DNA of 64,000 nucleotides from Gemmatimonadaceae bacterium (GTDB taxonomy: Bacteria > Gemmatimonadota > Gemmatimonadetes > Gemmatimonadales > Gemmatimonadaceae): NCBI GenBank assembly GCA_025934775.1, contig JAICWO010000008.1, forward strand, positions 186,001 to 250,000. Reading direction: 5' to 3'. The translations under genes and the position numbers were made by a program. Of the stretch, positions 1 to 64,000 are shown piece by piece. The notes under the pieces are model-generated. The model saw only the letters and a list, made by a program, of their open reading frames with translations. It searched no databases and was not told the origin of the DNA. Each line of letters opens with the position of its first letter. Within the stretch, counting starts at the first letter, position 1.

Positions 1-1068
1 CGACGCGGCGAGGAGTGGCGCATCGACGCTCGACGTCACGAGGCCGGGCGCCGCCACTGCCATGAATATCGGCACCGTCGAGATGAATACTGCACCCGTG
101 AGAACACTTCGTACCGGTGCACGGGGCGACGTCGCATACCAGATGGCCATGCCCGTCACGGCGATGATGAACGACGCCTGCTCCGCCTTGTGGTTGAAGA
201 TCACCGAGAACACGAGCACCGAGGCGAGAAATGTGCGCCGGAAGTCGCCGTCCGCCCATCGCGCGGGACGCAGCAGCACGGGGAGTATGAGCAGCCCCGC
301 GCCGCCGAGCTGGATCGGCCAATTAGGTCCGTCGTAGCCGGCGGCGAGGTGCATGAGCCGCATGATCGACGCGCCGCGGTCGGTCGCGTCGGCGGTGCCC
401 ATCGCCCACCAGGCGCGGTACTGCGCGGCGAGCGTCGGCACGTCGGTCACGAGCAACGGGAGCGCGATCAATGCCACGCCGACGGCGGCGCATGCGACGG
501 CGAACCGCGCGCGATCGCGCCGCGGCAGCGCGAACGCGCATGCCGAGAGTGGAAAGAGCTTGATCAGCGCGCCCGCGAAGATCGCCGCGGCGGCGCGCGC
601 GATCCGGTCGCGCTCCAGCGCGGCGAACGCCAGCACTACGAGCGCGGCGACGAGACCATTGCTCTGCGTGCCGTCGACGGTCGTCACGAGACCGATTCCC
701 GCGAGCTGAATCGCCTCGAGGCGCTGCGCCGGCGGCATGACCAGCGTCAGTGCGCGGTGGATCAGCATGACGTTGAGCAGATTCCACGCGAACAACGCGA
801 CCGCGAACGGCGCGCGCGAGAATGGCGCGAAGAGCAGCGCGAACGTGGGGCTGTACTTGAATAAGTCGGCGTGCTCGCGCGGATACGGCAGATAGAGAAT
901 GCGCTGGCCGGCGAGATGCGCGTACGCCGCGCGGAAGATCAGAAAGTTGTTGCATTCCCGCGCGATGCACACGAACGTCCCGATCGCGGCGACGAGAAAG
1001 TACACGCCGAGCCACGTGGCGTAGTGGCCGAAGAAGGCGCGGACGAGCCGTTTGAGCTTGCTAGCCAT
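1..1068 (-). CDS. GT87/DUF2029-like membrane glycosyltransferase, C-terminus cut by window edge
   Basis: The reading frame is open from an ATG at 1068 down to the window edge (356 codons, no stop), so the C-terminus is missing. The N-terminus begins MASKLKRLVRAFF and is followed by alternating hydrophobic segments and short polar loops, as in a polytopic inner-membrane protein. The pattern of a loop after the first membrane helix (residues about 47-75, with YPREHADLFKYSPTF) followed by many helices is typical of GT87/DUF2029 polyprenyl-phosphate-mannose-dependent mannosyltransferases. Such enzymes add mannose to lipid or glycan acceptors on the outer face of the membrane. The sugar and acceptor cannot be read from the sequence. 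It is divergent from the outer-membrane protein gene at 1185. Confidence 0.7.
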   Translation of the reverse strand, partial: MASKLKRLVRAFFGHYATWLGVYFLVAAIGTFVCIARECNNFLIFRAAYAHLAGQRILYLPYPREHADLFKYSPTFALLFAPFSRAPFAVALFAWNLLNVMLIHRALTLVMPPAQRLEAIQLAGIGLVTTVDGTQSNGLVAALVVLAFAALERDRIARAAAAIFAGALIKLFPLSACAFALPRRDRARFAVACAAVGVALIALPLLVTDVPTLAAQYRAWWAMGTADATDRGASIMRLMHLAAGYDGPNWPIQLGGAGLLILPVLLRPARWADGDFRRTFLASVLVFSVIFNHKAEQASFIIAVTGMAIWYATSPRAPVRSVLTGAVFISTVPIFMAVAAPGLVTSSVDAPLLAAS

Positions 1069-1184
1069 GGTCGGCGTCGCTAGCGCAAGTTCCTCGCCCT
1101 CGGCGGCTCTCGGGGTGGAACTCGCCCGCGCGGCGTCCCGTAGTGCCCCATACGAACGACGTACTCCACTCAGTCGAGGTTCGT

Positions 1185-1928
1185 ATGCGGGTTTTTCGGA
1201 TCGTCGGTGCGATCGCCGCTGCTCTGGCGCTCGCGACACCGCTCGTTGCGCAGGATTCTACCGGCGCCGCGGGGCGCCGCCGCGACGGGCCGCCGTCCGA
1301 GCTCGCGCTTCGCAGCGCAGGATCGCTCGCCGTGATTCAGAGCCGACCGCTGGGCGAGATGGCGCGGAACATCAACTTCGGCTACGGCGTCGACGGCGCG
1401 TATCTCTTCCGGCTCGATCACGCCGGAATGTTCTCGCTGCGGGCCGACGTGGGCATCGCGCAGTATGGCAATTACTCCAAGCGGGTCCCGCTCAGCAGCA
1501 CGATCGGCGGTCGCGTCCAGGTGGACGTCGTCACGGACAACGACGTCGCGGCGTTGAGCTTCGGCCCCCAGCTCGCGCGTCCGACTGGCATGATCCGGCC
1601 ATACGTGAACGCGGGCGTCGGCGCACAGTTCTTCTTCACCGACAGCCACGTGAACGGCACGGACGGCACCTCGGAGTTTGCGAACACGACCAACCAGCAC
1701 GATTGGACGCCGGTGTGGGTCGCCGGCGGCGGCGTGACGGTCCCCGTGTACCAGCGCCGGATGCACGTGCTGCTCGACGCCGGCGTGCAGTACCTCGAGG
1801 GCGGCCACGCGAAATATCTGCGTCCGGACAGCATCCACGATTTTCCGGACGGTCACATCGAGATCACGCCGATCGAGAGCGACACCCACATGGCGCTGGT
1901 GCACGTGGGCGTGCGGATCGGGCTCTGA
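1185..1928 (+). CDS. Secreted outer-membrane beta-barrel protein, function unknown
   Basis: A 247-residue protein starting MRVFRIVGAI with a clear Sec signal peptide ending near residue 22 (LVAQ). I chose the ATG at 1185 because the signal peptide starts there and GAGG lies 6-9 bases upstream; a longer version from 1143 would bury the signal. The mature part alternates hydrophobic and polar residues, with strands such as FRLDHAGMFSLRADVGIAQYG and a C-terminal strand ending VHVGVRIGL, as in small eight-stranded barrels. No catalytic motif is visible. It probably sits in the outer membrane. Confidence 0.65.
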   Translation: MRVFRIVGAIAAALALATPLVAQDSTGAAGRRRDGPPSELALRSAGSLAVIQSRPLGEMARNINFGYGVDGAYLFRLDHAGMFSLRADVGIAQYGNYSKRVPLSSTIGGRVQVDVVTDNDVAALSFGPQLARPTGMIRPYVNAGVGAQFFFTDSHVNGTDGTSEFANTTNQHDWTPVWVAGGGVTVPVYQRRMHVLLDAGVQYLEGGHAKYLRPDSIHDFPDGHIEITPIESDTHMALVHVGVRIGL

Positions 1929-2047
1929 GCCTCGCCGCGAACCGGCGGCCTCGGCCGCGAGTTCCATAGTTGCCTGACGCCGCGCGAGATTGACCTCGCG
2001 CGCCGCTCGCGCGTCTCTGAATGGCACCACCCCTCCTTCCCCCCCTC

Positions 2048-4117
2048 ATGAGACATCTCTTGAAGACACTCTCCTTCGCCGCCGCGCTCTGCGCCGCCGC
2101 GGGCGTGCTCGCGGCGCAGCAGCCGATGGCCGCGCAGCAGGGCGCCCCGCACAAGGCGATCGACCGCGCGAACCTCGACACGACATGCGCGGCGTGCACC
2201 GATTTCTACACGTTCGCCAACGGCGGTTGGCTCACGCGGAACACCATTCCAGCAGCCTACCCCGAGTGGAGCGCCTTCTACGAGCTCCACGACCAGAACG
2301 AGGCGGTGGTGCACGACATCATCGACGCCGCGGCCAAGGACATGCGCGCCGGCAAGACGGCGGCCGGGAGCAACCGCTTCAAGATCGGCGCTTACTACGA
2401 CGCCTGCATGGACACGATGGCGATCGAGAAGCTCGGCACCACGCCGATCGCCGCGTCGATGGCGCGGATCGCGGCGATCCACTCCGCCGCCGATCTGCCG
2501 CGCGCGCTGGCGGATCTCGAGCACAGCGACGGGCTCGCGCCGTTCGGCACGGGCGCCGGGCCGGATTTAAAGAACTCGAATCGCACCATCGCCAGCGCCG
2601 GCCAGGGCGGCCTCAGCCTCCCCGAGAAGAATTACTATCTCTCGGCCGACACGAGCATGCGGAAGATCCGCGACGCCTTCGTGGCGCACGTGGGGAGGAT
2701 GTTCGAGCTCGACGGCGAGAGCGCGGACTCCGCGACCGCGCATGCGCAGACGGTCATGCGCATCGAGACGGAATTCGCCAAGGCGTCGATGGATCAGGTG
2801 TCGATGCGGAATCCGAACGCGGTGTACCATCTCATGACCGTGGCGCAGTTCGATTCGATCACGCCGCACATCTCGTGGGAATCGTTCATGGCCGCGCAGG
2901 GCGCCCCCAAGGTCGCCGAGATCAACGTCGCGCAGCCGGACTTCTTCAAGGCGATGGACGGGTTCCTGACGACGATCCCGGTCGATGATTGGAAGACGCT
3001 GCTGCGGTGGCGGCTCCTCAGCTATTCCTCGGGCATGCTGCCCAAGCGCTTCGCCGATGAGACTTTCGCGTTCAACAAACTCTTCACGGGGCAGAAGGAG
3101 CGGCTTCCGCGGTGGAAGCTGTGCACGTCGAGCACGACCGGCGCCCTCGGCGAGGCGATCGGCCAGGAGTACGTGGCCAAGACGTTCAGCCCGGCGGCCA
3201 AGGCGCGCGCGCAGGCGATCGTCGGCAACATGGTCTCGGTGCTGCATGATCGGATCGGCCAGCTCGACTGGATGAGCGACTCGACCAAGGCGCAGGCGAT
3301 CACCAAGCTCGACGCGTTCACGCGCAAGATCGGCTACCCGGACAAGTGGCGCGACTACTCGAAGCTCGACGTCCAGCGCGGCCACTATTACCAGAATGCT
3401 AAACACCTCAGCGCGTGGGCGATCGCCCGCAACTGGGCCAAGGTCGGGAAGCCGGTGGACAAGTCCGAGTGGGGCATGGTCCCGTACGAGGTGAACGCGT
3501 ACTACAACCCGATCTGGAACGAGATCGTCTTCCCCGCCGGCATCCTCCAGCCGCCGTTCTACGACCCGAACGCCGACGACGCCGTGAACTACGGCGCGAT
3601 GGGCGCGGTGATCGGCCACGAGATGTCGCACGGCTTCGACGACCAGGGCCGCCGCTTCGACGCCAAGGGCAACCTCCGCGACTGGTGGACCGCCGACGAC
3701 TCGAAGAAGTACAACGCGCAGGCCCAGCGCGTCGTCGACCAGTTCAACGCCTACACGATCGTGGATTCCACGACGCACGTGAACGGCAAGCTCACGCTCG
3801 GCGAGAACATCGGCGATCTGGGCGGTTTAAAGATCGCGTATCTCGCCATGGAGAAGTCGATGAAGGAGAAGGGCCGGCAGCCGGTGATCGACGGCTTCAC
3901 GCCGGAGCAGCGGTTCTTCCTCGGCTGGGCGCAGGTGTGGCGCACGCTGCAGCGCGACGAAGCGGCGAAGGCGCAGGTGAACACGAATCCGCATGCGCCC
4001 GCCAAGTGGCGCGTCGACGGACCGCTCAGCAACATGCCGGAGTTCAAGGCGGCGTGGGGCTGCAAGGAGGGCGACGCGATGGTGCGGCCGGATTCGGTAC
4101 GGGCGGTGATTTGGTAG
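2048..4117 (+). CDS. Secreted M13-family (neprilysin/PepO-like) zinc metallopeptidase
   Basis: A 689-residue M13 endopeptidase with a signal peptide (MRHLLKTLSF to about AAQQ). The thermolysin-type zinc motif HEMSH is at residues 524-528 within VIGHEMSHGFDDQGRRFD. The third ligand is Glu586 in GENIGDLGG, and the substrate-binding NAYYNP segment lies upstream. The protein ends in the family's typical W near the C-terminus. Length and domain order match full-length bacterial M13 enzymes, which cleave oligopeptides in the periplasm or outside the cell. The start could also be the in-frame ATG at 2021, but 2048 gives the better signal peptide. It is a paralogue of the gene at 13819-15933. Confidence 0.93.
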   Translation: MRHLLKTLSFAAALCAAAGVLAAQQPMAAQQGAPHKAIDRANLDTTCAACTDFYTFANGGWLTRNTIPAAYPEWSAFYELHDQNEAVVHDIIDAAAKDMRAGKTAAGSNRFKIGAYYDACMDTMAIEKLGTTPIAASMARIAAIHSAADLPRALADLEHSDGLAPFGTGAGPDLKNSNRTIASAGQGGLSLPEKNYYLSADTSMRKIRDAFVAHVGRMFELDGESADSATAHAQTVMRIETEFAKASMDQVSMRNPNAVYHLMTVAQFDSITPHISWESFMAAQGAPKVAEINVAQPDFFKAMDGFLTTIPVDDWKTLLRWRLLSYSSGMLPKRFADETFAFNKLFTGQKERLPRWKLCTSSTTGALGEAIGQEYVAKTFSPAAKARAQAIVGNMVSVLHDRIGQLDWMSDSTKAQAITKLDAFTRKIGYPDKWRDYSKLDVQRGHYYQNAKHLSAWAIARNWAKVGKPVDKSEWGMVPYEVNAYYNPIWNEIVFPAGILQPPFYDPNADDAVNYGAMGAVIGHEMSHGFDDQGRRFDAKGNLRDWWTADDSKKYNAQAQRVVDQFNAYTIVDSTTHVNGKLTLGENIGDLGGLKIAYLAMEKSMKEKGRQPVIDGFTPEQRFFLGWAQVWRTLQRDEAAKAQVNTNPHAPAKWRVDGPLSNMPEFKAAWGCKEGDAMVRPDSVRAVIW

Positions 4118-4144
4118 TACCGCTCTGAGGGGAATCGTAGGGTC

Positions 4145-4183
4145 GAAACAGAAACGCCGCGCAATGCGCGGCGTTTCTGTTTC
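4145..4183. terminator. Convergent intrinsic terminator between the M13 peptidase and metK
   Basis: A perfect 18-bp inverted repeat (arms 4145-4162 and 4166-4183, loop AAT) with GC-rich inner stem and A/T-rich outer arms. Because the outer arms are AAACAGAAA/TTTCTGTTT, it offers a T-rich 3' side in both directions, suiting two convergent genes. A second hairpin follows at 4185-4217 (GTAGGGTCG ... CGACCCTAC), and GTAGGGTCG also occurs directly before the first stem at 4137-4145. Confidence 0.85.
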
Positions 4184-4224
4184 TGTAGGGTCGTGCGAGC
4201 GCGGCGCGCGACCCTACGCGCCGT

Positions 4225-5310
4225 TCACGCTTCCCAGCTCAGCTCCGGCTTCCCAAAGTGCCCATAATTCGTCGTCTTCCGATAAATCGGATTCCGCAGC
4301 GCTAACCGCTCGATCATCGCGGCGGGCCGATAATCGAACGTGCGGACGAACTCCTCCGCCGCACGCCAGTCACCCGTGCCGAACGTCTCGACGCGAACCG
4401 ACACCGGCTCGGCGCGGCCGATCGCGTACGCCACCTGGATCTCGGCACGATTCGCGAAGCCTTGCTTCACGACCTGGCGCGCGACGTAGCGGCCGAAGTA
4501 CGCGCCGCTGCGATCCACCTTCGAGGGATCCTTGCCGCTGAACGCGCCGCCGCCGTGGCGGCCCATGCCGCCGTAGCTGTCGACGATGATCTTGCGGCCC
4601 GTCACGCCACAGTCGGCGGATGGCCCGCCCTCGATGAACTGCCCCGTGGGATTCACGAGAATCTCCACGTGCGCACCGAACCACGCGCCGAGCACTTCCG
4701 GGCAGAGGCAGCTCGCGACGTAGTCGCGGATCTCGTCCTGCGCCACGTCCGCCGTGTGCTGCGTCGAGACGAGCACCGTCTCCACGCGCGCCGGCTTGTG
4801 ATCCTCGTATCGAACGCTCACCTGCGTCTTGGAGTCCGGACGGAGCCAGCTTCGCTCGCCCTTCTTTCGCGCTTGCGTGATGCGCTGCGACAAGCGGTGC
4901 GCCAGTTGGATCGGGAGCGGCATCAGTTCCGGCGTCTCGTCGCTCGCGTAGCCGAACATGATCCCCTGGTCCCCCGCGCCGCCCGTATCGACGCCCATCG
5001 CGATGTCGCCGGACTGCTTGCTGATGAACTGGATCACCTTCACACCGTCGGCGTTGAACGCCTCCTTGCCGTCGGTGTAGCCGATCTCGCGAATGGCGTC
5101 GCGCGCGACCTTCTCGTAATCCACGTTCGTGCGCGACGTGATCTCGCCGGCCAGCACCACCTGTCCGCTCTTGGCGAGCACCTCGCACGCCACGCGGCTG
5201 TTCGCATCGCCGGCAAGGTGCGCGTCGAGAATCGAGTCGGCGATGAAATCACAGACCTTGTCGGGATGGCCTTCGCTGACCGACTCCGACGTGAACGTGT
5301 ACGAGCTCAT
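4225..5310 (-). CDS. metK: S-adenosylmethionine synthetase
   Basis: A 361-residue MetK that makes S-adenosylmethionine from methionine and ATP in the cytoplasm. The start is the ATG at 5310, giving MSSYTFTSESVSEGHPDK, the invariant N-terminus of the family; the frame is open further upstream but that part is leader. Other signatures are GGAGDQGIMFGYA (adenine/methionine site) and GGGAFSGKDPSKVDRSGAY (phosphate-binding loop). Length is slightly shorter than the usual 380-400. A GGAG ribosome-binding site lies 8 bases upstream of the start. Together with ahcY at 17158 it covers two steps of the methyl cycle. The leader carries a terminator-like hairpin (see 5311-5450). Confidence 0.97.
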   Translation of the reverse strand: MSSYTFTSESVSEGHPDKVCDFIADSILDAHLAGDANSRVACEVLAKSGQVVLAGEITSRTNVDYEKVARDAIREIGYTDGKEAFNADGVKVIQFISKQSGDIAMGVDTGGAGDQGIMFGYASDETPELMPLPIQLAHRLSQRITQARKKGERSWLRPDSKTQVSVRYEDHKPARVETVLVSTQHTADVAQDEIRDYVASCLCPEVLGAWFGAHVEILVNPTGQFIEGGPSADCGVTGRKIIVDSYGGMGRHGGGAFSGKDPSKVDRSGAYFGRYVARQVVKQGFANRAEIQVAYAIGRAEPVSVRVETFGTGDWRAAEEFVRTFDYRPAAMIERLALRNPIYRKTTNYGHFGKPELSWEA

Positions 5311-5450
5311 GACAATCTCCGCGCGACGCGCATCTGACATCGAGAAAAATTGAAGCGGCCCTCGACTGACGTGTCGCGGGCCGCTTGGCGCACGACTTAG
5401 ACGGGTGTGTTCGGGGCGTGCTCGCCACCGCGCGCGGCCCGTCAAATCGG
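5311..5450 (-). promoter_or_regulatory. Structured metK 5' leader, candidate SAM-responsive or other attenuator
   Basis: Read on the minus strand, the leader first offers a closing stem GACGGG/CCCGTC (5438-5443 with 5400-5405). It encloses a GC palindrome and a GGCG-AGCA-CGCC hairpin, so a multi-branched fold is possible. It then gives a terminator-like hairpin (5353-5386) ending about 43 bases before the metK start. The segment GUCGUGCG just before the terminator can partly pair with CGCGAC at the base of its loop, a possible alternative fold. I do not recognise a known SAM or SAH riboswitch consensus here. Function is inferred only from position and structure. Confidence 0.45.
5345..5386 (-). 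terminator. Intrinsic-terminator-like hairpin inside the metK leader
   Basis: On the minus strand AAGCGGCCC (5386-5378) pairs with GGGCCGCTT (5361-5353), with an inner GAC/GTC pairing in the 16-base loop. Downstream is CAATTTTT (5352-5345). No minus-strand gene lies upstream that this could end, since the next gene is the divergent serpin. That makes attenuation of metK the simplest reading. Confidence 0.6.
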
Positions 5451-5594
5451 GGAAAATCGCCGCGCCGAATGGAAGCTACTCCAGCGTCACTGATCGTCAA
5501 GATGATGCCCGTGACCGCGCGCCGGATCACGTGGTTCGGCAACGGACCACCGACGCACCCGCGCCGCGCGCAATTCTCGTGTCGAGGTATCCCG

Positions 5595-6857
5595 ATGCGC
5601 TTGTCTCGTTTTCGTCTCGTCGTGAGTCGGCCCTCCTGGGCGCTCGCGGCCCTGCTGCTCGCCGGCTGCGGCGACGGTCTCATCACTCAGCCGCACCCCG
5701 GCGCGGCGCTCACCACACTGCCGCGCGCCCTCTCGCCCGCCGAACAGTCCGTGCTGGCGGCCGCGAACGACTTCTCGTTCACACTCTGGCATCAGGAGAA
5801 CGCCGCGGTCGGAGACTCGAACATCTTCGTCTCGCCGCTCAGCGCGTCGTTCTCGCTCGGCATGGCCATGAATGGCGCGGCCGGCCAGACGTTCGAACAG
5901 ATGCGCTCCGGACTCGGCTTTGGCTCCGTGCCAGCGGCCAACGTCGATTCAGGATACCAGCACGCGATCGCGCTGCTCACCTCGCTCGACCGGAACGTGA
6001 CGATGCAGATCGCGAACTCGATCTGGTATCGCAACACGTTTCCCTTCAATCAGCAATTTCTCACCGAGGACGCGACCTACTTCGGCGCCACCATCTCGCC
6101 GCTCGACTTCGACAACACGCCCGCCTCGCTCGCCGCGATCAACGGCTGGGTGAGCGCGAAGACGAACGGTCGCATCCCGAGCATCGTCAGCGAGATCGAC
6201 CCGGCGGACGTGATGTTCCTCGTCAACGCCATCTACTTCAAGGGGAGCTGGCGCGAGCGATTCGATCCCACCCTCACGCGCGACACGGTGTTCCGCGGCC
6301 GGCGCGGCGCCGAGCCCGTGCGCCTGATGCACCGCGAAGGCACGATGCTGTACGCCGGCACGCCGGGCTACGAAGCCGTCGAGCTGCCGTACGGCGATTC
6401 CGCGTTCACCATGGACGTCATCCTTCCGGCCGCGGGCGCGAGCATCGATTCCCTCGCCGGCGCGCTCACGCCCGAGCTCTGGCAATCGATCGTCGCGGGG
6501 CTGCGGCCGGCGAAAGTCGCGCTGGATCTGCCGAAGTTCACCGCGACGTGGCAGCGCGACATGATCCCCGACCTCGAGGTGCTCGGCATGCACGCGCCGT
6601 TCGCGCCGAATGGCGCCGACTTCTCGCGCATGTCGCCGCTCGGCAGCCAGCTCTACATCTCCAGGGTTCGGCAGAAGACGCACGTGAGCGTGGACGAGGA
6701 AGGCACCGAAGCCGCGGCGGTGACGTCGACCGGTGTGACCACGACGGCCGTCGAGTTGAGCGCCCCGATGCGCGTCGACCGGCCGTTCCTGCTCGTGATT
6801 AGAGAACGCTTATCGGGCACGATTCTCTTCATGGGCAAGATTCTCGACGTGGAGTGA
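5595..6857 (+). CDS. Lipoprotein serpin, inhibitory-type
   Basis: A 420-residue serpin. The start at 5595 (MRLSRFRLVV) gives a lipoprotein signal with lipobox LLAGC (Cys25) and has GAGG 7 bases upstream. The serpin fold is complete, from NIFVSPLSASFSLGMAMNGA to the C-terminal signature DRPFLLVIRE followed by GTILFMGKI. The reactive-loop hinge DEEGTEAAAVTS (about residues 366-378) has the small residues needed for loop insertion, so it should be an inhibitory serpin. The reactive-site region around TSTGVTTTAV suggests targets that prefer small or hydrophobic P1 residues (inference). It probably sits on the outer or inner membrane surface, possibly guarding against the cell's own or competitors' serine proteases. 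Confidence 0.92.
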   Translation: MRLSRFRLVVSRPSWALAALLLAGCGDGLITQPHPGAALTTLPRALSPAEQSVLAAANDFSFTLWHQENAAVGDSNIFVSPLSASFSLGMAMNGAAGQTFEQMRSGLGFGSVPAANVDSGYQHAIALLTSLDRNVTMQIANSIWYRNTFPFNQQFLTEDATYFGATISPLDFDNTPASLAAINGWVSAKTNGRIPSIVSEIDPADVMFLVNAIYFKGSWRERFDPTLTRDTVFRGRRGAEPVRLMHREGTMLYAGTPGYEAVELPYGDSAFTMDVILPAAGASIDSLAGALTPELWQSIVAGLRPAKVALDLPKFTATWQRDMIPDLEVLGMHAPFAPNGADFSRMSPLGSQLYISRVRQKTHVSVDEEGTEAAAVTSTGVTTTAVELSAPMRVDRPFLLVIRERLSGTILFMGKILDVE

Positions 6858-6869
6858 TCGCCCGGCGAT

Positions 6870-7997
6870 TCACGGCACCGTGATCAGCCCGACGTCGCCG
6901 CCCAGATCGTCGCTCGCGCGCGGGAGGTTCGCCGGCGCGGTCCACGCGCCGCCGTCGATCCGGATCGCGATGCGGTGCAGCCCCGGCGTGATCGCCTGCG
7001 TCATGCGCCACGTGCCGTGCTCGGCGCGGGCGAGCGCGACGGGACGCCAGTCGGTGAAGTCGGCCATGAGCTCGACCGTGCTCGCGTCGCGCGCGGTCAC
7101 GACGATCGCGCGCGCGCCATCGGGCGCGATCGTTACCGCGAGCTGCGGTCCGGCGCTGCGTGCGCGCCCGAGTCGCGTGTGCGGCGACGTGGTGATCCGA
7201 AGAGCAACGCTCGCGTACGTGGTGCGCGGCACGCCGCGCGTCACGTCCTCGAGCGTGCGTCCACCGCCGAGCACGAGCCCGACGTGCTCGCCCAGCCAAG
7301 CCGTCGCGCTGGCCGCCGCCCAACTATCCGCGCTCGGCGCCCCTGCCCATCCGTGACGCAGCCCGCCCGACGCGGCGAACGACCAGCTTTCCGCGTCGTG
7401 CGTCCACGCCGTCGTCAGATCCGCGTAGCGAACCGGCTCCGACGGAATTTGTCGGAAGAGCGGCGAACGGGTATCGACGTACGACACGCCGGCGGTGAAC
7501 TGCTCCGCGCCCGCAACGTGCCAACCATTCGCCGCGGCGACCAACAGACCATGCGTGTCCGAGCCGAGCGACGTGCTCCCGCCGCCGGCCCCGATCGCGA
7601 TTCCAGTGGCGCCAGCGCCGAGTCTGATCCGCCCGATGAGCTCCTCGCTCACGGTCGGGCGGCCGTTGGTCTCGGTGAAGAATCCCGCGACCGGCAGCAG
7701 CTCCCACGCCGCCGCGCGCCCGAGCGGCCCGACGATGGATCCTACGGCGAGCCCCTGCCCAGTCCACCCGTCGTCGCTCGCCCGCGCACCGAGAAAGCTC
7801 GCCTGCAGCGCCGCGCGGTCCGTCCGCCAGTCGGTGCTGGCGCCGAGGGTCGCCGCGTCTGATTCTTTAATACCAGTTTGCTTGAGGTGCGCGCCGCCGG
7901 CGTCGACCGATCCCGTCCACTGCGCGCGCGCCGGCCGGGCCGCGATCACGGACCACGCGACGAACACCGCCAGGGGAGTGAGCCGAGCTCGGCGCAT
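6870..7997 (-). CDS. Exported protein with C-terminal CBM48/AMPK-glycogen-binding-like domain
   Basis: A 375-residue protein with a Sec signal peptide (MRRARLTPLAVFVAW ... ARAQ). Residues about 30-290 are rich in alternating beta-type segments such as WTGSVDAGGAHL and look like an outer-membrane or surface beta structure. The last 80 residues carry an E-set/CBM48-like module (VELMADFTDWRPV ... HRIAIRIDGGAW), the same module type as in the gene at 8681. It is the last gene of the sigma-factor operon, 27 bases after its neighbour. A carbohydrate-binding or sensing role is inferred; no catalytic domain is seen. Confidence 0.6.
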   Translation of the reverse strand: MRRARLTPLAVFVAWSVIAARPARAQWTGSVDAGGAHLKQTGIKESDAATLGASTDWRTDRAALQASFLGARASDDGWTGQGLAVGSIVGPLGRAAAWELLPVAGFFTETNGRPTVSEELIGRIRLGAGATGIAIGAGGGSTSLGSDTHGLLVAAANGWHVAGAEQFTAGVSYVDTRSPLFRQIPSEPVRYADLTTAWTHDAESWSFAASGGLRHGWAGAPSADSWAAASATAWLGEHVGLVLGGGRTLEDVTRGVPRTTYASVALRITTSPHTRLGRARSAGPQLAVTIAPDGARAIVVTARDASTVELMADFTDWRPVALARAEHGTWRMTQAITPGLHRIAIRIDGGAWTAPANLPRASDDLGGDVGLITVP

Positions 7998-8024
7998 CCC
8001 CCAAAATAAGCGGAGGCCCGGCGG

Positions 8025-8684
8025 CTACGGCTTTCTGGGAACCGGCGAGGCGGAGGTCGGCCCGGCGGCGGCGGCGTTCGCGTTCGCTCCCGACGGCGCC
8101 AGCAGCGGAATGAGTCCGTTCGCCCGGATCTCCGCCGCCGCGTCGGGCTTGCGGCCAAGCGCCACGTCCTCGTTCACGTTGTTCCCGAGCGCGACGAGCT
8201 GCTCGTCGCTCGCGCCGCGCTTGATCAGGTCCTTCACGATCGCGGTTGCCTTCGCGATCGGCACGCGGCTGGCCACGAGCTGCGTCAGCACGCCGATCGG
8301 AACGGCGATCGGTTTGTTCGGGCTCGCGGCACGGAGCGCCTCGAGCGCGCTCACCGGCACGCCGAGGCCGAGCGCATCGGCGGCGTTGTCGATTTCGCCG
8401 TCGCTTGCCCGCGGCGCGAGCGCCTGCCTCGCCAACGCGAGACGCTCCGCCACCGCTTCGGCCGCCGCGATCACCTTGGGCGTCGGTGCGTGCACCACGA
8501 GGCTCGCGTACCGCACCTTGGCCACGATCGGCTGCACGGGCAGGCCGTCCGCGCGCGCGCGATCCACGATCTGCTGCAATCGCATCGCGGTCGCCCGGTC
8601 CGTGGCGCCCAGCGCTGTCGAGTCCTGCGCACGCGCGACGTGCGCGGCCGCCGTCACCGCGGCAAGGAGCAGCGCGTACTTCAC
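8025..8684 (-). CDS. Periplasmic helical protein of the ECF/CBM48 operon, function unknown
   Basis: A 219-residue protein with a signal peptide (MKYALLLAAVTAAAHVARAQ) and then mainly helix-forming sequence rich in Ala, Leu and Val. The tail is Pro/Ala-rich (ANAAAAGPTSASPVPRKP). I recognise no named domain. Its start overlaps the stop of the upstream membrane protein by 4 bases (8681-8684), so the two are translationally coupled. Position between two CBM48-containing proteins suggests a part in the same envelope system. Confidence 0.6.
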   Translation of the reverse strand: MKYALLLAAVTAAAHVARAQDSTALGATDRATAMRLQQIVDRARADGLPVQPIVAKVRYASLVVHAPTPKVIAAAEAVAERLALARQALAPRASDGEIDNAADALGLGVPVSALEALRAASPNKPIAVPIGVLTQLVASRVPIAKATAIVKDLIKRGASDEQLVALGNNVNEDVALGRKPDAAAEIRANGLIPLLAPSGANANAAAAGPTSASPVPRKP

Positions 8685-9307
8685 GGCTTACCCACGATGA
8701 TCACCGAGCCGTTGGTGCCCAGATCGGGGTCGCGCGCTTTCGGCGCCTGCGGATCGAGCGAGAACAGCGTGTCGTCGATCATGAAACCATAAACATGCCG
8801 ACCCGGCGCGATGGGAAGCGTAATCGACCACAAGTTGCTCGTTCCGGAGCGCGTCATCTCCGCGTCGGCCGGATTCCACGCGTTGAAGTCGCCGACGACC
8901 GCGACCGTGTGCGCCGCGGAGCTCTGAAACACGAACTGGTGCGCGACCGCGGACGCGTCGACGTCCGCGGACGAGATCTCCCGGATCTCCCGCTGCCCCG
9001 CGGTCGAGGCGGGCGCTTGCATCGCGATCGCGGCGGTCGCTCGTACGGGAGCGCTCACGCGCGCGCGCCACTGCCATGCGCCGAGCGTCGCGAGCGCGAC
9101 CACCGCGGCCGCGCATCCCCCGACCACGAGACGCTTCGTGATGGAGCGCTCTCGCGGCGGCGCAATCAGCGGTTCGTCGGCGGGCGTGAGACGCGCCGCC
9201 GCCGACGCCGCGACCACGCGCGCGATGGCAGCCGGCTCCGCGACGGGCAGCCGCCGCAGCTCGTCCACGGCGCGGCCGACGATGGGATCGAGATCGGAAT
9301 CGCTCAT
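8681..9307 (-). CDS. Anti-sigma-like membrane protein with extracytoplasmic CBM48/AMPK-CBM domain
   Basis: A 208-residue single-pass protein starting MSDSDLDPIV. The N-terminal 58 residues should be cytoplasmic, a membrane helix spans about 60-78 (LVVGGCAAAVVALATLGAW), and residues 125-205 form a CBM48/isoamylase-early-set-like module with VAVVGDFNAWNPADAEM and HVYGFMIDD. The gene starts inside the sigma-factor stop (ATGA at 9304-9307), the usual place for an anti-sigma factor. The N-terminal part lacks the HxxxCxxC zinc motif of ZAS anti-sigma factors. I infer sigma control tied to sensing a glucan-like ligand or an envelope partner. An alternative is a plain surface glycan-binding protein. 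Confidence 0.68.
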   Translation of the reverse strand: MSDSDLDPIVGRAVDELRRLPVAEPAAIARVVAASAAARLTPADEPLIAPPRERSITKRLVVGGCAAAVVALATLGAWQWRARVSAPVRATAAIAMQAPASTAGQREIREISSADVDASAVAHQFVFQSSAAHTVAVVGDFNAWNPADAEMTRSGTSNLWSITLPIAPGRHVYGFMIDDTLFSLDPQAPKARDPDLGTNGSVIIVGKP

Positions 9308-9915
9308 CGATCCACCTTCCCCAGCCGGCCGCGCAGGAAGTCGCTCGCGCGTTTGACGCGCATCTTGAGCGCCGAACGTTTGACGCCCGTCATCCGCTCG
9401 ATCTCCTCGTACGAAAATCCCTCGATGTAGTGCAGCACGAAAATTTCTCGATTGTATTCGGGAACCTCGGCGAGCGCCTGCCGAACCGCGATGCTCCATT
9501 CATTGTCGAGACGGTGATCGGCGCGATCGCCCGCGGGCAGTTGGGCCAGCGCGCGCTCGTCGTCGCTCGACCGGATGGACTCGCGCACCGCGACGGTGTT
9601 CGCCGTGCGGCAGCAGTTTCCGAGAATCTGAAACAGCCACGACTCGAAGCGCTGGCGCTCCTCGTAGCGCGGCAGGGCGCGATACAGCCGGACGAACGCG
9701 TCCTGGACCACGTCTTCCGCTTCGTCAGGATTCCGCAGCATCGAGGCCGCGAACCGCAGGCAGCGCGCATAATACGCTTCCACGATGCGCGTGAACGCGT
9801 CGATGTCGCCGAGCTTTGCCCGGGTGATCGTGGCCGAATCGAGCGCGGCGGCCTGAGCGGGAGATCGAAGCAGCGGCGGGGGAACCAGGTTGAACCTCAG
9901 GACGATATCGTCCAA
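9304..9915 (-). CDS. ECF-type RNA polymerase sigma factor
   Basis: A 203-residue sigma-70 family factor of ECF type. Region 2 is at about residues 35-100, with DAFTRIVEAYYARCLRFA and DEAEDVVQDAFVRLYRAL. Region 4 is at about 130-195, with the helix-turn-helix around FSYEEIERMTGVKRSALKMRV. It heads a four-gene operon with two 4-base overlaps. The operon probably includes its own anti-sigma protein and target genes, so autoregulation is likely. The divergent neighbour is a response regulator at 10080. Confidence 0.92.
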   Translation of the reverse strand: MDDIVLRFNLVPPPLLRSPAQAAALDSATITRAKLGDIDAFTRIVEAYYARCLRFAASMLRNPDEAEDVVQDAFVRLYRALPRYEERQRFESWLFQILGNCCRTANTVAVRESIRSSDDERALAQLPAGDRADHRLDNEWSIAVRQALAEVPEYNREIFVLHYIEGFSYEEIERMTGVKRSALKMRVKRASDFLRGRLGKVDR

Positions 9916-10079
9916 CGCCCAACCACGCGTACGCGCGGCGGGTCACTCCGCAAATCTATGCCGGGCAGCGGCCTGAACGCCGCATACAACGCAGGTGCCG
10001 CCACAAGACGATCGCGTCCAGGTTCGGTCTACTTTCTGCATTCGCAGCCGATGACACTGGGGTAAAGCGGGCGAGCGGT

Positions 10080-10613
10080 ATGTCTTCCCTACGGTGGATC
10101 GACGGCTACGAGGATAGCGACCGGTTGGGCCAGGACGGCGCCGCGCGGCGCGTGATCCTGCTCGTCGAAGACAACGACGATGCGCGCCGGGTCTACGGAC
10201 TGATCCTGAGGCACTACGGCTATCGCGTCGAGGAAACCGACAACGGCCGCGACGGCGTCGAGCTCGCTCGGCGGTTCTGTCCCGACCTGGTGCTGATGGA
10301 CATTGGCTTGCCCGGCATGGATGGCTGGGAGGCGAGTCGTCTGCTCAAGGCGAACGAGGCCACCGCGCGCATTCCACTCATCGCGTTCTCCGCGCGCGTC
10401 GATTCGACGGCGGACATCGCTGGCGCGAAAGGCACGTTCGATGGCTACATCCTCAAGCCGATCGAGCCCAAGGACCTCGTTCGCCGCGTCAATGCGTATC
10501 TCGAGCTGGTCGGCATGCGCGAGAGCGACGCCCGGGATACGAGCGACATGACCGCCGCGAACGCCTGGGAATCCGAACGCTACGAGGACCCGGATGCGTT
10601 GAGTAGCGTCTAG
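10080..10613 (+). CDS. Single-domain response regulator (CheY-like)
   Basis: A 177-residue protein with one receiver domain (about residues 22-140). The acidic pair is Glu30/Asp31, the phosphoacceptor is Asp74 in VLMDIGLPGMDGWE, the switch Ser is in IAFSAR, and the invariant Lys127 is in YILKP. There is no DNA-binding or enzymatic output domain; the remaining 35 residues are acidic and likely disordered. No kinase is adjacent, so the partner is unknown; hybrid and PAS kinases elsewhere in the window are candidates only. Confidence 0.9.
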   Translation: MSSLRWIDGYEDSDRLGQDGAARRVILLVEDNDDARRVYGLILRHYGYRVEETDNGRDGVELARRFCPDLVLMDIGLPGMDGWEASRLLKANEATARIPLIAFSARVDSTADIAGAKGTFDGYILKPIEPKDLVRRVNAYLELVGMRESDARDTSDMTAANAWESERYEDPDALSSV

Positions 10614-10616
10614 CGG

Positions 10617-12050
10617 CTACACCGCGTCTGACAAGCTCGTGAAGTTGAAGTCGTGCACTTTGATCGCCGGCATCACGACGTCGCCGCCGGCCTCGGTGCC
10701 CGCGACACGAACGGCGCGTCCGAGCTCCTCGAGGTTGTTGAGCATGAAGAGCGGCGACTCGTTGAATCGCATGTTCTTCACGGATCTCGTAACCTTGCCG
10801 TCCTCGATGAGAAAGGTCCCGTCGCGCGTGAGTCCGGTATACAGCACCGTGCGCGGATCGACTTCGCGCAAATACCAGAGACGCGTGACGAGCACGCCTC
10901 GCTGTGTGGACGTGATCAGCTCCTCCGTGCTCGCCGTCCCGCCGGCGAACTTCACCGCGTTCGTTCCCGCATCCGGCTGCTGACCGTTCTTCTGCGCCCA
11001 GAATCTCGAGTATGTGAGTTTTCTCAACACGCCGTTCTCGATCCAGACCTGCCGGCGCGCCGGGAGGCCTTGGCCGTCGAAGGTGTTGCTCAGGAGCTGC
11101 GGATCGGCGGGATCCGAGAAGAGCGTCACGCGTTCGTCGGCGATCTTCTCACCGACTTTCGTTCCGCCGCCCTGCTTCGAGAACGGACTTCGCCCTTCGT
11201 CCGCCGAGCGCGCGTCGAGCGCGAACGCGAGGAGCTGCACGAGATCGCCGACCGCCTGCGGCTCGAGCACGACGGTGTAGCGCCCGGGCTCGATCGCCGC
11301 GGGCCTGCGCGACAGCCGCGCCTTGTCGATCGCGCGCTGCGCGACCGCCCTGACGTCGAGCTGCGACCAATCAGGATGGTCGGCGCCGGCCCATCCGGAG
11401 CCGGTGCCGTCGGCCGTGCGCACGGTGAGCGTGTAGTTCGCCGAAGTGCCCGACTGGTACGCGAACAGTCCCTTGCTGTTTCCCACCGCCGACGCGGCGA
11501 TCCCGGCGATCAGGAATCCCGCTGCCTCGAGGTCGCCGGCCGCGCGGCACGGCTCGATGGCCAGTCGCGCCGCCTCGGCGCGCGCGTCCGGTCCCAGGTC
11601 AGCCGTGGACTGAAAATACGAATTGACGTTCTCATATTGCTGCGGACCGAGGAGCGGCATCGCCTCCGGATCGTCGGGTGCGAGGTTGGCGAGCGCTTCA
11701 GACTGCCGCACAGCCCGCTCGAGCCCGTCGTCCGAGACGTCGTTCGTCGACGTGACCGCGTGCTTCGGTCCGAACGAGCTCTCGATCGTCACGTTCGCCT
11801 GCGACACGCCGCCGGCGGTGGAGATCCGGTTGTCCGCGAATCGCACGTTCGCCTGATACCCTCCGCCGACGTTCACCTGAATTCCGTCGGCGCGCGAGCG
11901 CTCGATCGCGCGCTCGATGAGCGCCTGCGCGTCGGCGCGCGAGAGGACGGCTGGGGGAGCGTGGAGCGTCGAGAGTGGAGCGTGGCGAGGAGCCCTCGCC
12001 TCACCACGCTCCACTCTCGACTCTCCGCTCTCCACTCTCTGATCTCTCAC
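10617..12050 (-). CDS. pmbA: TldE/PmbA-like partner subunit of a TldD-type metalloprotease
   Basis: A 477-residue U62-family protein without the HExxxH zinc motif, as expected for the TldE/PmbA half of the TldD-TldE protease. The start is GTG at 12050, overlapping the tldD stop, with a strong GGGGAGGA Shine-Dalgarno sequence 4-5 bases upstream. The normal family N-terminus seems to begin near [13 protein letters not shown] (residue 36). The first 35 residues are encoded by a repetitive tract ([16 protein letters not shown], then STLHAPPAV) and look like a repeat-derived extension. Recognisable segments include [20 protein letters not shown] and [16 protein letters not shown]. Confidence 0.88.
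11969..12020. repeat. Perfect 17-bp inverted repeat within the tldE start region
   Basis: TCGAGAGTGGAGCGTGG (11969-11985) is exactly complementary to 12004-12020, and the centre contains GGCGAGG/CCTCGCC, so a long hairpin can form. The surrounding 11961-12049 is purine/pyrimidine-biased (GGAGAGTGGAGAGCGGAGAG on the minus strand). It belongs to the same style of repeat as 48813-48840. It lies inside the coding sequence, 30-80 bases after the GTG start. Confidence 0.75.
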
Positions 12051-13681
12051 GCTTTCCTCCCCGTATTGATCACATTGATGTTCCGGAACCGCGCGGGGAC
12101 GCAGCCGTGGCTCACGGAGCCGATCTGCCCCGGCTGGCCTTTGCCGTCGAAGAAGCTCGCGCCCATCATGTACTCCGACTTGCCGCCGATCATGTCCATC
12201 GCGTTCCAGAAGTCCGGCGTGCGCATCTGATACGCGACGTCCTTGAGCATTCCGGCGATCTTGCCGCCCTTGATCTCGTAGAACACCTGCCCGCCGAACT
12301 GGGCGTTGTAGCGCTGCTGGTCGATCGAGAACGAGCCGTCGCCGACGATCGCGATGCCGCGATCCGTGGCCGCGACCAGGTCGTTCCACCGGGTGTCCTT
12401 CTCGCCGGGCACGAGCGAGACGTTCGGCATCCGCTGAAACTGCACGTCGCTCCAGTTGTCCGCGTTGCAGCAGCCGTGCGATCGCACGGGCATACCATTT
12501 TTCTTATAATACCACTCTAACCACGGCGCCTGCTCGCGGCTCGTCTGGTAGTCGTGGAAGATGCCGTCCTTGATGATGAGGAACGATTCCGCCTTCACGC
12601 CGTCGTCGTCCCAGCCGATCGTGGCGCAGCCGCCCTCCTGCGTGCGATCGCCCTGGATGTTCATGAACGTCGGCCCGTACTTGAGCGTGCCGAGCACCTT
12701 CTCCGGCGGAGAGACGAAGCTCGTGCCGGCGTAGTTGGCTTCGTAGCCCATCGCGCGATCGAGCTCGGTGGGGTGCCCGATCGACTCGTGGATCGTGAGC
12801 CACAGGTGCGACGGATGCAGCACGAGATCGTACCGGCCGACGTCCACCGCCTTCGCCTTCAGCTTCTCGGCCGCTTCCTCGCCCCACTTCCGCGCGTTGC
12901 CCACGAGGTCCGCGGCAACGACGAACTCCCAGCCGCGCCCCATCGGCTGCACGACGTTGCCGCGCGACTGGAAGTCGGAGAAATCCGGCGACACCGCCGT
13001 CACGGTGAACGGGACCCAGCTCCGCACCGCCGTCTGCGTGATGACCGAGCCGTCGGTGTTCGCGTAGTTGCGATCTTCCTTGATGAAGAAGAGAAAGCTG
13101 TTCACGAACTTCACATTGGCGATTTTCATCGCTTCCGTGTTCGCGTCGATCAACAGTTGCGCCTTCTGCTCGACCGGAATCGTGAACGGGTCGATCTCGT
13201 ACGAGCTCTTCCACGTCGCGTTGGGATACGCGGGCGCCGGCGCCAGCACCCCGGGCGCCGATCCGGGCAGCCGGTTCGCCTTCGCGATCGCCGCCGCCTC
13301 GCGCGCCGCCGCCGCGACCCCGTCGCGCGTGAGGGTTTGCGACGCCGCGAACCCCCACGCGCCGTTCACCAGCGCCCGGACGCCGATCCCGATCGAATCG
13401 GTGTCACCCACCTGCACGATCTGCTTCTCGCGCGTGCCCACGAAGCTCTGGCGATAGCGGCTGATCCGCGCGTCGGCCCAGGTCGCGCCCGCGGCCTTCG
13501 CCGCGTTGAGCGCCTCCATCAGGAGCTCCTTGACGGGAAGCTCCTCGAACGACGACACGCCGTACGGATACGTCGGCGTCGCCGTCAGCGCGTGCGCGAG
13601 GCCCGGGCTGAGCGCGGCGTTCGCCGCCGCGATCGCGGTGGCCACCCCGGTGTGCTTCAGGAAATCACGCCGACTCGTCAT
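12047..13681 (-). CDS. tldD: Tat-exported TldD-family metalloprotease
   Basis: A 544-residue TldD homologue. The zinc motif HExxxH appears as HESIGH starting at residue 298. The N-terminus MTSRRDFLKHTG is a twin-arginine export signal followed by a hydrophobic stretch and Ala-rich cleavage region, so the enzyme is folded before export. Cytoplasmic E. coli TldD lacks such a signal. The C-terminal block HGCVPARFRNINVINTG is family-typical. I use the ATG at 13681; a TTG two codons upstream is possible. TldD-TldE cleave unstructured peptides (known for the family). The coupled TldE has no signal and may be carried along through the Tat system. Confidence 0.9.
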   Translation of the reverse strand: MTSRRDFLKHTGVATAIAAANAALSPGLAHALTATPTYPYGVSSFEELPVKELLMEALNAAKAAGATWADARISRYRQSFVGTREKQIVQVGDTDSIGIGVRALVNGAWGFAASQTLTRDGVAAAAREAAAIAKANRLPGSAPGVLAPAPAYPNATWKSSYEIDPFTIPVEQKAQLLIDANTEAMKIANVKFVNSFLFFIKEDRNYANTDGSVITQTAVRSWVPFTVTAVSPDFSDFQSRGNVVQPMGRGWEFVVAADLVGNARKWGEEAAEKLKAKAVDVGRYDLVLHPSHLWLTIHESIGHPTELDRAMGYEANYAGTSFVSPPEKVLGTLKYGPTFMNIQGDRTQEGGCATIGWDDDGVKAESFLIIKDGIFHDYQTSREQAPWLEWYYKKNGMPVRSHGCCNADNWSDVQFQRMPNVSLVPGEKDTRWNDLVAATDRGIAIVGDGSFSIDQQRYNAQFGGQVFYEIKGGKIAGMLKDVAYQMRTPDFWNAMDMIGGKSEYMMGASFFDGKGQPGQIGSVSHGCVPARFRNINVINTGRKA

Positions 13682-13767
13682 GGGCAATCATGGCAGATGG
13701 TGGGTGGTCCGGCAGCATGCGTTGAACCCGGACGCCACAAATTGCGCCGCCGTTCGCGTTCCTCGCA

Positions 13768-13794
13768 ACGGGCGGCGCTCATCGCGCCGCCCGT
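13768..13794 (-). terminator. GC-rich hairpin after the second M13 peptidase gene
   Basis: ACGGGCGGCG (13768-13777) and CGCCGCCCGT (13785-13794) form a 10-bp stem with a 7-base loop, in the 137-bp spacer between the M13 gene and tldD. There is no run of T on either side, so it could be a Rho-independent-like stop of low efficiency or an mRNA-stabilising stem. Confidence 0.4.
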
Positions 13795-13818
13795 CGGTCG
13801 TCCATTAGAAAAATAATA

Positions 13819-15933
13819 TTACCAGATTCTCGCGCGAAGGCTGTCCGGCCGCACCATCGGATCGCCCTCCTTGCAGCCCCACGCCTTCGCGAACTCCGGC
13901 ATGATGCTGAGCGGTCCATTCACGCGCCACTTGCCCGGCGAATGCGGGTTCGTGTTCACCTGCTGCAGCTCCGCCTGCGGACGCTGCACCTCGCGCCAGA
14001 TCCGCGCCCAGCTCAGGAAGAACCGCTGCTCCGGCGTGTAGCCGTCGATCTTCTTCCGCGCACTCGGCCCCTTCTTGTCGAGCGCCTTCTCCATCGCGTA
14101 GTACGCGACCGTGAGGCCGCCAAAGTCGCCGATGTTCTCGCCGAGCGTGGCCTGGCCGTTCACGTGCGTCGCGTTGTCGATGACCGTGTAGCTGTTGTAC
14201 TGATCGATCATCTTCTGCGCGTTCACCTTGTACTTGGCCGCGTCCTCCGCCGTCCACCAGTCGCGCAGATTGCCCTTCGAGTCGAACTGGCGCCCCTGGT
14301 CGTCGAAGCCGTGCGACATCTCGTGGCCGATCACCGCGCCCAGGCCGCCGTAGTTCACGGCGTCGTCGGCGTTCGGATCGAAGAACGGCGGCTCGAGGAT
14401 GCCCGCCGGGAACTGGATCTGGTTGAGCGACGGGCTGTAGCTCGCGTTCACCGTCGGCGGCGTCATGCTCCACTCCGTCTTGTCGACCGGCTTGCCGACG
14501 CGATCCCAGCTCCGCCGCGACTCGAAGTCGCCGCTCGCCTCGACGTTCGCCGCGTACTCGCCGGGCTTCACGGTCAGGCCGGCGTAGCTGCGCCAGGTGT
14601 CGGGATAGGCGACTTTGCGCATGTACGCCATGAGCTTGGTCGACGCTTCCTTCTTGGTCGCGGCGCTCATCCAATCGAGCTGCTGAATGCGCTCGTTGAG
14701 CGCGTTCACGAGGTTGTCGACCATCACCCGCGCGCGCTCGCGCGCCGCGGGCGTGAAGGTGCGCGTCACGTACTCGTGCCCCACCGCCCAGCCGAGCGCG
14801 CCGTTCGTGGCGGCGTAGCACGCGCGCCAGCGCGGCGGCTCCTGCTGCACGCCGCTCGTCGCCTGCTGCCAGCGGAACGCTTCATTACGAAACGCTAAAC
14901 CCAGCATGCTCGACGCGCCGCTCGCCGCGTGCCAGCGGAGATACGCCTTCCAATCCGCGACCGGGACGCTGGTGATCAGCGAGTCGAGCGCCTTGAAGAA
15001 GTCCGGCTGCGTGACGTTCACCATCGTCGCCGCCTTCCCGCCCATCGCGTTCAGATACGTCTGCCAGTCGATGTGCGGCGTGATCGCGCTGAAGTCCGCG
15101 ATCGTCATCTTGTGGTACGACGCGTTCGGATCGCGCATCTGCGAGCGCGGCTTTTCGGCGCGGGCGAGCGACGTCTCGAGCGCCATGATCGTGCTCGCGT
15201 CCGAGCTGGCCTGCTCCCCGGATTCGCCGATGAGCTGTAGCGTGCGCGCCACGTGGGCCACGTACTGCTCGCGGATGCTCACCGAGCGCGGGTCGGTACG
15301 AAAGTAGTATTCGCGTTCTGGTAATCCGAGGCCGCCCGGGCCCGCCGAGACGATCGTCTCGTTGCTGTTCTTGGGATCCGCGCTCGGCCGCACGCCGAAC
15401 GGCGTGAGCCCGCCGCCCCCGCGCCCGCCGCCCCCGCGCCCGCCGCCGCCGGCCCCGCGCAGCTTCGGGAACGCCGCCACGAGATCGGCCGACGATTGAA
15501 TCGCCGCGATCCTGTCCAGCGTCGGCTGGATCGGCTTGCTGCCGAGCGCGTCGATGGCCGTCGTGTCCATGCACGACGTGTAATAGGTGCCGATCTTCCA
15601 CTGTTCGCTGCCCGGCTTCGCCTTGCCGCTCTTCACCGCCGCCGAGTCGTCCTGCAGGACTTTGTGCGCAACCTCGGTGTTGTGATCGCCGAGCGTGCCG
15701 AAGCTGGAGATGCTCGTGCGATCCGCCGGAATGGCGTCCTGGTGCGTCTTGATCCAATTGCCATTCGCGAATTCGTAGAAGTCGGTGCACGCGGCGCACG
15801 TGGTGTCCATGTATGCCTTGTTGACCAGCTTCGTGTCCTGCTGCGCGTGCGCCACGAGCGGTACGAGCGAAGCGGCGACCGCCGCCGCGATCGCGGCCAA
15901 ACGGAGTGGGAGGTTTTTCATTCGGATCGACAT
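13819..15933 (-). CDS. Secreted M13-family zinc metallopeptidase with Gly-rich insertion
   Basis: A 704-residue paralogue of the M13 enzyme at 2048-4117. The signal peptide is MSIRMKNLPLRLAAIAAAVA to about HAQQ. The zinc motif HEMSH starts at residue 537, followed by GENIGDFGGL with the third ligand. It differs from its paralogue by a GGGGRGGGGRGGGG run placed just before the LTPFG segment, probably from slippage in a GC-rich tract. The start at 15933 fits the signal peptide; ATG 15921 is an alternative. Expected role is extracellular or periplasmic oligopeptide cleavage. It is divergent from the ArsR-methyltransferase gene. Confidence 0.93.
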   Translation of the reverse strand: MSIRMKNLPLRLAAIAAAVAASLVPLVAHAQQDTKLVNKAYMDTTCAACTDFYEFANGNWIKTHQDAIPADRTSISSFGTLGDHNTEVAHKVLQDDSAAVKSGKAKPGSEQWKIGTYYTSCMDTTAIDALGSKPIQPTLDRIAAIQSSADLVAAFPKLRGAGGGGRGGGGRGGGGLTPFGVRPSADPKNSNETIVSAGPGGLGLPEREYYFRTDPRSVSIREQYVAHVARTLQLIGESGEQASSDASTIMALETSLARAEKPRSQMRDPNASYHKMTIADFSAITPHIDWQTYLNAMGGKAATMVNVTQPDFFKALDSLITSVPVADWKAYLRWHAASGASSMLGLAFRNEAFRWQQATSGVQQEPPRWRACYAATNGALGWAVGHEYVTRTFTPAARERARVMVDNLVNALNERIQQLDWMSAATKKEASTKLMAYMRKVAYPDTWRSYAGLTVKPGEYAANVEASGDFESRRSWDRVGKPVDKTEWSMTPPTVNASYSPSLNQIQFPAGILEPPFFDPNADDAVNYGGLGAVIGHEMSHGFDDQGRQFDSKGNLRDWWTAEDAAKYKVNAQKMIDQYNSYTVIDNATHVNGQATLGENIGDFGGLTVAYYAMEKALDKKGPSARKKIDGYTPEQRFFLSWARIWREVQRPQAELQQVNTNPHSPGKWRVNGPLSIMPEFAKAWGCKEGDPMVRPDSLRARIW

Positions 15934-16120
15934 CTTCCCGTAGGTGCGACGTGTAGCCGCCGGCGTGCGCACCGGCACGATCGGAGGTGGGCGGGGTGTG
16001 GGAGCGTGCTCCGTCCGAAGGTTGAACGCGGTGCGCGGAGAGAGTGCTGGGCTGGCCACGCGGACGGGCCGTCGGCACCTGGTGTGTTGACCCCGGGGCG
16101 GCGAAGTGTTTTATTCCATC

Positions 16121-16136
16121 CGGATATACGGATATA
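16121..16136 (+). promoter_or_regulatory. Tandem CGGATATA repeat overlapping the regulator start codon
   Basis: Two copies of CGGATATA lie head to tail at 16121-16128 and 16129-16136, framed by CCAT and ATGG. The second copy runs into the ATG of the ArsR-type regulator. An operator for autoregulation is plausible from position, but ArsR proteins usually bind inverted repeats, so this is a guess. Confidence 0.35.
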
Positions 16137-17089
16137 TGGCCGCCGCCCCGCGTTTTACCGTCCTGGATCGCCTCTCCGCGCTCGCCGAGCCGACGCGCGG
16201 GCGCATCCTGCTGCTCCTCGACCGGCACGAGCTGACCGTGGGCGAGCTGTGCACCATCCTCCAGCTCCCGCAGTCCACGGTGAGCCGGCATCTCAAGGTG
16301 CTCGCCGACGACGGTTGGCTGATCGCGCGCGGCGACGGCACGAGCCGCTTCTATAAGATGGTCGCGAGCCAGCTCGACGACGCCACGCGCCAGCTCTGGT
16401 CCGTGGTGCGCGCGCAGCTCGCCGCGGGACTCGGCGCGTCGCAAGACGGCCGGCGCGCCGACAGCGTGCTCGCCAAACGTCGCGACAAGGCGCTTCTCTT
16501 CTTCCGCAATCAGGCGGACATGTGGGACGCGATGCGGAGCGAGATGATCGGCGAGCGCACCGACCTGCTCGCGCTGCTCGATCTCGTCGACGAGTCGTGG
16601 GTTCTCGGCGACCTGGGATGCGGCGTCGGCCACATCACCGACGCGCTCGCCCCGTGCGTCGCACGCGTGATTGCCGTCGACGAGTCGGGTCCGATGCTCG
16701 CCGCGGCGCGGCAGCGCCTCGCGTCACACGCGAACGTGGAGCTGCGCGAAGGCACGCTCGAATCGCTTCCGATCGACGACGGCGCGCTCGACGCCGCAAT
16801 TCTCTTTCTCGTCGCGCATTTCGTCGCCGACCCGATGCGTGCGATACGCGAGGTGCGGCGCGTGCTCAAGCCGGGCGGGCGTCTGCTGATCGTCGACCTC
16901 ATGTCGCACGATCGCGTGGACTACGTCATCCAGCTCGGCCACGTCTGGCAGGGCTTCGATGGCGAGCAGATGAACCAGTGGTTGTCGGATGCGGGATTCG
17001 CGAGCTGCCGGTACCGGCCGTTGCCGGCGGATCCAGAGGCAAAGGGGCCGTCGCTGTTCGTGGCGAGTGCACGGAAGGACCAGCATTGA
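16136..17089 (+). CDS. ArsR-family regulator fused to a SAM-dependent methyltransferase domain (SahR-like)
   Basis: A 317-residue two-domain protein. Residues 8-80 form an ArsR winged helix-turn-helix, with recognition helix around [17 protein letters not shown]. Residues about 125-310 are a class I methyltransferase fold, with SAM motif [10 protein letters not shown] (about 157-166) and [13 protein letters not shown]. There is no metal-binding CxC motif. It lies 68 bases upstream of ahcY on the same strand. ArsR-methyltransferase fusions that sense SAH or SAM control methyl-cycle genes in other bacteria (SahR type), so repression of itself and ahcY is the likely role. The ATG at 16136 is preferred to the GTG at 16106. 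Confidence 0.82.
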
Positions 17090-17119
17090 ACCGCGGGGGA
17101 CGCGGAGACCGCAGAGGAA
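17090..17119 (+). repeat. Short GA/GC-rich dispersed-type repeat before ahcY
   Basis: The spacer contains an ACCGCGGGGGACGCGGAGAC-type tract continuing to 17119. It resembles the ACGGAGACACGGAG-style dispersed repeats found between genes in several phyla. Assignment is by eye only. The remaining 38 bases hold the AGGA ribosome-binding site for ahcY. Confidence 0.35.
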
Positions 17120-17157
17120 AGGCAATTCAACGCACTTCAACTTCACAGGACTCTAAA

Positions 17158-18636
17158 ATGGGCGTCGCAGAACTGATCGACACGCAGCACACCACCGACC
17201 GTCCGCCGTTCAAGGTCAAGGACCTCTCGCTCGCCGAATTCGGGCGCAAGGAGATCCGGCTCGCCGAGCAGGAGATGCCCGGCCTGATGTCGCTCCGCGA
17301 GGAGTACAAGGGGAAGAAGCCGCTCGCCGGCGCGCGCATCATGGGGTCGCTGCACATGACCGTGCAGACGGCGGTGCTGATCGAGACGCTCGTCGACCTG
17401 GGCGCGGACGTGCGCTGGGTGTCGTGCAACATCTTCTCGACGCAGGATCACGCCGCGGCCGCGGTCGCGGTGGGCCGCACGGGAACGCCCCAGCGTCCGG
17501 CGGGCACGCCGGTGTTCGCGTGGAAGGGCGAGACCCTCGAGGAATACTGGTGGTGCACCGAGCAGGCGCTCATGTGGCCCGACGGCGGCGGCCCTAACAT
17601 GCTGCTCGACGACGGCGGTGACGCGACGCTGCTCGTGCACAAGGGCGCCGAGTTCGAGAAGGCGGGGCACGTGCCCGCGTTCGACCCGGAGCACGAGCCC
17701 GAGGAGTGGGGCGTGATATTGGACTTGCTTCGCGGCGAAGCGGCGACGCATCCCGGCCGTTGGACCAAAGTCGCCGCCGACATCAAGGGCGTGACGGAGG
17801 AGACGACCACGGGCGTGCACCGTCTTTATGAAATGATGAAGGCCGGCACCCTCCTCTTCCCCGCGATCAACGTCAACGACTCGGTCACGAAGTCGAAGTT
17901 CGACAACATCTACGGCTGCCGTCACTCCGTGATCGACGGGCTCAATCGGGCGACCGACGTGATGATCGCCGGCAAGCTGGCGGTGGTCTGCGGCTACGGC
18001 GAAGTGGGCAAAGGCTGCGCGGAGGCGCTGCGGGGCCAGGGCGCGCGCGTCGTGATCACCGAGATCGATCCCATCTGCGCGCTGCAGGCGTGCATGGCCG
18101 GCTACCAGGTGGTCACGCTCGAGGACGTGGTTTCCTCGGCCGACATCTTCATCACCGCGACCGGCAACTTCAACATCATCACCGCCGATCACATGGCGCG
18201 GATGAAGGACAAGGCGATCGTCGGCAACATCGGCCACTTCGACAATGAGATCGACATGGCCGGCCTGAAGAAGATCAAGGGCATCAAGCGGATCAACATC
18301 AAGCCGCAGTACGACGAGTACGCGTTCCCCGATGGCCACTCGGTGATGATCCTCGCCGAAGGCCGCCTGATGAACCTCGGCTGCGCGACCGGCCATCCGA
18401 GCTTCGTGATGTCGTCGAGCTTCACGAACCAGGTGATGGCGCAGATCGAGTTGTTCAACAACGCGAATAAGTACGAGCGAAAGGTCTACATCCTTCCGAA
18501 GGAGCTCGACGAGAAAGTGGCGCGACTGCATCTCGGAAAGCTCGGCGCGAGGCTGACGGAGTTGACGGCGGAGCAGGCGCAGTACATTGGCGTGCCGGTC
18601 GCGGGGCCGTACAAGCCGGAGCATTATCGGTACTAG
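17158..18636 (+). CDS. ahcY: Adenosylhomocysteinase (S-adenosyl-L-homocysteine hydrolase)
   Basis: A 492-residue NAD-dependent enzyme that splits S-adenosylhomocysteine into adenosine and homocysteine, clearing the inhibitor left by methyltransferases. The N-terminal substrate region holds [16 protein letters not shown] and [14 protein letters not shown]. The NAD site [18 protein letters not shown] starts near residue 279, and the C-terminus ends in the hallmark KPEHYRY. The start has AGGA 7 bases upstream. It is likely co-controlled with the upstream ArsR-methyltransferase regulator. Confidence 0.98.
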
Positions 18637-18642
18637 GGGCGG

Positions 18643-19137
18643 TCAGAGGGAGGGAGGCGGGCGATCAGGATGCTGATCGCCCGCTTTCGTCTCGTGGTGG
18701 GCCTGAGGTGATCGCCGGTCGCTTTTGTTGCGGGTCGTGGGTTGCGGGTGTTCTGGTATTGAGTCTTTGCTCAACGCCGGGCCGGCTTGCAGCACCCTGC
18801 GCCGCAAGTTGAAGAGCATCTTGCGCGTCCCGATAGTCTCGGAACTGAGGAGTTGCCAACGGCGAGACGCGATGATGCCGTAGGCATGCGCGAGCTCCAG
18901 TTGACCTTCCAGTTCAGAGCTCGACTTGATGCTCACTGAGAGAAACCTCGCAAAGTCTTTGCTGGTGTCGGCGCCGCATCCTTCCATGATGTTGAAGTAG
19001 ATCGACTCCGCTGCCGATTGCATCTGCGCCTTCAGGTCGGCGTATCCTTGCGGTGGAAATCGCTCGACTGTACGCCGCACCGCGACGGCTAGCGCAAAGG
19101 ATTTGGGCCAGACGCGGAGCTTCCGGTAATCTTGCAT
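18643..19137 (-). CDS. Four-helix-bundle (S23/IVS-type) protein with repeat-encoded tail
   Basis: A 164-residue protein starting MQDYRKLRVWPKSFALAVAV, the typical opening of the four-helix-bundle family related to proteins encoded in 23S rRNA intervening sequences and to the Avd accessory protein of diversity-generating retroelements. The family core ends near residue 118. The rest (EHPQPTTRNKSDRRSPQAHH) is low-complexity and is encoded in part by one arm of a 31-bp inverted repeat (18716-18746) whose other arm is upstream at 19237-19267. It is convergent with ahcY only 6 bases away. Function is unknown; no 23S rRNA or reverse transcriptase is nearby. Confidence 0.8.
   Translation of the reverse strand: MQDYRKLRVWPKSFALAVAVRRTVERFPPQGYADLKAQMQSAAESIYFNIMEGCGADTSKDFARFLSVSIKSSSELEGQLELAHAYGIIASRRWQLLSSETIGTRKMLFNLRRRVLQAGPALSKDSIPEHPQPTTRNKSDRRSPQAHHETKAGDQHPDRPPPSL
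18716..18746 (+). repeat. Left arm of a 31-bp inverted repeat flanking the four-helix-bundle gene
   Basis: The segment starting CGGTCGCTTTTGTTGCGGGT is the reverse complement of 19237-19267 with one mismatch (30 of 31). It lies within the 3' end of the four-helix-bundle gene. The two arms are 490 bases apart. Confidence 0.85.
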
Positions 19138-19236
19138 ACAGCGAGGTTGCGAACTAATACCGGCGATTGCGCAACCAAATCGGTGCGACTCTTATCAGAC
19201 TGCCGCCGCGGGCGCCGAACACGACAACACGAAACA

Positions 19237-19267
19237 CGCAACCCACAACCCGCAACAAAAGCGACCG
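19237..19267 (-). repeat. Right arm of the 31-bp inverted repeat
   Basis: This arm reads CGCAACCCACAACCCGCAAC on the plus strand and continues AAAAGCGACCG, matching the reverse complement of 18716-18746 except at one position. It lies in the spacer between the four-helix-bundle gene and the Phe leader peptide, 58 bases before the leader start. Confidence 0.85.
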
Positions 19268-19324
19268 CCACCCCAACCCCACCCAACTCTTGCGCCGTCA
19301 CTCCCCATTTCCTACCTTGCCTCC

Positions 19325-19414
19325 ATGCCCGCTCGCCCCTTCTCCACGTCTTTCTTTTTTTTGGCAGTTTCCGAATCCGGGAGCTGTCTGGCGCGCGCGC
19401 ATCTAGCTAAATAG
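19325..19414 (+). CDS. Phe-rich leader peptide of the prephenate dehydratase attenuator
   Basis: A 29-residue open frame beginning MPARPFSTSFFFLAVSESG and ending at TAG 19412-19414. It has four Phe codons, three of them consecutive (TTC TTT TTT), directly upstream of a prephenate dehydratase gene and just before an intrinsic terminator. This is the layout of E. coli pheL, where ribosome stalling at Phe codons during Phe shortage prevents terminator formation. The ribosome-binding site is weak by eye. No homology is claimed, only the arrangement. Confidence 0.7.
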   Translation: MPARPFSTSFFFLAVSESGSCLARAHLAK

Positions 19415-19431
19415 TCCAACTCGCCGCTTCG

Positions 19432-19461
19432 AGCTCCCGAGCAATCCTCGGGGGCTTTTTT
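19432..19461 (+). terminator. Attenuator terminator upstream of prephenate dehydratase
   Basis: GCTCCCGAG (19433-19441) pairs with CTCGGGGGC (19447-19455), with loop CAATC and T6 immediately after. The 5' arm AGCTCCC (19432-19438) can instead pair with GGGAGCT at 19379-19385, which lies inside the leader-peptide gene just after the Phe codons. That gives mutually exclusive antiterminator and terminator folds. The dehydratase start is 28 bases downstream of the T run. Confidence 0.82.
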
Positions 19462-19489
19462 GTTTTTCCCACTCTCCAATTCGATTCTG

Positions 19490-20173
19490 ATGCAGACCTC
19501 ATTGCTCCGCGTGGCGTACCAAGGCGTGCCCGGCGCCTTCGGTGAACAAGCAGTCCGGCGCGTCTGGCGCGACGGCGCGCTCGCGCGGCCCATGCCGACG
19601 TTCGCCGCCGCCCTCGAAGCGCTGCTCATCGGTGCCGCGGAATGGGCCGTGATCCCGGTGTGGAACTCGATCATCGGCCGCGTCGCGCCCGGATGCGACG
19701 CGCTCGAGCGGTATCCGCGGGTGATCGAACAGGTGAATGACGTCGACGTGCCGGTGCATCAGTGCCTGGTCGCGATCCCTGGCACCACGATCGACGACCT
19801 ACGGTGGGTCGGCAGCCACCCGGCGGCCCTCGCGCAGTGCGCGCGCTTCTTCGAGGCGCATCCGGCGCTCGCTCCCGTCACCGCGTTCGACACGGCGGGC
19901 TCGGCGCTCGAGCTCGCGAGCTACGGCGAACACACGCTCAACGCCGATGAACGGTGGTACGCACGGCTCGGTGCCGAGCGGCCGTCGCAGCTCGCGGCGA
20001 TCTGCAGCGAGTACGCCGCGCGGAAGTACAGACTCGCCGTGCTCGCGCGCGACGTCCACGACGAGCCCGGGAACGTCACACGATTCGCGGTCGTCTGCGC
20101 GAATGCGACCGCTCCCGCGCCGCGAGCCCAGCGTTCGACTAGACGGGCTTCGTCCGCGGCAGCGTCAGCGTGA
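19490..20173 (+). CDS. pheA: Prephenate dehydratase without ACT regulatory domain
   Basis: A 227-residue enzyme for the step prephenate to phenylpyruvate in phenylalanine synthesis. It begins MQTSLLRVAYQGVPGAFGEQAV, the standard start of the dehydratase domain. It has the catalytic TRF motif at residues 197-199 (NVTRFAVV) and a TAFDTAGSALEL segment. In the usual PxENS motif it reads IPVWNSIIG, with Trp in place of Glu. The sequence stops about 28 residues after the catalytic domain, so the C-terminal ACT domain that gives Phe feedback inhibition is absent. Control may rest on the upstream attenuator. Its 3' end overlaps the convergent histidine kinase by 35 bases. Confidence 0.88.
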   Translation: MQTSLLRVAYQGVPGAFGEQAVRRVWRDGALARPMPTFAAALEALLIGAAEWAVIPVWNSIIGRVAPGCDALERYPRVIEQVNDVDVPVHQCLVAIPGTTIDDLRWVGSHPAALAQCARFFEAHPALAPVTAFDTAGSALELASYGEHTLNADERWYARLGAERPSQLAAICSEYAARKYRLAVLARDVHDEPGNVTRFAVVCANATAPAPRAQRSTRRASSAAASA

Positions 20174-21431
20174 AGTGCGAGCCGGCGCCGAGCATGCTCT
20201 CGGCGGTGAGCTCGCCGTGCATCATCCGCGCGAGATCGCGGCTGATCGCGAGGCCGAGTCCAACGCCCTCGTCGCGCGTGAAGCGCTTGTTCACCTGCAC
20301 GAACGGCTCGAAGATCGCCTCGAGCTTGTCGGCCGGAATTCCACGGCCGGTGTCGCGCACGTGAAAGTACACCGTTGACGCATCGGCCTCGCAGTCGATC
20401 GAGATCTCGCCGCCGTGGTCCGTGAACTTGATCGCGTTCGACACGAGGTTGATCAGGATCTGTCGCGTTTTCTCTTCGTCGGCCCACGCGGTCAGCCCCG
20501 GATCGCATCGTCCGCGCATGTACCGAATACCCTTGCTCGCCACCTGCGGCTCGGTGAGCGCGTCGAGCACGGCGAGCGTCTCGTTCACCGAGAGGTCGCG
20601 GGGCTCGAGCGAGACGTGTCCGGTCTCGAGCCGCGCGAAATTCATGATGTCGTTGATCAATCCGAGCAGATGTCGCTGGCTGCGGCGGATCTTTCGAAGA
20701 TCCTCGAGCTGCGCGGGTGTCACCGGACCGCGGAGGCCCATCTCGATCAGCTCCGCGTAGCCGCCGATCGCGTTGAGCGGCGTGCGGAGCTCGTGGCTCA
20801 TCACCGCGAGAAAATCCGTCTTCGCCTTGTTCGATGCTTCCGCCTCCGAGCGCGCGAGCTGCGCCTCGGCGAGCTCCCGCGCCGCGGCCTCCGCCTGTTT
20901 GCGCTCGGTGATGTCGACCGCGAAGACGACGACCATCTGAAGCGCGCCCCGGTCGTCGTACCGATTCGCGGTGTTCACGAAGAACCAGCGGATCGCCCCG
21001 TCGTGCGTGCGCAGCGGGAGCTCGAAGCCGGTGACGTCGCCATGCGCGACTTCGGCGATCAGCCGCTGCGCGGAGTGTCGATACCCGTCCGGAACGACGG
21101 TCGTCCACCACGGCGCGTTCTCGAGCGTCCGCGAGCGATAGCCGAGGATCGCCCGGCCGGCGTCGTTCGCGAAGAGAATCCGCCCGTCGGGGCTGATCTC
21201 GCAGACGAGCGCCGGGCACCGATTTATGAGATCTCGAAAACGCGCCTCGGACTGGAGGATCGCCTGCTGCGCGCTCTTGAGCACGATCGTCGTCGCGGAC
21301 GCATGGTCCACCACGGCGTCGAGCTCGCCCGCGCCGAGGCGCTGCAGCTCCCGTTCGGTATCGCTCAGCCGCCGGATCAGCCGTTCGACTTCCGGCGTGT
21401 ACTCGAGCGGCGCGATCTCTTCGGCGCTCAT
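20139..21431 (-). CDS. PAS-domain sensor histidine kinase linked to kaiBC
   Basis: A 430-residue soluble histidine kinase. A short N-terminal coiled-coil-like part is followed by one PAS/PAC domain (about 62-178, with SPDGRILFANDAGRAILGY and the PAC-type VFAVDITERK). A HisKA dimerisation domain has His213 in MSHELRTPLN. A complete HATPase domain follows (ILINLVSNAIKF, DTGRGIP, GVGLGLAI). No membrane segment or receiver domain is present. It overlaps or abuts the kaiB stop (GTG start possible at 21443, ATG at 21431), so it is the third gene of the kai operon and probably the output kinase, a role filled by SasA in cyanobacteria. Confidence 0.92.
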   Translation of the reverse strand: MSAEEIAPLEYTPEVERLIRRLSDTERELQRLGAGELDAVVDHASATTIVLKSAQQAILQSEARFRDLINRCPALVCEISPDGRILFANDAGRAILGYRSRTLENAPWWTTVVPDGYRHSAQRLIAEVAHGDVTGFELPLRTHDGAIRWFFVNTANRYDDRGALQMVVVFAVDITERKQAEAAARELAEAQLARSEAEASNKAKTDFLAVMSHELRTPLNAIGGYAELIEMGLRGPVTPAQLEDLRKIRRSQRHLLGLINDIMNFARLETGHVSLEPRDLSVNETLAVLDALTEPQVASKGIRYMRGRCDPGLTAWADEEKTRQILINLVSNAIKFTDHGGEISIDCEADASTVYFHVRDTGRGIPADKLEAIFEPFVQVNKRFTRDEGVGLGLAISRDLARMMHGELTAESMLGAGSHFTLTLPRTKPV

Positions 21432-21435
21432 GCGC

Positions 21436-21759
21436 TCACGCACGGTCGGCGGACGAACGCTCGAGCCCCAGCGCGGCGCTCACGTTCATCGACTCACTCA
21501 ACGATCCAACGATCGTCCGCCGCGGCTGCGGCGACACCCGGAGCAGCGTCGGCGTGACGAACACGCCCTCCTCGATCGCGCGCATCGGCTCCCGCAGGCA
21601 GTCGACGACCTCCACCTCGTAGCTCCCCGGCGGATAGGTGCCGAGCAGGCGCGAGAGGTTCGCTCGTGCGGCGGTGGAATTCGGCCCGTCGCCCGCGACG
21701 TACAAGCGCAGCACGAGTCGCGGCTCTTCGGCCGGCACGGACGACCGGTCAGGCGACAT
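21436..21759 (-). CDS. kaiB: KaiB-family clock protein
   Basis: A 107-residue thioredoxin-like KaiB protein. The diagnostic strands and loops are present: LVLRLYVAGDGPNSTAARAN, VEVVDCLREPMRAIEEGVFVTPTLL and RRTIVGSLSE. The VTPTLL segment precedes the region that refolds when KaiB binds KaiC in the cyanobacterial clock. Its start overlaps the kaiC stop by 11 bases, so it is translated with kaiC. It should bind the KaiC CI ring and act as a brake or timing element; this is inferred from the family. Confidence 0.93.
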   Translation of the reverse strand: MSPDRSSVPAEEPRLVLRLYVAGDGPNSTAARANLSRLLGTYPPGSYEVEVVDCLREPMRAIEEGVFVTPTLLRVSPQPRRTIVGSLSESMNVSAALGLERSSADRA

Positions 21760-23449
21760 CGGCCGGGTCAGGGTCGGCGTGGCGCAGTCGGCGCAAGTCG
21801 CGACGGTCAGAGCTGCGGCGTCCGTCCCACCGCGCCTGCTCGGCGCGGAGCGCGTCCAGCTCGCGTTCGAGCTCGGAGCGCCGCAGGTCCAGCTCCGCCA
21901 TGCGGCGCGCCTCCGTCTCCGCCAGCATCGCCTCGTGTTCCCAGCGCGCGGTGCCGACCAGTACTTCGCCGCCCGCGGTGTACACGTCGGTGAGTGTGAG
22001 ACCGTGGGAGGAGAGCACGAGCTCGCGCACCTGGTTGGAATGCGCCATGCCGCGCGACTTCACGATCGTCAGCGTGCGATTCCGTTCGCCCGCGCGCACG
22101 AGATACGACAGGTGAATCCACGTGTCCGCGATCGTCGAGATCTGCGTCTCGGTGGTTTCGGCCAACGCGTTCTCGCTCGCGACGAGGCTGGTGCACAGGA
22201 CGGTGATGCCGTTGGCGCGCGCGTAGTCGAGGAGGCGCAGCGATCCGTGTACGGCGGCGATCACGCCGCCCGTCTTGTTGAGCGCCGAGATCGGATCGAT
22301 GACGAGCGAACGAGGCGCGCACTCGCGAATGCGCGCGCGCACGGCCATGAAGTGCTCTTCCGCGCTGCGCGCCTCGGTGCGCACGGACATCATCTCGAGC
22401 AGCCCCGCGTCGACGTGCGGCTGGAGATCCAGTCCCACCGACCTCAAGTTGCGAACGATCTGACTGCTCGCCTCGTCGAAGCTCACGTACAGCGCGCGCT
22501 CGCCGCGCTCGCAGGCGGCAGCCGTGAACGAGCCGGCGAGCGTCGTCTTCGCGGTCCCCGGCGCGCCAGAGATCAGCACGCCGGAACCGCGGTAGTATCC
22601 GCCGTCGAGCATCGTGTCGAGCCGCGCCACGCCGCTCGGCACGCGCTCGTCGGAGACGTCGTACTCCAACGCGGTCGGCTCGAAGACGGACACCTGCACG
22701 CCGCTCGCCGTGATGATCATCGGGAATTCATTCTCGGCGAATCCCGATCCGCGATACTTGAGCACGCGCACCCCGCGCAGCGACACGCGATCGATCATCC
22801 GGTGATGGAACGCGACCACCGTGTCGACCATGAATTGCATGAACGCGTACCGCTCGGTCGAGAGCCGGTCGCCCTCGAAGGCCTTCGCGGTGATGATCGC
22901 CGTGAGCCCCAGCTCGTGCAGCCAATCCTGAAGGCGATAGATCTCGCGGCGCTCTTTGCCGGGATCATCGAGGATCGTGAGCAGGACGTCGATGCCGTCG
23001 AAGACGATGCGCTTGGCATTCATCGCCTTCGCCTTGGCGGCGAGCCCGGCGAGCATCCCCTGAATGTCGAAGTCGCCGCCCTGAATCACGGTCGACGACA
23101 GCCGGGCATCGAGGAAGAAGAGCTGCTCACGTTCGAGGCCCGGCAAGTCCCAGCCGAACGTCGCCGCGTTGGCGACGATCTGTCGCGTGTTCTCCTCGAA
23201 CGCGACGAAGATGCCGGGCTCGCGTCCTTCGCGTGCACCGTTCACGAGACACTCGAGCGCGAAGACGGTTTTGCCGGCGCCCGGTGCGCCGAAAATCAGC
23301 GTCGTCCGTCCGCTCGGGAGCCCGCCGCGGGTGATCTCGTCGAAGCCGGCGATGCCGGTTCGGCATTTGTGAATGGGCCCTTCTGAGGTACCTGCACTGC
23401 CGGCGGATTCGCCGCCCTGCGCCGCCGGGTCACTGTGGGGTGCCCGCAT
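21749..23449 (-). CDS. kaiC: KaiC-family double-ATPase clock protein with C-terminal coiled coil
   Basis: A 566-residue KaiC homologue with two RecA-like ATPase domains. CI has Walker A GAPGAGKT (54-61) and the Glu pair in FVAFEENTRQ (85-86). CII has Walker A GAPGTAKT (295-302). The CII phosphorylation site is conserved as QISTIADT (Ser438/Thr439), with Thr433 five residues before. In CII the usual catalytic Glu-Glu is Asp325-Glu326. Residues about 500-545 are charged heptad-like sequence (ELDLRRSELERELDALRAEQ), predicted coiled coil, in place of the cyanobacterial A-loop tail. No kaiA is present in the window. KaiB and a PAS kinase follow in one operon. This fits the KaiA-independent KaiC2-like group. 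Confidence 0.93.
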   Translation of the reverse strand: MRAPHSDPAAQGGESAGSAGTSEGPIHKCRTGIAGFDEITRGGLPSGRTTLIFGAPGAGKTVFALECLVNGAREGREPGIFVAFEENTRQIVANAATFGWDLPGLEREQLFFLDARLSSTVIQGGDFDIQGMLAGLAAKAKAMNAKRIVFDGIDVLLTILDDPGKERREIYRLQDWLHELGLTAIITAKAFEGDRLSTERYAFMQFMVDTVVAFHHRMIDRVSLRGVRVLKYRGSGFAENEFPMIITASGVQVSVFEPTALEYDVSDERVPSGVARLDTMLDGGYYRGSGVLISGAPGTAKTTLAGSFTAAACERGERALYVSFDEASSQIVRNLRSVGLDLQPHVDAGLLEMMSVRTEARSAEEHFMAVRARIRECAPRSLVIDPISALNKTGGVIAAVHGSLRLLDYARANGITVLCTSLVASENALAETTETQISTIADTWIHLSYLVRAGERNRTLTIVKSRGMAHSNQVRELVLSSHGLTLTDVYTAGGEVLVGTARWEHEAMLAETEARRMAELDLRRSELERELDALRAEQARWDGRRSSDRRDLRRLRHADPDPADVA

Positions 23450-23577
23450 ACTCGCTGTATCTCTTGCGACCTTTCTTTAATGTTGTCGATGACGAAGTCC
23501 GACGCTGGGACCGTCCCTCCACTATGGCAGAGGGCGTGCCATGGCTGGGGCTGGCGGATCTACGACGAAAGGCCGCG

Positions 23578-25689
23578 CTACTCTGACGACGAGCTTCGCA
23601 TCCGAAGGATCGGAAGCAAACTGTTATAGTCGTCCGTCCAGAGACGTAATCCAGTTGGTATCGTGACCGGCTTCGCGACTGACCGAACCCCGGGCTGCGC
23701 GAAAAATCCCCCGTCGTCGGCGAGCAGTACCCAGTCCGATCCGAACAGATCGAGCGCGTCATCGTCCTCGGTGGTGACGAGCCGCGCGTTCATCCCCGCG
23801 TTCGCGGCCAGCTCGCCGACGACCGGGGGCAGATCGAGATATCGGTTCGAGACGTGAAAGGCGACGATGCCGCCCGCGCGCAGGTGCCGGCGATAGAGCG
23901 CGAGCGCTTCGCTCGTGATGAGATGGACGGGGATGGCGTCGCCCGAGAACGCGTCCACCGCGATCACGTCGAAGCGCTGCGGCGGCTCGTGCTCGAGCGA
24001 CAATCGTGCGTCGCCGGGAACGACGCGAACGCTCGCGCCGCGCGCGACCGCGTCCTGCAAATAGGAGAAGTAGCGGCGCGCGGTCGGCTCGACGGCGGGA
24101 TTGATGTCGTAGAACTGGAGCGTGTCGCCGGCTCGGCCGTACGCGGCGAGCGTGCCGGTCCCGAGGCCGATCACACCGATTCGCCGCGGCCGATCGCCGC
24201 AGCAGTGGTCGATCGCGAGGCCGATTCCCGACGGGTGCCCGTAGTACGTGGTCGGCGCGTGTTGCAGGGCGGCGCGGAAGACCTGTTGTCCGTGCTCGAT
24301 GATTCCATTGTAGAGGGTGCGGACCGGCGCGCGATACGAGCGATCGTAGTACTGCGTGACGTGCAGCGTCCCGTAGAAATTCCGCTCGCGCGCGATCGCG
24401 TCGTGGCGGTCCTCGCGCACCTCGCCCACGATGAGCGCGGCGAGCACCACCGCGGCCGCCGCCCAGAAGTCGCGCGCGATCCATCCCAGGTCCCAGGTCG
24501 CCACCAGCGCGAGGACGGCGGCCAGACAGAGGCCGAACGCGAGCTCGTACGTCCCGGTGAGCACCGCGGGCGCGACTACGCCCACGATCGTGGCGCCGAT
24601 CGCGCCGCCGGCGGCGAGACAGAAATAGAACGTGGTGAGCCGCGCCGGCGCGGGACGCGTTCGATGGAGCTCGGAGTGGCAGAATGTACAGATTGCGAAT
24701 AACGAAACGCAAAAGACGGTCACGACGCGCGGCACCGACATGAACAGATCACCCTTGTACAGCACCCACCCCACCGCCGCGAGTCCGGCGGCGACGAGCG
24801 CGATCGTCAGCCACCGCGGGCGCCACCGTTCGTTGCCGAACGCCACCACGAAGCTGAGCAGGTACGCGATCAGCGGAACGATCCAGAGCAGCGGGATGGT
24901 CGCGACATTCTGGCTCAGGTGGATCGTGACCGCCGAGAGAAGGAGTGAGCCGCACGCGGCGAGCGAGATCCAGAGCGTACGCCGCGCGGCGGACACGTCG
25001 CGCATGTCCGCCGTCGCGGCCGGAAGCGCAGCGTCACCCGGATCCTCGTGCGCCGCCGCGCGGAGCACGCCGCGCACGATCGTCGATATCACGACGGCGA
25101 GCAGGACGACGCCAATCGCCAGCGTCGCTTCCTGCGCGCGCAGCGGAAGTCGCGGCTCGACGAGCCACGGATACAGCACGAGCGCGAGCAGCGATCCAAT
25201 GTTCGACACCGCGTACAGTCGATACGGATGTGCCGTTCCGCTCGACGTTGCGCTCGATGTTGCACTCGTGCACGCATACCACGCCTGCAAGAGCGAGCTG
25301 GTCGCCGACAGCGTGACGAACGGCACGCCGATGGTGATCGTGAGCAGCCAGAGCACGCTCGCCACGGGATGCAGCGGGGTGGCCCGCAGTGGCACGCCGA
25401 GCGCCATCGCGAGCTGCGCCACGGAGAGCACGAGCAGCGCGGCGTACGTGGCGGCCTGTCCGCGGCGCGATGCGCGCGTCACGAGCCAATGCGCGATCAG
25501 ATACCCGAGCAGCAGCGCGATCTGAAAGAAAGCGAGGCAGGCGGTCCACACCGCGGCCGAGCCGCCGAGGAGCGGCAGCAGCCGCTTGCCGGCAATCGGC
25601 TCCATGAGAAAGAGAAGCCCGCTGCTCAGGAAGATCGCCGCGGCGTAGCGCGGGGCGCGATTGGGCGTGGTCGGGAGCGCTGTCGACAC
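23578..25689 (-). CDS. Polytopic membrane protein with spermidine-synthase-like C-terminal domain
   Basis: A 703-residue protein. Residues about 10-430 carry some ten or more membrane helices (AAAIFLSSGLLFLMEPIAGK is the first, typical of fused spermine/spermidine synthases). The last 240 residues form a cytosolic aminopropyltransferase-like Rossmann domain with IGVIGLGTGTLAAYGR and DVIAVDAFSGDAIPVHL. Such fused proteins are common but their substrate is unproven, so polyamine synthesis should not be assumed. The GTG at 25689 is taken as start because it precedes the first helix; the frame continues upstream into the regulator's spacer. It lies upstream of kaiC on the same strand, 128 bases apart. 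Confidence 0.82.
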   Translation of the reverse strand: MSTALPTTPNRAPRYAAAIFLSSGLLFLMEPIAGKRLLPLLGGSAAVWTACLAFFQIALLLGYLIAHWLVTRASRRGQAATYAALLVLSVAQLAMALGVPLRATPLHPVASVLWLLTITIGVPFVTLSATSSLLQAWYACTSATSSATSSGTAHPYRLYAVSNIGSLLALVLYPWLVEPRLPLRAQEATLAIGVVLLAVVISTIVRGVLRAAAHEDPGDAALPAATADMRDVSAARRTLWISLAACGSLLLSAVTIHLSQNVATIPLLWIVPLIAYLLSFVVAFGNERWRPRWLTIALVAAGLAAVGWVLYKGDLFMSVPRVVTVFCVSLFAICTFCHSELHRTRPAPARLTTFYFCLAAGGAIGATIVGVVAPAVLTGTYELAFGLCLAAVLALVATWDLGWIARDFWAAAAVVLAALIVGEVREDRHDAIARERNFYGTLHVTQYYDRSYRAPVRTLYNGIIEHGQQVFRAALQHAPTTYYGHPSGIGLAIDHCCGDRPRRIGVIGLGTGTLAAYGRAGDTLQFYDINPAVEPTARRYFSYLQDAVARGASVRVVPGDARLSLEHEPPQRFDVIAVDAFSGDAIPVHLITSEALALYRRHLRAGGIVAFHVSNRYLDLPPVVGELAANAGMNARLVTTEDDDALDLFGSDWVLLADDGGFFAQPGVRSVAKPVTIPTGLRLWTDDYNSLLPILRMRSSSSE

Positions 25690-25762
25690 GCGGGGAACAC
25701 TATCCGCCGCGGCCGTTCGGGTCCAGCTTGCCTTGCATTCTGTGACTTGGCATATTTTCCGT

Positions 25763-26236
25763 ATGATCGACGAAATTGACGCCAAATTACTGAACATCCT
25801 TCAGCGGGACGGCCGCACGCCGAACGTCGAGCTCGCCCGCCAGGTGGGACTCGCGCCGTCGGCGGTGCTCGAGCGCGTCCGCAAGCTCGAGGAGCGCGGC
25901 GTGCTCCGCGGGTACACGGCGCTCGTGGACTACGCGGCGGTCGGTGTCGGACTGCTGGCGTTCGTCCTCGTGCGCTCGACCGAACCCACCGGCACCGATC
26001 ACGTGGCGAAGCTCATCGCCAAGGCGCCTGAGGTGCTCGAGGTGCACAACGTCGCCGGCGACGACTGCTACGTCGTGAAAGTCCGCGCGCGCGATACCAA
26101 AGACCTGAGTCGCATCCTCAAGAAACGCTTCGGCGCCGCGAAGGCGGTGCGCAGCACGCGAACGATCATCGCGCTCGACACCATCAAGGAAAGCACGATC
26201 GTCCCGGTCTCGGCGGAGCAGTCCGATGACACGTGA
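25763..26236 (+). CDS. Lrp/AsnC-family transcriptional regulator
   Basis: A 157-residue regulator starting MIDEIDAKLLNILQRDGRTP. The N-terminal helix-turn-helix (VELARQVGLAPSAVLERVRKLEERG) is followed by the RAM/ACT-like ligand domain (residues about 65-145). It usually forms octamers that respond to amino acids. It overlaps the start of an EamA exporter gene by 11 bases. It probably senses an amino acid and controls that exporter, as LysE/EamA-linked Lrp proteins do (inference). Confidence 0.9.
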   Translation: MIDEIDAKLLNILQRDGRTPNVELARQVGLAPSAVLERVRKLEERGVLRGYTALVDYAAVGVGLLAFVLVRSTEPTGTDHVAKLIAKAPEVLEVHNVAGDDCYVVKVRARDTKDLSRILKKRFGAAKAVRSTRTIIALDTIKESTIVPVSAEQSDDT

Positions 26237-27215
26237 CGGCCGCCATCCGGCCGCGCTTCGCATCATCCTGGCGTTCGCCGCGGTCTACATCATTTGGGGC
26301 TCGACCTATCTCGCGATCCGATTCGCGGTGGCGACGCTGCCGCCGTTCCTCATGGCCGGGGTGCGCTTCGCGATGGCGGGCGCCGTGCTCAGCGCGGTTG
26401 CGATCGCGCGCGGCGCGGCACGGCCCACGAAAGCAAACTGGATCGCGGTAGCGATCGTCGGCCTGCTGCTCTTCCCCGCCGGCAATGGCGTGGTGGTCTG
26501 GTCGGAAACCCGCGTCGATTCGGGCCTGGCCGCGCTGCTCGTCGCGACCGAGCCGTTCTGGATCGTGCTGATGGCCTGGATGCGCGACGGACGGAGCGCG
26601 CGTCCGCGCATGCTCTCGATCGCGGGGATCACCGCGGGCTTCGTCGGCCTCGTCGTGCTCGTGGGACCGAGCAGTCTCTCGGGATCGCACAGTATCGATC
26701 ACACCGCGGTGCTCGCGCTCCTGTGCGCGGCGTGCGCGTGGGCGCTCGGATCGGTCTACGCGCAGCGCGCGCCGCTGCCAGGGGCGCCGCTCCTGGCCGC
26801 CGGCCTCGAAATGATCATCGGTGGCGCGGCGCTCATCGTCATCGGCGCCGCGACGGGCGAAGCGACACACCTCGACATCGCCGGCGTGAGCCCGCGCTCG
26901 GTGCTCGCGTTCTTCTATCTTGTCGTCTTCGGCTCGCTGGTCGGCTTCACGGCGTATAGCTGGCTCGTCGGCACGGTCGCCCCGGCGCGGCTATCCACAT
27001 ACGCGTATGTCAATCCTGTGATTGCCGTTTTCCTCGGCTGGGCGTTCGCGGGCGAGGCGATCACGTCGCGCATCGCGATCGCCGCGGCGATCATCGTCGG
27101 CGCGGTCGTGCTGATCACGCTCGATCAGAGTCGCGGCCCGGCGCGGAGCACTCCGGCAGCTCGCCCAGCGCCCGCTCCAGTTCCCGCACCAGCACGTCGG
27201 CGTCGCGCATCGTGA
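26226..27215 (+). CDS. EamA/DMT-family transporter (RhaT/YdcZ type), probable metabolite exporter
   Basis: A 329-residue inner-membrane protein with ten predicted helices in two EamA repeats. The first opens with IILAFAAVYIIWGSTYLAIR and the second begins near HTAVLALLCAACAWALGSVY. The C-terminus is a Pro/Ala/Arg tail after ITLDQSRGP. That tail overlaps, tail to tail, about 100 bases of the opposite-strand fusion gene, which explains its odd composition. It is translationally coupled to the Lrp-type regulator. Amino acids or their analogues are likely cargo. Confidence 0.9.
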   Translation: MTRDGRHPAALRIILAFAAVYIIWGSTYLAIRFAVATLPPFLMAGVRFAMAGAVLSAVAIARGAARPTKANWIAVAIVGLLLFPAGNGVVVWSETRVDSGLAALLVATEPFWIVLMAWMRDGRSARPRMLSIAGITAGFVGLVVLVGPSSLSGSHSIDHTAVLALLCAACAWALGSVYAQRAPLPGAPLLAAGLEMIIGGAALIVIGAATGEATHLDIAGVSPRSVLAFFYLVVFGSLVGFTAYSWLVGTVAPARLSTYAYVNPVIAVFLGWAFAGEAITSRIAIAAAIIVGAVVLITLDQSRGPARSTPAARPAPAPVPAPARRRRAS

Positions 27216-30204
27216 ACGGCATCGGCGGCCGGATCTTCACGACGTTGTGATGCGGCCCGTCGGTGCCGAGCAGCACACCGCGCTCGCGCATCCGATTCGC
27301 CACGTACGACGCTTCGGCGCCGGCAGGCTCCAGTGTCTCGCGATCGCGCACGAGCTCGACGCCTAGGAACAAGCCCGACCCGCGCACATCGCCGACGACG
27401 GTGTAGCGCTCGGCGAGCGGTCGGAGCCGCGCGAGCAGGTACTCGCCCACCTCGCGCGCGTGCTTCTGGAGTTCTTCGTCGCGGATCACGTCGAGCACGG
27501 CGAGGCCGATCGCGCACGATACCGTGTTGCCGCCAAAGGTACTGAAGTACTCCATACCGTTGTCGAACGCATCGGCGATCTCGTGGGTGGTCGCGACGGC
27601 GCCGATCGGGTGCCCGTTGCCGAGCGGCTTGCCCATGACGACGATGTCGGGCACCACCCCCTGATCCTCGAACGCCCAGAAGCTGGTGCCCATGCGCCCG
27701 AGCCCGGTCTGCACCTCGTCCGCGACGCAGACGCCGCCGGTCATACGTATATACTCATATACGTTCGATAAATAACCGTTCGGAAGCACGATCTGCCCGC
27801 CGACGCTGGGGCACGTCTCGGCGATGAACGCGCCGGGCGGGCCGCCCTCGCGCTCCATCGCGCGCGCGAGCTCGCCAACCTGCTCGGCGTACTTCGCGCC
27901 GGCCTCGGGATCGCCGCGCTTGTGCGGGCCGCGGTAGTCGTCCGGCAACGGCGCGATGCGCACCCAATGGGGCGCGCCGCCCCCGCCCGGGCCCGCGTGC
28001 TTGTACGGGCTGATGTCGATCAACGACGTCGTGTTGCCGTGATACGCCGCCTCGAGCACGATCGTCTCGCGGCGGCCGGTGTACGCGCGCGCCAAGCGAA
28101 GCGCGAGCTCGTTGGCCTCGCTCGCCGAGCTCACGAAATAGCACACGTCGAGCGGGCGCGGCAGCGTCGCGGAGAGCCGCGCCGCGTATTCGGCGAGCAG
28201 ATCGTTCAGATAGCGCGTGTTGGTGTTGAGCACTCGCATCTGCGCGGCCGCCGCGTCGACGACGCGCGGGTGGCAGTGTCCAACGTGCGGCACGTTGTTG
28301 TACGCGTCGACGTACAGTCGTCCTTCGTCGTCGTAGAGATACTGCATCCAGCCGCGCACGATCTTGACCGGCTCGCGATACGCGATGCTCAGATTGCCGC
28401 CGATGTGCTCGCGGCGCATCGCCAGCGTCCGTGATCGAGGAGTCGATGCCGCCGCGATTCCCGGTGCGCCAACGAGCAGGTTGGGATCTGGACAGAGCGC
28501 CGTCCACACCGTGCGTTGGCTCGGGCGCGCCACGCCCGGGAAGTCCGTTCCGAGCTCAAGTAGATCGACGATGATCTGGAGATGCAGATGCGGCGTCCAG
28601 CCGCCGTTCTCCGCGGGGACACCCAGCGTCGCGAACTCCTCGCCGGCGCGTACCGATTGGCCCACGGCGACGCGGTCGAGCGATGCGCGACTCAGGTGTC
28701 CGTACAACGTGAAGAACTCCGCGCCGTCGTTCGTCTCGTGGCGGAGAATGATCACGGCGCCGTAATCCTGCGGCGCGTCGTTGTTCGCGCACGCGTGCAC
28801 CACGCCGTCGAGCGGCGCGCGGACCGCGGTACCTGCTTCCGCGAACAAGTCGAGACCGATGTGAATCGTACGGTGCTCGTCGTTCGCTCCCGGACCGCCG
28901 GCGAATGCCGGCGCAACGTACAGGAGACGCGGCTCGTCATAACGGCCGACCGCCACGTTGGCGTTCGCGTTCCGCATTGCCGAGAACACGCGCTCGGTGA
29001 GATGCGGCTCGTCGTTGAGAGTCAGGTCGCCGGAAATGAGCGGACTCGCGACGCTGAGATCGAGGACGAGCGGCGGCGCCGTCCGCAGATCCACGCCGAG
29101 CACGGGTGCGAACGCCGGCTGCGCGCGCAGATGTTCGACCACGCGCCGCGCGCGCGGTACGGGATCCACGTTGGCGGCTTGGCGGAACACCGCTTCGCCG
29201 AGCGCGAACGGCGTGGACGCGAGCGCCGGCAGCAATGCGGCGATCGCCGATTGGCTGATTCCGAGATACTCATTGTCCGGCCGCTGTCGCAGTTGCTCGG
29301 CGGCGATGCACGCACTCGCGCACAACCGCAGCGAGACGAGGCCGAAGACCGCGCCGAGCTCCGCATCGCCGAGCACACGTTCGTCGGAGTAGCCGCGCAC
29401 GACCTGTGCGGCATCGCCGAGCGGATCCGAGCTGCCGAGAATCACGTAGGCGATCGCGATCGCGAGGTCGCCGACTCGGTAGGTCCACGTCATGTCGCCG
29501 AAGTCGACGATGCCGCTCACCGCCTGCGCGTTCTGATCGACCGCACCGCCCGCGGCGACCAGAACATTGTGATCGTTCAAGTCGCCGTGGATCGCGGTGA
29601 GCGGGAGCCTGGCGAGCAGCGGCGCCGCGTACCGGTCAAACCGCGAGGCGAGCCGGTCGATGGTACGGCGCAGGTCGGCGTCAGCGAGCGCGGGGAGATG
29701 GCCATCGACCATCGCGCGTGCGCGCGCCAGGTCCCAATAGAAATCACGATGGATCGCCGGATGATCGAAGCCGCCGAGCGCGGTGGTCAGCGCCGCGGTC
29801 TTGCGGCCGAGGTCGAGCAGGAGATCGCTCGAGCGCCGGCGTGCCTCCGCCATTCGAATCCCGGCGAGATGCGTGATGCCCCAGATCATGTGTCGCGAAC
29901 CATCGGGTGCATCGATGCCTGCGAGCGTCGACCCGTCGCGCATCGCGAGCACGCGCGGTGTCACCGCGAGGCGCTTCGCCACGTGCGCGAGCGCCTTCTG
30001 CTGCGCCTCGAGCATCGCCCGATCTTCCGCGCCGTTGGCGATCTTGAGCACCATGCGCTCGCCGCCATCAGCCGTGATCAGAAAATTCTGATCGCGCTCG
30101 CTCGGCAGCGGCTCGGCGGTGCCGCGGATCGCGAAATATTCTTCCGCCAGCTCGGCGGCCTGCGCGGCGGACAGGCGGGGCGCGGCCGTCATCGTCTCGG
30201 TCAT
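27115..30204 (-). CDS. APH-kinase / M23-peptidase-like / class III aminotransferase triple fusion
   Basis: A 1,029-residue three-part protein. Residues about 25-330 form an aminoglycoside-phosphotransferase-like kinase with catalytic HGDLNDHNV near 206 and IVDFGDMTW. Residues about 420-560 form an M23/LytM-like domain with HIGLDLF near 451 and a second zinc pair at HLHLQI near 541. Residues about 590-1020 form a class III PLP aminotransferase with the lysine in [16 protein letters not shown] near 858. Similar fusions occur in scattered bacteria and resemble phospholyases of the AGXT2L family plus kinase. A phosphorylate-then-eliminate reaction on an amino alcohol is plausible but unproven. 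ATG 30192 is an alternative start. Confidence 0.88.
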
Positions 30205-30210
30205 GCGCGA

Positions 30211-30771
30211 TCAGCGCGGCTCGCCGCGAACTTCCTTCGGAATGCGGCCTTCGGCCACGGCGCGCCAGCGATCGCCGCTCCCCACGATCTTGTACGCGCG
30301 CTCGAAGCGCAGCGTCTCGGAGATTCCGGAGGCTGGGGTATCGTATTTCTGCGCATAGAGGTACACCTCGACCGTATCGCCGCCGACCTTGAAGACCGGC
30401 GAGAAGCGCACGACATACCCGGGGAGGTCGGCTTTGCAGTGCACGGTGCCGCGCACGCCCGTGAGCGGCGGTTCACACGTGCCTTTCACCGCGCCGTTGC
30501 GGCGCATCGCCGTCCGGACGTCACTGGGAAGCTCACCCGCCGACGCGAGGCCGATGTCTCGCGGGAGCAATCGCCCGTCGAGGAGCAGCGAGAGTGATGG
30601 ATCGTCGATATCGAACGAGCCCCGCGCCGCGGCTTCGTAGATGCGCGCCTGCGTGGCCGCGGGCACCGATTCGACACTGAGGCCGTGGCCGCGGATGCTG
30701 GTGTCTTCCTTGGTGCACGCGGCCACCGCGATCGCGGCGAGCATGGCGATGCAGATGGTGGCGCGTCGCAT
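30211..30771 (-). CDS. Lipoprotein of unknown function
   Basis: A 186-residue protein with a lipoprotein signal peptide (MRRATICIAMLAAIAVAACTKED; lipobox VAAC). The mature part mixes helix and strand with no named domain; it has two further Cys residues (TCEPPL, VHCKAD) that could form a disulphide. It lies 6 bases upstream of the triple-fusion gene on the same strand and probably shares its transcript. Membrane-anchored in the periplasm by prediction. Confidence 0.65.
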   Translation of the reverse strand: MRRATICIAMLAAIAVAACTKEDTSIRGHGLSVESVPAATQARIYEAAARGSFDIDDPSLSLLLDGRLLPRDIGLASAGELPSDVRTAMRRNGAVKGTCEPPLTGVRGTVHCKADLPGYVVRFSPVFKVGGDTVEVYLYAQKYDTPASGISETLRFERAYKIVGSGDRWRAVAEGRIPKEVRGEPR

Positions 30772-30787
30772 ACACCAAGTTAAGACG

Positions 30788-30818
30788 AGAGCCCCTCGGA
30801 CGAAATCCGAGGGGCTCT
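30788..30818 (-). terminator. Hairpin terminator after the Asp/Arg-rich protein gene
   Basis: A 13-bp perfect stem (30788-30800 with 30806-30818, core GAGCCCCTCGGA) and a 5-base loop, located 17 bases past the stop of the minus-strand gene at 30836. The trailing sequence TCGTCTTAAC has few T residues, so termination strength is uncertain. Confidence 0.65.
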
Positions 30819-30835
30819 GGCCTGTCCGGTAGAGA

Positions 30836-31360
30836 TTATCGATCGTCGCCGTCGCGATCGCGATCGTGCTTCGACTTCTTGAATTTCATCGCGTGACCGT
30901 GGCCGCGACGCGCGTTCTGCAACCGATCGTCCGCGTCGCCGTCGTCGCGACGGCTGCGGCACACCGTCCTGAGATCGCCATCGCGATCGGTGATCCGCGA
31001 GCACTGCTGGCCGTTCGGCAGCGTGTTGCGATTCGGGTAGTACACCGTACGGCTCGGGTAGCGCGATCCATTCGGATAGACGACCTGTCCATTCGGCAAC
31101 ACGACCGCCCCGTTCGGAAGGTTGTAGCCGCCGTTCTGCCCGTAGCGGCCGTCGCGATCGTCACGATCTCCGTCGCGGTCACGATCGCGATCGTTGCGCC
31201 GATGCTGCGCCGCGATGACCTGTCCAGGCGGAACACCGCCGACTCCCAGACCACGGCCGCGATTATCGTCGCGATCGTGATCGTGGCCGCGCCCCTGCGC
31301 CATCGCCGGCATTGCGGTCGCGCATATCGCGAATGCTGCAATGAGCTCGAGTTTGCGCAT
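30836..31360 (-). CDS. Secreted Asp/Arg/Asn-rich low-complexity protein
   Basis: A 174-residue protein starting MRKLELIAAFAICATAMPAMAQ, a clear signal peptide, with a strong AGGAGG ribosome-binding site 5-10 bases upstream. The mature part is unusual: runs of alternating Asp and Arg (RNDRDRDRDGDRDDRDG) near residues 55-72, then a PNG-repeat zone (LPNGAVVLPNGQVVYPNGS), and a charged His/Lys/Asp tail. Two Cys residues flank TDRDGDLRTV. It has no recognisable domain. Possible roles are polyelectrolyte, metal or polymer binding in the periplasm; none is shown. Confidence 0.7.
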   Translation of the reverse strand: MRKLELIAAFAICATAMPAMAQGRGHDHDRDDNRGRGLGVGGVPPGQVIAAQHRRNDRDRDRDGDRDDRDGRYGQNGGYNLPNGAVVLPNGQVVYPNGSRYPSRTVYYPNRNTLPNGQQCSRITDRDGDLRTVCRSRRDDGDADDRLQNARRGHGHAMKFKKSKHDRDRDGDDR

Positions 31361-31560
31361 CAAGCCTCCTGTTGATGTACTGCATGCACGAGTGAACGCA
31401 CGCTCGGTGCCGCGTGTCGCGTCGCCCGCGCGGGAATCAAGTGCAGCACACGCAACGATTTGCTGGATTCGTGATGCGTATCACGCGCGAAAAATCGTCC
31501 ATTTCCGGTGGCAAACACGTCCATAGGCGAGGACGCTCAGGCGCGGCGGGACAACAGCCG

Positions 31561-32970
31561 TCATTCCGACGAGCGGAGCGGCGAGCTCGCGGCCCGCGGC
31601 TTCCGCCAGAACTGGTACGCGATCACGCCCAGCGCGAGAATGCCAACGCCGATGCCGGCGTTCTTCGGGTAGCGTACGATCGTCGTGAGCGACACGGCCC
31701 AACAGGCGAGCACGAAAACGCACGTCGTGATCGGATGCCACGGCACGCGCACGAGATCCCGCTCCTCGTCGGATCGCGTCGCGCGAGCCGCGCGCGCGGC
31801 GCGCGCGCGAAAGACCAGAAGCGCCGCGCCGGTGAGTCCGAAGAAGAAGACGTCGAGCGACTCGACGTAGTTTAGAATTTGATCATACTTGCCCGTGAGC
31901 GCGATCACCGCCGCCCAGACCCCCTGGAGCACGATCGCCACCACCGGAACGCGCGAGCGCGGATCGAGCTTGCCGACGACGTCGAAGAACACGCCATCGC
32001 GCGCCATCGCGTAGTACACTCGCGGCGCCGTGAGCACGCTCTGGCTCAGGAAGCCCACCGTCGAGATCGCGATGCCGAGCGCGATCAACCGTGCGCCGCG
32101 CTCGCCGAGTCCCAGACGCATCACCTCGGAGGCGGGCGTGTTCGTCGCCGCGAGCCCGTCGATTCCGAGCACGTGCTGGCAGACCCACGACACGGTGAGA
32201 TACAGGATGATCACGCCGATCACACCGATCAACAGACCGCGCGGGAGATCGCGCCGCGGATTTCGCATCTCTCCGCTGACGAAGCTCGCGGTCTGCCAGC
32301 CGCCGTACGCGAACAGCACCGGGATCATCGCCGTCGCGAGTCCGACGACTCCTCCGCTCGGCGTCGCCGGCTGCACGTGCGCCGCGCTGTGCGGCACGGT
32401 CGGCGCCATCAACCCGACGCCGATGAGCGCCGCGATCGCGGCGAGCTTGGTCAGCATCAACGCGCTCTGCACGTTGCTGCCCGCGCGAACGCCGAGGCAG
32501 TTGATCACGGTGAGCGCGCCGAGCGCGAGCGCCGCGACCGCCTGCTCGGAAAGACCGATCCCGCTCAACTCGCGGAAGTAGCGCCCGAAGATGATCGCGG
32601 CGCCCGCCATCCCGCCCGTCTGCGTCACGAGCAGCAGCGACCATCCATATAGGAATGCGACCATCGGATGGTACGCATCGCGGAGGTACGCGTACTGCCC
32701 GCCCACGTTCGGACGCAGCACCGCGAGCTCGGCATAGACGAACGCGCCGATGAGTGCGATCGCGCCGCCGATCACCCACGCGCCGAGTGCGAGCGCCGGC
32801 GTGTGCACCTGGCGCGCGACGACGCTCGGATTGACGAAGATGCCGGCGCCGATGATCCCGCCCATCACGATCATCGTCGCGTCGAACGCGCCGAGTTTGC
32901 GGGCGAGCGTCGGTTCGCCAGTCGCGACGGCGCCGTCGCCAGCCGCCTTCACCGAGGTGGGGGTATCCAT
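31561..32970 (-). CDS. APC-family amino-acid permease
   Basis: A 469-residue inner-membrane protein with about twelve helices. The first helix carries the APC signature region (ATMIVMGGIIGAGIFVNPSVV), and NVGGQYAYLRDAYHP follows helix 2. The LAT-like layout suggests amino-acid/H+ symport or exchange; specificity is not readable. The C-terminal ASSPLRSSE is encoded by sequence resembling a dispersed ATTCCGA repeat, so the natural end may have been altered. Spacer 31371-31560 (190 bases) upstream of the secreted protein holds nothing I can name. Confidence 0.9.
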   Translation of the reverse strand: MDTPTSVKAAGDGAVATGEPTLARKLGAFDATMIVMGGIIGAGIFVNPSVVARQVHTPALALGAWVIGGAIALIGAFVYAELAVLRPNVGGQYAYLRDAYHPMVAFLYGWSLLLVTQTGGMAGAAIIFGRYFRELSGIGLSEQAVAALALGALTVINCLGVRAGSNVQSALMLTKLAAIAALIGVGLMAPTVPHSAAHVQPATPSGGVVGLATAMIPVLFAYGGWQTASFVSGEMRNPRRDLPRGLLIGVIGVIILYLTVSWVCQHVLGIDGLAATNTPASEVMRLGLGERGARLIALGIAISTVGFLSQSVLTAPRVYYAMARDGVFFDVVGKLDPRSRVPVVAIVLQGVWAAVIALTGKYDQILNYVESLDVFFFGLTGAALLVFRARAARAARATRSDEERDLVRVPWHPITTCVFVLACWAVSLTTIVRYPKNAGIGVGILALGVIAYQFWRKPRAASSPLRSSE

Positions 32971-33173
32971 GCCGGCGGGACGTTACCCGCCGAATCCGCC
33001 TCGGTCAACTCGCGCGTCCGCGGGGTCACGGCGTAGCTGACGACGCCGTGGATGCTGAGGAGCGCGAGCGCGCGCGCCGACCGGCTGGCCTGTCCCCGTG
33101 CCGGCAGCGACATTCGCTCGAGACGGGGGCCGAGCGAACGCTTTCGCCGATCCGTGCATCTAACCGGCATCAC

Positions 33174-33755
33174 GTGACCAGAACCGCATTTGCCGTTTCC
33201 TCCGCCTATCAGGTGAGTGAACCCGATCTGATCGCCCGGGTCCTCGCCGGTGACCGGGTCGCCGCGCGCGAGCTGTACGACGCGCACGCGCCCCGCGTGT
33301 ACCGGCTCGCCTATCGGCTGACCGGCGACGCGGATCTGGCGCGGGAGTTCACGCAGGACACGTTCGTGCGGGCCTTTGGTCAGCTCGATCGGTTTCGCGG
33401 GGACTCGGCGCTGTCGACGTGGCTGCACCGCATCACGGTCACGGTGGTCGCGAACGCGATGCGCCGCGTCAAACGGTTCAGGGAGCGGGAGACGGACCTC
33501 GAGGACGTTCATCCCGCGCGATCCGACGGCGCGTCGGTCGACCCGGTGCTGCGCGACCGGCTGCATCGCGCGATCGACGCACTGCCGGACGCGTATCGCA
33601 CCACGCTGATCATGCACGACATCGAAGGCTACACGCACACGGAGATCGCCGACGTCCTCGGCGTGGCGGAAGGGACTTGCAAGAGCCGGCTCTCGCAAGC
33701 ACGCGCGCAACTCCGCGCCGTGCTCGCGGATCTGGCACCGGAGTCGGGATCATGA
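33174..33755 (+). CDS. ECF-type RNA polymerase sigma factor
   Basis: A 193-residue ECF factor. Region 2 spans about 25-95, with AARELYDAHAPRVYRLAYRL and DLAREFTQDTFVRAFGQL. Region 4 spans about 135-190, with YTHTEIADVLGVAEGTCKSRL. I chose the GTG at 33174 (VTRTAFAVSS); a GTG at 33213 (VSEPDLIARV) is equally credible, while the open frame further upstream is unlikely to be coding. Its stop overlaps the start of the membrane regulator by 4 bases (33752-33755), the normal sigma/anti-sigma coupling. Confidence 0.92.
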   Translation: MTRTAFAVSSAYQVSEPDLIARVLAGDRVAARELYDAHAPRVYRLAYRLTGDADLAREFTQDTFVRAFGQLDRFRGDSALSTWLHRITVTVVANAMRRVKRFRERETDLEDVHPARSDGASVDPVLRDRLHRAIDALPDAYRTTLIMHDIEGYTHTEIADVLGVAEGTCKSRLSQARAQLRAVLADLAPESGS

Positions 33756-34366
33756 GCAACGACAAATTCGACGAGTTGATGCGCGACGCAGCGCACACGT
33801 ACAATCCGCCATCCGAGCCGCCGCTCGACGAGATGTGGAGCGCGATCGCGCCGCGCATACGTCCCGTGCGCGGGTCGACCACGGCGGTGCGCATCTGGCT
33901 GCTCGCCGCGGCGATGCTCGTGATTGGCGTCGGCATCGGTCGCATGTCGACGTCGATGCGGCCGATCGGTCCGACATCCACGCCAACGCCCGTGCGCGAG
34001 ACCGCGGGCGTGGGCGCCGTCGCGAACGACGAGCCGTACGACGCGGCGACGGAACGGTATCTCGGCCAGACGGCGGCGCTGCTCATCGCGCTGCCGGCAT
34101 CCATGAAGTCCGGGCAGGCGGACTCGCAGCTGGTGAATCGCGCGAACGAGCTGCTCACGACCACGCGGCTGCTCATGGATTCTCCCGCCGCGAATGACGC
34201 ATCGATGCACAGCCTGCTCGAGGATCTCGAGCTGGTGCTCGTGCAAGTGGTGCGGCTGCAGACGAATCACAGCCGCACGGATCTCGATCTGATCAATCAG
34301 GCAATGGAGCAGCACGACGTCATCCCGCGGCTGCGCACGGCGGCCGCTGACATTTCTGCGAACTGA
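33752..34366 (+). CDS. Putative anti-sigma membrane protein
   Basis: A 204-residue single-pass protein (MSNDKFDELMRDAAHTYNPP). A short cytoplasmic part (1-45) with DEMWSAIAPRI precedes a membrane helix (about 47-63, IWLLAAAMLVIGVGIG). The outside part (90-204) is helical and lacks a known domain. No zinc anti-sigma motif is present. The ATGA overlap with the ECF gene and the topology support an anti-sigma or co-sensor role. It probably controls the two downstream HEAT-repeat genes. Confidence 0.72.
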   Translation: MSNDKFDELMRDAAHTYNPPSEPPLDEMWSAIAPRIRPVRGSTTAVRIWLLAAAMLVIGVGIGRMSTSMRPIGPTSTPTPVRETAGVGAVANDEPYDAATERYLGQTAALLIALPASMKSGQADSQLVNRANELLTTTRLLMDSPAANDASMHSLLEDLELVLVQVVRLQTNHSRTDLDLINQAMEQHDVIPRLRTAAADISAN

Positions 34367-34377
34367 GGAGAGGAGCG

Positions 34378-36039
34378 ATGAAACGGATCACGCTCGCCAT
34401 TGTGATTTTCAGCGCCGCGGCGGCGCACGCGCAGCAGCCCACGCCGCCGGCACAGCCGGCACGACCGGCGCCCCCCGCCCGCGCGCCGAGCCTCGATCTA
34501 CTCGATCCCGCGCAACTGACCGACGAGATGCTCCGCGCCGCGGATGCCCTTCGCGACGTGGACATCCAACGGGTGGACATGGAGCAGGCCCGCGAGCAGA
34601 TGCGTGACGCCGCGCAGGCGATGCGGCTGATGGACGCGGATCAGATCCGCGAGCAGGCACGCGTCGCGACGGAAAACGCGCGCATCGCCCAGCTGACGTT
34701 GGCCGCGCCGGTCTCCCAGCTCTCGTCGATGCGCGTCGACATGGGATCCACGGATCCGTGGATGAAGGTGCGGCCGCGTGCGCCGTGGGCCCAGGGCGAT
34801 CCCGCGGATTCGTTGTATCGCGTCGCGCGAGACACGTTCAACCGCGGCGACTACCGCCGCGCCGCCGACATCTTCGCCAGTCTCGCGAAATCGTTCCCGC
34901 GATCGGCCTACGTGAGCGATGCCACCTACTTCGAAGCGTACGCGCGCTATCGCCTCGGCTCGACCGACGATCTGAAAGCGGCGGCGAAGCTGCTCGAGCC
35001 GCTCGCCGCCAAGACGGCGGATGACTCGCGCCGCGGACGCGACCTCGACGCGCCGGCACTGTATGCGCGGATCAATCACGCCCTCGCGCTGCGCGGCGAT
35101 CGTGACGCGGCCGCGGTGATCGAGAAGCAGGCGACGCAAGCCGGTGCGCCGTGCGATCAGGAGGACCTCTCCGTTCAGGCTGAAGCGCTCAACGCGCTCA
35201 GTCAGATGGATCCGAACGCGGCGCTCGTTCCCATTCGGAAAGTGCTGGCGCGGAAGGACGAGTGCTCCGCGACGCTCCGTCGCAACGCGCTCTTCATCCT
35301 CGCGCGCCGCGCCGATACGGCCTCGGCGAACCTGGTGCTCGCCGCCGCGAAATCCGATCCGAGCGTCGACGTGCGCACCAACGCGATCATGTGGCTGCCG
35401 CGCCTCTCGGGCGACGCGGGAATCGCCGCGCTCGAAGACATGCTGAAATCAGACAACGACATTCGCATTCAACGCGCCGCGGTGCGGGCCCTGACGACGA
35501 GCGACAATCCGCGCGCGCACCAGAGCATGCGGTCGTTCGCCGAGCGAAAGGACGCGCCGATGGATCTGCGCGTCGAGGTGGTCAACAGCATGAACGGCGA
35601 CCGCGCCACCGGGGACGACGCGGCGTGGCTGAAGACGTTGTTCACGCAATCCGACGACGAGCGCCTGAAGAGCGCGATCGTGAACACGGTCGCGCGCATC
35701 GGCGGGAACGACAACGATCAGTGGCTGCTGTCGCTCGCGAAGAACTCGAACGAATCGACCAGCGTACGTGCGACGGCGGTGTCGCGGCTCAGCCGCTCCG
35801 GGCTCTCGGTTGCCGAACTGGCGAAGCTGTACGATCAGGCGGACTCGCGCGGCTTGCGCGATCAGTTGATCATCGCGTTCGCGAATCGCACAGAGCCCGA
35901 GGCGACGGACAAGTTGGTCGAGATCGCGAAGAGCGGCACCGACTACGACCTGCGCCGCGCCGCGATCCGCGCCCTCTCGCGCAAGAAGGACCCGCGCGCC
36001 CAGAAAGCCATCATCGACCTCATCGACAAAAATCCATGA
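34378..36039 (+). CDS. Secreted TPR/HEAT-repeat protein of the second ECF operon
   Basis: A 553-residue protein with a signal peptide (MKRITLAIVIFSAAAAHAQQ), a Pro-rich linker, a helical coiled stretch (about 50-105) and a TPR-like outer-membrane-assembly type unit (DTFNRGDYRRAADIFASLAKSFPRS). A long HEAT-repeat array follows (about 260-550), with units such as LRRNALFILARRADTASANL and RRAAIRALSRKKDPRAQKAI. It is a scaffold by fold rather than an enzyme. It starts 11 bases after the membrane regulator and overlaps the next gene by 4 bases. Confidence 0.82.
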   Translation: MKRITLAIVIFSAAAAHAQQPTPPAQPARPAPPARAPSLDLLDPAQLTDEMLRAADALRDVDIQRVDMEQAREQMRDAAQAMRLMDADQIREQARVATENARIAQLTLAAPVSQLSSMRVDMGSTDPWMKVRPRAPWAQGDPADSLYRVARDTFNRGDYRRAADIFASLAKSFPRSAYVSDATYFEAYARYRLGSTDDLKAAAKLLEPLAAKTADDSRRGRDLDAPALYARINHALALRGDRDAAAVIEKQATQAGAPCDQEDLSVQAEALNALSQMDPNAALVPIRKVLARKDECSATLRRNALFILARRADTASANLVLAAAKSDPSVDVRTNAIMWLPRLSGDAGIAALEDMLKSDNDIRIQRAAVRALTTSDNPRAHQSMRSFAERKDAPMDLRVEVVNSMNGDRATGDDAAWLKTLFTQSDDERLKSAIVNTVARIGGNDNDQWLLSLAKNSNESTSVRATAVSRLSRSGLSVAELAKLYDQADSRGLRDQLIIAFANRTEPEATDKLVEIAKSGTDYDLRRAAIRALSRKKDPRAQKAIIDLIDKNP

Positions 36040-37319
36040 TTCGCGCATCCATGCTTCGGACCGCGGCGCTCGTGTGCGCCGCGGCGGCGCCGGCACTCGC
36101 GGCGCAATCGCTCGAGTCGCGCGTGAACGCGGCGCCCGACGGCCGCGTGATGTTCAGCTTCGCCGCGCGCCCCGGCGTTTGCGGCGACGGCCGCAGCTAC
36201 ATTCAGATGGGACCGAACAGCTACAGCGGAGTCTTCTCCGGTGACGGATCTCGCATGGACCCGTGCGTCGCCGGCCCGGTGCGCGTGGTGATCGATCGCG
36301 CCGACAAGCTGCCGCTCTCGGTTCGCGAATTCGTGGGCCCGGTGGACTCGACGCTGCGCGGCGTGACGGATCTGGGCCGCGTCCGCGCGCAGGACGCCGT
36401 CGACTATCTGCTCGGCCTCGCCGAAAAGGCCGACGGCCGCGCGGGACGCGACGCCATCTTCCCGGCGATGCTGGCCGATTCCGCGAACACGGCGAACGCG
36501 CTCGTCGCCATCGCGCGAAACACCGCTTTGCCGCGCGAGACGCGGCGTGCCGCGATCTCGTCGATGGCCCGCGCGACATTCGGCATGCAGACGATCCCGT
36601 CGAGTGTCACGGACGAGATTCTCTCCATCGTGCGCGACGAATCGGATTCGCGCCCCGTGCGTCAGTCGGCCCTGAGCGTGCTCGGCAATCTCGATCACGG
36701 CGCCGGCATTCCGCCGCTGATCCAGCTCTCACAGCAGACGCAAAGCACGTGGCTCGCGCAGCAAGCCATGTCGACGCTCGCGCGGTCGGGCGATCCGCGG
36801 GCGCGGCAGTATCTTCGCACGGCCGTGCGCCGCACCGATCTGCCGGACGACGTGCTGATCGTCGCCCTGCGCTCGCTCGGGCAGGAATACGCGACGGCGC
36901 AGGATGCCGCGCTGCTGCGCGAGATTTATCCCACGCTCAAGAACGACCGCGCGCGCGACGCCGTCTTCTCGGCGCTGGCCGAGATGGGCGGATCGGAGAA
37001 TACGAAGTGGCTGATGGATCTCGCGCGGAACGACGAGACGCCGATCGTGACACGACGCCGGGCGGTCGAGGCGGCGAGCCGGTCCGGCGCCTCGATCACG
37101 GATCTCGTGAAGCTGTACGACACGACGACGGACCCGAACATGAAAGACGCGCTGGTGAGCTTGTACGTTCGGAGCGGCGAGAAGCCCGCGATCGACAAGC
37201 TGGTCGCGATCATCAAGGGCGAAGAGAACGCGACCGTGCGCCGTCGCGCAATCGCGCAGCTCGGGCGGTCGGATGATCCACGCGTGCGCCAGGCGCTCGA
37301 GGACATCGTCGCGAAGTAG
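36036..37319 (+). CDS. Secreted HEAT-repeat protein, second scaffold of the ECF operon
   Basis: A 427-residue protein with a signal peptide (MIRASMLRTAALVCAAAAPALA) and an N-terminal beta-type region with three Cys residues (PGVCGDGRS, MDPCVAGPV). HEAT repeats run from about 110 to 425 (RRAAISSMARATFG, VRQSALSVLGNLDHG, VRRRAIAQLGRSDDPRVRQA). It overlaps the previous gene by ATGA. The repeat spacing and sequence are close to the previous protein's C-terminal array, suggesting duplication. Its stop lies 4 bases from the stop of the convergent S9 peptidase with no hairpin between. Confidence 0.82.
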   Translation: MIRASMLRTAALVCAAAAPALAAQSLESRVNAAPDGRVMFSFAARPGVCGDGRSYIQMGPNSYSGVFSGDGSRMDPCVAGPVRVVIDRADKLPLSVREFVGPVDSTLRGVTDLGRVRAQDAVDYLLGLAEKADGRAGRDAIFPAMLADSANTANALVAIARNTALPRETRRAAISSMARATFGMQTIPSSVTDEILSIVRDESDSRPVRQSALSVLGNLDHGAGIPPLIQLSQQTQSTWLAQQAMSTLARSGDPRARQYLRTAVRRTDLPDDVLIVALRSLGQEYATAQDAALLREIYPTLKNDRARDAVFSALAEMGGSENTKWLMDLARNDETPIVTRRRAVEAASRSGASITDLVKLYDTTTDPNMKDALVSLYVRSGEKPAIDKLVAIIKGEENATVRRRAIAQLGRSDDPRVRQALEDIVAK

Positions 37320-37323
37320 GCGA

Positions 37324-40300
37324 TCACGGCGTGTCGCGCCCCGGATCCTCGAGCTCGGATTTCTTCAGGAACGGCACCCCGTCGGTCATCCACTTCGGCG
37401 CCGGCGCGCCCGTGAGGTAGTGGTCAAAGAACTGGAAATAGCGAATCGTCAAATCTTTCCGGTTTGCGATGCCACGCAGCCCATGGCCCTCGTTGAGGTA
37501 CGCGAGCAGGATCGCGTTCTTCCCGTTGTACCGGAGCGCGTTGTAGAAGTTGAGTCCTTCGATGAAGTTCACCGTCGGGTCGGCCGTACCGTGCTCGATC
37601 AGGATCGGCTCCGTCACCTCGGGCACGTGGGTGAGCGCCGACTCCTGGTGGTAGAGCTCGGGCTTGTCCCACGGCGAGACGCCCCAGCGCCCCTGGCCGT
37701 AGAGATAATACTGATTGCCGTTCTCGCCGCTGCCGCCGCTCACCTGATACGACCAGCCCCACTCCTGGCTGAAGTCCGTGTAGAGGTCCGTCACGCCCGC
37801 GCCGACACCGACGGCGGCGAAGAGGCGCGACCGCGTCGCGATGAACGCCGCACCTTCCCCGCCGTAGCTGTGCCCGTTGAGACCGATGCGCTTCGGATCG
37901 GCGTAGCCCATCGCGATCACCTTGCGCGTGGCCGACTCGACGGCGTCGAGCTGGTCGGTGTGCGACGATCCGGTGTGATAGTAGACGTCCGGGATCATCA
38001 TGATGTAGCCGCGGCTCACGCCCTCGATCGGCGACGAGCCCATGCCCGTGAGCAGCGACGGCGTCGGATACCGATTGAGATTCTGTGAATTCTTCTCGTA
38101 GAAATTCACGAGCATCGGACGCTTCTCGCCCGGCTTGTAGTCGTCCGGCAGCGCGAGCATTCCCTGCAGCTTGTGGCCGTCGCGATCGGTGAAGTCGAAC
38201 AGGATGCGGTGTCCCCACCGATACTCCGCCTGCTGCGGATTTGCGTCGCTGATCTTCGTCGACTGGTCGAGGTCCTCGCCCGACACACGGAGGTCGGGGA
38301 AATCGGCGAACGTCTGACGCGTGAACAGGAATCGATCCGCCTTCGTCGCTTTCACCGGCACGCTGAACGACGCGTCGTCGTACACGACGTCCGTGAGCTG
38401 GCCGTTCGCCAAGCGATAGAAGCCGGCCTTCTTGGTGAGATCGCCGAACGCCGACAGTGTGACGGGCTTCGCGAGATCGATCTCCTGCCCCGTGCGCGCG
38501 CGGCGGCTCGCCGTTGAATCAATCGGCTCGGTACGCTCGGGGCGCAGGACGATCTTGTTCTTCGCGCCGAACCCGTTCGTGATGTTCCGCGCCGACCCGC
38601 TGCCGTCCAGCGGCAACGTCCAGAGATCGTACTTGTCCTCGACGATCACGCTCTTGCCATCGCTCGTGTAGCCGGCGACGCCCCACGCCGGCTTGGGGCC
38701 GGGATGATCGTAATCAGTATTCACGAAACTCGGTGCGCTGCCGCCGAGCGTCGTCGACATGTTCGACGCGAGATCGTATGCCTGGAACTTGTCGTCCTTC
38801 CAATACACGAACTTGCGGCTGTCGGGCGAGATCCCGAAGATCGCACCCTGCGTGAGCTGCCCTTTGAGGAACGGCGTTCGTTCGCCCGTCGCGGTGCTCA
38901 CGCGATAGAAGTCGGCCGTGGCCGGCTTGAAGTCGGAGATGTACGCTCGCGCGTCGCGGCCGACCGCCCAGCGGCCATCCGGCGAGATCTGGAGGTCGCG
39001 CATCGTCGAGTCGCTGAGCGCGACGTACTTCCGGTTCGCGACGTCGAACGCTTCGCGATAGCTGAAGTTCCGATCCTGATCGGCGCGAATCATCTGCGCC
39101 GACTGGACATAGCGGTCCGCCGTGCGCCACACATCCACATCGGCGACGGAATCGCTGCCGCGCCGGCGTGCCGTATCGGCGGCCGGCGTCTGCGGCATCG
39201 CGCCAAAGAAGACGCGCCCATTGTCCTCGCTCCACGCGAGCGGAGCCCGATCGCTGATCACCCAATCCGCCGGGAAGCCGCTCGCCGACGCGCCGAGGGT
39301 CGCGGCCGCGACGCGCACCTCACCCATTGCCGCGCGGATGTCCGGCACCACGACGAGCACGTTGTTGCGCTCGCGCATTCGCGGCACCTCGACGCCCTTG
39401 AGCACGGCGACACCGGTGCCGGCGTCGTTCCACGCGAGGCGATCATAGATCTTGGCGTCGTTGTCGAGCGGATGCGTGCTCCCATTCGCGAGATCGATGA
39501 CGAACAGGCCGTTGCCGTCGCGCACGTCCGCATCGACGGTGTAGGCAAGCAAGCTCCCCGAGCGATCGAACGCCGCGTCGGCGACGCTGCCGATGAACTG
39601 GCTGCGGCCGGTCGCGATCTCGTAGAGGATGGCATCGGCGCCGCGGCTTGCCGGCTCGGCACCGCCTGCGGCTCCGCGGCCACCGGCGAACGCTCCGCCG
39701 CCGCCGCCGAGCCCAGCGCCGCGCCCGCCGCCCGCCGGGCGGTTCCGAACCATGAGAAATCTCGAATTCGGCGCGAACGTGGCCGATTGCATGTCGTGCC
39801 ACGCCTTCGTCGCGCCCGTCGCGAGCTCGCGAAGCTCGACCCGATGCAACGGTCCGCTCGGCGCCCCGGCGGCGCGTCCGCTGCTCGGGAGCGGCGGCAG
39901 CCCGGCCGGCGGCGCATCGACGCCCGGCGGACCGCCGCGTCCGCGGCCGCTCCGCGCCGGCTGCGAGTCGACCTGATACGCGAGCCAGCGGCCGTCGGGC
40001 GAGAAGACCGGGTTCGACGCGTTCGCGATCGCCACGTCCTGCTTGGATTGGAGATTCAGCACGTGCAGCTCGGGCTTGGATTCCGATGGCAGCACGTTGG
40101 TGAAGCGATAGACCCACGCGACCCACTGGCCGTCGCTCGAGATGCGCTCGCTCTCGATCGCGCGCCAACGCGAGTAATCGTCGGCGGTGAGCACCTTCTT
40201 GGCGTCGGGATCCGCGTGCGGCGCGCCCGCTTGCGCGACCGTTGGCGAGGTCCGCTGCGCGAGCGCGGGCGTCGCGGGCGTCGCGAGCGCCGCGAGAGAG

Positions 40301-40368
40301 AGTGAGAGTGAGGCGCCGGCGAGCGCGAGGACGCGCGTCAGGCGGCAGATGCGGAGATCTCGCGGCAC
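37324..40368 (-). CDS. Exported S9-family (prolyl oligopeptidase-like) serine peptidase
   Basis: A 1,014-residue protein. An N-terminal signal (VPRDLRICRLTRVLALAG ... ALAQ) is followed by a seven-blade-type beta-propeller (about 70-720) and an alpha/beta-hydrolase domain. The catalytic triad is readable: Ser834 in NGHSYGGEG, Asp930 in HGTADPTVNF and His962 in NEGHGL. A Gly-rich insertion (GGGRGAGLGGGGGAFAGGRG) sits in the propeller. The start is GTG at 40368, because the signal peptide begins there. It should cleave short peptides in the periplasm or outside. Confidence 0.9.
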   Translation of the reverse strand: MPRDLRICRLTRVLALAGASLSLSLAALATPATPALAQRTSPTVAQAGAPHADPDAKKVLTADDYSRWRAIESERISSDGQWVAWVYRFTNVLPSESKPELHVLNLQSKQDVAIANASNPVFSPDGRWLAYQVDSQPARSGRGRGGPPGVDAPPAGLPPLPSSGRAAGAPSGPLHRVELRELATGATKAWHDMQSATFAPNSRFLMVRNRPAGGGRGAGLGGGGGAFAGGRGAAGGAEPASRGADAILYEIATGRSQFIGSVADAAFDRSGSLLAYTVDADVRDGNGLFVIDLANGSTHPLDNDAKIYDRLAWNDAGTGVAVLKGVEVPRMRERNNVLVVVPDIRAAMGEVRVAAATLGASASGFPADWVISDRAPLAWSEDNGRVFFGAMPQTPAADTARRRGSDSVADVDVWRTADRYVQSAQMIRADQDRNFSYREAFDVANRKYVALSDSTMRDLQISPDGRWAVGRDARAYISDFKPATADFYRVSTATGERTPFLKGQLTQGAIFGISPDSRKFVYWKDDKFQAYDLASNMSTTLGGSAPSFVNTDYDHPGPKPAWGVAGYTSDGKSVIVEDKYDLWTLPLDGSGSARNITNGFGAKNKIVLRPERTEPIDSTASRRARTGQEIDLAKPVTLSAFGDLTKKAGFYRLANGQLTDVVYDDASFSVPVKATKADRFLFTRQTFADFPDLRVSGEDLDQSTKISDANPQQAEYRWGHRILFDFTDRDGHKLQGMLALPDDYKPGEKRPMLVNFYEKNSQNLNRYPTPSLLTGMGSSPIEGVSRGYIMMIPDVYYHTGSSHTDQLDAVESATRKVIAMGYADPKRIGLNGHSYGGEGAAFIATRSRLFAAVGVGAGVTDLYTDFSQEWGWSYQVSGGSGENGNQYYLYGQGRWGVSPWDKPELYHQESALTHVPEVTEPILIEHGTADPTVNFIEGLNFYNALRYNGKNAILLAYLNEGHGLRGIANRKDLTIRYFQFFDHYLTGAPAPKWMTDGVPFLKKSELEDPGRDTP

Positions 40369-40565
40369 GGAACGGCTCTGGGAAGGAGGTGCGCCAACAT
40401 ATCCCCGCGCGCGCGATTCCGGCCAGCGCGATCGTTCGAGTTGGCCCTCGACGCGGCGGTCGCAGCGCATCACCAACGCGGCATCGCGCGTGGGAGGCTC
40501 GGGGCAGCGACGTCCCGATCGTCACAGAAGCCCGACCGCCGCACGCGAGCTTGCCATTGTACGTC

Positions 40566-40577
40566 TGTACTAGTACA
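40566..40577. promoter_or_regulatory. Palindromic operator-like site before the GntR gene
   Basis: TGTACTAGTACA is a perfect 12-bp palindrome ending 7 bases before the GntR start. A flanking TTGTAC (40557-40562) and GTACAA (40573-40578) extend the symmetry. GTAC-half-site palindromes are typical of YtrA-type GntR regulators, so autoregulation is likely. Confidence 0.65.
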
Positions 40578-40584
40578 ATCGATC

Positions 40585-40980
40585 ATGTTCGCCGTCGACT
40601 CCGCCGACCCGACACCCATCTACGCGCAGCTCGAGCGCGGCATCCGGGCGGCGATTGCCGCCGGACGCCTCCGCGCCGGCCAACGACTCCCCACCGTACG
40701 CCAGCTCGCCGTCGACCTCCGCGTCAACGCCAACACCGTCGCCAAAGTGTACGCCGAGCTCGAACGCGCCGGCGTCCTCGCGACCCAGCGCGGCATCGGC
40801 ACGTTCGTGCGCGACATCCCTCCACCCACGCCCGCGGCGACGAAGCGCGATCGCGACCGCGATCTCCGCCCCCTCGTCGAGCGGCTGCTCGCCGACGCCG
40901 CCGCGCTCGGGCTCACCCTGCGCGACGTCGTGCAGTACCTCAAATCACTCGAGACGCGATCCGGCAAGGAGAAAACCTGA
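40585..40980 (+). CDS. YtrA-subfamily GntR transcriptional regulator
   Basis: A 131-residue regulator starting MFAVDSADPTPIYAQLERGI. The winged helix-turn-helix is complete (QRLPTVRQLAVDLRVNANTVAKVYAELERAGVL; key residues 35-70), followed by a short helical dimerisation part, as in YtrA proteins rather than full-length effector-binding GntR. The downstream slipin gene starts 1 base after the stop, so the two form an operon. A palindrome overlaps the expected promoter. Confidence 0.9.
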   Translation: MFAVDSADPTPIYAQLERGIRAAIAAGRLRAGQRLPTVRQLAVDLRVNANTVAKVYAELERAGVLATQRGIGTFVRDIPPPTPAATKRDRDRDLRPLVERLLADAAALGLTLRDVVQYLKSLETRSGKEKT

Positions 40981-40981
40981 C

Positions 40982-41911
40982 ATGCCCAGAACTCCGATGG
41001 CGTCACGCGACCCGCGCGCCGCCGAAGGGACGGCCGGGAATCCGCGATTCAACATCGTCGCGTTCCTCATTCTGCTCGCCTCCTGGATCGCCGGCGCGAT
41101 CGTCACCGTCGCGGTGTCGAACGGGATTCCGTTCATCATTGGAATCGTCCTCGGCATCGTGCTCGCGCTCTCGCCCAAGATCGCCAAGCAGTGGGAGCGC
41201 GCGGTCGTACTCCGGCTCGGCAAGTACCGCGGACTCCGCGGACCAGGATTGTTCTGGATCGTGCCGCTGGTCGATTCGATCACGGCCTGGATCGACCAGC
41301 GCGTGATCACGACCAACTTCAACGCGGAAGAGACGCTCACCTGCGACACGGTCCCGGTGAACGTCGACGCGGTGCTGTTCTGGATGGTCTACGATCCCGA
41401 GAAGGCCGCGCTCGAGGTGCAGGACTATGCGCGCGCCGTGAGCTGGGCCTCCCAGACCGCGCTCCGCGACATCATCGGCCGCACCTCGCTCGCCGACCTG
41501 CTGAGCGGCCGGGAGCGGATCGAGGGCGAGCTACAGCAGCTGATCGACGAGCGCGCGACGCCGTGGGGCGTCACGGTGCAGTCGGTGGAGATGCGCGACG
41601 TCGTGATCCCGACGTCGCTCCAGGACGCGATGTCGCGCGAGGCACAGGCGTCGCGCGAGAAATCCGCGCGCATCATCCTCGGGCAGGCCGAGGTGGAGAT
41701 TGCCAACCTGTTCCAGGAGGCGGCGAAGTCGTATCATGATAATCCCACGGCGCTCCACCTTCGCGCCATGAACATCCTGTATGAAGGCTTGAAAGAGAAA
41801 GGTGCGCTGATGCTCGTGCCGAGCACCGCGGTGGAGTCGATGGGACTCGGCGGAATGCTCGGAGCCGCGGCGATGATGCAGACGAAACTGAGCCAGGGCG
41901 AAGGCTCGTAG
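40982..41911 (+). CDS. Slipin/stomatin-like SPFH membrane protein
   Basis: A 309-residue protein. Two hydrophobic segments near residues 25-62 (FNIVAFLILLASWIAG, GIPFIIGIVLGIVLAL) anchor it; a PHB/SPFH domain follows (about 65-250, with RAVVLRLGKYRGLRGPGLFW and SWASQTALRDIIGRTSLADLLSGRE). The C-terminal part is coiled-coil-like and ends in a Gly/Met-rich zone. Slipins form oligomers in membrane microdomains. It is co-transcribed with a YtrA-type regulator, an arrangement more often seen with ABC transporters. Confidence 0.9.
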   Translation: MPRTPMASRDPRAAEGTAGNPRFNIVAFLILLASWIAGAIVTVAVSNGIPFIIGIVLGIVLALSPKIAKQWERAVVLRLGKYRGLRGPGLFWIVPLVDSITAWIDQRVITTNFNAEETLTCDTVPVNVDAVLFWMVYDPEKAALEVQDYARAVSWASQTALRDIIGRTSLADLLSGRERIEGELQQLIDERATPWGVTVQSVEMRDVVIPTSLQDAMSREAQASREKSARIILGQAEVEIANLFQEAAKSYHDNPTALHLRAMNILYEGLKEKGALMLVPSTAVESMGLGGMLGAAAMMQTKLSQGEGS

Positions 41912-41958
41912 TATTCGCTCTCCCACCTCCTTCCTCCCTCCCTCCCCCTCCACCCGCG

Positions 41959-42693
41959 ATGACTGAATCCACCGCAGCCGCCGCCCCCAAGCCCACGCAG
42001 CCGTCGCTGTTCGACGACTTCCTCGAGATGTTCTATCGCCCCGCCGACGTGTTTCGCCGCCGGCAGAACAGCAGCGTCTGGCCGCCGCTGCTGATCGTGG
42101 CGATCTCGATCGCCGTCATCTTCATCTTCACGTACAACGCGCTCCAGCCCGTGTTCGACGCGGAGTTCACGCGCGCGACGACCGCGGCGATGCGCAAGAA
42201 TCCGCAGATCACGCAGGAGATGATGGACAAGATGCGCGGCGCGCAGGAGAACATCGCGCGCTACGGCCTCGGCGTCATCATGCTCGTGACGATGTGGGTG
42301 ATGGGTACCGTGGCGTGGCTCGTCGGAAAGCTCGTCGGCGCCAAGCAGTCGTATCACGCCGCGCTCGTCGTCGCCGCGTGGTCGTACGTGCCGCGCATCG
42401 TCGGCGTCCTGATCAACGGGATCGAGGGGCTCGTCATGGATCCGTCGAAGATGACGGGGCAGCTGGCGCTCTCGCTCAGCCCCGCGCGCTTTCTCGATCC
42501 GGACACCGCGAACCCGCTCGTGCTGCAGCTGCTCGGCCGCCTCGATCTCATCACGATCTGGGTGACCGTGCTGCTGTCGATCGGACTCTACGCGACGGGG
42601 AAAGTCTCCAAGGGCAAAGCGGTGACGTTCGGGATCTTGATCTTCATCATCGGCTCGCTGCCGGCGCTGCGGCAGGGATTCGTCGCGATGTGA
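41959..42693 (+). CDS. Yip1-domain membrane protein
   Basis: A 244-residue protein with an N-terminal soluble segment (PSLFDDFLEMFYRPADVFRR, typical of bacterial Yip1 proteins) and about five membrane helices between residues 40 and 240. The long loop 65-95 is Met- and charged-rich. Function in bacteria is unknown. It begins 47 bases after the slipin stop and may share its transcript. Confidence 0.85.
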   Translation: MTESTAAAAPKPTQPSLFDDFLEMFYRPADVFRRRQNSSVWPPLLIVAISIAVIFIFTYNALQPVFDAEFTRATTAAMRKNPQITQEMMDKMRGAQENIARYGLGVIMLVTMWVMGTVAWLVGKLVGAKQSYHAALVVAAWSYVPRIVGVLINGIEGLVMDPSKMTGQLALSLSPARFLDPDTANPLVLQLLGRLDLITIWVTVLLSIGLYATGKVSKGKAVTFGILIFIIGSLPALRQGFVAM

Positions 42694-42710
42694 TTCGAAG
42701 CGAGCGGGCT

Positions 42711-42808
42711 GCACGAGCGACGGCACGCTGGGCGCTCGTGCATCCCCCGCGTCGGAGAACGACCCAGCGTCGGATTCTCCGTCGCGCGCCGTGCTCCCGG
42801 TAGCACGG
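42711..42808. terminator. Cluster of hairpins between convergent Yip1 and GGDEF genes
   Basis: Three stems follow one another: GCACGAGCG with CGCTCGTGC (42711-42719/42733-42741), CGGAGAA with TTCTCCG around 42755-42783, and CCGTGCT with AGCACGG (42789-42795/42102-offset on the same line, ending 42808). None has a T run. The position between convergent genes suggests transcript 3' ends. Confidence 0.4.
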
Positions 42809-42879
42809 CAGCTCGGATGGTGCGGGTGTGAATGCGCGACAATATGCGTGTCGCGCGCGCGAGCGAAAGGTGCCGCGCG

Positions 42880-44160
42880 TCACTCCGCCAACGCGAACGT
42901 CGACCACGGGGGCGTCGCGTTGGAGCGAATGCCCGGCGCCCACATCACCACGCGATCGCGGCCGAGTCGCTTGGCGACGTACAGCGCTTCATCCGCGCGC
43001 GCGCGCAGTGCGCCCGCGATGTGCGGATCGATCACCTGCTCGGCGGCGATGCCGATGCTCACCGTGACTTCGTGACGGCCCCGCACCGTGCGAAAGCGAT
43101 GCGCGCGCACGGTCGCCATCACGCGCTCGGCGACCACGCCCGCCATCTCGCTGTCCGCGTTGGGCAGGAGAATGACGAACTCCTCGCCGCCGACGCGCGC
43201 CACGACGTCGCCGACGCGCGACGACTGCGTGAGCAGGTCCGCGACCTCGCGCAGCACCGCATCGCCGGCGAGGTGGCCGGCGGTGTCGTTGACCGCCTTG
43301 AAGTGATCGATGTCGATGGCGAGCAGCGCGAGCTCGCCGCCGCGGCGCATCGCCGCCGCGACCGTCTGCATCAGCACCTGCTCGAAGCCGCGGCGGTTGA
43401 AGCAGTGCGTGAGCGGATCGGTCATCACCATCGTCGCGAGCTCGGAGCGCAGATGATTGTAGGCCCGTCCGAGCAGCGTGATGCCGTCGGGCTCGCGATT
43501 CCGCTCGTCGACGAAGGTGCGCGAGAAGTCGCCGCGCTGCGCGTTGGTGAACAGCTCGACGAGCGACGCCAGGCGTCGGTTGGCGCTCGCCTGGAGCGCC
43601 ATGCCGTTGAGCGCCACGAGGAGATAGAGCGCCAGGAGCCACGCTTGCTCCGTCCACTCGACCGGCACGCCGCGCGAGTGCGCGGTCGCGAGCAGCGCGG
43701 CGTAGGCGGCGACGGAGCCGACGACGACGGTGAGCGCCGGCGTCCGGCCGAAGAACATCTGCGTGAACTGTAATGCCAAAAGACTCAATAGCAGCGCGCG
43801 CGCGTAATACGCCGCGGGCGTCATCAGCGCGACGGCGGCGAAGATCGTGACGACGTCCGCCAGCGCGAGCGCGAGCAGCGCGGCGCGCCCGACGCGGTGC
43901 CGCCGCTCGATGCGAAGCGTGAGCAGCGCGACGAGCGCGATGTACGCCGGCACGATCACGAAGATCGGCCACGCCGGTCCGGCGATGGTGCCGGTCGCGC
44001 GGAGCACCGCGGCCACCACGCCCAACCCGAGCGCCATGACGAGACGGCGACTCGATTGCCAGACGATGATCTCGGAGTTGTTGAGCAGCCCGGCGCGTGT
44101 CGCGTGAGGCGAGCGGCCGAGCATCCGGCCGAACGACGCGGGAGTGGTATGATGCCCCAT
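42880..44160 (-). CDS. Membrane-bound diguanylate cyclase (GGDEF)
   Basis: A 426-residue protein starting MGHHTTPASFGRMLG. About six membrane helices occupy residues 35-195, then a GGDEF domain covers about 255-415. The active site reads GGEEF (about 322-326), which is catalytically competent in the family, and the domain has DPLTHCFNRRGFE and IDIDHFKAVND. An inhibitory RxxD site is not obvious before the GGEEF. It makes cyclic di-GMP from two GTP. The frame upstream of the start is non-coding leader. Confidence 0.92.
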   Translation of the reverse strand: MGHHTTPASFGRMLGRSPHATRAGLLNNSEIIVWQSSRRLVMALGLGVVAAVLRATGTIAGPAWPIFVIVPAYIALVALLTLRIERRHRVGRAALLALALADVVTIFAAVALMTPAAYYARALLLSLLALQFTQMFFGRTPALTVVVGSVAAYAALLATAHSRGVPVEWTEQAWLLALYLLVALNGMALQASANRRLASLVELFTNAQRGDFSRTFVDERNREPDGITLLGRAYNHLRSELATMVMTDPLTHCFNRRGFEQVLMQTVAAAMRRGGELALLAIDIDHFKAVNDTAGHLAGDAVLREVADLLTQSSRVGDVVARVGGEEFVILLPNADSEMAGVVAERVMATVRAHRFRTVRGRHEVTVSIGIAAEQVIDPHIAGALRARADEALYVAKRLGRDRVVMWAPGIRSNATPPWSTFALAE

Positions 44161-44312
44161 CGCTTTGTGCGAGTCAGGGGGCGAAGGTCGTGCGCTGGAG
44201 TACGACAATCGTGTCCGGTGACTAGTGAGACCTGCGATTATACACGCAAGTCGCACACCGGCTGTGACCGATCCCACAACTTCGATTGACGCGGAACGGC
44301 GCAATTGGCAAG

Positions 44313-44339
44313 AAATTGTGCATCGGTGATGCACAATTT
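44313..44339. promoter_or_regulatory. 12-bp perfect inverted repeat, operator or terminator
   Basis: AAATTGTGCATC (44313-44324) and GATGCACAATTT (44328-44339) flank GGT. It is AT-richer than the surroundings. It lies 18 bases beyond the stop of the minus-strand binding-protein gene and about 150 bases upstream of the GGDEF start. It could be a terminator for the former or an operator for the latter. Confidence 0.55.
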
Positions 44340-44356
44340 GCCACACTGTCCCCAGG

Positions 44357-45508
44357 TCAGTGCAGCACGCTCGCGAGTACGGCGAGACGTCCCTGCTTCA
44401 CCTGCAACAAAACGGCGTGTGTGCCGACGCGATCGCCGAGCGAATCGAAGTAGATCCTGCCCGTCGCGCCGACGGGTGCGTGCGCGGCGTCGAGTCGGTC
44501 GAGATAGGTCCGGATCGCCGACCGGTCCGGACCGACCGCGCGGAGCGCCGCGAACGCGGTGAGCGCGCCGTCGTACGCGAGCGCCGCGTCATGGCTCGGC
44601 GCGTGGCCGTACCGAGCCTCGAACCTCGCGGCGAAGCGCGTCGCCTGCGGGCCGCCGTCGTCGGAGCTGAACGGCGCCTCGACGTAGATCTGATCGGCGC
44701 CTTGCGATCCGAGGCGGAGATCCATCGAGCCTTCGGACGCGAGAATCGCCACGTGCAGATGCCGATCGAGCAGCGCCTTTCGGAGCAGCACCGGAATCTT
44801 GCTGCGCCCCGCCACCACGAAGACGACGTCGGGTGCGAATTGGCGATAGAAGCGAACGAACGTCGAGAGATCCTGGACGTCGGCGGGCACGGGATCGCTC
44901 GAGATCACGCGACCGGGAAAGTTCGCGCGGTATGCGTCAGCGAGCCCGCGGCCGTAGACGTCGTTCTGATACAGAATCGCCGCCGATCGCCAGCCGCGCT
45001 GCGCCGAGAATTGCGCGAGCTGCGCACCGGTCACGGAATCGCTCGACACGACGCGGAACACCCACGGCGAGATGCCGGACAGCATCGGCGCCGTCGCCGT
45101 CGTCGCGATCGCGGCGATGCGTCCATCGTACACCGGCGCGGCGGCGAGCATCGCGGTCGACGTCGTGTGTCCCACGATCACCGAGACGCGCCGATCGGCG
45201 ACCAGCTCGTGTGCGACGCGCGCGGCGGATTCGCCAATGCCGCCGTCGTCGTGGATCACGAGGCGGACCGCATGGCCGTCGATGCCGCCCGCGGCGTTCA
45301 CCTCTTCAGCGGCGAGCGTGACGCCGCGGAGATTCTCGCGCGCCGGTTCGCTTCCGTCGAACTGCCCCGCCGCTCCGACCCAATACGGCGCGTGCGAGCG
45401 ACAGCCCGCCACCGCGGCGAGCAGCGCGCCGAGCGCGCCGAGCGCCGCCGCGCGGACGCGGCTAGACCGATGCACGGACCGTCTCCTCGGCGATGGCGAC
45501 GAGCGCAT
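44357..45508 (-). CDS. Periplasmic-binding lipoprotein (branched-chain amino-acid type)
   Basis: A 383-residue Peripla_BP_6-type protein. The signal ends in a lipobox (LLAAVAGC). The fold signature appears as LRGVTLAAEEVNAAGGIDGHAV, and HTTSTAMLAAAPVYDG and AILYQNDVYGRGLADAY follow. No ABC permease or ATPase gene is adjacent; instead it follows a hybrid histidine kinase and overlaps it by 47 bases. It may serve as that kinase's ligand sensor rather than a transporter part (inference). An in-frame GTG at 45475 is an alternative start with a shorter signal. Confidence 0.86.
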   Translation of the reverse strand: MRSSPSPRRRSVHRSSRVRAAALGALGALLAAVAGCRSHAPYWVGAAGQFDGSEPARENLRGVTLAAEEVNAAGGIDGHAVRLVIHDDGGIGESAARVAHELVADRRVSVIVGHTTSTAMLAAAPVYDGRIAAIATTATAPMLSGISPWVFRVVSSDSVTGAQLAQFSAQRGWRSAAILYQNDVYGRGLADAYRANFPGRVISSDPVPADVQDLSTFVRFYRQFAPDVVFVVAGRSKIPVLLRKALLDRHLHVAILASEGSMDLRLGSQGADQIYVEAPFSSDDGGPQATRFAARFEARYGHAPSHDAALAYDGALTAFAALRAVGPDRSAIRTYLDRLDAAHAPVGATGRIYFDSLGDRVGTHAVLLQVKQGRLAVLASVLH

Positions 45509-47414
45509 CGGCGGTGAGGGGTTTGCTGAGCACGCGACAGGAGGAGCGCGCGACGAACTCGCGCACGTCGTCGGAGACGAGGTCGCCGGAGAGGAAAACC
45601 AGACGCTCGAGCAGCTCCGGATCCTGCTGCGCGAGGGCGTCGTGGAGCTGAATGCCGGACATCACCGGCATGCGGAGGTCGCAGAACACGAGATTGTACC
45701 GCTCGCCCGCGAGCCGGCGGGCTTCGATGCGCGCCAGCGCCTGGAGCCCGTCCGAGGCGCGGTCGACGACCCATTTGCGGCGCGTGAACAGATGATGTAC
45801 CAATTTCTGAATTACTATTTCGTCATCGACGACGAGCAGCCGCGGGCGGCGCTCCGCGCCCTCGTCCAGCGCCGGCGCATCGATGGGGCCTGACGCGCGG
45901 GGCGACGGGTCCGCCGCCGGGGCGACGGCTTGTCCGATGGGCAGGAATACGCGAAAGCGCGCGCCGGTGCGCGGGCCGCCCCAGTGCGGCTCCGCCGTGA
46001 GCGTGCCGTGCATCAACTCGATGATCCCGCGCGAGACCGGCAGACCGAGCCCCGTGCCCTTGCCGACCTCCTTCGTCGAGAAGAAGGGCTCGAAGACGCG
46101 CGAGAGGTGCTCCGGCCGAATTCCCGGTCCCGTGTCGTCGACCGTGATCTCGCATCCGCCCACGCAGCGCGCCGCGCGCACGTACACGGTGCCGCCCTCG
46201 CCCGCCGCCGACGCGCCGTTGCTCACCAGGTTGGTGAATACCTGCGCCAAGCCCACGCGATCGACGATCAGCGGAGGCAGCGGCCGCACCACGTGGAAGT
46301 CGAGCGTCGCCCCGTGCCGCGCCGCCAGTCGCGCGAGCTCGCTCTCGAGGGCGGGGAGCGTGGTCTCGAGCGGCGCGGTGTCGCGATGCGCGTTCTCCTG
46401 ACGCACGCTCGTGAGCAAGTCGGTGATGATCGTGCGCGACCGCGCGACCTGCGTGCTGATGGTCTCCAGCTCCGAGAGCACGTCCGGATCGCGCGCGCCG
46501 GCTTTGAGAATCTCCGTCTGCAGCAGGATCGTCTGCAGCGGATTGTTCAGCTCGTGCGCCACGCCGGAGATGAGCGTGCCGATCGCCGCGAGCTTCTCCG
46601 CATGGTGCAGCGCCGTCTGCGCCTCGGCGAGCGACGCGAGCGATTCGCTGGCGTCGTTCATCGCCGTGGCGAGCATGCGGAATTCGCCGGGCATGCCCGT
46701 TTGATCGGTGCGCGTCTCGCGCTCGCCGCGATGCAGCGCCTCCGCGTGGCGCACGAGTCGCTGCAGCGGCTGCGCGATCGACCGACCGATGCCCCACGCG
46801 AGCGCCGCGATGAGCAGCACGGCCGCGAGGAGGAGGCCCGCCAGCGCCAACGAACGTTCGGTCGCGGCGTGCATCGTTGACGCGCCGAACTCCACGACCC
46901 GTTTCGCCTGATTCGAGCTGAGCTCCGCGACATCGTCGCGAAGCTTGGATTCGGCGAGCCCCGGCTCGGCCACGACGATGCGTGCGCCGGCGATGTCGTG
47001 GAGATCCACGAGACGGTGCGCCCGCGCGTACATGTTTTCGATGGCCGAGAGCTCGCCGTCGATGCGCGCGACGAGCTCGGCGTCCGAGGCGCTGTCCCGC
47101 GCCGCCGCGGCGAGCTGTGAGCGCACGAGCACCGCCTGCACGCGATGCGCATCGCGGCCGCGATCGACGAACTCGCGCTCGAGCTGTGGACCTGGATCGA
47201 CGATGTACGCTTCGCCGGCGCGCAGCTCGTCGGCGACGTCGAACGCGAAGCGATTCGTCAGCGCCTGGACGCGCGCGGCATCGGCGATGCGACGCTGGAT
47301 GTCGCTCGAGAGATGCCGCACCGACCACCACCCCAGCGACGCGGCGGCGAGCAACACGACGGCGATCCCGGCGGTCGCCAGGCGCAGACGAGCACGGATT
47401 GTCGTGAATGACAT
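45462..47414 (-). CDS. Hybrid sensor histidine kinase with C-terminal receiver domain
   Basis: A 650-residue membrane kinase starting MSFTTIRARLRLAT. The first helix is at about 10-30 and the second at about 190-212, enclosing a helical periplasmic sensor of some 155 residues. HAMP follows (IGRSIAQPLQRLVRHAEAL), then a HisKA with the phosphorylated His in SGVAHELNNPLQ, a HATPase domain (TNLVSNGASAA, DDTGPGIRPEHL), and a receiver with Asp in VFCDLRMPVMSG and Lys in VLSKPL. There is no DNA-binding output, so the signal must pass to another protein. It is coupled to the binding lipoprotein gene. Confidence 0.93.
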   Translation of the reverse strand: MSFTTIRARLRLATAGIAVVLLAAASLGWWSVRHLSSDIQRRIADAARVQALTNRFAFDVADELRAGEAYIVDPGPQLEREFVDRGRDAHRVQAVLVRSQLAAAARDSASDAELVARIDGELSAIENMYARAHRLVDLHDIAGARIVVAEPGLAESKLRDDVAELSSNQAKRVVEFGASTMHAATERSLALAGLLLAAVLLIAALAWGIGRSIAQPLQRLVRHAEALHRGERETRTDQTGMPGEFRMLATAMNDASESLASLAEAQTALHHAEKLAAIGTLISGVAHELNNPLQTILLQTEILKAGARDPDVLSELETISTQVARSRTIITDLLTSVRQENAHRDTAPLETTLPALESELARLAARHGATLDFHVVRPLPPLIVDRVGLAQVFTNLVSNGASAAGEGGTVYVRAARCVGGCEITVDDTGPGIRPEHLSRVFEPFFSTKEVGKGTGLGLPVSRGIIELMHGTLTAEPHWGGPRTGARFRVFLPIGQAVAPAADPSPRASGPIDAPALDEGAERRPRLLVVDDEIVIQKLVHHLFTRRKWVVDRASDGLQALARIEARRLAGERYNLVFCDLRMPVMSGIQLHDALAQQDPELLERLVFLSGDLVSDDVREFVARSSCRVLSKPLTADALVAIAEETVRASV

Positions 47415-47495
47415 CGAAGCAGCGGCGCTTCTGGCTGGCGGATAATCGGCGGTGCGCGGAGAATGGGATGCGCCACGCAACCGAACCGCCGCCGA

Positions 47496-48812
47496 CTACT
47501 GCTCCGCTCGCGCCAGACGCTCGAAATACCGGCGTTTGAACTCGTCGAATACGTCGTCGGTGAACAGCTCGTCGGCGATCGCGGCGATCTCCTCCGCTTC
47601 GCGCCACGCGGCATGCAGCGCCTCGAGCTCACCGAGCAGCGCTCGCCGCTCGATGTCCTCGTTCGCCGCCATCTCGAGGGCAAGACGATCGACCGCAGGG
47701 AGCCGATACAACGGTGTTTGCTCGTCGCTGCCGGTGCCGCCGCGACCCCAAAACGAGCGGCTCGCGAGCTGGAGCGCCAGCCGCTCTGAAAACGATCCTT
47801 TCGCCGGCAATGTGCTTTCGGCGGGCGCGTTGGGGAATCGTCCCCACGATGTGCGCATCGCGAGTGAGGCGACGCGCGTGAAGTACCCCTCCGGATTCCC
47901 GGCATCGTCCAACTTGGCGATCGCGTGGTCGACCTCGGACTGGCTCGCTACGCCGAAGTTGAGTGTCGCGAGCATCTTGCCCGCGACGCGCAGCGCCGCC
48001 GACTCGGCGAGTGTCGCGACTCCGGTGTCATGATGCAGGCGCAGTTGCCATGGCGCGTCCCTTACCGGACGTACGAGCTCGGCTTCGCCGAGGTGGCTGT
48101 AGCGCACGATGATTGGAAGCCCGTGCTCGTCGCTGGTGCGAAGCAGCACGCCGGCGCCGCGGCGGAAGGTGCGCATGCGAAGCACCGTGTCGTCGCTGAA
48201 GCCGACCGAGTGCGCGTAGCGCACCAGCGCCGACGCCGTCGCCCGGGCGATGAGCTGCGCGCCGCGCACGAACAGGCCGCGCGACTGCTCGTGCTCCGGC
48301 TCGAAGCGGGCGAGTCGCGTGCCGTAGCGCCAGGACGCGATCTCCGGGAGGAGCGCTGGCCCAATGCGCACGAGCTCGAACCCGCCGCGGAGCTGCGCGA
48401 GACCGACGTTGTCGGTCGAGAGTCTGAGGCGCGTGCCGCGGAACAGCCGCTCACACTCGTCGATCGCTTCCCAGCGCTCGTCGAGCGGCGTGAGGTTCCA
48501 TCGCCCGCACCGCGTGCACACCACCCAGAGCCGGCCTTTCTTCGGATCGAACGCGAGCCGCCGGCCGACGGGAAATGTCGGCAGGAAGTGATTCGCGTTG
48601 AGATCAGCGTGGCAGAAGAGGCAGGTGGTGTACGTGGGAAGGTTGGAACGGGGGACGGGGGACGTGGAACGTAGACCGTGGGACGTGGACCGTGGACCGT
48701 GGACCGTGGAACGTGGAACGTGGAGAGTTGAGAGAACGGGGGCAGTCAGCCGCACAGCTTGCAGTTGCCAACCTCCAGCCTCCAGCCTCCAGCCTCCCTC
48801 CGCCGTCTCCAC
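47496..48812 (-). CDS. Zinc-ribbon protein of unknown function with repeat-encoded N-terminus
   Basis: The conserved part begins near TYTTCLFCHADLNANHFLP and has two Cys pairs (CLFC and CTRCGRW) that should bind zinc. The remaining about 330 residues have no domain I recognise. Upstream of that, the frame passes through a tandem repeat giving HVPRSTVHGPRSTSHGLRST, so the true start is unclear: ATG 48812 gives the longest form, GTG 48755 is another option, and no ATG, GTG or TTG lies directly before the zinc ribbon. It is divergent from nothing nearby and follows the alcohol dehydrogenase gene direction. Confidence 0.65.
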   Translation of the reverse strand: METAEGGWRLEAGGWQLQAVRLTAPVLSTLHVPRSTVHGPRSTSHGLRSTSPVPRSNLPTYTTCLFCHADLNANHFLPTFPVGRRLAFDPKKGRLWVVCTRCGRWNLTPLDERWEAIDECERLFRGTRLRLSTDNVGLAQLRGGFELVRIGPALLPEIASWRYGTRLARFEPEHEQSRGLFVRGAQLIARATASALVRYAHSVGFSDDTVLRMRTFRRGAGVLLRTSDEHGLPIIVRYSHLGEAELVRPVRDAPWQLRLHHDTGVATLAESAALRVAGKMLATLNFGVASQSEVDHAIAKLDDAGNPEGYFTRVASLAMRTSWGRFPNAPAESTLPAKGSFSERLALQLASRSFWGRGGTGSDEQTPLYRLPAVDRLALEMAANEDIERRALLGELEALHAAWREAEEIAAIADELFTDDVFDEFKRRYFERLARAEQ

Positions 48813-48840
48813 TCTCTACTCTCTTCTCTCCACTCTCAGG
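48647..48840. repeat. Compound low-complexity repeat tract
   Basis: Block one (about 48652-48726) is a run of near-identical hexa/heptamers such as GGACCGTGGACCGTGGACCG and GGAACGTGGAACGTGG. Block two (48771-48795) repeats CCTCCAG, and block three (48806-48840) is CTCCACTCTC-type. The tract spans the start region of the zinc-ribbon gene. Confidence 0.85.
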
Positions 48841-48876
48841 AGACCACGTGTTCGCACCTTGTAAGCCTTCACTCGA

Positions 48877-49971
48877 TCACACCCCACCGGGGACGATGAT
48901 GGCCTTGATCGCCGTCTTCGCTTCGACGGCGGCGAGGGCTTCGTCGGCGTGCTCGAGGTCGTAGCGGCCGCTGACCATCTCGCGCCACGGCTTTTTGTCG
49001 CCGTGACGCGCCGTGAGCTCGACGGCGCGGTGAAAGTGGTCGTATCGCGATCCCCAGCAGCCTTTCACGTCGATGTGCTTGCGATTGAGCTGCCAGTGCG
49101 GGTTGATGTCGACGGACCCATTGTCGGTGTACTGGCCGCAGACGATCACGCGTCCGCCGTCCCGCACCATGTCGAGCGCCTGCTTCACCGCTTCGGACGC
49201 GCCGCTCGCCTCGATGACGACGTCGGCACCGCGGCCGCCCGTGATTCCGCGCACGCCTTCGGTGCGCGCGCTCGCCGGGAGATCCAGTCCGAGCGCCGCG
49301 GTCGCGCCCATGCGGCGGGCGAAATCGAGTCGCTGTCGCGGTGCGCCGACGGCGATCACCTCGCCTGCGCCGGAGAGCGACGAGAATGCGACGCACGATT
49401 GTCCCACGGGACCCACGCCGAGCACGGCGACTGATTCGCCGAGTCTGAGCTCGGCCATGTCGACCGCGTGAAGCGCGGTCACCAGCCCACAGCCGCCGCC
49501 GATGAAGGTCTCGGGCTCGAGCTCCTTTGGGAGCTTGATCATCTTCACGCCTGGCTTCATCCAGATCGCCTGCGCCCAGCCGCCGAGCAGTCCATCGCGC
49601 GCGCTGTAGGTGATGCCGTACACCTTGCGGTGCGGACAGCGCGTGGGCTGGCGCGCGACGAGACAGTAATAACAGTTGTTGCACGTCTCGTGGACATCGA
49701 GAAAGGTGACCGTGTCGCCTTCCTTGATCGCGTTTCCGTAGATGTCCTTGAGCCGTCCGCCCGACGCTTCCACGACGCCGACAGACACGTGTCCCGGAAT
49801 GATCGGGAACGGGACGTCGAGCTTTCCGTGATGGATGTGCACGTCCGTGCCGCACACCTCGGAGTAGAGTGTGCGAAGGAGCGCCGCCCCGGGTTCGAGC
49901 GCGGGAGTCGGCAGCTCCTCGATCCGAAGCGGCTGATTCGGACCGGGCATGATCACGGCGGCGTGACGCAT
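48877..49971 (-). CDS. Zinc-dependent MDR-family alcohol/polyol dehydrogenase
   Basis: A 364-residue medium-chain dehydrogenase starting MRHAAVIMPG. Catalytic-zinc residues lie in SEVCGTDVHIHHG and IPGHVSVG. The structural-zinc Cys cluster is CNNCYYCLVARQPTRC. The NAD(P) site reads VAVLGVGPVGQSC. The tail DLEHADEALAAVEAK is typical of the family. It should oxidise an alcohol or polyol in the cytoplasm; substrate unknown. The start at 49971 avoids an upstream repeat tract that would otherwise be translated. Confidence 0.9.
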   Translation of the reverse strand: MRHAAVIMPGPNQPLRIEELPTPALEPGAALLRTLYSEVCGTDVHIHHGKLDVPFPIIPGHVSVGVVEASGGRLKDIYGNAIKEGDTVTFLDVHETCNNCYYCLVARQPTRCPHRKVYGITYSARDGLLGGWAQAIWMKPGVKMIKLPKELEPETFIGGGCGLVTALHAVDMAELRLGESVAVLGVGPVGQSCVAFSSLSGAGEVIAVGAPRQRLDFARRMGATAALGLDLPASARTEGVRGITGGRGADVVIEASGASEAVKQALDMVRDGGRVIVCGQYTDNGSVDINPHWQLNRKHIDVKGCWGSRYDHFHRAVELTARHGDKKPWREMVSGRYDLEHADEALAAVEAKTAIKAIIVPGGV

Positions 49972-49975
49972 GAAG

Positions 49976-50006
49976 GCGGAGGTTGGAGGTTGGAGACTGG
50001 AAGTTG
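49976..50006. repeat. Short GGAGGTTGG-type repeat upstream of the dehydrogenase
   Basis: The tract GGAGGTTGGAGGTTGGAGAC repeats GGAGGTT-type units in the spacer just before the dehydrogenase start. It is the reverse complement of the CCAACCTCCAGCCTCC style seen at 48768-48795. Confidence 0.6.
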
Positions 50007-50151
50007 CTCGGCGGCGTACGACGATAGAAGCGGGATTCACGCCGCGCCAGCGAGCACGGAGCGCCGTCCCAACACTCGCATCCGCCGCCTCGTAACTGTA
50101 ATGTCTTTCTACGTTCTTGCCGGAAAGTCTCCCCACTCAGCAGGCATCGCT

Positions 50152-53100
50152 ATGCAACGACCCCGTGTGCTCACCGCCGTCGCCGGTGTCGCGGCCGCAG
50201 TCGCTCTCGCCGCTCCCGCGTCGGCACAAATGCTGGATTCCTCAGTCGTCGCCGCGTTCAAGTGGCGCAACGTCGGCCCGTCCAACTTCATGGGCCGTGT
50301 CTCCGACGTGCAGGGCATCCCCAGTCCGTCCAAGACCCTGTACATCGCCGCCGCGGGCGGCGGCATCTGGAAGTCGACCAACAACGGCATCACGTGGCGG
50401 CCGATCTTCGACGACAAGGACGTCGTCGCGATGGGCATGCTCGCGATCGCGCCGAGCGATACGAACGTGATCTACGCGGGCACGGGCGAGCCGAACTCGC
50501 GCAACACCATCGAGCCGGGCGACGGCGTGTACAAGTCGACCGACGGCGGCATGCACTGGACGCACGTCGGGCTCGAGACCTCGCAGCACATCGGCCGGAT
50601 TCAGGTCGATCCGCGCAACGCGAACGTCGTGTACGTCGCCGCGCTCGGTCCGGCGTGGAAATCCGGCGGGGAGCGCGGGTTGTACAAGTCCACCGACGGC
50701 GGCCAGACCTGGAAGCAGGTGCTCAAGGGGAAGAACGACTACACCGGCGCGATCGACGTGCAGCTCGATCCGTCGAACCCGGACGTCGTCTACGCCTCGC
50801 TGTGGGAGCGGTACCGCACGCCGTTCTCGCTCAACTCGGGCGGCAGCGGCACGGGCTCAGGTCTCTTCAAGTCCACCGACGGCGGCGCGACGTGGACGGA
50901 GATCAAGGGCAACGGTTATCCCGAAGGCCCTAAGGGGCGCATCGGCATCGCGATCGCCCGCAGCAACCCGCAGGTCGTGTACGCACTCACCGAAGCGGCG
51001 TCCGAGGCGCCCGGTCCGATGCAGTTCCAGCGCGACCCCAAGGCGAACGGCCTCTATCGCTCCGCCGACGGCGGCAAGACCTGGCAGCACATGAACAACA
51101 TCGACGTGCGGCCTTTCTACTATTCTCAAGTCCGCGTCGATCCCAAGAATGAGAACCGCGTCTACTTCTCGTCGACGACGATGCAGGTGTCGAACGACGG
51201 CGGCAAGACGACGATGGACGCGACCGTCGGCGTGCACGTCGACGACCACGCGCTCTGGATCGATCCGAACGACGGCGAGCGCTGGGTCGTCGGCATGGAC
51301 GGCGGCATCGCGATCACGTACGACCGCGGCGGCAACTTCTGGTATCCGCGCAACATTCCGCTCGGCCAGTTCTATGACGTGACGTATGACTACGCAGTCC
51401 CGTACAACATCTGCTCCGGCGCGCAGGACAACGGCGCGTGGTGCGGACCGAGCAAGCGCCGCACGACGCCGGGCAACAACACGTACTGGTACACGATCTC
51501 GGGCGGCGACGGCTTCTACACCGCGCAGGATCCGACGAACCCCGACATGGTCTGGGGCGAATCACAGAACGCCGGCATTCAGCAGACGAACCTGAAGACG
51601 GGCGAGCGCGGCCGCGTGAACAAGCCCACGTGGCAGGAGCGCTACCGCATGTGGGAAGATTCAATCGCGATCGTGCGCGGCGATCCCATGAAGCCGGCGA
51701 CGGCGGAAGAGCAGCGGAAGATCGAGGCCTATCGCACGCAGCAGAAGAAGGACTCGGCCGATCTCCAGATCCGCTACAACTGGGAATCGCCGTACTTCCT
51801 GTCGCCGCACAATCCGCAGGTGTTCTACCTCGGCGGCAGCCGGGTTTTGAAATCTCTCAAGCGCGGCGAGGACCTCTATCCGATCTCGCCCGATCTCTCG
51901 GTGAAGAGCGACCCGGCGCAGGAGCGGATCGTCCAGGCGCGGCTCGACACCGTCGCGCACTACACCGGAGGCATCACGCTCGACATCACCGGCGCCGAGG
52001 AGTACGGGACGGTCGTGTCGCTGGCGGAGTCGCCGATCAAGCCGGGGCTGCTGTTCGCCGGCACCGACGACGGCAATGTATGGATCACGCACAACGACGG
52101 CGCCAACTGGGAGAACCTCACGCCCAAGTTCGCGCCGCTCGGCGTGCCGTGGGACGCGTACGTCGTCCGCCTCGAGCCCTCACACTTCGACACCCTCACG
52201 TTCTACGTGGCGTTCGAGAACCACCGCTCGAACGACTTCAAGCCCTATCTCTTCATGACGAACGACGGCGGCCGGACGTTCAAGTCGCTCGTCAACAATC
52301 TGCCGAGCACGAGCCCGGCGGATTATCTGCACGTCATTCGCGAGGATCCGCACAACCGCGACCTGCTGTTCGTCGGCAGCTCGCGCACGGCGTACGTCTC
52401 GATCGACCGCGGCGAACATTGGTCGCGTTTCGCTACTAATTTGCCCACCGTGCCGGTGTTCGACCTCGCGATCCATCCGCGCGACCACGACCTGATCGCG
52501 GCGACGCACGGCCGCAGCTTGTGGATCACGGACATCGCGGCACTGGAGGAGATGACGCCCAAGGTCCTGGCGCAGGGCACGCATCTCTTCAAGCCGAAGA
52601 CGGCGTATCAGTGGGGCGAAGGTCCGCAGCTCAACCTGCCGGGCAACGGCTACGGCCAGTCGGACATGACGTACGCGAACCCGCCGTACGGCGCGGACAT
52701 CGTCTACCGCCTCGCGTCGAGCGCGGGCTCGAACGTGCATCTCATCGTCAGCAACGTCGAGGGCGATACACTCGCCACGTTGAACGGTCCGGGCGGCGCG
52801 GGAACGCACCACGTGACGTGGAACTTCGCGCAGGCGCCGCGGCGCGCGGCGGCGGTCGAGCTGTCGCCGTCGCAGCGGCGCGACAGCATCCTGCTGCACG
52901 TGCGCGCACCGATGGTGCTCGATTCGCTGACGAAGGCTGGCTACGACACCGCGGCGATTCGTCAGGCGCGTGCGCAGGTGAACGCGGTCGCGAACCCGCA
53001 GCAGGCCGGCGCCGCGGCTTTCGGCGGACGCGGCGGCGGTGGTGGGCGTGGCGGCGCGGGCGGTCAGGCATGCGAGCATCCGACCACCGAGTGGGAGGCA

Positions 53101-53544
53101 GCGAACTTCTGCGCGCGTCCCGCCGAGCAGGCGGTGAACGGTCGTCGCGGCGGCGGATTTGGCCGCGGCGCGTTTGCGAACGTCTGCGCCGAGCCGCCGG
53201 CTGGCGCGGCTCCGGCGGCCGCGGCACCGGCGCGCGCCGGACGCGGTCGTGGCCGCAACCCGCAGGGCGCGATGGGCGACCAGGCGCTGGACCCGGTTGC
53301 GCGCGTCTGGCAGTTGATCGGTCTGCCTTCGCCGTGCGCCGGCAATGGCCGCGGCGGCGGCTTCAACTTCGCCGGCGGAGCGGGGCTCGCGAACACGGGT
53401 GACTACCTCGTGACGATGACGGTGAACGGCCAGACGTACAAGCAGTCGTTCCGCGTCGAGCGGGTGAACGGGAGCGACCAGCAAGATTTCGCGGGCTTTG
53501 GCGGCAACGATCAGCCGCGGGATCCGCGGTCGAAGTCGAAGTAG
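50152..53544 (+). CDS. Secreted VPS10/BNR-repeat (sortilin-like beta-propeller) protein
   Basis: A 1,130-residue exported protein (signal MQRPRVLTAVAGVAAAVALA to ASAQ). It carries repeated BNR/Asp-box units: STDGGMHWTHV, STDGGQTWKQV, STDGGATWTEI, SADGGKTWQHM and NDGANWENL, which build one or two ten-blade-like propellers as in VPS10 proteins, often annotated as glycosyl hydrolase. The catalytic residues of sialidases are not evident. The C-terminal 250 residues form an Ig-like part and a Gly-rich zone (FGGRGGGGGRGGAGG) with Cys-containing segments. Start at 50152 fits the signal; ATG 50101 is an alternative. Probable peptide or glycan binding outside the cell. Confidence 0.85.
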   Translation: MQRPRVLTAVAGVAAAVALAAPASAQMLDSSVVAAFKWRNVGPSNFMGRVSDVQGIPSPSKTLYIAAAGGGIWKSTNNGITWRPIFDDKDVVAMGMLAIAPSDTNVIYAGTGEPNSRNTIEPGDGVYKSTDGGMHWTHVGLETSQHIGRIQVDPRNANVVYVAALGPAWKSGGERGLYKSTDGGQTWKQVLKGKNDYTGAIDVQLDPSNPDVVYASLWERYRTPFSLNSGGSGTGSGLFKSTDGGATWTEIKGNGYPEGPKGRIGIAIARSNPQVVYALTEAASEAPGPMQFQRDPKANGLYRSADGGKTWQHMNNIDVRPFYYSQVRVDPKNENRVYFSSTTMQVSNDGGKTTMDATVGVHVDDHALWIDPNDGERWVVGMDGGIAITYDRGGNFWYPRNIPLGQFYDVTYDYAVPYNICSGAQDNGAWCGPSKRRTTPGNNTYWYTISGGDGFYTAQDPTNPDMVWGESQNAGIQQTNLKTGERGRVNKPTWQERYRMWEDSIAIVRGDPMKPATAEEQRKIEAYRTQQKKDSADLQIRYNWESPYFLSPHNPQVFYLGGSRVLKSLKRGEDLYPISPDLSVKSDPAQERIVQARLDTVAHYTGGITLDITGAEEYGTVVSLAESPIKPGLLFAGTDDGNVWITHNDGANWENLTPKFAPLGVPWDAYVVRLEPSHFDTLTFYVAFENHRSNDFKPYLFMTNDGGRTFKSLVNNLPSTSPADYLHVIREDPHNRDLLFVGSSRTAYVSIDRGEHWSRFATNLPTVPVFDLAIHPRDHDLIAATHGRSLWITDIAALEEMTPKVLAQGTHLFKPKTAYQWGEGPQLNLPGNGYGQSDMTYANPPYGADIVYRLASSAGSNVHLIVSNVEGDTLATLNGPGGAGTHHVTWNFAQAPRRAAAVELSPSQRRDSILLHVRAPMVLDSLTKAGYDTAAIRQARAQVNAVANPQQAGAAAFGGRGGGGGRGGAGGQACEHPTTEWEAANFCARPAEQAVNGRRGGGFGRGAFANVCAEPPAGAAPAAAAPARAGRGRGRNPQGAMGDQALDPVARVWQLIGLPSPCAGNGRGGGFNFAGGAGLANTGDYLVTMTVNGQTYKQSFRVERVNGSDQQDFAGFGGNDQPRDPRSKSK

Positions 53545-53577
53545 TCCGATTCGTCATCGCACGATATCGCACGATGA

Positions 53578-53612
53578 AAAACCCGGCAGCGTTACGCGCT
53601 GCCGGGTTTTTT
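53578..53612 (+). terminator. Intrinsic terminator after the VPS10-like gene
   Basis: A 14-bp stem (AAAACCCGGCAGCG at 53578-53591 with its complement at 53597-53610), loop TTACG, ending in T6. It sits 33 bases past the stop. A tandem ATCGCACGAT duplication (53556-53575) precedes it. Confidence 0.93.
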
Positions 53613-53627
53613 GTTCTATTATGAGCA

Positions 53628-53807
53628 ATGCATGTTCGCGCGAGGGACCGGATGCGGGTGACGGATTGGATCGGGGTTCACACGGATTCCCTGGTGCTCG
53701 CGAATCCCGGCCGCGCGGTCATCACGGTGGTTGGCGACAGTGCCGAGGATGCCAATGCCGTGCTTCGCGCGCTCGCGAGCATTACCATTCCCATCGTCGT
53801 CCGCTAA
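53628..53807 (+). CDS. Small hypothetical protein
   Basis: A 59-residue frame from ATG 53628 (MHVRARDRMRVTDWIGVHTD) to TAA 53805-53807. ATG 53652 is an alternative giving 51 residues. The sequence looks protein-like rather than Arg-rich shadow: DSLVLANPGRAVITVVGDSA and ITIPIVVR suggest two strands around a helix. It lies between a terminator and the DinB gene, 13 bases upstream of the latter. I recognise no family. Confidence 0.5.
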   Translation: MHVRARDRMRVTDWIGVHTDSLVLANPGRAVITVVGDSAEDANAVLRALASITIPIVVR

Positions 53808-53820
53808 CCGAGATCCGCCC

Positions 53821-54318
53821 ATGCGCATCCGCGACCTGCTGCTGACCGAGTTCGAACAGGAAATGCCGCCTACTCGCCGCGTGCTCGAGCGCGTGCCGAG
53901 CGACAAGGGAGAATGGAAGCCCCATCCGAGATCGTTTTCACTCGGCCATCTCGCGCAACTCGTGTCGTGGATGCCGTCGTGGATCGCGACGACCATCAAC
54001 GAGCCGGCGCTCGACCTCGCCGGCCAGTCGGGGTACTCCTATCAGCCCACGGAGACACTGCTCGCCGGATTCGATCAGGGCGTGAAGGACGCGCGCGCGG
54101 CATTGAGTACTTTCGAAGATTCGGACTTTGACACGCCCTGGCACCTCAAGCACGGCGATCGCGTTCTCTTCACGTCGCCGCGCGGCGCGACCGTCGAGAC
54201 GCACATCAACCATCTCGTGCACCACCGCGCGCAGCTCGGCGTCTACCTTCGCCTGCTCGACATTCCGGTGCCGCAGATGTACGGTCCCACGGCCGACGAT
54301 CGAGGATTCCTCGCATGA
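53821..54318 (+). CDS. DinB-family four-helix protein
   Basis: A 165-residue protein starting MRIRDLLLTEFEQEMPPTRR. The DinB metal-site histidines are present: one in FSLGHLAQLVSW near residue 41 and two in INHLVHHRAQLGVYLR near 130-135. DinB-like proteins are a divergent family of metal-dependent thiol transferases and related enzymes; the substrate cannot be told. It is coupled to the DUF3224 gene by an ATGA overlap (54315-54318). Confidence 0.88.
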   Translation: MRIRDLLLTEFEQEMPPTRRVLERVPSDKGEWKPHPRSFSLGHLAQLVSWMPSWIATTINEPALDLAGQSGYSYQPTETLLAGFDQGVKDARAALSTFEDSDFDTPWHLKHGDRVLFTSPRGATVETHINHLVHHRAQLGVYLRLLDIPVPQMYGPTADDRGFLA

Positions 54319-54707
54319 AAGTCCACGGGACGTTCGAGGTGAAGCTCACCCTGGAATCCGACGCGCATTTGACCAGCACGCCGGTGCTGAGCCGACGGTT
54401 GTTGGCGAAGCAGTATCACGGCGGTCTCGAAGCGACGGCGATCGGCGAGATGCTGAGCGCCGGAACGGCGACACAGGGCTCAGCGGCGTACTCGGCGATC
54501 GAGGAGGTCAACGGATCGCTGGAGGGCCGTCGTGGGACGTTCGTACTTCAGCATACTGGAATCATGAATCGTGGCGCCCCGAGCCTCGCGATTACCGTCG
54601 TGCCGGACTCCGGCACCGGCGAGCTGGCCGGACTCACGGGCTCGATGTCGATCACGATCGAGAAAGACGGAACGCATTATTACGATTTCGAGTATTCGTT
54701 GGGATGA
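54315..54707 (+). CDS. DUF3224-family protein
   Basis: A 130-residue beta-rich protein (MKVHGTFEVKLTLE) with the typical DUF3224 features AIGEMLSAGTATQGSAAY, GTFVLQHTGIMNRG and SGTGELAGLTGSMSI. It has no signal peptide. Function unknown; it is often found with DinB-like or stress-response genes. Its start overlaps the DinB stop. Confidence 0.85.
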   Translation: MKVHGTFEVKLTLESDAHLTSTPVLSRRLLAKQYHGGLEATAIGEMLSAGTATQGSAAYSAIEEVNGSLEGRRGTFVLQHTGIMNRGAPSLAITVVPDSGTGELAGLTGSMSITIEKDGTHYYDFEYSLG

Positions 54708-54731
54708 TCCGCGCGGCCGGTACCGAAAAAC

Positions 54732-55133
54732 ATGCGGCGATATTTTAGCATTGGCATATCAGGACTGATATCGGCGGCTGCGCTCGCGATCGTCACCGCC
54801 TGTCAGGAGCCCACGGCGTGCACCGCGGATCTGCGTCCGTCGATCGTGATCGACATTCGCGACAGCGTCACCGGCGCGAACGTCGTCGACAGCACGACCG
54901 CGGTCGCGCACCTGCGCGCCACGTCCAACGGCCCAGTCGAGACCACGGATTCGGCGACGTTCATCGTCAGTCCATGGTCGTTCTTCGGCGCCAAGGGGGT
55001 CTGGGACGTCACGCTGCTGCACGCGAGGTACGCTCCGTGGAGCAAGTCGAACATCGTCGTGGCGTCGACGAACGGCGCCTGTCCGCAGCCGGAAACCGTG
55101 AACCTCACGGCGCGTCTGGTGCCGGCGCGGTAG
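54732..55133 (+). CDS. Small lipoprotein with carboxypeptidase-regulatory-like fold
   Basis: A 133-residue protein with a lipoprotein-type signal (MRRYFSIGISGLISAAALAI, lipobox VTAC). The mature part alternates strands as in an Ig-like or carboxypeptidase-regulatory fold: RPSIVIDIRDSVTGANVVDS and GVWDVTLLHARYAPW. Two further Cys residues may form a disulphide. Function unknown. It ends 5 bases from the convergent ogt gene. Confidence 0.6.
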   Translation: MRRYFSIGISGLISAAALAIVTACQEPTACTADLRPSIVIDIRDSVTGANVVDSTTAVAHLRATSNGPVETTDSATFIVSPWSFFGAKGVWDVTLLHARYAPWSKSNIVVASTNGACPQPETVNLTARLVPAR

Positions 55134-55138
55134 CGGCG

Positions 55139-55669
55139 CTACTCGCCCACGCCGTCGAAGCTGAGCTGCAGCCCGCGCTGCTCGTGGCGCAGGAGCCACT
55201 GCTTCCGGCGCCGCCCTCCGCCATACCCGGACAGCGTTCCGTCCGCGTTGATCACGCGGTGGCACGGAATGATGATCGCGATCCGATTGTCGCCGTTCGC
55301 GCGACCCACCGCGCGCGCGCCATCCGGCCGGCCCACGCGGAGCGCCACGTCGCCGTACGAGGTCGTTCGGCCGAACGGGATCTCGAGCAGCTCGCGCCAC
55401 ACTGCCTGTTGAAACGGTGATCCTTCGATCAGCAGTGGCACGGTGAACGTCTCCCGCTCGGCTTTGAAATACTCGTCGAGTTCGCGTTCGGCCTGATCGA
55501 GATAGCGATGCGGCGCGTTCGCGATCTCGTCGTGCAGCTCGAGCTGCACGCGCTCGATCTGCGTCGGCAGCATCGGGCGATCCGCGAATTCGCAGAGCGC
55601 GAGGCCGGCTTCGTTCGCGGCGGCGAGCATGGGGCCGAGCGGGGTCTCGATGGGCCGAGAGGCGAGCAT
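55139..55669 (-). CDS. ogt: Methylated-DNA-protein cysteine methyltransferase
   Basis: A 176-residue O6-alkylguanine-DNA alkyltransferase. The active-site motif IIPCHRVI carries the acceptor Cys, preceded by the helix-turn-helix region FGRTTSYGDVALRVGRP and followed by LSGYGGG. It repairs alkylated guanine by irreversible transfer to the Cys. I use the ATG at 55669 (MLASRPIETPLGPMLAA); longer starts at 55714 or 55744 add a non-conserved segment. It is divergent from the M1 peptidase gene. Confidence 0.95.
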   Translation of the reverse strand: MLASRPIETPLGPMLAAANEAGLALCEFADRPMLPTQIERVQLELHDEIANAPHRYLDQAERELDEYFKAERETFTVPLLIEGSPFQQAVWRELLEIPFGRTTSYGDVALRVGRPDGARAVGRANGDNRIAIIIPCHRVINADGTLSGYGGGRRRKQWLLRHEQRGLQLSFDGVGE

Positions 55670-55780
55670 GGGACGAAGTTGAGAAGAACGGCCGGGGCCG
55701 TCAATCGGACGCATCGCGCTTCGGCTCGGTCCAAGGATGGCCATAGATTACGCGAGACCAATCTCCATCGAGCCGATCGA

Positions 55781-58216
55781 ATGCGCGCTCCGCTTTTTGT
55801 CTTCGCACTCGCCGTCGCCGCGACGCCGTTGCTCGCCGAACAGGGCGGGAATCCCAACCTCGAGCGCATGACGAACGATGCGTACACGCGCTCGCACGAC
55901 TTCGATCTCGTGCACCAGCAGATCGCCGTACGCGATTTCAACTGGGATTCGCTGTCGTTCACGGGCCGCGTGGCGAGCACGCTGGTGTCGCGCCGCGCGC
56001 CGCTCGACTCCGTGATCTTCGACGCCGGCTCGCGGCTCGCCATCCGATCGGTCACGGCCGGCGCAAGCGCGCTGCGCACCGGGCGGCACGGCGATACGCT
56101 CGTGATTCACCTGGCCAGGCCCGCCGCGTTCGGCGACACGGTGCGCTTCACCATCGACTACGATGCGCGGATCACGAACGGGCGCGGTCTCACGTTCATC
56201 GACGAGCGCGCCCACACGCCCCGCCAGATCTGGAGCCAGGGCGAGGACATGGACAACCACTTCTGGTTCCCCACATACGACTTCCCCAATGACAAGATGA
56301 CGTGGGAAGTCGATGCGACCGTGCCGAGCGGGTATACCGCCGTCTCGAACGGCGCGCTGGCCGGCGACACGCCCGGGCCGAACGGCACGCACACGCTGCA
56401 CTGGAACGAGAGCCGGCCGAGCGCCACGTACCTCGTGTCGCTGATCGTGACGCGGCTCGCGAAGATTCATGATTCGTGGAAGGGCGTGCCGGTCGACTAC
56501 TACGTGTATCCGCAGGACAGCGCGCTGGCATGGCGGCTGTTCCACGTCACACCGGACATGATCGACACGTACTCGCGTCTCACCGGCGTTCCCTATCCCT
56601 GGCAGAAGTACGCGCAGACCACCGTCGCCGATTTCTTTGGCGGAATGGAGAACGTGAGCGCGACCACGCTCGTCGACTGGCTCCCCGACGTGCGCGCGTA
56701 TCAGGACCGGCCCTGGTATCAGTATATTCTCATTCCGCACGAGCTCGCGCACCAGTGGTTCGGCGACTACGTGACCACCGAGAACTGGGCGAACACCTGG
56801 CTGAACGAAGGCTTCGCCGAGTTCATGCCGGGGCAGTACTGGGCGCAGAAGCTGGGCGCGCACGCCGAGCAGGACTACTACGCCGACGAATACCGGCAGT
56901 ACATGAACATCGAAGCGCGCCGCCCGATGCCGCTCGCGTCGATGGGATCGAACAACATTTATCCCAAAGGCGCGCTCGTGCTCGAGATGCTCGAGCACTA
57001 CCTCGGCGAGCAGCGCTTCTGGGCGTCGCTGCACCGCTATCTGGTGGACCACGCGTTCGGCAACGCGACGTCCGATGACCTGCGCCAGGCGGTGCTCGAC
57101 GCGACTGGAGAGAACCTCGACTGGTTCTGGAAGGAATGGATCTACGGCACGGGCTATCCGTCGTTCACGGTCACATCCAACTACGATGCCGCCGCGCATC
57201 GACTGACGCTGATCGCGCGGCAGACGCAGAACGATTCGCTCAAGACCGACAGCACCGGGATGCGGTATCCGATCGCCGAAGCGTTCACGATGCCGATCGC
57301 GATTCGCGTCGGCACATCCGGGGGCGACGTCGTGCGTTCGGTCTGGATTCGGCAGCGCGTGGACACGATTGCGATCGACGGCGTGAACAGCGCGCCGACG
57401 ATGGTCGTGTTCGACGACGGCAATCGCATGCTCAAAGCGCTCACGTTCGACGAGCCGACGGCGTGGCTCGCGACGCAGCTCGAGCGCGATTCCGATCTAT
57501 GGGATCGCGAGTGGGTGATCGCGCAGCTCCAGAAGCGGCCGACCGACGCCGCGGCGGCGCAGGCCGTCGCACACGCGGTGACGAGCGCCGACTATCCGCT
57601 GACGCGCGCGCTCGCGGCGAGCGCGGTCGACTTGTTCGCGCCGGACGTCGTGATTCCCGCGTTGCGCACGGCGCTGCACGACACGTCGGCACAGGTGCGC
57701 ACGGCCGCGGCGGCGGACCTCGGCACGCTGAGCGCGCCGCAGGCGCTCGAGCTGGCGCGCGATGCGTGGCAGCATGACTCCAGCTATCAGGTGCGCGCGT
57801 CGGCACTGTCGGCGCTCGTGCGGCTCGATTCGGCCAATCGGCACGCGCTGCTGCTCGAGGGTCTGCGCACGCCGTCGTATCAGGACGCGATTCAGAACGC
57901 CGCGTTGATCGCGATCGCGCGATCGAACGACGCGACGGCGCTCGACGACGTGCAGCAGCACGTGGGAGATCAAGCGCTGCCGGCGCGGGTGATCGCGGCG
58001 TTCGCGGGGCGCGGGAACCAGCACGCGCTCGATCTGCTGGGGGCGGATCTCGACGACACGCGGTCGTGGGTGCGCACGTGGACGCTCACGGCGGTGGGGA
58101 GTCTACCGGCGCAGCAGCGGTTGACGTTCCTCGAGGCGCAACAGCCGAAGCTGACGCACGCAGATACGCGGGCGGCGGTGGCGAGTGCGATCGAGGCGTT
58201 GCGAAAAGCGCGGTAG
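55781..58216 (+). CDS. Exported M1-family aminopeptidase with C-terminal HEAT repeats
   Basis: An 811-residue enzyme with a signal peptide (MRAPLFVFALAVAATPLLAEQ). The zinc motif HELAH starts at residue 320 in PHELAHQWFGDYVT, and the third ligand Glu343 is in WLNEGFAEF. The exopeptidase motif is GGMEN (near 288) in place of GAMEN. After the catalytic and barrel parts (to about 560), the last 240 residues form HEAT-like repeats (VRTAAAADLGTLSAPQAL, VRASALSALVRLD), similar in style to the proteins at 34378-37319. It removes N-terminal residues from peptides outside the cytoplasm. Confidence 0.94.
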   Translation: MRAPLFVFALAVAATPLLAEQGGNPNLERMTNDAYTRSHDFDLVHQQIAVRDFNWDSLSFTGRVASTLVSRRAPLDSVIFDAGSRLAIRSVTAGASALRTGRHGDTLVIHLARPAAFGDTVRFTIDYDARITNGRGLTFIDERAHTPRQIWSQGEDMDNHFWFPTYDFPNDKMTWEVDATVPSGYTAVSNGALAGDTPGPNGTHTLHWNESRPSATYLVSLIVTRLAKIHDSWKGVPVDYYVYPQDSALAWRLFHVTPDMIDTYSRLTGVPYPWQKYAQTTVADFFGGMENVSATTLVDWLPDVRAYQDRPWYQYILIPHELAHQWFGDYVTTENWANTWLNEGFAEFMPGQYWAQKLGAHAEQDYYADEYRQYMNIEARRPMPLASMGSNNIYPKGALVLEMLEHYLGEQRFWASLHRYLVDHAFGNATSDDLRQAVLDATGENLDWFWKEWIYGTGYPSFTVTSNYDAAAHRLTLIARQTQNDSLKTDSTGMRYPIAEAFTMPIAIRVGTSGGDVVRSVWIRQRVDTIAIDGVNSAPTMVVFDDGNRMLKALTFDEPTAWLATQLERDSDLWDREWVIAQLQKRPTDAAAAQAVAHAVTSADYPLTRALAASAVDLFAPDVVIPALRTALHDTSAQVRTAAAADLGTLSAPQALELARDAWQHDSSYQVRASALSALVRLDSANRHALLLEGLRTPSYQDAIQNAALIAIARSNDATALDDVQQHVGDQALPARVIAAFAGRGNQHALDLLGADLDDTRSWVRTWTLTAVGSLPAQQRLTFLEAQQPKLTHADTRAAVASAIEALRKAR

Positions 58217-58218
58217 CC

Positions 58219-58357
58219 GTCATTCCGAGCGCAGCGAGCAATCTTGCGTCGGGGTCGAGATCTCGAATCGGACACGAGATCCCTCGACTCCCTCGCTTCG
58301 CTCGGTCGCTCGGGATGACCATTGGGTGAGTCGCTTCGCTCCGGCGCTCGGGATGAC
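58219..58357. repeat. Dispersed ATTCCGAGC-type palindromic repeat
   Basis: The element opens GTCATTCCGAGCG and closes CGCTCGGGATGAC at 58319, an inverted pair with one G-U-tolerant mismatch. It contains an inner GTCGAG/CTCGAC stem and a CTTCGCTCGGTCGCTCGGG run. A second partial unit follows (58325-58357, again ending CGCTCGGGATGAC). This kind of repeat is scattered through many soil-bacterial genomes. It fills most of the 255-bp gap. Confidence 0.85.
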
Positions 58358-58471
58358 AAGACGCCGTTCGGTGACTTGCCGGTCTCCCGACCACCGCGCA
58401 TACTCCGTCGAGGCGCTTGCGCTCCCATGAGCCGAGGCGCCGCCGACTCTCCACGAATCCGAGGACACTCG

Positions 58472-59875
58472 ATGCGCCGATCCTACATCGTCCCGGCCCT
58501 GCTCGCATTCGCGTCCGTCGCGCGCGCGCAGGACCCCGGCATGACGCTCAAGGCATTCGATCAGAAGCACGGCGGGAACGACAAAACACACATGCTCTCG
58601 CATGTCGTCACGCATCCGGGCGCCTGGAAAGCGGCCGACATCGAGATCGAGCAGGATCGCAATCGGCCGTACGTCTACATCTCGGGCTTCGTCAACTTCG
58701 ACGCGCAGATCTACGACATCGCCAACCCGAGCGCGCCGAAGAAGATCTTCGATTGGACGATCGAGAATCCGGAGCTGCACCGCGGCATCGGCGCCATGGA
58801 CGGCAAGTACTTCAAGATCGGCAACAAGTACTACTACGCGCAGTCGTATCAATTCATGCAGGGGAGCCCGGACGCCGACTTGGGCGCGGTGATCTTCGAC
58901 GTGACCGGCCTCCCCGATCCGAAGTCGGTCAGGGTCGTGGCGCGCATCCGGTATCCGCAGTCGCCGGGCGGGTTCCACAACACGTTCGCGTACAAGCACT
59001 CGGACGGCCGCGTGCTGTATTTCGCGACGATCAATCAGTCAAAAGCACTCATTTACGATCTCTCAAAGGTTGTGAGCGGAGCCCCGGAGAGCACGTGGCT
59101 CATCGGCGCGGTGCCGAACCCGACGCCCTATCGCCAGATCGGCGGCGGCGGCTATCACGACTTCTACGTCGCCTACGATCCCGCCGCGCACCAGGACAAG
59201 TTCTACGGCGCCGGCCTGGGCGGATACTCGGTGTGGGACGTGTCGCATCCCGAGTCGCCCAAGCAGCTCTTCACGATCACGAGCCTCGGCATGGACATCG
59301 CGCACACCTTCACGCCGTCGCCCGACGGGCACTATGCGGTGACCGAAACCGAGTATCAGTACACGCCGCTCCGCATCTGGGATCTCACCGCCGGTCAGCA
59401 GGGGAAGACGCAGAACGTCGACCTGCCGATCAGCGCCTGGACCGCCGACTGGCGCGACCTCTCGCACAACCACGAGGTGCGCTGGCCGTACGTGTTCGTC
59501 TCCGCGTACGAGGACGGCTTCCAGATGTTCGATCTCAAAGATCCCAAGAATCCGCACACCGACGGCTACTATTACACCTGCGAGTGCCAGCACGAGCACG
59601 GCTTCGGCGGCACACCGGACAACGGGTGGCAGGCGGACAACAGCGTCGAGCAGGGCGCGTTCGGCGTCGACGTGCGCAACTATGACGGGCTCGTCGTGCT
59701 CTCCGACATGCGCAGCGGACTCTGGCTGTTCAAGGTCGACGGGTTCAACGGCTGGAACGGCCACGACTACGGCATGCCGAACATCTCGAGCGTGCAGGAT
59801 TACGACAACGGGCCGGACGGCGCACCGCCAAAGCGCGTGACGCCGGACCACCAGACCGACACGCGCCAGCGGTGA
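58472..59875 (+). CDS. Secreted LVIVD-repeat protein
   Basis: A 467-residue exported protein (signal MRRSYIVPALLAFASVARAQ). It contains LVIVD-type beta-propeller repeats with the recurring form YVYISGFVNFDAQIYDIANP, FYGAGLGGYSVWDVSHPESP, YVFVSAYEDGFQMFDLKDPK and LVVLSDMRSGLWLFKVDG. No catalytic motif is seen. It overlaps the next gene by one base and heads the operon that ends in a multicopper oxidase. A scaffold or binding role at the cell surface is inferred. Confidence 0.85.
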   Translation: MRRSYIVPALLAFASVARAQDPGMTLKAFDQKHGGNDKTHMLSHVVTHPGAWKAADIEIEQDRNRPYVYISGFVNFDAQIYDIANPSAPKKIFDWTIENPELHRGIGAMDGKYFKIGNKYYYAQSYQFMQGSPDADLGAVIFDVTGLPDPKSVRVVARIRYPQSPGGFHNTFAYKHSDGRVLYFATINQSKALIYDLSKVVSGAPESTWLIGAVPNPTPYRQIGGGGYHDFYVAYDPAAHQDKFYGAGLGGYSVWDVSHPESPKQLFTITSLGMDIAHTFTPSPDGHYAVTETEYQYTPLRIWDLTAGQQGKTQNVDLPISAWTADWRDLSHNHEVRWPYVFVSAYEDGFQMFDLKDPKNPHTDGYYYTCECQHEHGFGGTPDNGWQADNSVEQGAFGVDVRNYDGLVVLSDMRSGLWLFKVDGFNGWNGHDYGMPNISSVQDYDNGPDGAPPKRVTPDHQTDTRQR

Positions 59876-60357
59876 TGCTCGGCGGATGGCTCGGCCGCGT
59901 CCTGCTCGCGGCGACGGTCGTCGCCGCGGCGGATCGCGCCGGGCCATTCGACATTTCTCTTTTCAATACTCAAAATGCGCCGGACGCGCACGGCCAGGCG
60001 CGCCTCGTCTTCGGCCAGTCGCCGTTCGGAGTCGCCGTCACGGCCGACGGCCGCGCCAGCTACGACGTGCGCATCACGGCCGCCGGCCTTCCCGACCCTT
60101 CGACGCTTGGCCGATACTCGGCATACGTCGCATGGGCGGTGAGCACGGACCTGAGCCGCTGGGACCGACTTGGCACCGTCACGAACGGCGACAATACCGT
60201 CGGCCGCGCGGAGGTGAACAAGTTCCTCCTGGTCGTCGCCGCTGAATCCACCGCGACATCGCCGCACACCGGCCCAACGGTGCTGCACGGCACGTCGCCG
60301 AGCGGCTGGCTGCAATCCTTCTTGAGCCATCCGTTGTTCAGAGGCATTCCGCCGTGA
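59875..60357 (+). CDS. Small exported protein between LVIVD and multicopper oxidase genes
   Basis: A 160-residue protein with a hydrophobic N-terminus (MLGGWLGRVLLAATVVAAAD) that may be a signal peptide or anchor. The rest is beta-rich, with DPSTLGRYSAYVAWAVSTDL and VNKFLLVVAAESTATSPHTG, resembling small Ig-like envelope domains. I recognise no named family. ATG 59875 overlaps the previous stop, and its own stop overlaps the oxidase start, so the three genes are translationally coupled and likely act together. Confidence 0.68.
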   Translation: MLGGWLGRVLLAATVVAAADRAGPFDISLFNTQNAPDAHGQARLVFGQSPFGVAVTADGRASYDVRITAAGLPDPSTLGRYSAYVAWAVSTDLSRWDRLGTVTNGDNTVGRAEVNKFLLVVAAESTATSPHTGPTVLHGTSPSGWLQSFLSHPLFRGIPP

Positions 60358-62171
60358 TCGGCGGCAAGAACGTGCTGTTCACGCTGGCGTTCGCGTTGGT
60401 GCCGGCGATTGCCTCCGCGCAACAAAAGCCAACGAAGCCCGCGAAGAAGCCGAGCTCGATGACGGGTATGCCGGGCATGAACGGCATGCCCGCGGACTCG
60501 GGGCGACGGAAGCCGGGCGCGAAGCCGGCTCCCGCGATGCACGACACGTCGTCCATGGCGATGGGGTCGATGTCGATGCCGATCCCGATGCCGGCGGGGA
60601 TGCCGATGATTCCGGGACTCGTCGGACTGAAGCCGCCGGTTGGCGAGTTTCTCCCCGCGAAGGGCGTCGACCCGCGCACCCTTCCGCTCGCGAATCCGAC
60701 ACAGATCGCGCGGCTGAAGGACGGCGACACGCTCGACCTCACGGCGATGCTCGTCCGCCGCGTCATCAACGGCCGCGCGTTCGCGATGTACGGCTACAAC
60801 GGACAGGTCCCCGGTCCGCTGATTCGCGTTCTGCAGAACGCGACGATCGTGGTGCGCTATCACAATCGCATCGACCTGCCGAGCACCGTGCATTGGCACG
60901 GCGTGCGGCTCGACAATCATAACGACGGCGTGCCCGGAATCACGCAGGATTCGGTGATGCCGGGCGGCAGCTTCGTGTACCACGTGCACTTTCCCGACGC
61001 GGGCATCTATTGGTACCACCCGCACGTCCGCGAGGACATCGAGCAGGCGATGGGCCTGTTCGGCAACGTGCGCGTCGACTCGCCGGATCGCGACTACTAC
61101 TCGCCGGTCAACGCCGAGCAGACGCTCGTGCTCGACGATCTGCTCATCAACGGCGACACGCTGATTCCGTTCGGCAAGGACGCGCCCGACTTCGCCCTCA
61201 TGGGCCGCGTGGGCAACGTGCTGCTGGTGAACGGCGAGCCACGGTACTCGCTGACCGTGAAGCGCGGCGCCGTGGTGCGTTTCTTCGTCACGAACGTTGC
61301 GAGCTCCCGCACGTACAACCTTTCCTTCAGCGGCGCGCCGATCAAAGTCGTCGCCGGCGACGTGAGCAAGTTCGAACACGAGGAGCGCGTGCCGAGCGTG
61401 GTGATCGCGCCCGCCGAGCGATACGTGGTGGAGGTGGCGTTCGACAAGCCCGGACGGTACGCGCTCGTGAACGCGATCCAGGCGATCAACCACTACGCCG
61501 GCGAATTCGCGGCCGAAGTCGACACCCTCGGGTTCGTCACGGTCGGCGCGACGCCGGCCGCGCCGAGCTATGCGAAGCAGTTCGCGACGCTGCGGTCGAA
61601 CGCCAAGGTGACGCAGGACATCGACCGCTACCGACAGTACTTCGGCAAGGCACCGGACAAGCGGCTCACGTTGACGGTCTCGATCAGCGGCCTGCCGCTC
61701 TCACTGCCGTTGGCGACCGTGCAGTTCATGAACGTCGACACCGCGTACTACGCGCCCGTCGAGTGGGTGGACGGGATGCCCGACATGAACTGGCTCTCCA
61801 CGTCCAAGCAGGTGCGCTGGATCATTCGCGACGACGCGACGGGCAAGGAGAACATGGACATCGACTGGCACGCGAGGCAGGGGTCGGTGATCAAACTTCG
61901 GATATTCAATGATCCGAAATCCTTTCACCCAATGCAGCACCCGATCCATCTGCACGGCCAGCGGATGCTCGTCGTGGCGCGCGACGGCGTGCGGACGAAG
62001 AACCTCGTCTGGAAGGACACGGCAATCATCCCCGTGGGCTCGACGGTCGATCTCCTCATCGACGCGTCGAATCCCGGCGCCTGGATGCTGCACTGTCACA
62101 TCGCCGAACATCTGGGGTCGGGGATGATGACAGTCCTGCGCGTGGATCCGGCGGAGGCCGGCGGGCGGTAG
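60354..62171 (+). CDS. Exported multicopper oxidase with Met-rich N-terminal segment
   Basis: A 605-residue three-domain cupredoxin enzyme. The signal is VIGGKNVLFTLAFALVPAIA to about SAQQ (GTG start at 60354). Copper ligands are complete: HWHG at 180, HPH at 222, HPIHLHG at 529 and HCHIAEHLGSGM at 580, with Met as likely axial T1 ligand. Residues 36-90 form a Met-rich zone (MTGMPGMNGMPAD, MAMGSMSMPIPMPAGMPM) that may bind Cu(I), as in CueO-like enzymes. It couples oxidation of a substrate or Cu(I) to reduction of oxygen in the periplasm. It ends the operon with the LVIVD protein. Confidence 0.95.
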   Translation: MIGGKNVLFTLAFALVPAIASAQQKPTKPAKKPSSMTGMPGMNGMPADSGRRKPGAKPAPAMHDTSSMAMGSMSMPIPMPAGMPMIPGLVGLKPPVGEFLPAKGVDPRTLPLANPTQIARLKDGDTLDLTAMLVRRVINGRAFAMYGYNGQVPGPLIRVLQNATIVVRYHNRIDLPSTVHWHGVRLDNHNDGVPGITQDSVMPGGSFVYHVHFPDAGIYWYHPHVREDIEQAMGLFGNVRVDSPDRDYYSPVNAEQTLVLDDLLINGDTLIPFGKDAPDFALMGRVGNVLLVNGEPRYSLTVKRGAVVRFFVTNVASSRTYNLSFSGAPIKVVAGDVSKFEHEERVPSVVIAPAERYVVEVAFDKPGRYALVNAIQAINHYAGEFAAEVDTLGFVTVGATPAAPSYAKQFATLRSNAKVTQDIDRYRQYFGKAPDKRLTLTVSISGLPLSLPLATVQFMNVDTAYYAPVEWVDGMPDMNWLSTSKQVRWIIRDDATGKENMDIDWHARQGSVIKLRIFNDPKSFHPMQHPIHLHGQRMLVVARDGVRTKNLVWKDTAIIPVGSTVDLLIDASNPGAWMLHCHIAEHLGSGMMTVLRVDPAEAGGR

Positions 62172-62190
62172 CGCGCCGCCCGCGCCGGCA

Positions 62191-63315
62191 TCACACCCGC
62201 ACGAGCCGCCGCTTCTCGGCGAGCTCGGCGAGCGAGAGCTCGCACGCGTGCAGGCAGCGCTGCAGCCCCTCGAGCGAGTGATCGCCCATGTGCCCGATGC
62301 GAATCGTCGTCGCGGCGAGCTCGCCGTAGCCCCCGCCGATCGTGTAGCCGCGCTGCGCGATCGACTGCCGCAAGTCTGTCGTCGACATGCCGGGCGGCAC
62401 GCGCACCACGCTCACGGTCGGTGAGCGCGAGCCCTCGGGCGCGACGATGCTCAGATCGACGTTGCGGCGCTCGCGCACTTCGTCGACCCACGCGACCGTG
62501 GCGTCGCGCATGGCCGCGTGCCGCTCCCAGCGTCGCTCGATCCCCTCGCGGCCGATGTCGCCGACCTGCGCCTCGAGCGCGTAGAGCAGATTGGTCGCCG
62601 GCGTGCTCGGCGTCTGGTGCTTGGCAGCATACTTCTCATATTGCAGAACGTCAAAGTAGAAGCCGCGGTGCGGCACCGACTTCGCGCGCTCCACGTATTC
62701 GGGACCAGCGACGGCGAACGCGAGGCCGGCGGGAAGCGCGAGCGCCTTCTGCGATCCGGTGAGCAGGAAGTCGAGCGCCCAGGCATCGACCATGAGCTCG
62801 GCGCCGCCCGCGGCGGAGACGCTGTCGACGAGCGCGAGCGCGCCATAGCGATGCGCCAGCTCGGCGATCGTGCGCGGGTCCGTCAACACACCCGTCGACG
62901 TCTCGCAGTGCGCGACGGTGACGGCGACGAACTTTCGCGTCGCGAGCGCATCCTCGACGACCGTCAAGTCGAACGCGGCGCCCCACGGCACGATCACTCG
63001 CTCCACGCGCCGGCCGCACGACTCGGCGACCACCGCGAACCGCTCCGAAAATGCGCCGTTCACGAGACAGAGGATCGTTCCCTCAGGCGCGTTGCGGATC
63101 GCCATTTCCATGAAGCCGGTCGCGGACGTCGCGCCCACGTAGACGGGGCGCGCCGTGAGCAGCACGTCGCGCAGTCCCGCCTCGATGCGCGCGAACATCG
63201 CCTCGAACGCTTTGCCGCGGTGCGGGATCACGGGGCGTGTGAGCTGGCCGAGGATCTCGGGGCGGATTTCCGTCGGGCCCGGGATGAAGAAGGTGCCGAA
63301 TTCCGTGTCTGGCAT
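62191..63315 (-). CDS. Class V PLP aminotransferase (serine-pyruvate / alanine-glyoxylate type)
   Basis: A 374-residue enzyme starting MPDTEFGTFFIPGPTEIRPE. The N-terminal PGPT loop is diagnostic of the class V group. The PLP lysine is in LLTGSQKALALPAG, and the Asp that binds the pyridine nitrogen is in LALVDSVSAAGG. It moves an amino group between small amino and keto acids. Its stop is convergent with the multicopper oxidase gene. It starts 5 bases after the amidohydrolase stop, so both probably belong to one operon for handling small amino acids. Confidence 0.92.
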   Translation of the reverse strand: MPDTEFGTFFIPGPTEIRPEILGQLTRPVIPHRGKAFEAMFARIEAGLRDVLLTARPVYVGATSATGFMEMAIRNAPEGTILCLVNGAFSERFAVVAESCGRRVERVIVPWGAAFDLTVVEDALATRKFVAVTVAHCETSTGVLTDPRTIAELAHRYGALALVDSVSAAGGAELMVDAWALDFLLTGSQKALALPAGLAFAVAGPEYVERAKSVPHRGFYFDVLQYEKYAAKHQTPSTPATNLLYALEAQVGDIGREGIERRWERHAAMRDATVAWVDEVRERRNVDLSIVAPEGSRSPTVSVVRVPPGMSTTDLRQSIAQRGYTIGGGYGELAATTIRIGHMGDHSLEGLQRCLHACELSLAELAEKRRLVRV

Positions 63316-63319
63316 GCAG

Positions 63320-64000
63320 CTAATCTACTTCCCGCCGCAGCACGCGTCCGGCGAGCGCCCCGGTGTAATTCCCATCGGCGATCACGACCACGCCATTCAC
63401 GAGCACGTACTTCATCCCCGCGGCCAGAAGCGTCGGCTGCTCGTAGGTCGATCGGTCGGCGACGGTCGCCGGATCGAACGCGATCACGTCCGCGAACTCG
63501 CCGGGCGCGAGCACGCCGCGATCCTTGAAGCCGAAGTCCTTCGCCGTCGTCGCACTGCTGCGTTCGACCGCCTGCGGCAGCGTGAGCACGTGCTTCTCGT
63601 AGACGTACTGGCGCAGAATGCGCGGGAACGTGCCGTACTTTCGCGGGTGACCGTCGCTCCCGTCGGAGCACGTGACGATGAACGGCTGCACCATGAACTT
63701 GTCGATGTCGGCATCGGTCATGTTGAACGAAGCGACGCCCGGGTCGCCGCGCAGGATGATGGCGAGCGCGGCTTCGACCGGCGTCGTGTTCCGCTCGCGC
63801 GCGATTGCATCGAGCCGCTTGCCGAGGATGCTCGAGTCGCGCGTGGACGTAATGAGCAGCGTCGACGCGCCGCCGCGCCGGCGCAGGTTCTCCGTCATCT
63901 CGCCGAGCAGCTTCGTGCGCGTCGCCGGATCGGCGGCGCGCACGCGTAGACTGTCGTGCCCACCCGTCTCGGCCCAGCGCGGCAGCAGCGACGCGCCAAG
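63320..64000 (-). CDS. N-acyl-D-amino-acid deacylase/amidohydrolase, N-terminus beyond window
   Basis: The last 227 codons of an amidohydrolase-superfamily protein; the frame is open to the right edge, so the N-terminus and metal-binding HxH are outside. The visible part has IVTCSDGSDGHPRKYGTFPR and LPQAVERSSATTAKDFGF, then the closing beta-sandwich segment LAPGEFADVIAFDPATV and YVLVNGVVVIADGNYTG. These match D-aminoacylase-type enzymes, which hydrolyse N-acyl-D-amino acids. It lies 4 bases upstream of the class V aminotransferase gene. Confidence 0.88.
   Translation of the reverse strand, partial: LGASLLPRWAETGGHDSLRVRAADPATRTKLLGEMTENLRRRGGASTLLITSTRDSSILGKRLDAIARERNTTPVEAALAIILRGDPGVASFNMTDADIDKFMVQPFIVTCSDGSDGHPRKYGTFPRILRQYVYEKHVLTLPQAVERSSATTAKDFGFKDRGVLAPGEFADVIAFDPATVADRSTYEQPTLLAAGMKYVLVNGVVVIADGNYTGALAGRVLRREVD

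Follow-up and report, generated by a model that had tools for sequence, protein, structure and literature searches.

A kaiB-linked N-terminal element on the histidine kinase of a KaiA-less kaiC–kaiB operon in a Gemmatimonadaceae bacterium: a candidate output adaptor

Operons in which kaiC and kaiB are followed by a gene for a PAS histidine kinase are known from R. palustris, for which KaiC-dependent fitness in cycling light has been reported, and from Rhodobacter (Cereibacter) sphaeroides (PMC4794148). In the latter, a coiled-coil-tailed KaiC dodecamer forms an hourglass driven by ATP/ADP (PMC10076222), the KaiA-independent purple-bacterial timer that the original prediction for the present locus had invoked. 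More widely, De Luca et al. (2011, PMC3164672) noted that nearly every non-cyanobacterial cluster has a histidine kinase or GGDEF/EAL gene directly behind kaiC or kaiB, and signatures have been defined for KaiC1, KaiC2 and KaiC3 (PMC5520375). An operon of this type outside cyanobacteria, which the prediction had placed in the foreground, is not new: in gene order, the operon described here is a further case of the architecture already published for R. palustris and R. sphaeroides. Here we draw attention to the N-terminus of its kinase. From sequence comparison, we put at roughly 57% the probability that the operon encodes a KaiA-independent KaiB–KaiC module with a dedicated output kinase, on which an N-terminal element acts as the adaptor that reads KaiBC.

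Gene layout and type of KaiC

The window, by which we mean the whole 64,000-nucleotide stretch analysed (G000:C35:186001-250000), comes from the genome of a soil-type bacterium, 4.9 Mb in size and 99% complete. The three overlapping genes predicted at 20139-23449 are indeed there, as intact minus-strand reading frames with successive overlaps of 11 bp and 8 bp. The operon ends with the kinase gene, which faces a convergent prephenate dehydratase gene (19460-20173); promoter and terminator scans gave results no better than those from shuffled sequence. The features of the first two genes are as follows.

21749..23449, minus strand: kaiC, 566 aa, with two RecA/KaiC ATPase domains (CI, CII), from family scores and tree
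23267..23290, minus strand: CI Walker A motif GAPGAGKT, residues 54-61
22472..22477, minus strand: CII catalytic pair Asp325-Glu326, equivalent to E317-E318 of S. elongatus, the second Glu being retained
22133..22138, minus strand: CII phosphosites Ser438-Thr439, ETTETQISTIADTW
21752..21979, minus strand: C-terminal tail of KaiC, residues 491-566, homologous to the coiled-coil tail of R. sphaeroides KaiC
21436..21759, minus strand: kaiB, 107 aa, overlapping kaiC by 11 bp

A genome-wide search gave no detectable match to kaiA, in agreement with the prediction; kaiC and kaiB without kaiA is the gene content expected of a KaiBC hourglass timer. No photosynthetic reaction centre was detected in the source genome. 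KaiB matches number only two, both of them stand-alone KaiB genes. A second kai locus, on another contig (G000:C3, about 158800-162300; L011 5768-9275), has the order kaiB-kaiC-kinase and a tail-less KaiC of cyanobacterial type, while two more double-domain KaiC-family proteins are encoded close together, near kinase genes and without KaiB, at G000:C41:34394-35740 and 42294-43670.

The scores of all three proteins against their families are far above chance level. The window KaiC scores well against the Pfam KaiC ATPase family (1.2e-88, two domains) and against NCBIfam PRK09302, 'circadian clock protein KaiC' (515 bits, cut-off 408), and its CII phosphosites are as originally described. Among solved structures, its best relative is KaiC of R. 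sphaeroides (8dba, E 6e-116), with an identity of 41.5% to the KD131 protein, and its closest named relative is encoded in a Gemmatimonas MAG (L012, 66% identity). In a FastTree phylogeny of about 95 KaiC sequences, the window and L012 proteins pair with support 1.0, and their large clade (support 0.948) has as its sister the R. sphaeroides/KaiC2 group with its relatives (support 0.992 for the R. sphaeroides group), and stands separate from both the cyanobacterial KaiC and the type found at the second kai locus. On the window side of this split, most proteins have Ser-Thr phosphosites, and those in the part that holds the window KaiC have Asp-Glu as their CII pair. With 76 residues beyond position 490, the protein has the C-terminal extension of ~50 aa after the A loop that marks KaiC2, and it shares Ser-Thr phosphosites with KaiC1 and KaiC3, but it neither groups with the cyanobacterial-type proteins nor lacks a long tail as those do. 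Because its phosphosites are Ser-Thr rather than Ser-Ser, its CII pair Asp-Glu rather than Glu-Glu, and its clade sister to that of R. sphaeroides KaiC rather than part of it, it is not a KaiC2 of the purple-bacterial type. Placement among KaiC1, KaiC2 and KaiC3 thus bears out a position beside the purple-bacterial proteins within a tail-bearing clade, though not membership in KaiC2 itself, and on these sequence characters we assign the protein to a tail-bearing superclade without calling it KaiC2 in the strict sense.

The predicted coiled-coil-like extension stands in part: the alignment to 8dba runs into the tail, as far as query residue 541, which supports homology to the R. sphaeroides tail, whereas heptad periodicity in this short tail is not significant (p about 0.12). 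The tail is 21 residues shorter than that of the L012 protein, the difference lying between GTARW and LRH. Such shortening could be taken to mark the operon as a non-functional remnant, but this seems very improbable, as the three frames are all intact, catalytic motifs included, and L012 and L093, the loci most closely related, have kept the same operon.

Elsewhere in the tree, a monophyletic subclade of tail-bearing KaiCs (support 0.986; including L052, L055, L061, L046 and L049) has Asp-Ser as its CII pair, and some of its members also lack the second phosphosite (SK, SA, SM). These proteins are possible candidates for absence of the CII autokinase.

The kinase and its N-terminal element

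KaiB carries the VTPTLL signature noted earlier and scores above the cut-off of PF07689 (3.1e-19) and under the NCBIfam cut-offs for cyanobacterial KaiB. The soluble PAS kinase of the original prediction was likewise recovered with all its domains (HATPase_c 8.9e-29, HisKA 9.5e-19, PAS_4 7.7e-18); its gene starts with GTG, with an ATG four codons downstream.

20139..21443, minus strand: soluble PAS histidine kinase, 434 aa, overlapping kaiB by 8 bp
21234..21383, minus strand: N-terminal kaiB-linked element (type II), kinase residues 21-70, a predicted helix–beta hairpin–helix, with Asp42 invariant in the alignment
20895..21221, minus strand: PAS domain, residues 75-183
20619..20825, minus strand: HisKA dimerisation/phosphoacceptor domain with SHELRTPL box, residues 207-275
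20151..20480, minus strand: HATPase_c catalytic domain, residues 322-431

The element follows a short leader and spans 50 alignment columns, with one invariant Asp (kinase Asp42), one near-invariant Leu and the consensus L-x3-L...AL-x2-G-x-VDAVVD...LL-x2-AQ-x-AL. In the AF2 model (pLDDT about 88-95) it consists of a helix (17-36), two strands (43-46 and 51-54) and a second helix (56-74), with helix at either end and a direct continuation into the PAS N-cap. A Crp-type protein that carries the element is modelled, at lower confidence, with a similar arrangement (helix 32-39, strands 45-47 and 54-56, helix 58-66). Scans of the element with Pfam and NCBIfam gave chance scores only and no model, profile searches of the PDB with both forms of the element gave nothing credible, and a Foldseek search with the kinase model led to PAS/LOV and HisKA kinases of the usual kind, with no match particular to the element. 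We did not find the element described in the open-licence part of PMC, and neither Pfam nor NCBIfam has a model for it.

A diverged form, type I, begins the kaiBC kinase of R. sphaeroides KD131 (ELRRRLHEAEETLKAIRQGDVDALVVG...), and the two forms are related with an hhalign probability of 97%. Type I is also found after tandem or KaiC2-linked kaiB genes (L080, L081, L143, L145, L155, L156 and others). All type I matches in the genomes searched adjoin kaiB, a result to be read with the reservation that most training sequences are among them, only G084, G085 and G089 being independent. In 298 Gemmatimonadota genomes and 34 kai-bearing genomes, type I did not prove to be a widespread motif of PAS kinases. 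One 379 aa protein encoded after kaiB (L140 6996-8132) has two type I copies.

The element is fused to kinases, hybrid kinases, GGDEF-EAL proteins and Crp-type regulators. Domain scans of 61 carriers found HATPase_c in 32, Response_reg in 23, a Crp HTH in 17, and GGDEF and EAL in five each, with no Pfam model over the element itself in any of them. A Crp-type HTH regulator replaces the kinase after kaiB in L023, L026, L027, L030, L031, L036, L039-L041, L043, L045, L059, L062 and L087. In a Chloroflexi MAG (L053 425-2794), KaiC and KaiB read through as one fusion ORF and the next gene has a doubled element; and the same kaiC-kaiB-element-kinase operon is found on a contig binned as archaeal (L013 4923-10138, Methanotrichaceae MAG), by transfer or through mis-binning.

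Linkage of the element to kaiB

In nearly all of 80 loci compared, the gene that follows kaiB had the same N-terminus. An iterative HMM search started from eight seeds then placed the element behind kaiB, in the same orientation, in 66 of the 71 loci that left 350 bp or more for it, across many phyla and at a median distance of 66 bp from the KaiB domain. Among the five loci without an HMM match, a degenerate form (L057) and a frameshifted form (L088) were recognised by eye. Two loci with a tail-bearing KaiC in which no kaiB was found (L029, L037) also lack the element, as do 17 kinases that lie in the locus flanks without adjoining kaiB. The PAS kinase of the second kai locus in the source genome is without the element as well.

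Searches of whole genomes gave the same picture. A match was present in 47 of 48 kai-bearing genomes, nearly always as one strong match at the kai operon; of three extra strong matches, two lie in second kaiC–kaiB operons (L137, L138) and the third (L139) has no kai gene within 14 kb. Across 298 Gemmatimonadota genomes, 28 of them KaiB-positive, 10 of the 11 element matches adjoin kaiB (Fisher p about 1e-10 for element and kaiB by genome), with only the top ~20-23 candidates per genome scored in the phylum scans. Five of these 11 are in genomes that had supplied sequences for the profile; among the other six, five are kaiB-linked and one, in G234 (L141), is not. Where a KaiB-positive Gemmatimonadota genome lacks the element, its KaiC is mostly of the other type, which has no tail. 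The two unlinked cases (L139 4529-7279 and L141 3390-8150) are PAS kinases with a degenerate element and no kai gene nearby; they could be orphan readers, or else they count against kai specificity. When plasmids were searched with the N-terminus of the window kinase or with the L017 element, no additional linked copies came to light, and a Nostoc match had no neighbouring kai genes. In Phycisphaerae (L083-L086), KaiC is tail-less and the third genes still carry the element, so the tail is probably not its partner.

Since the genes overlap and the N-terminal element is kaiB-linked across phyla, the kinase very likely belongs to the Kai system, as originally predicted. The element is a good candidate for the reader of the timer because it starts the third gene of most related kaiC–kaiB operons, whatever that gene encodes. 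The linkage to kaiB may, however, stem from operon inheritance. Across 62 loci, the pairwise distances of the element correlate with KaiC at r 0.77 and with KaiB at r 0.62, compared with 0.59 and 0.47 for the 150 residues that follow it, and the element correlates with those same residues of its own protein at r 0.61. KaiC divergence is thus mirrored more closely by the element than by the remainder of its protein, an observation that is only suggestive because the sequences are related.

An alternative is that the element is a mere dimerisation or signal-relay helix inherited with the operon, the kinase touching KaiBC elsewhere or nowhere. Its helical flanks and its continuation into the PAS N-cap would fit such a role, as would whole-operon inheritance, under which all distances correlate. 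Against it, the element persists where a Crp-type regulator or GGDEF-EAL protein makes up the remaining protein, is missing from the other PAS kinases of these flanks and follows KaiC better than its own protein, and we regard this explanation as unlikely.

Proposed output route and comparison with known systems

We suggest that the element is most likely the contact with KaiB or with the KaiB–KaiC ring. KaiC would autophosphorylate Ser438/Thr439 without KaiA, with the ATP/ADP ratio of the cell fixing the balance, as it does in R. sphaeroides, and fold-switched KaiB would bind CI in its post-hydrolysis state. The helix–beta hairpin–helix at the kinase N-terminus would then dock on KaiB or the KaiB–KaiC ring, and the docked state could pass via the PAS domain to the HisKA/HATPase core, which would phosphorylate an unlinked response regulator. 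A role for the kinase in the opposite direction, with PAS sensing redox or a ligand and signalling to KaiBC, has a precedent in the redox-input role proposed for the R. sphaeroides kaiBC kinase (PMC5520375). We consider it improbable here, given that no route from the kinases to KaiC is evident and that many relatives hold in the same place a DNA-binding Crp-type protein, by nature an output.

The adaptor reading is compatible with a further proposal, that the module is a sensor of energy or stress, switched by ATP/ADP, rather than a timer. The host is without a reaction centre and has no known need for day–night timing, a sister subclade has lost the second CII glutamate and in some members phosphosites, and the Legionella kai operon works in the stress response, as cited in PMC5520375. 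The window KaiC itself retains CII Glu326 and both phosphosites, and we hold the sensor proposal to be a serious possibility, if a tentative one.

Related operons carry the element on hybrid kinases, GGDEF-EAL proteins and Crp-type DNA binders, and it may for this reason be regarded as an interchangeable output adaptor. Whether its two related forms make up a general docking part, linking non-cyanobacterial tail-type KaiB–KaiC rings to interchangeable outputs (kinases, cyclic-di-GMP enzymes, Crp-type transcription factors) in bacteria and some archaeal MAGs, is in our estimate an evenly balanced question. If so, a small portable element, adjoining kaiB in many phyla and borne by four kinds of output protein, would offer one answer to how KaiBC signals to the cell without KaiA and SasA, and it would serve as a marker for KaiBC outputs, including those of R. 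sphaeroides, whose core hourglass has been reconstituted.

Among described systems, the R. palustris operon (PMC4794148) has the same architecture in a phototrophic host, a likeness drawn from its published description rather than from sequence. R. sphaeroides KD131 (PMC10076222; L144) shares the gene order, the KaiC tail, the lack of KaiA and a kinase that starts with the element, there of type I, and differs in its Ser-Ser phosphosites, its CII Glu-Glu pair, its separate KaiC clade and its HWE-type kinase. As we read them, De Luca et al. (PMC3164672) confine their N-terminal consensus to the kinases of the kaiB-less group (RtaNt, described as SasA/KaiB-like) and give none for kaiB-linked genes. 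Cyanobacterial SasA is an output kinase that reads KaiC through an N-terminal domain which is KaiB-like, whereas the window kinase has no KaiB-like domain; the element would accordingly be the counterpart of the SasA domain in role, not in fold.
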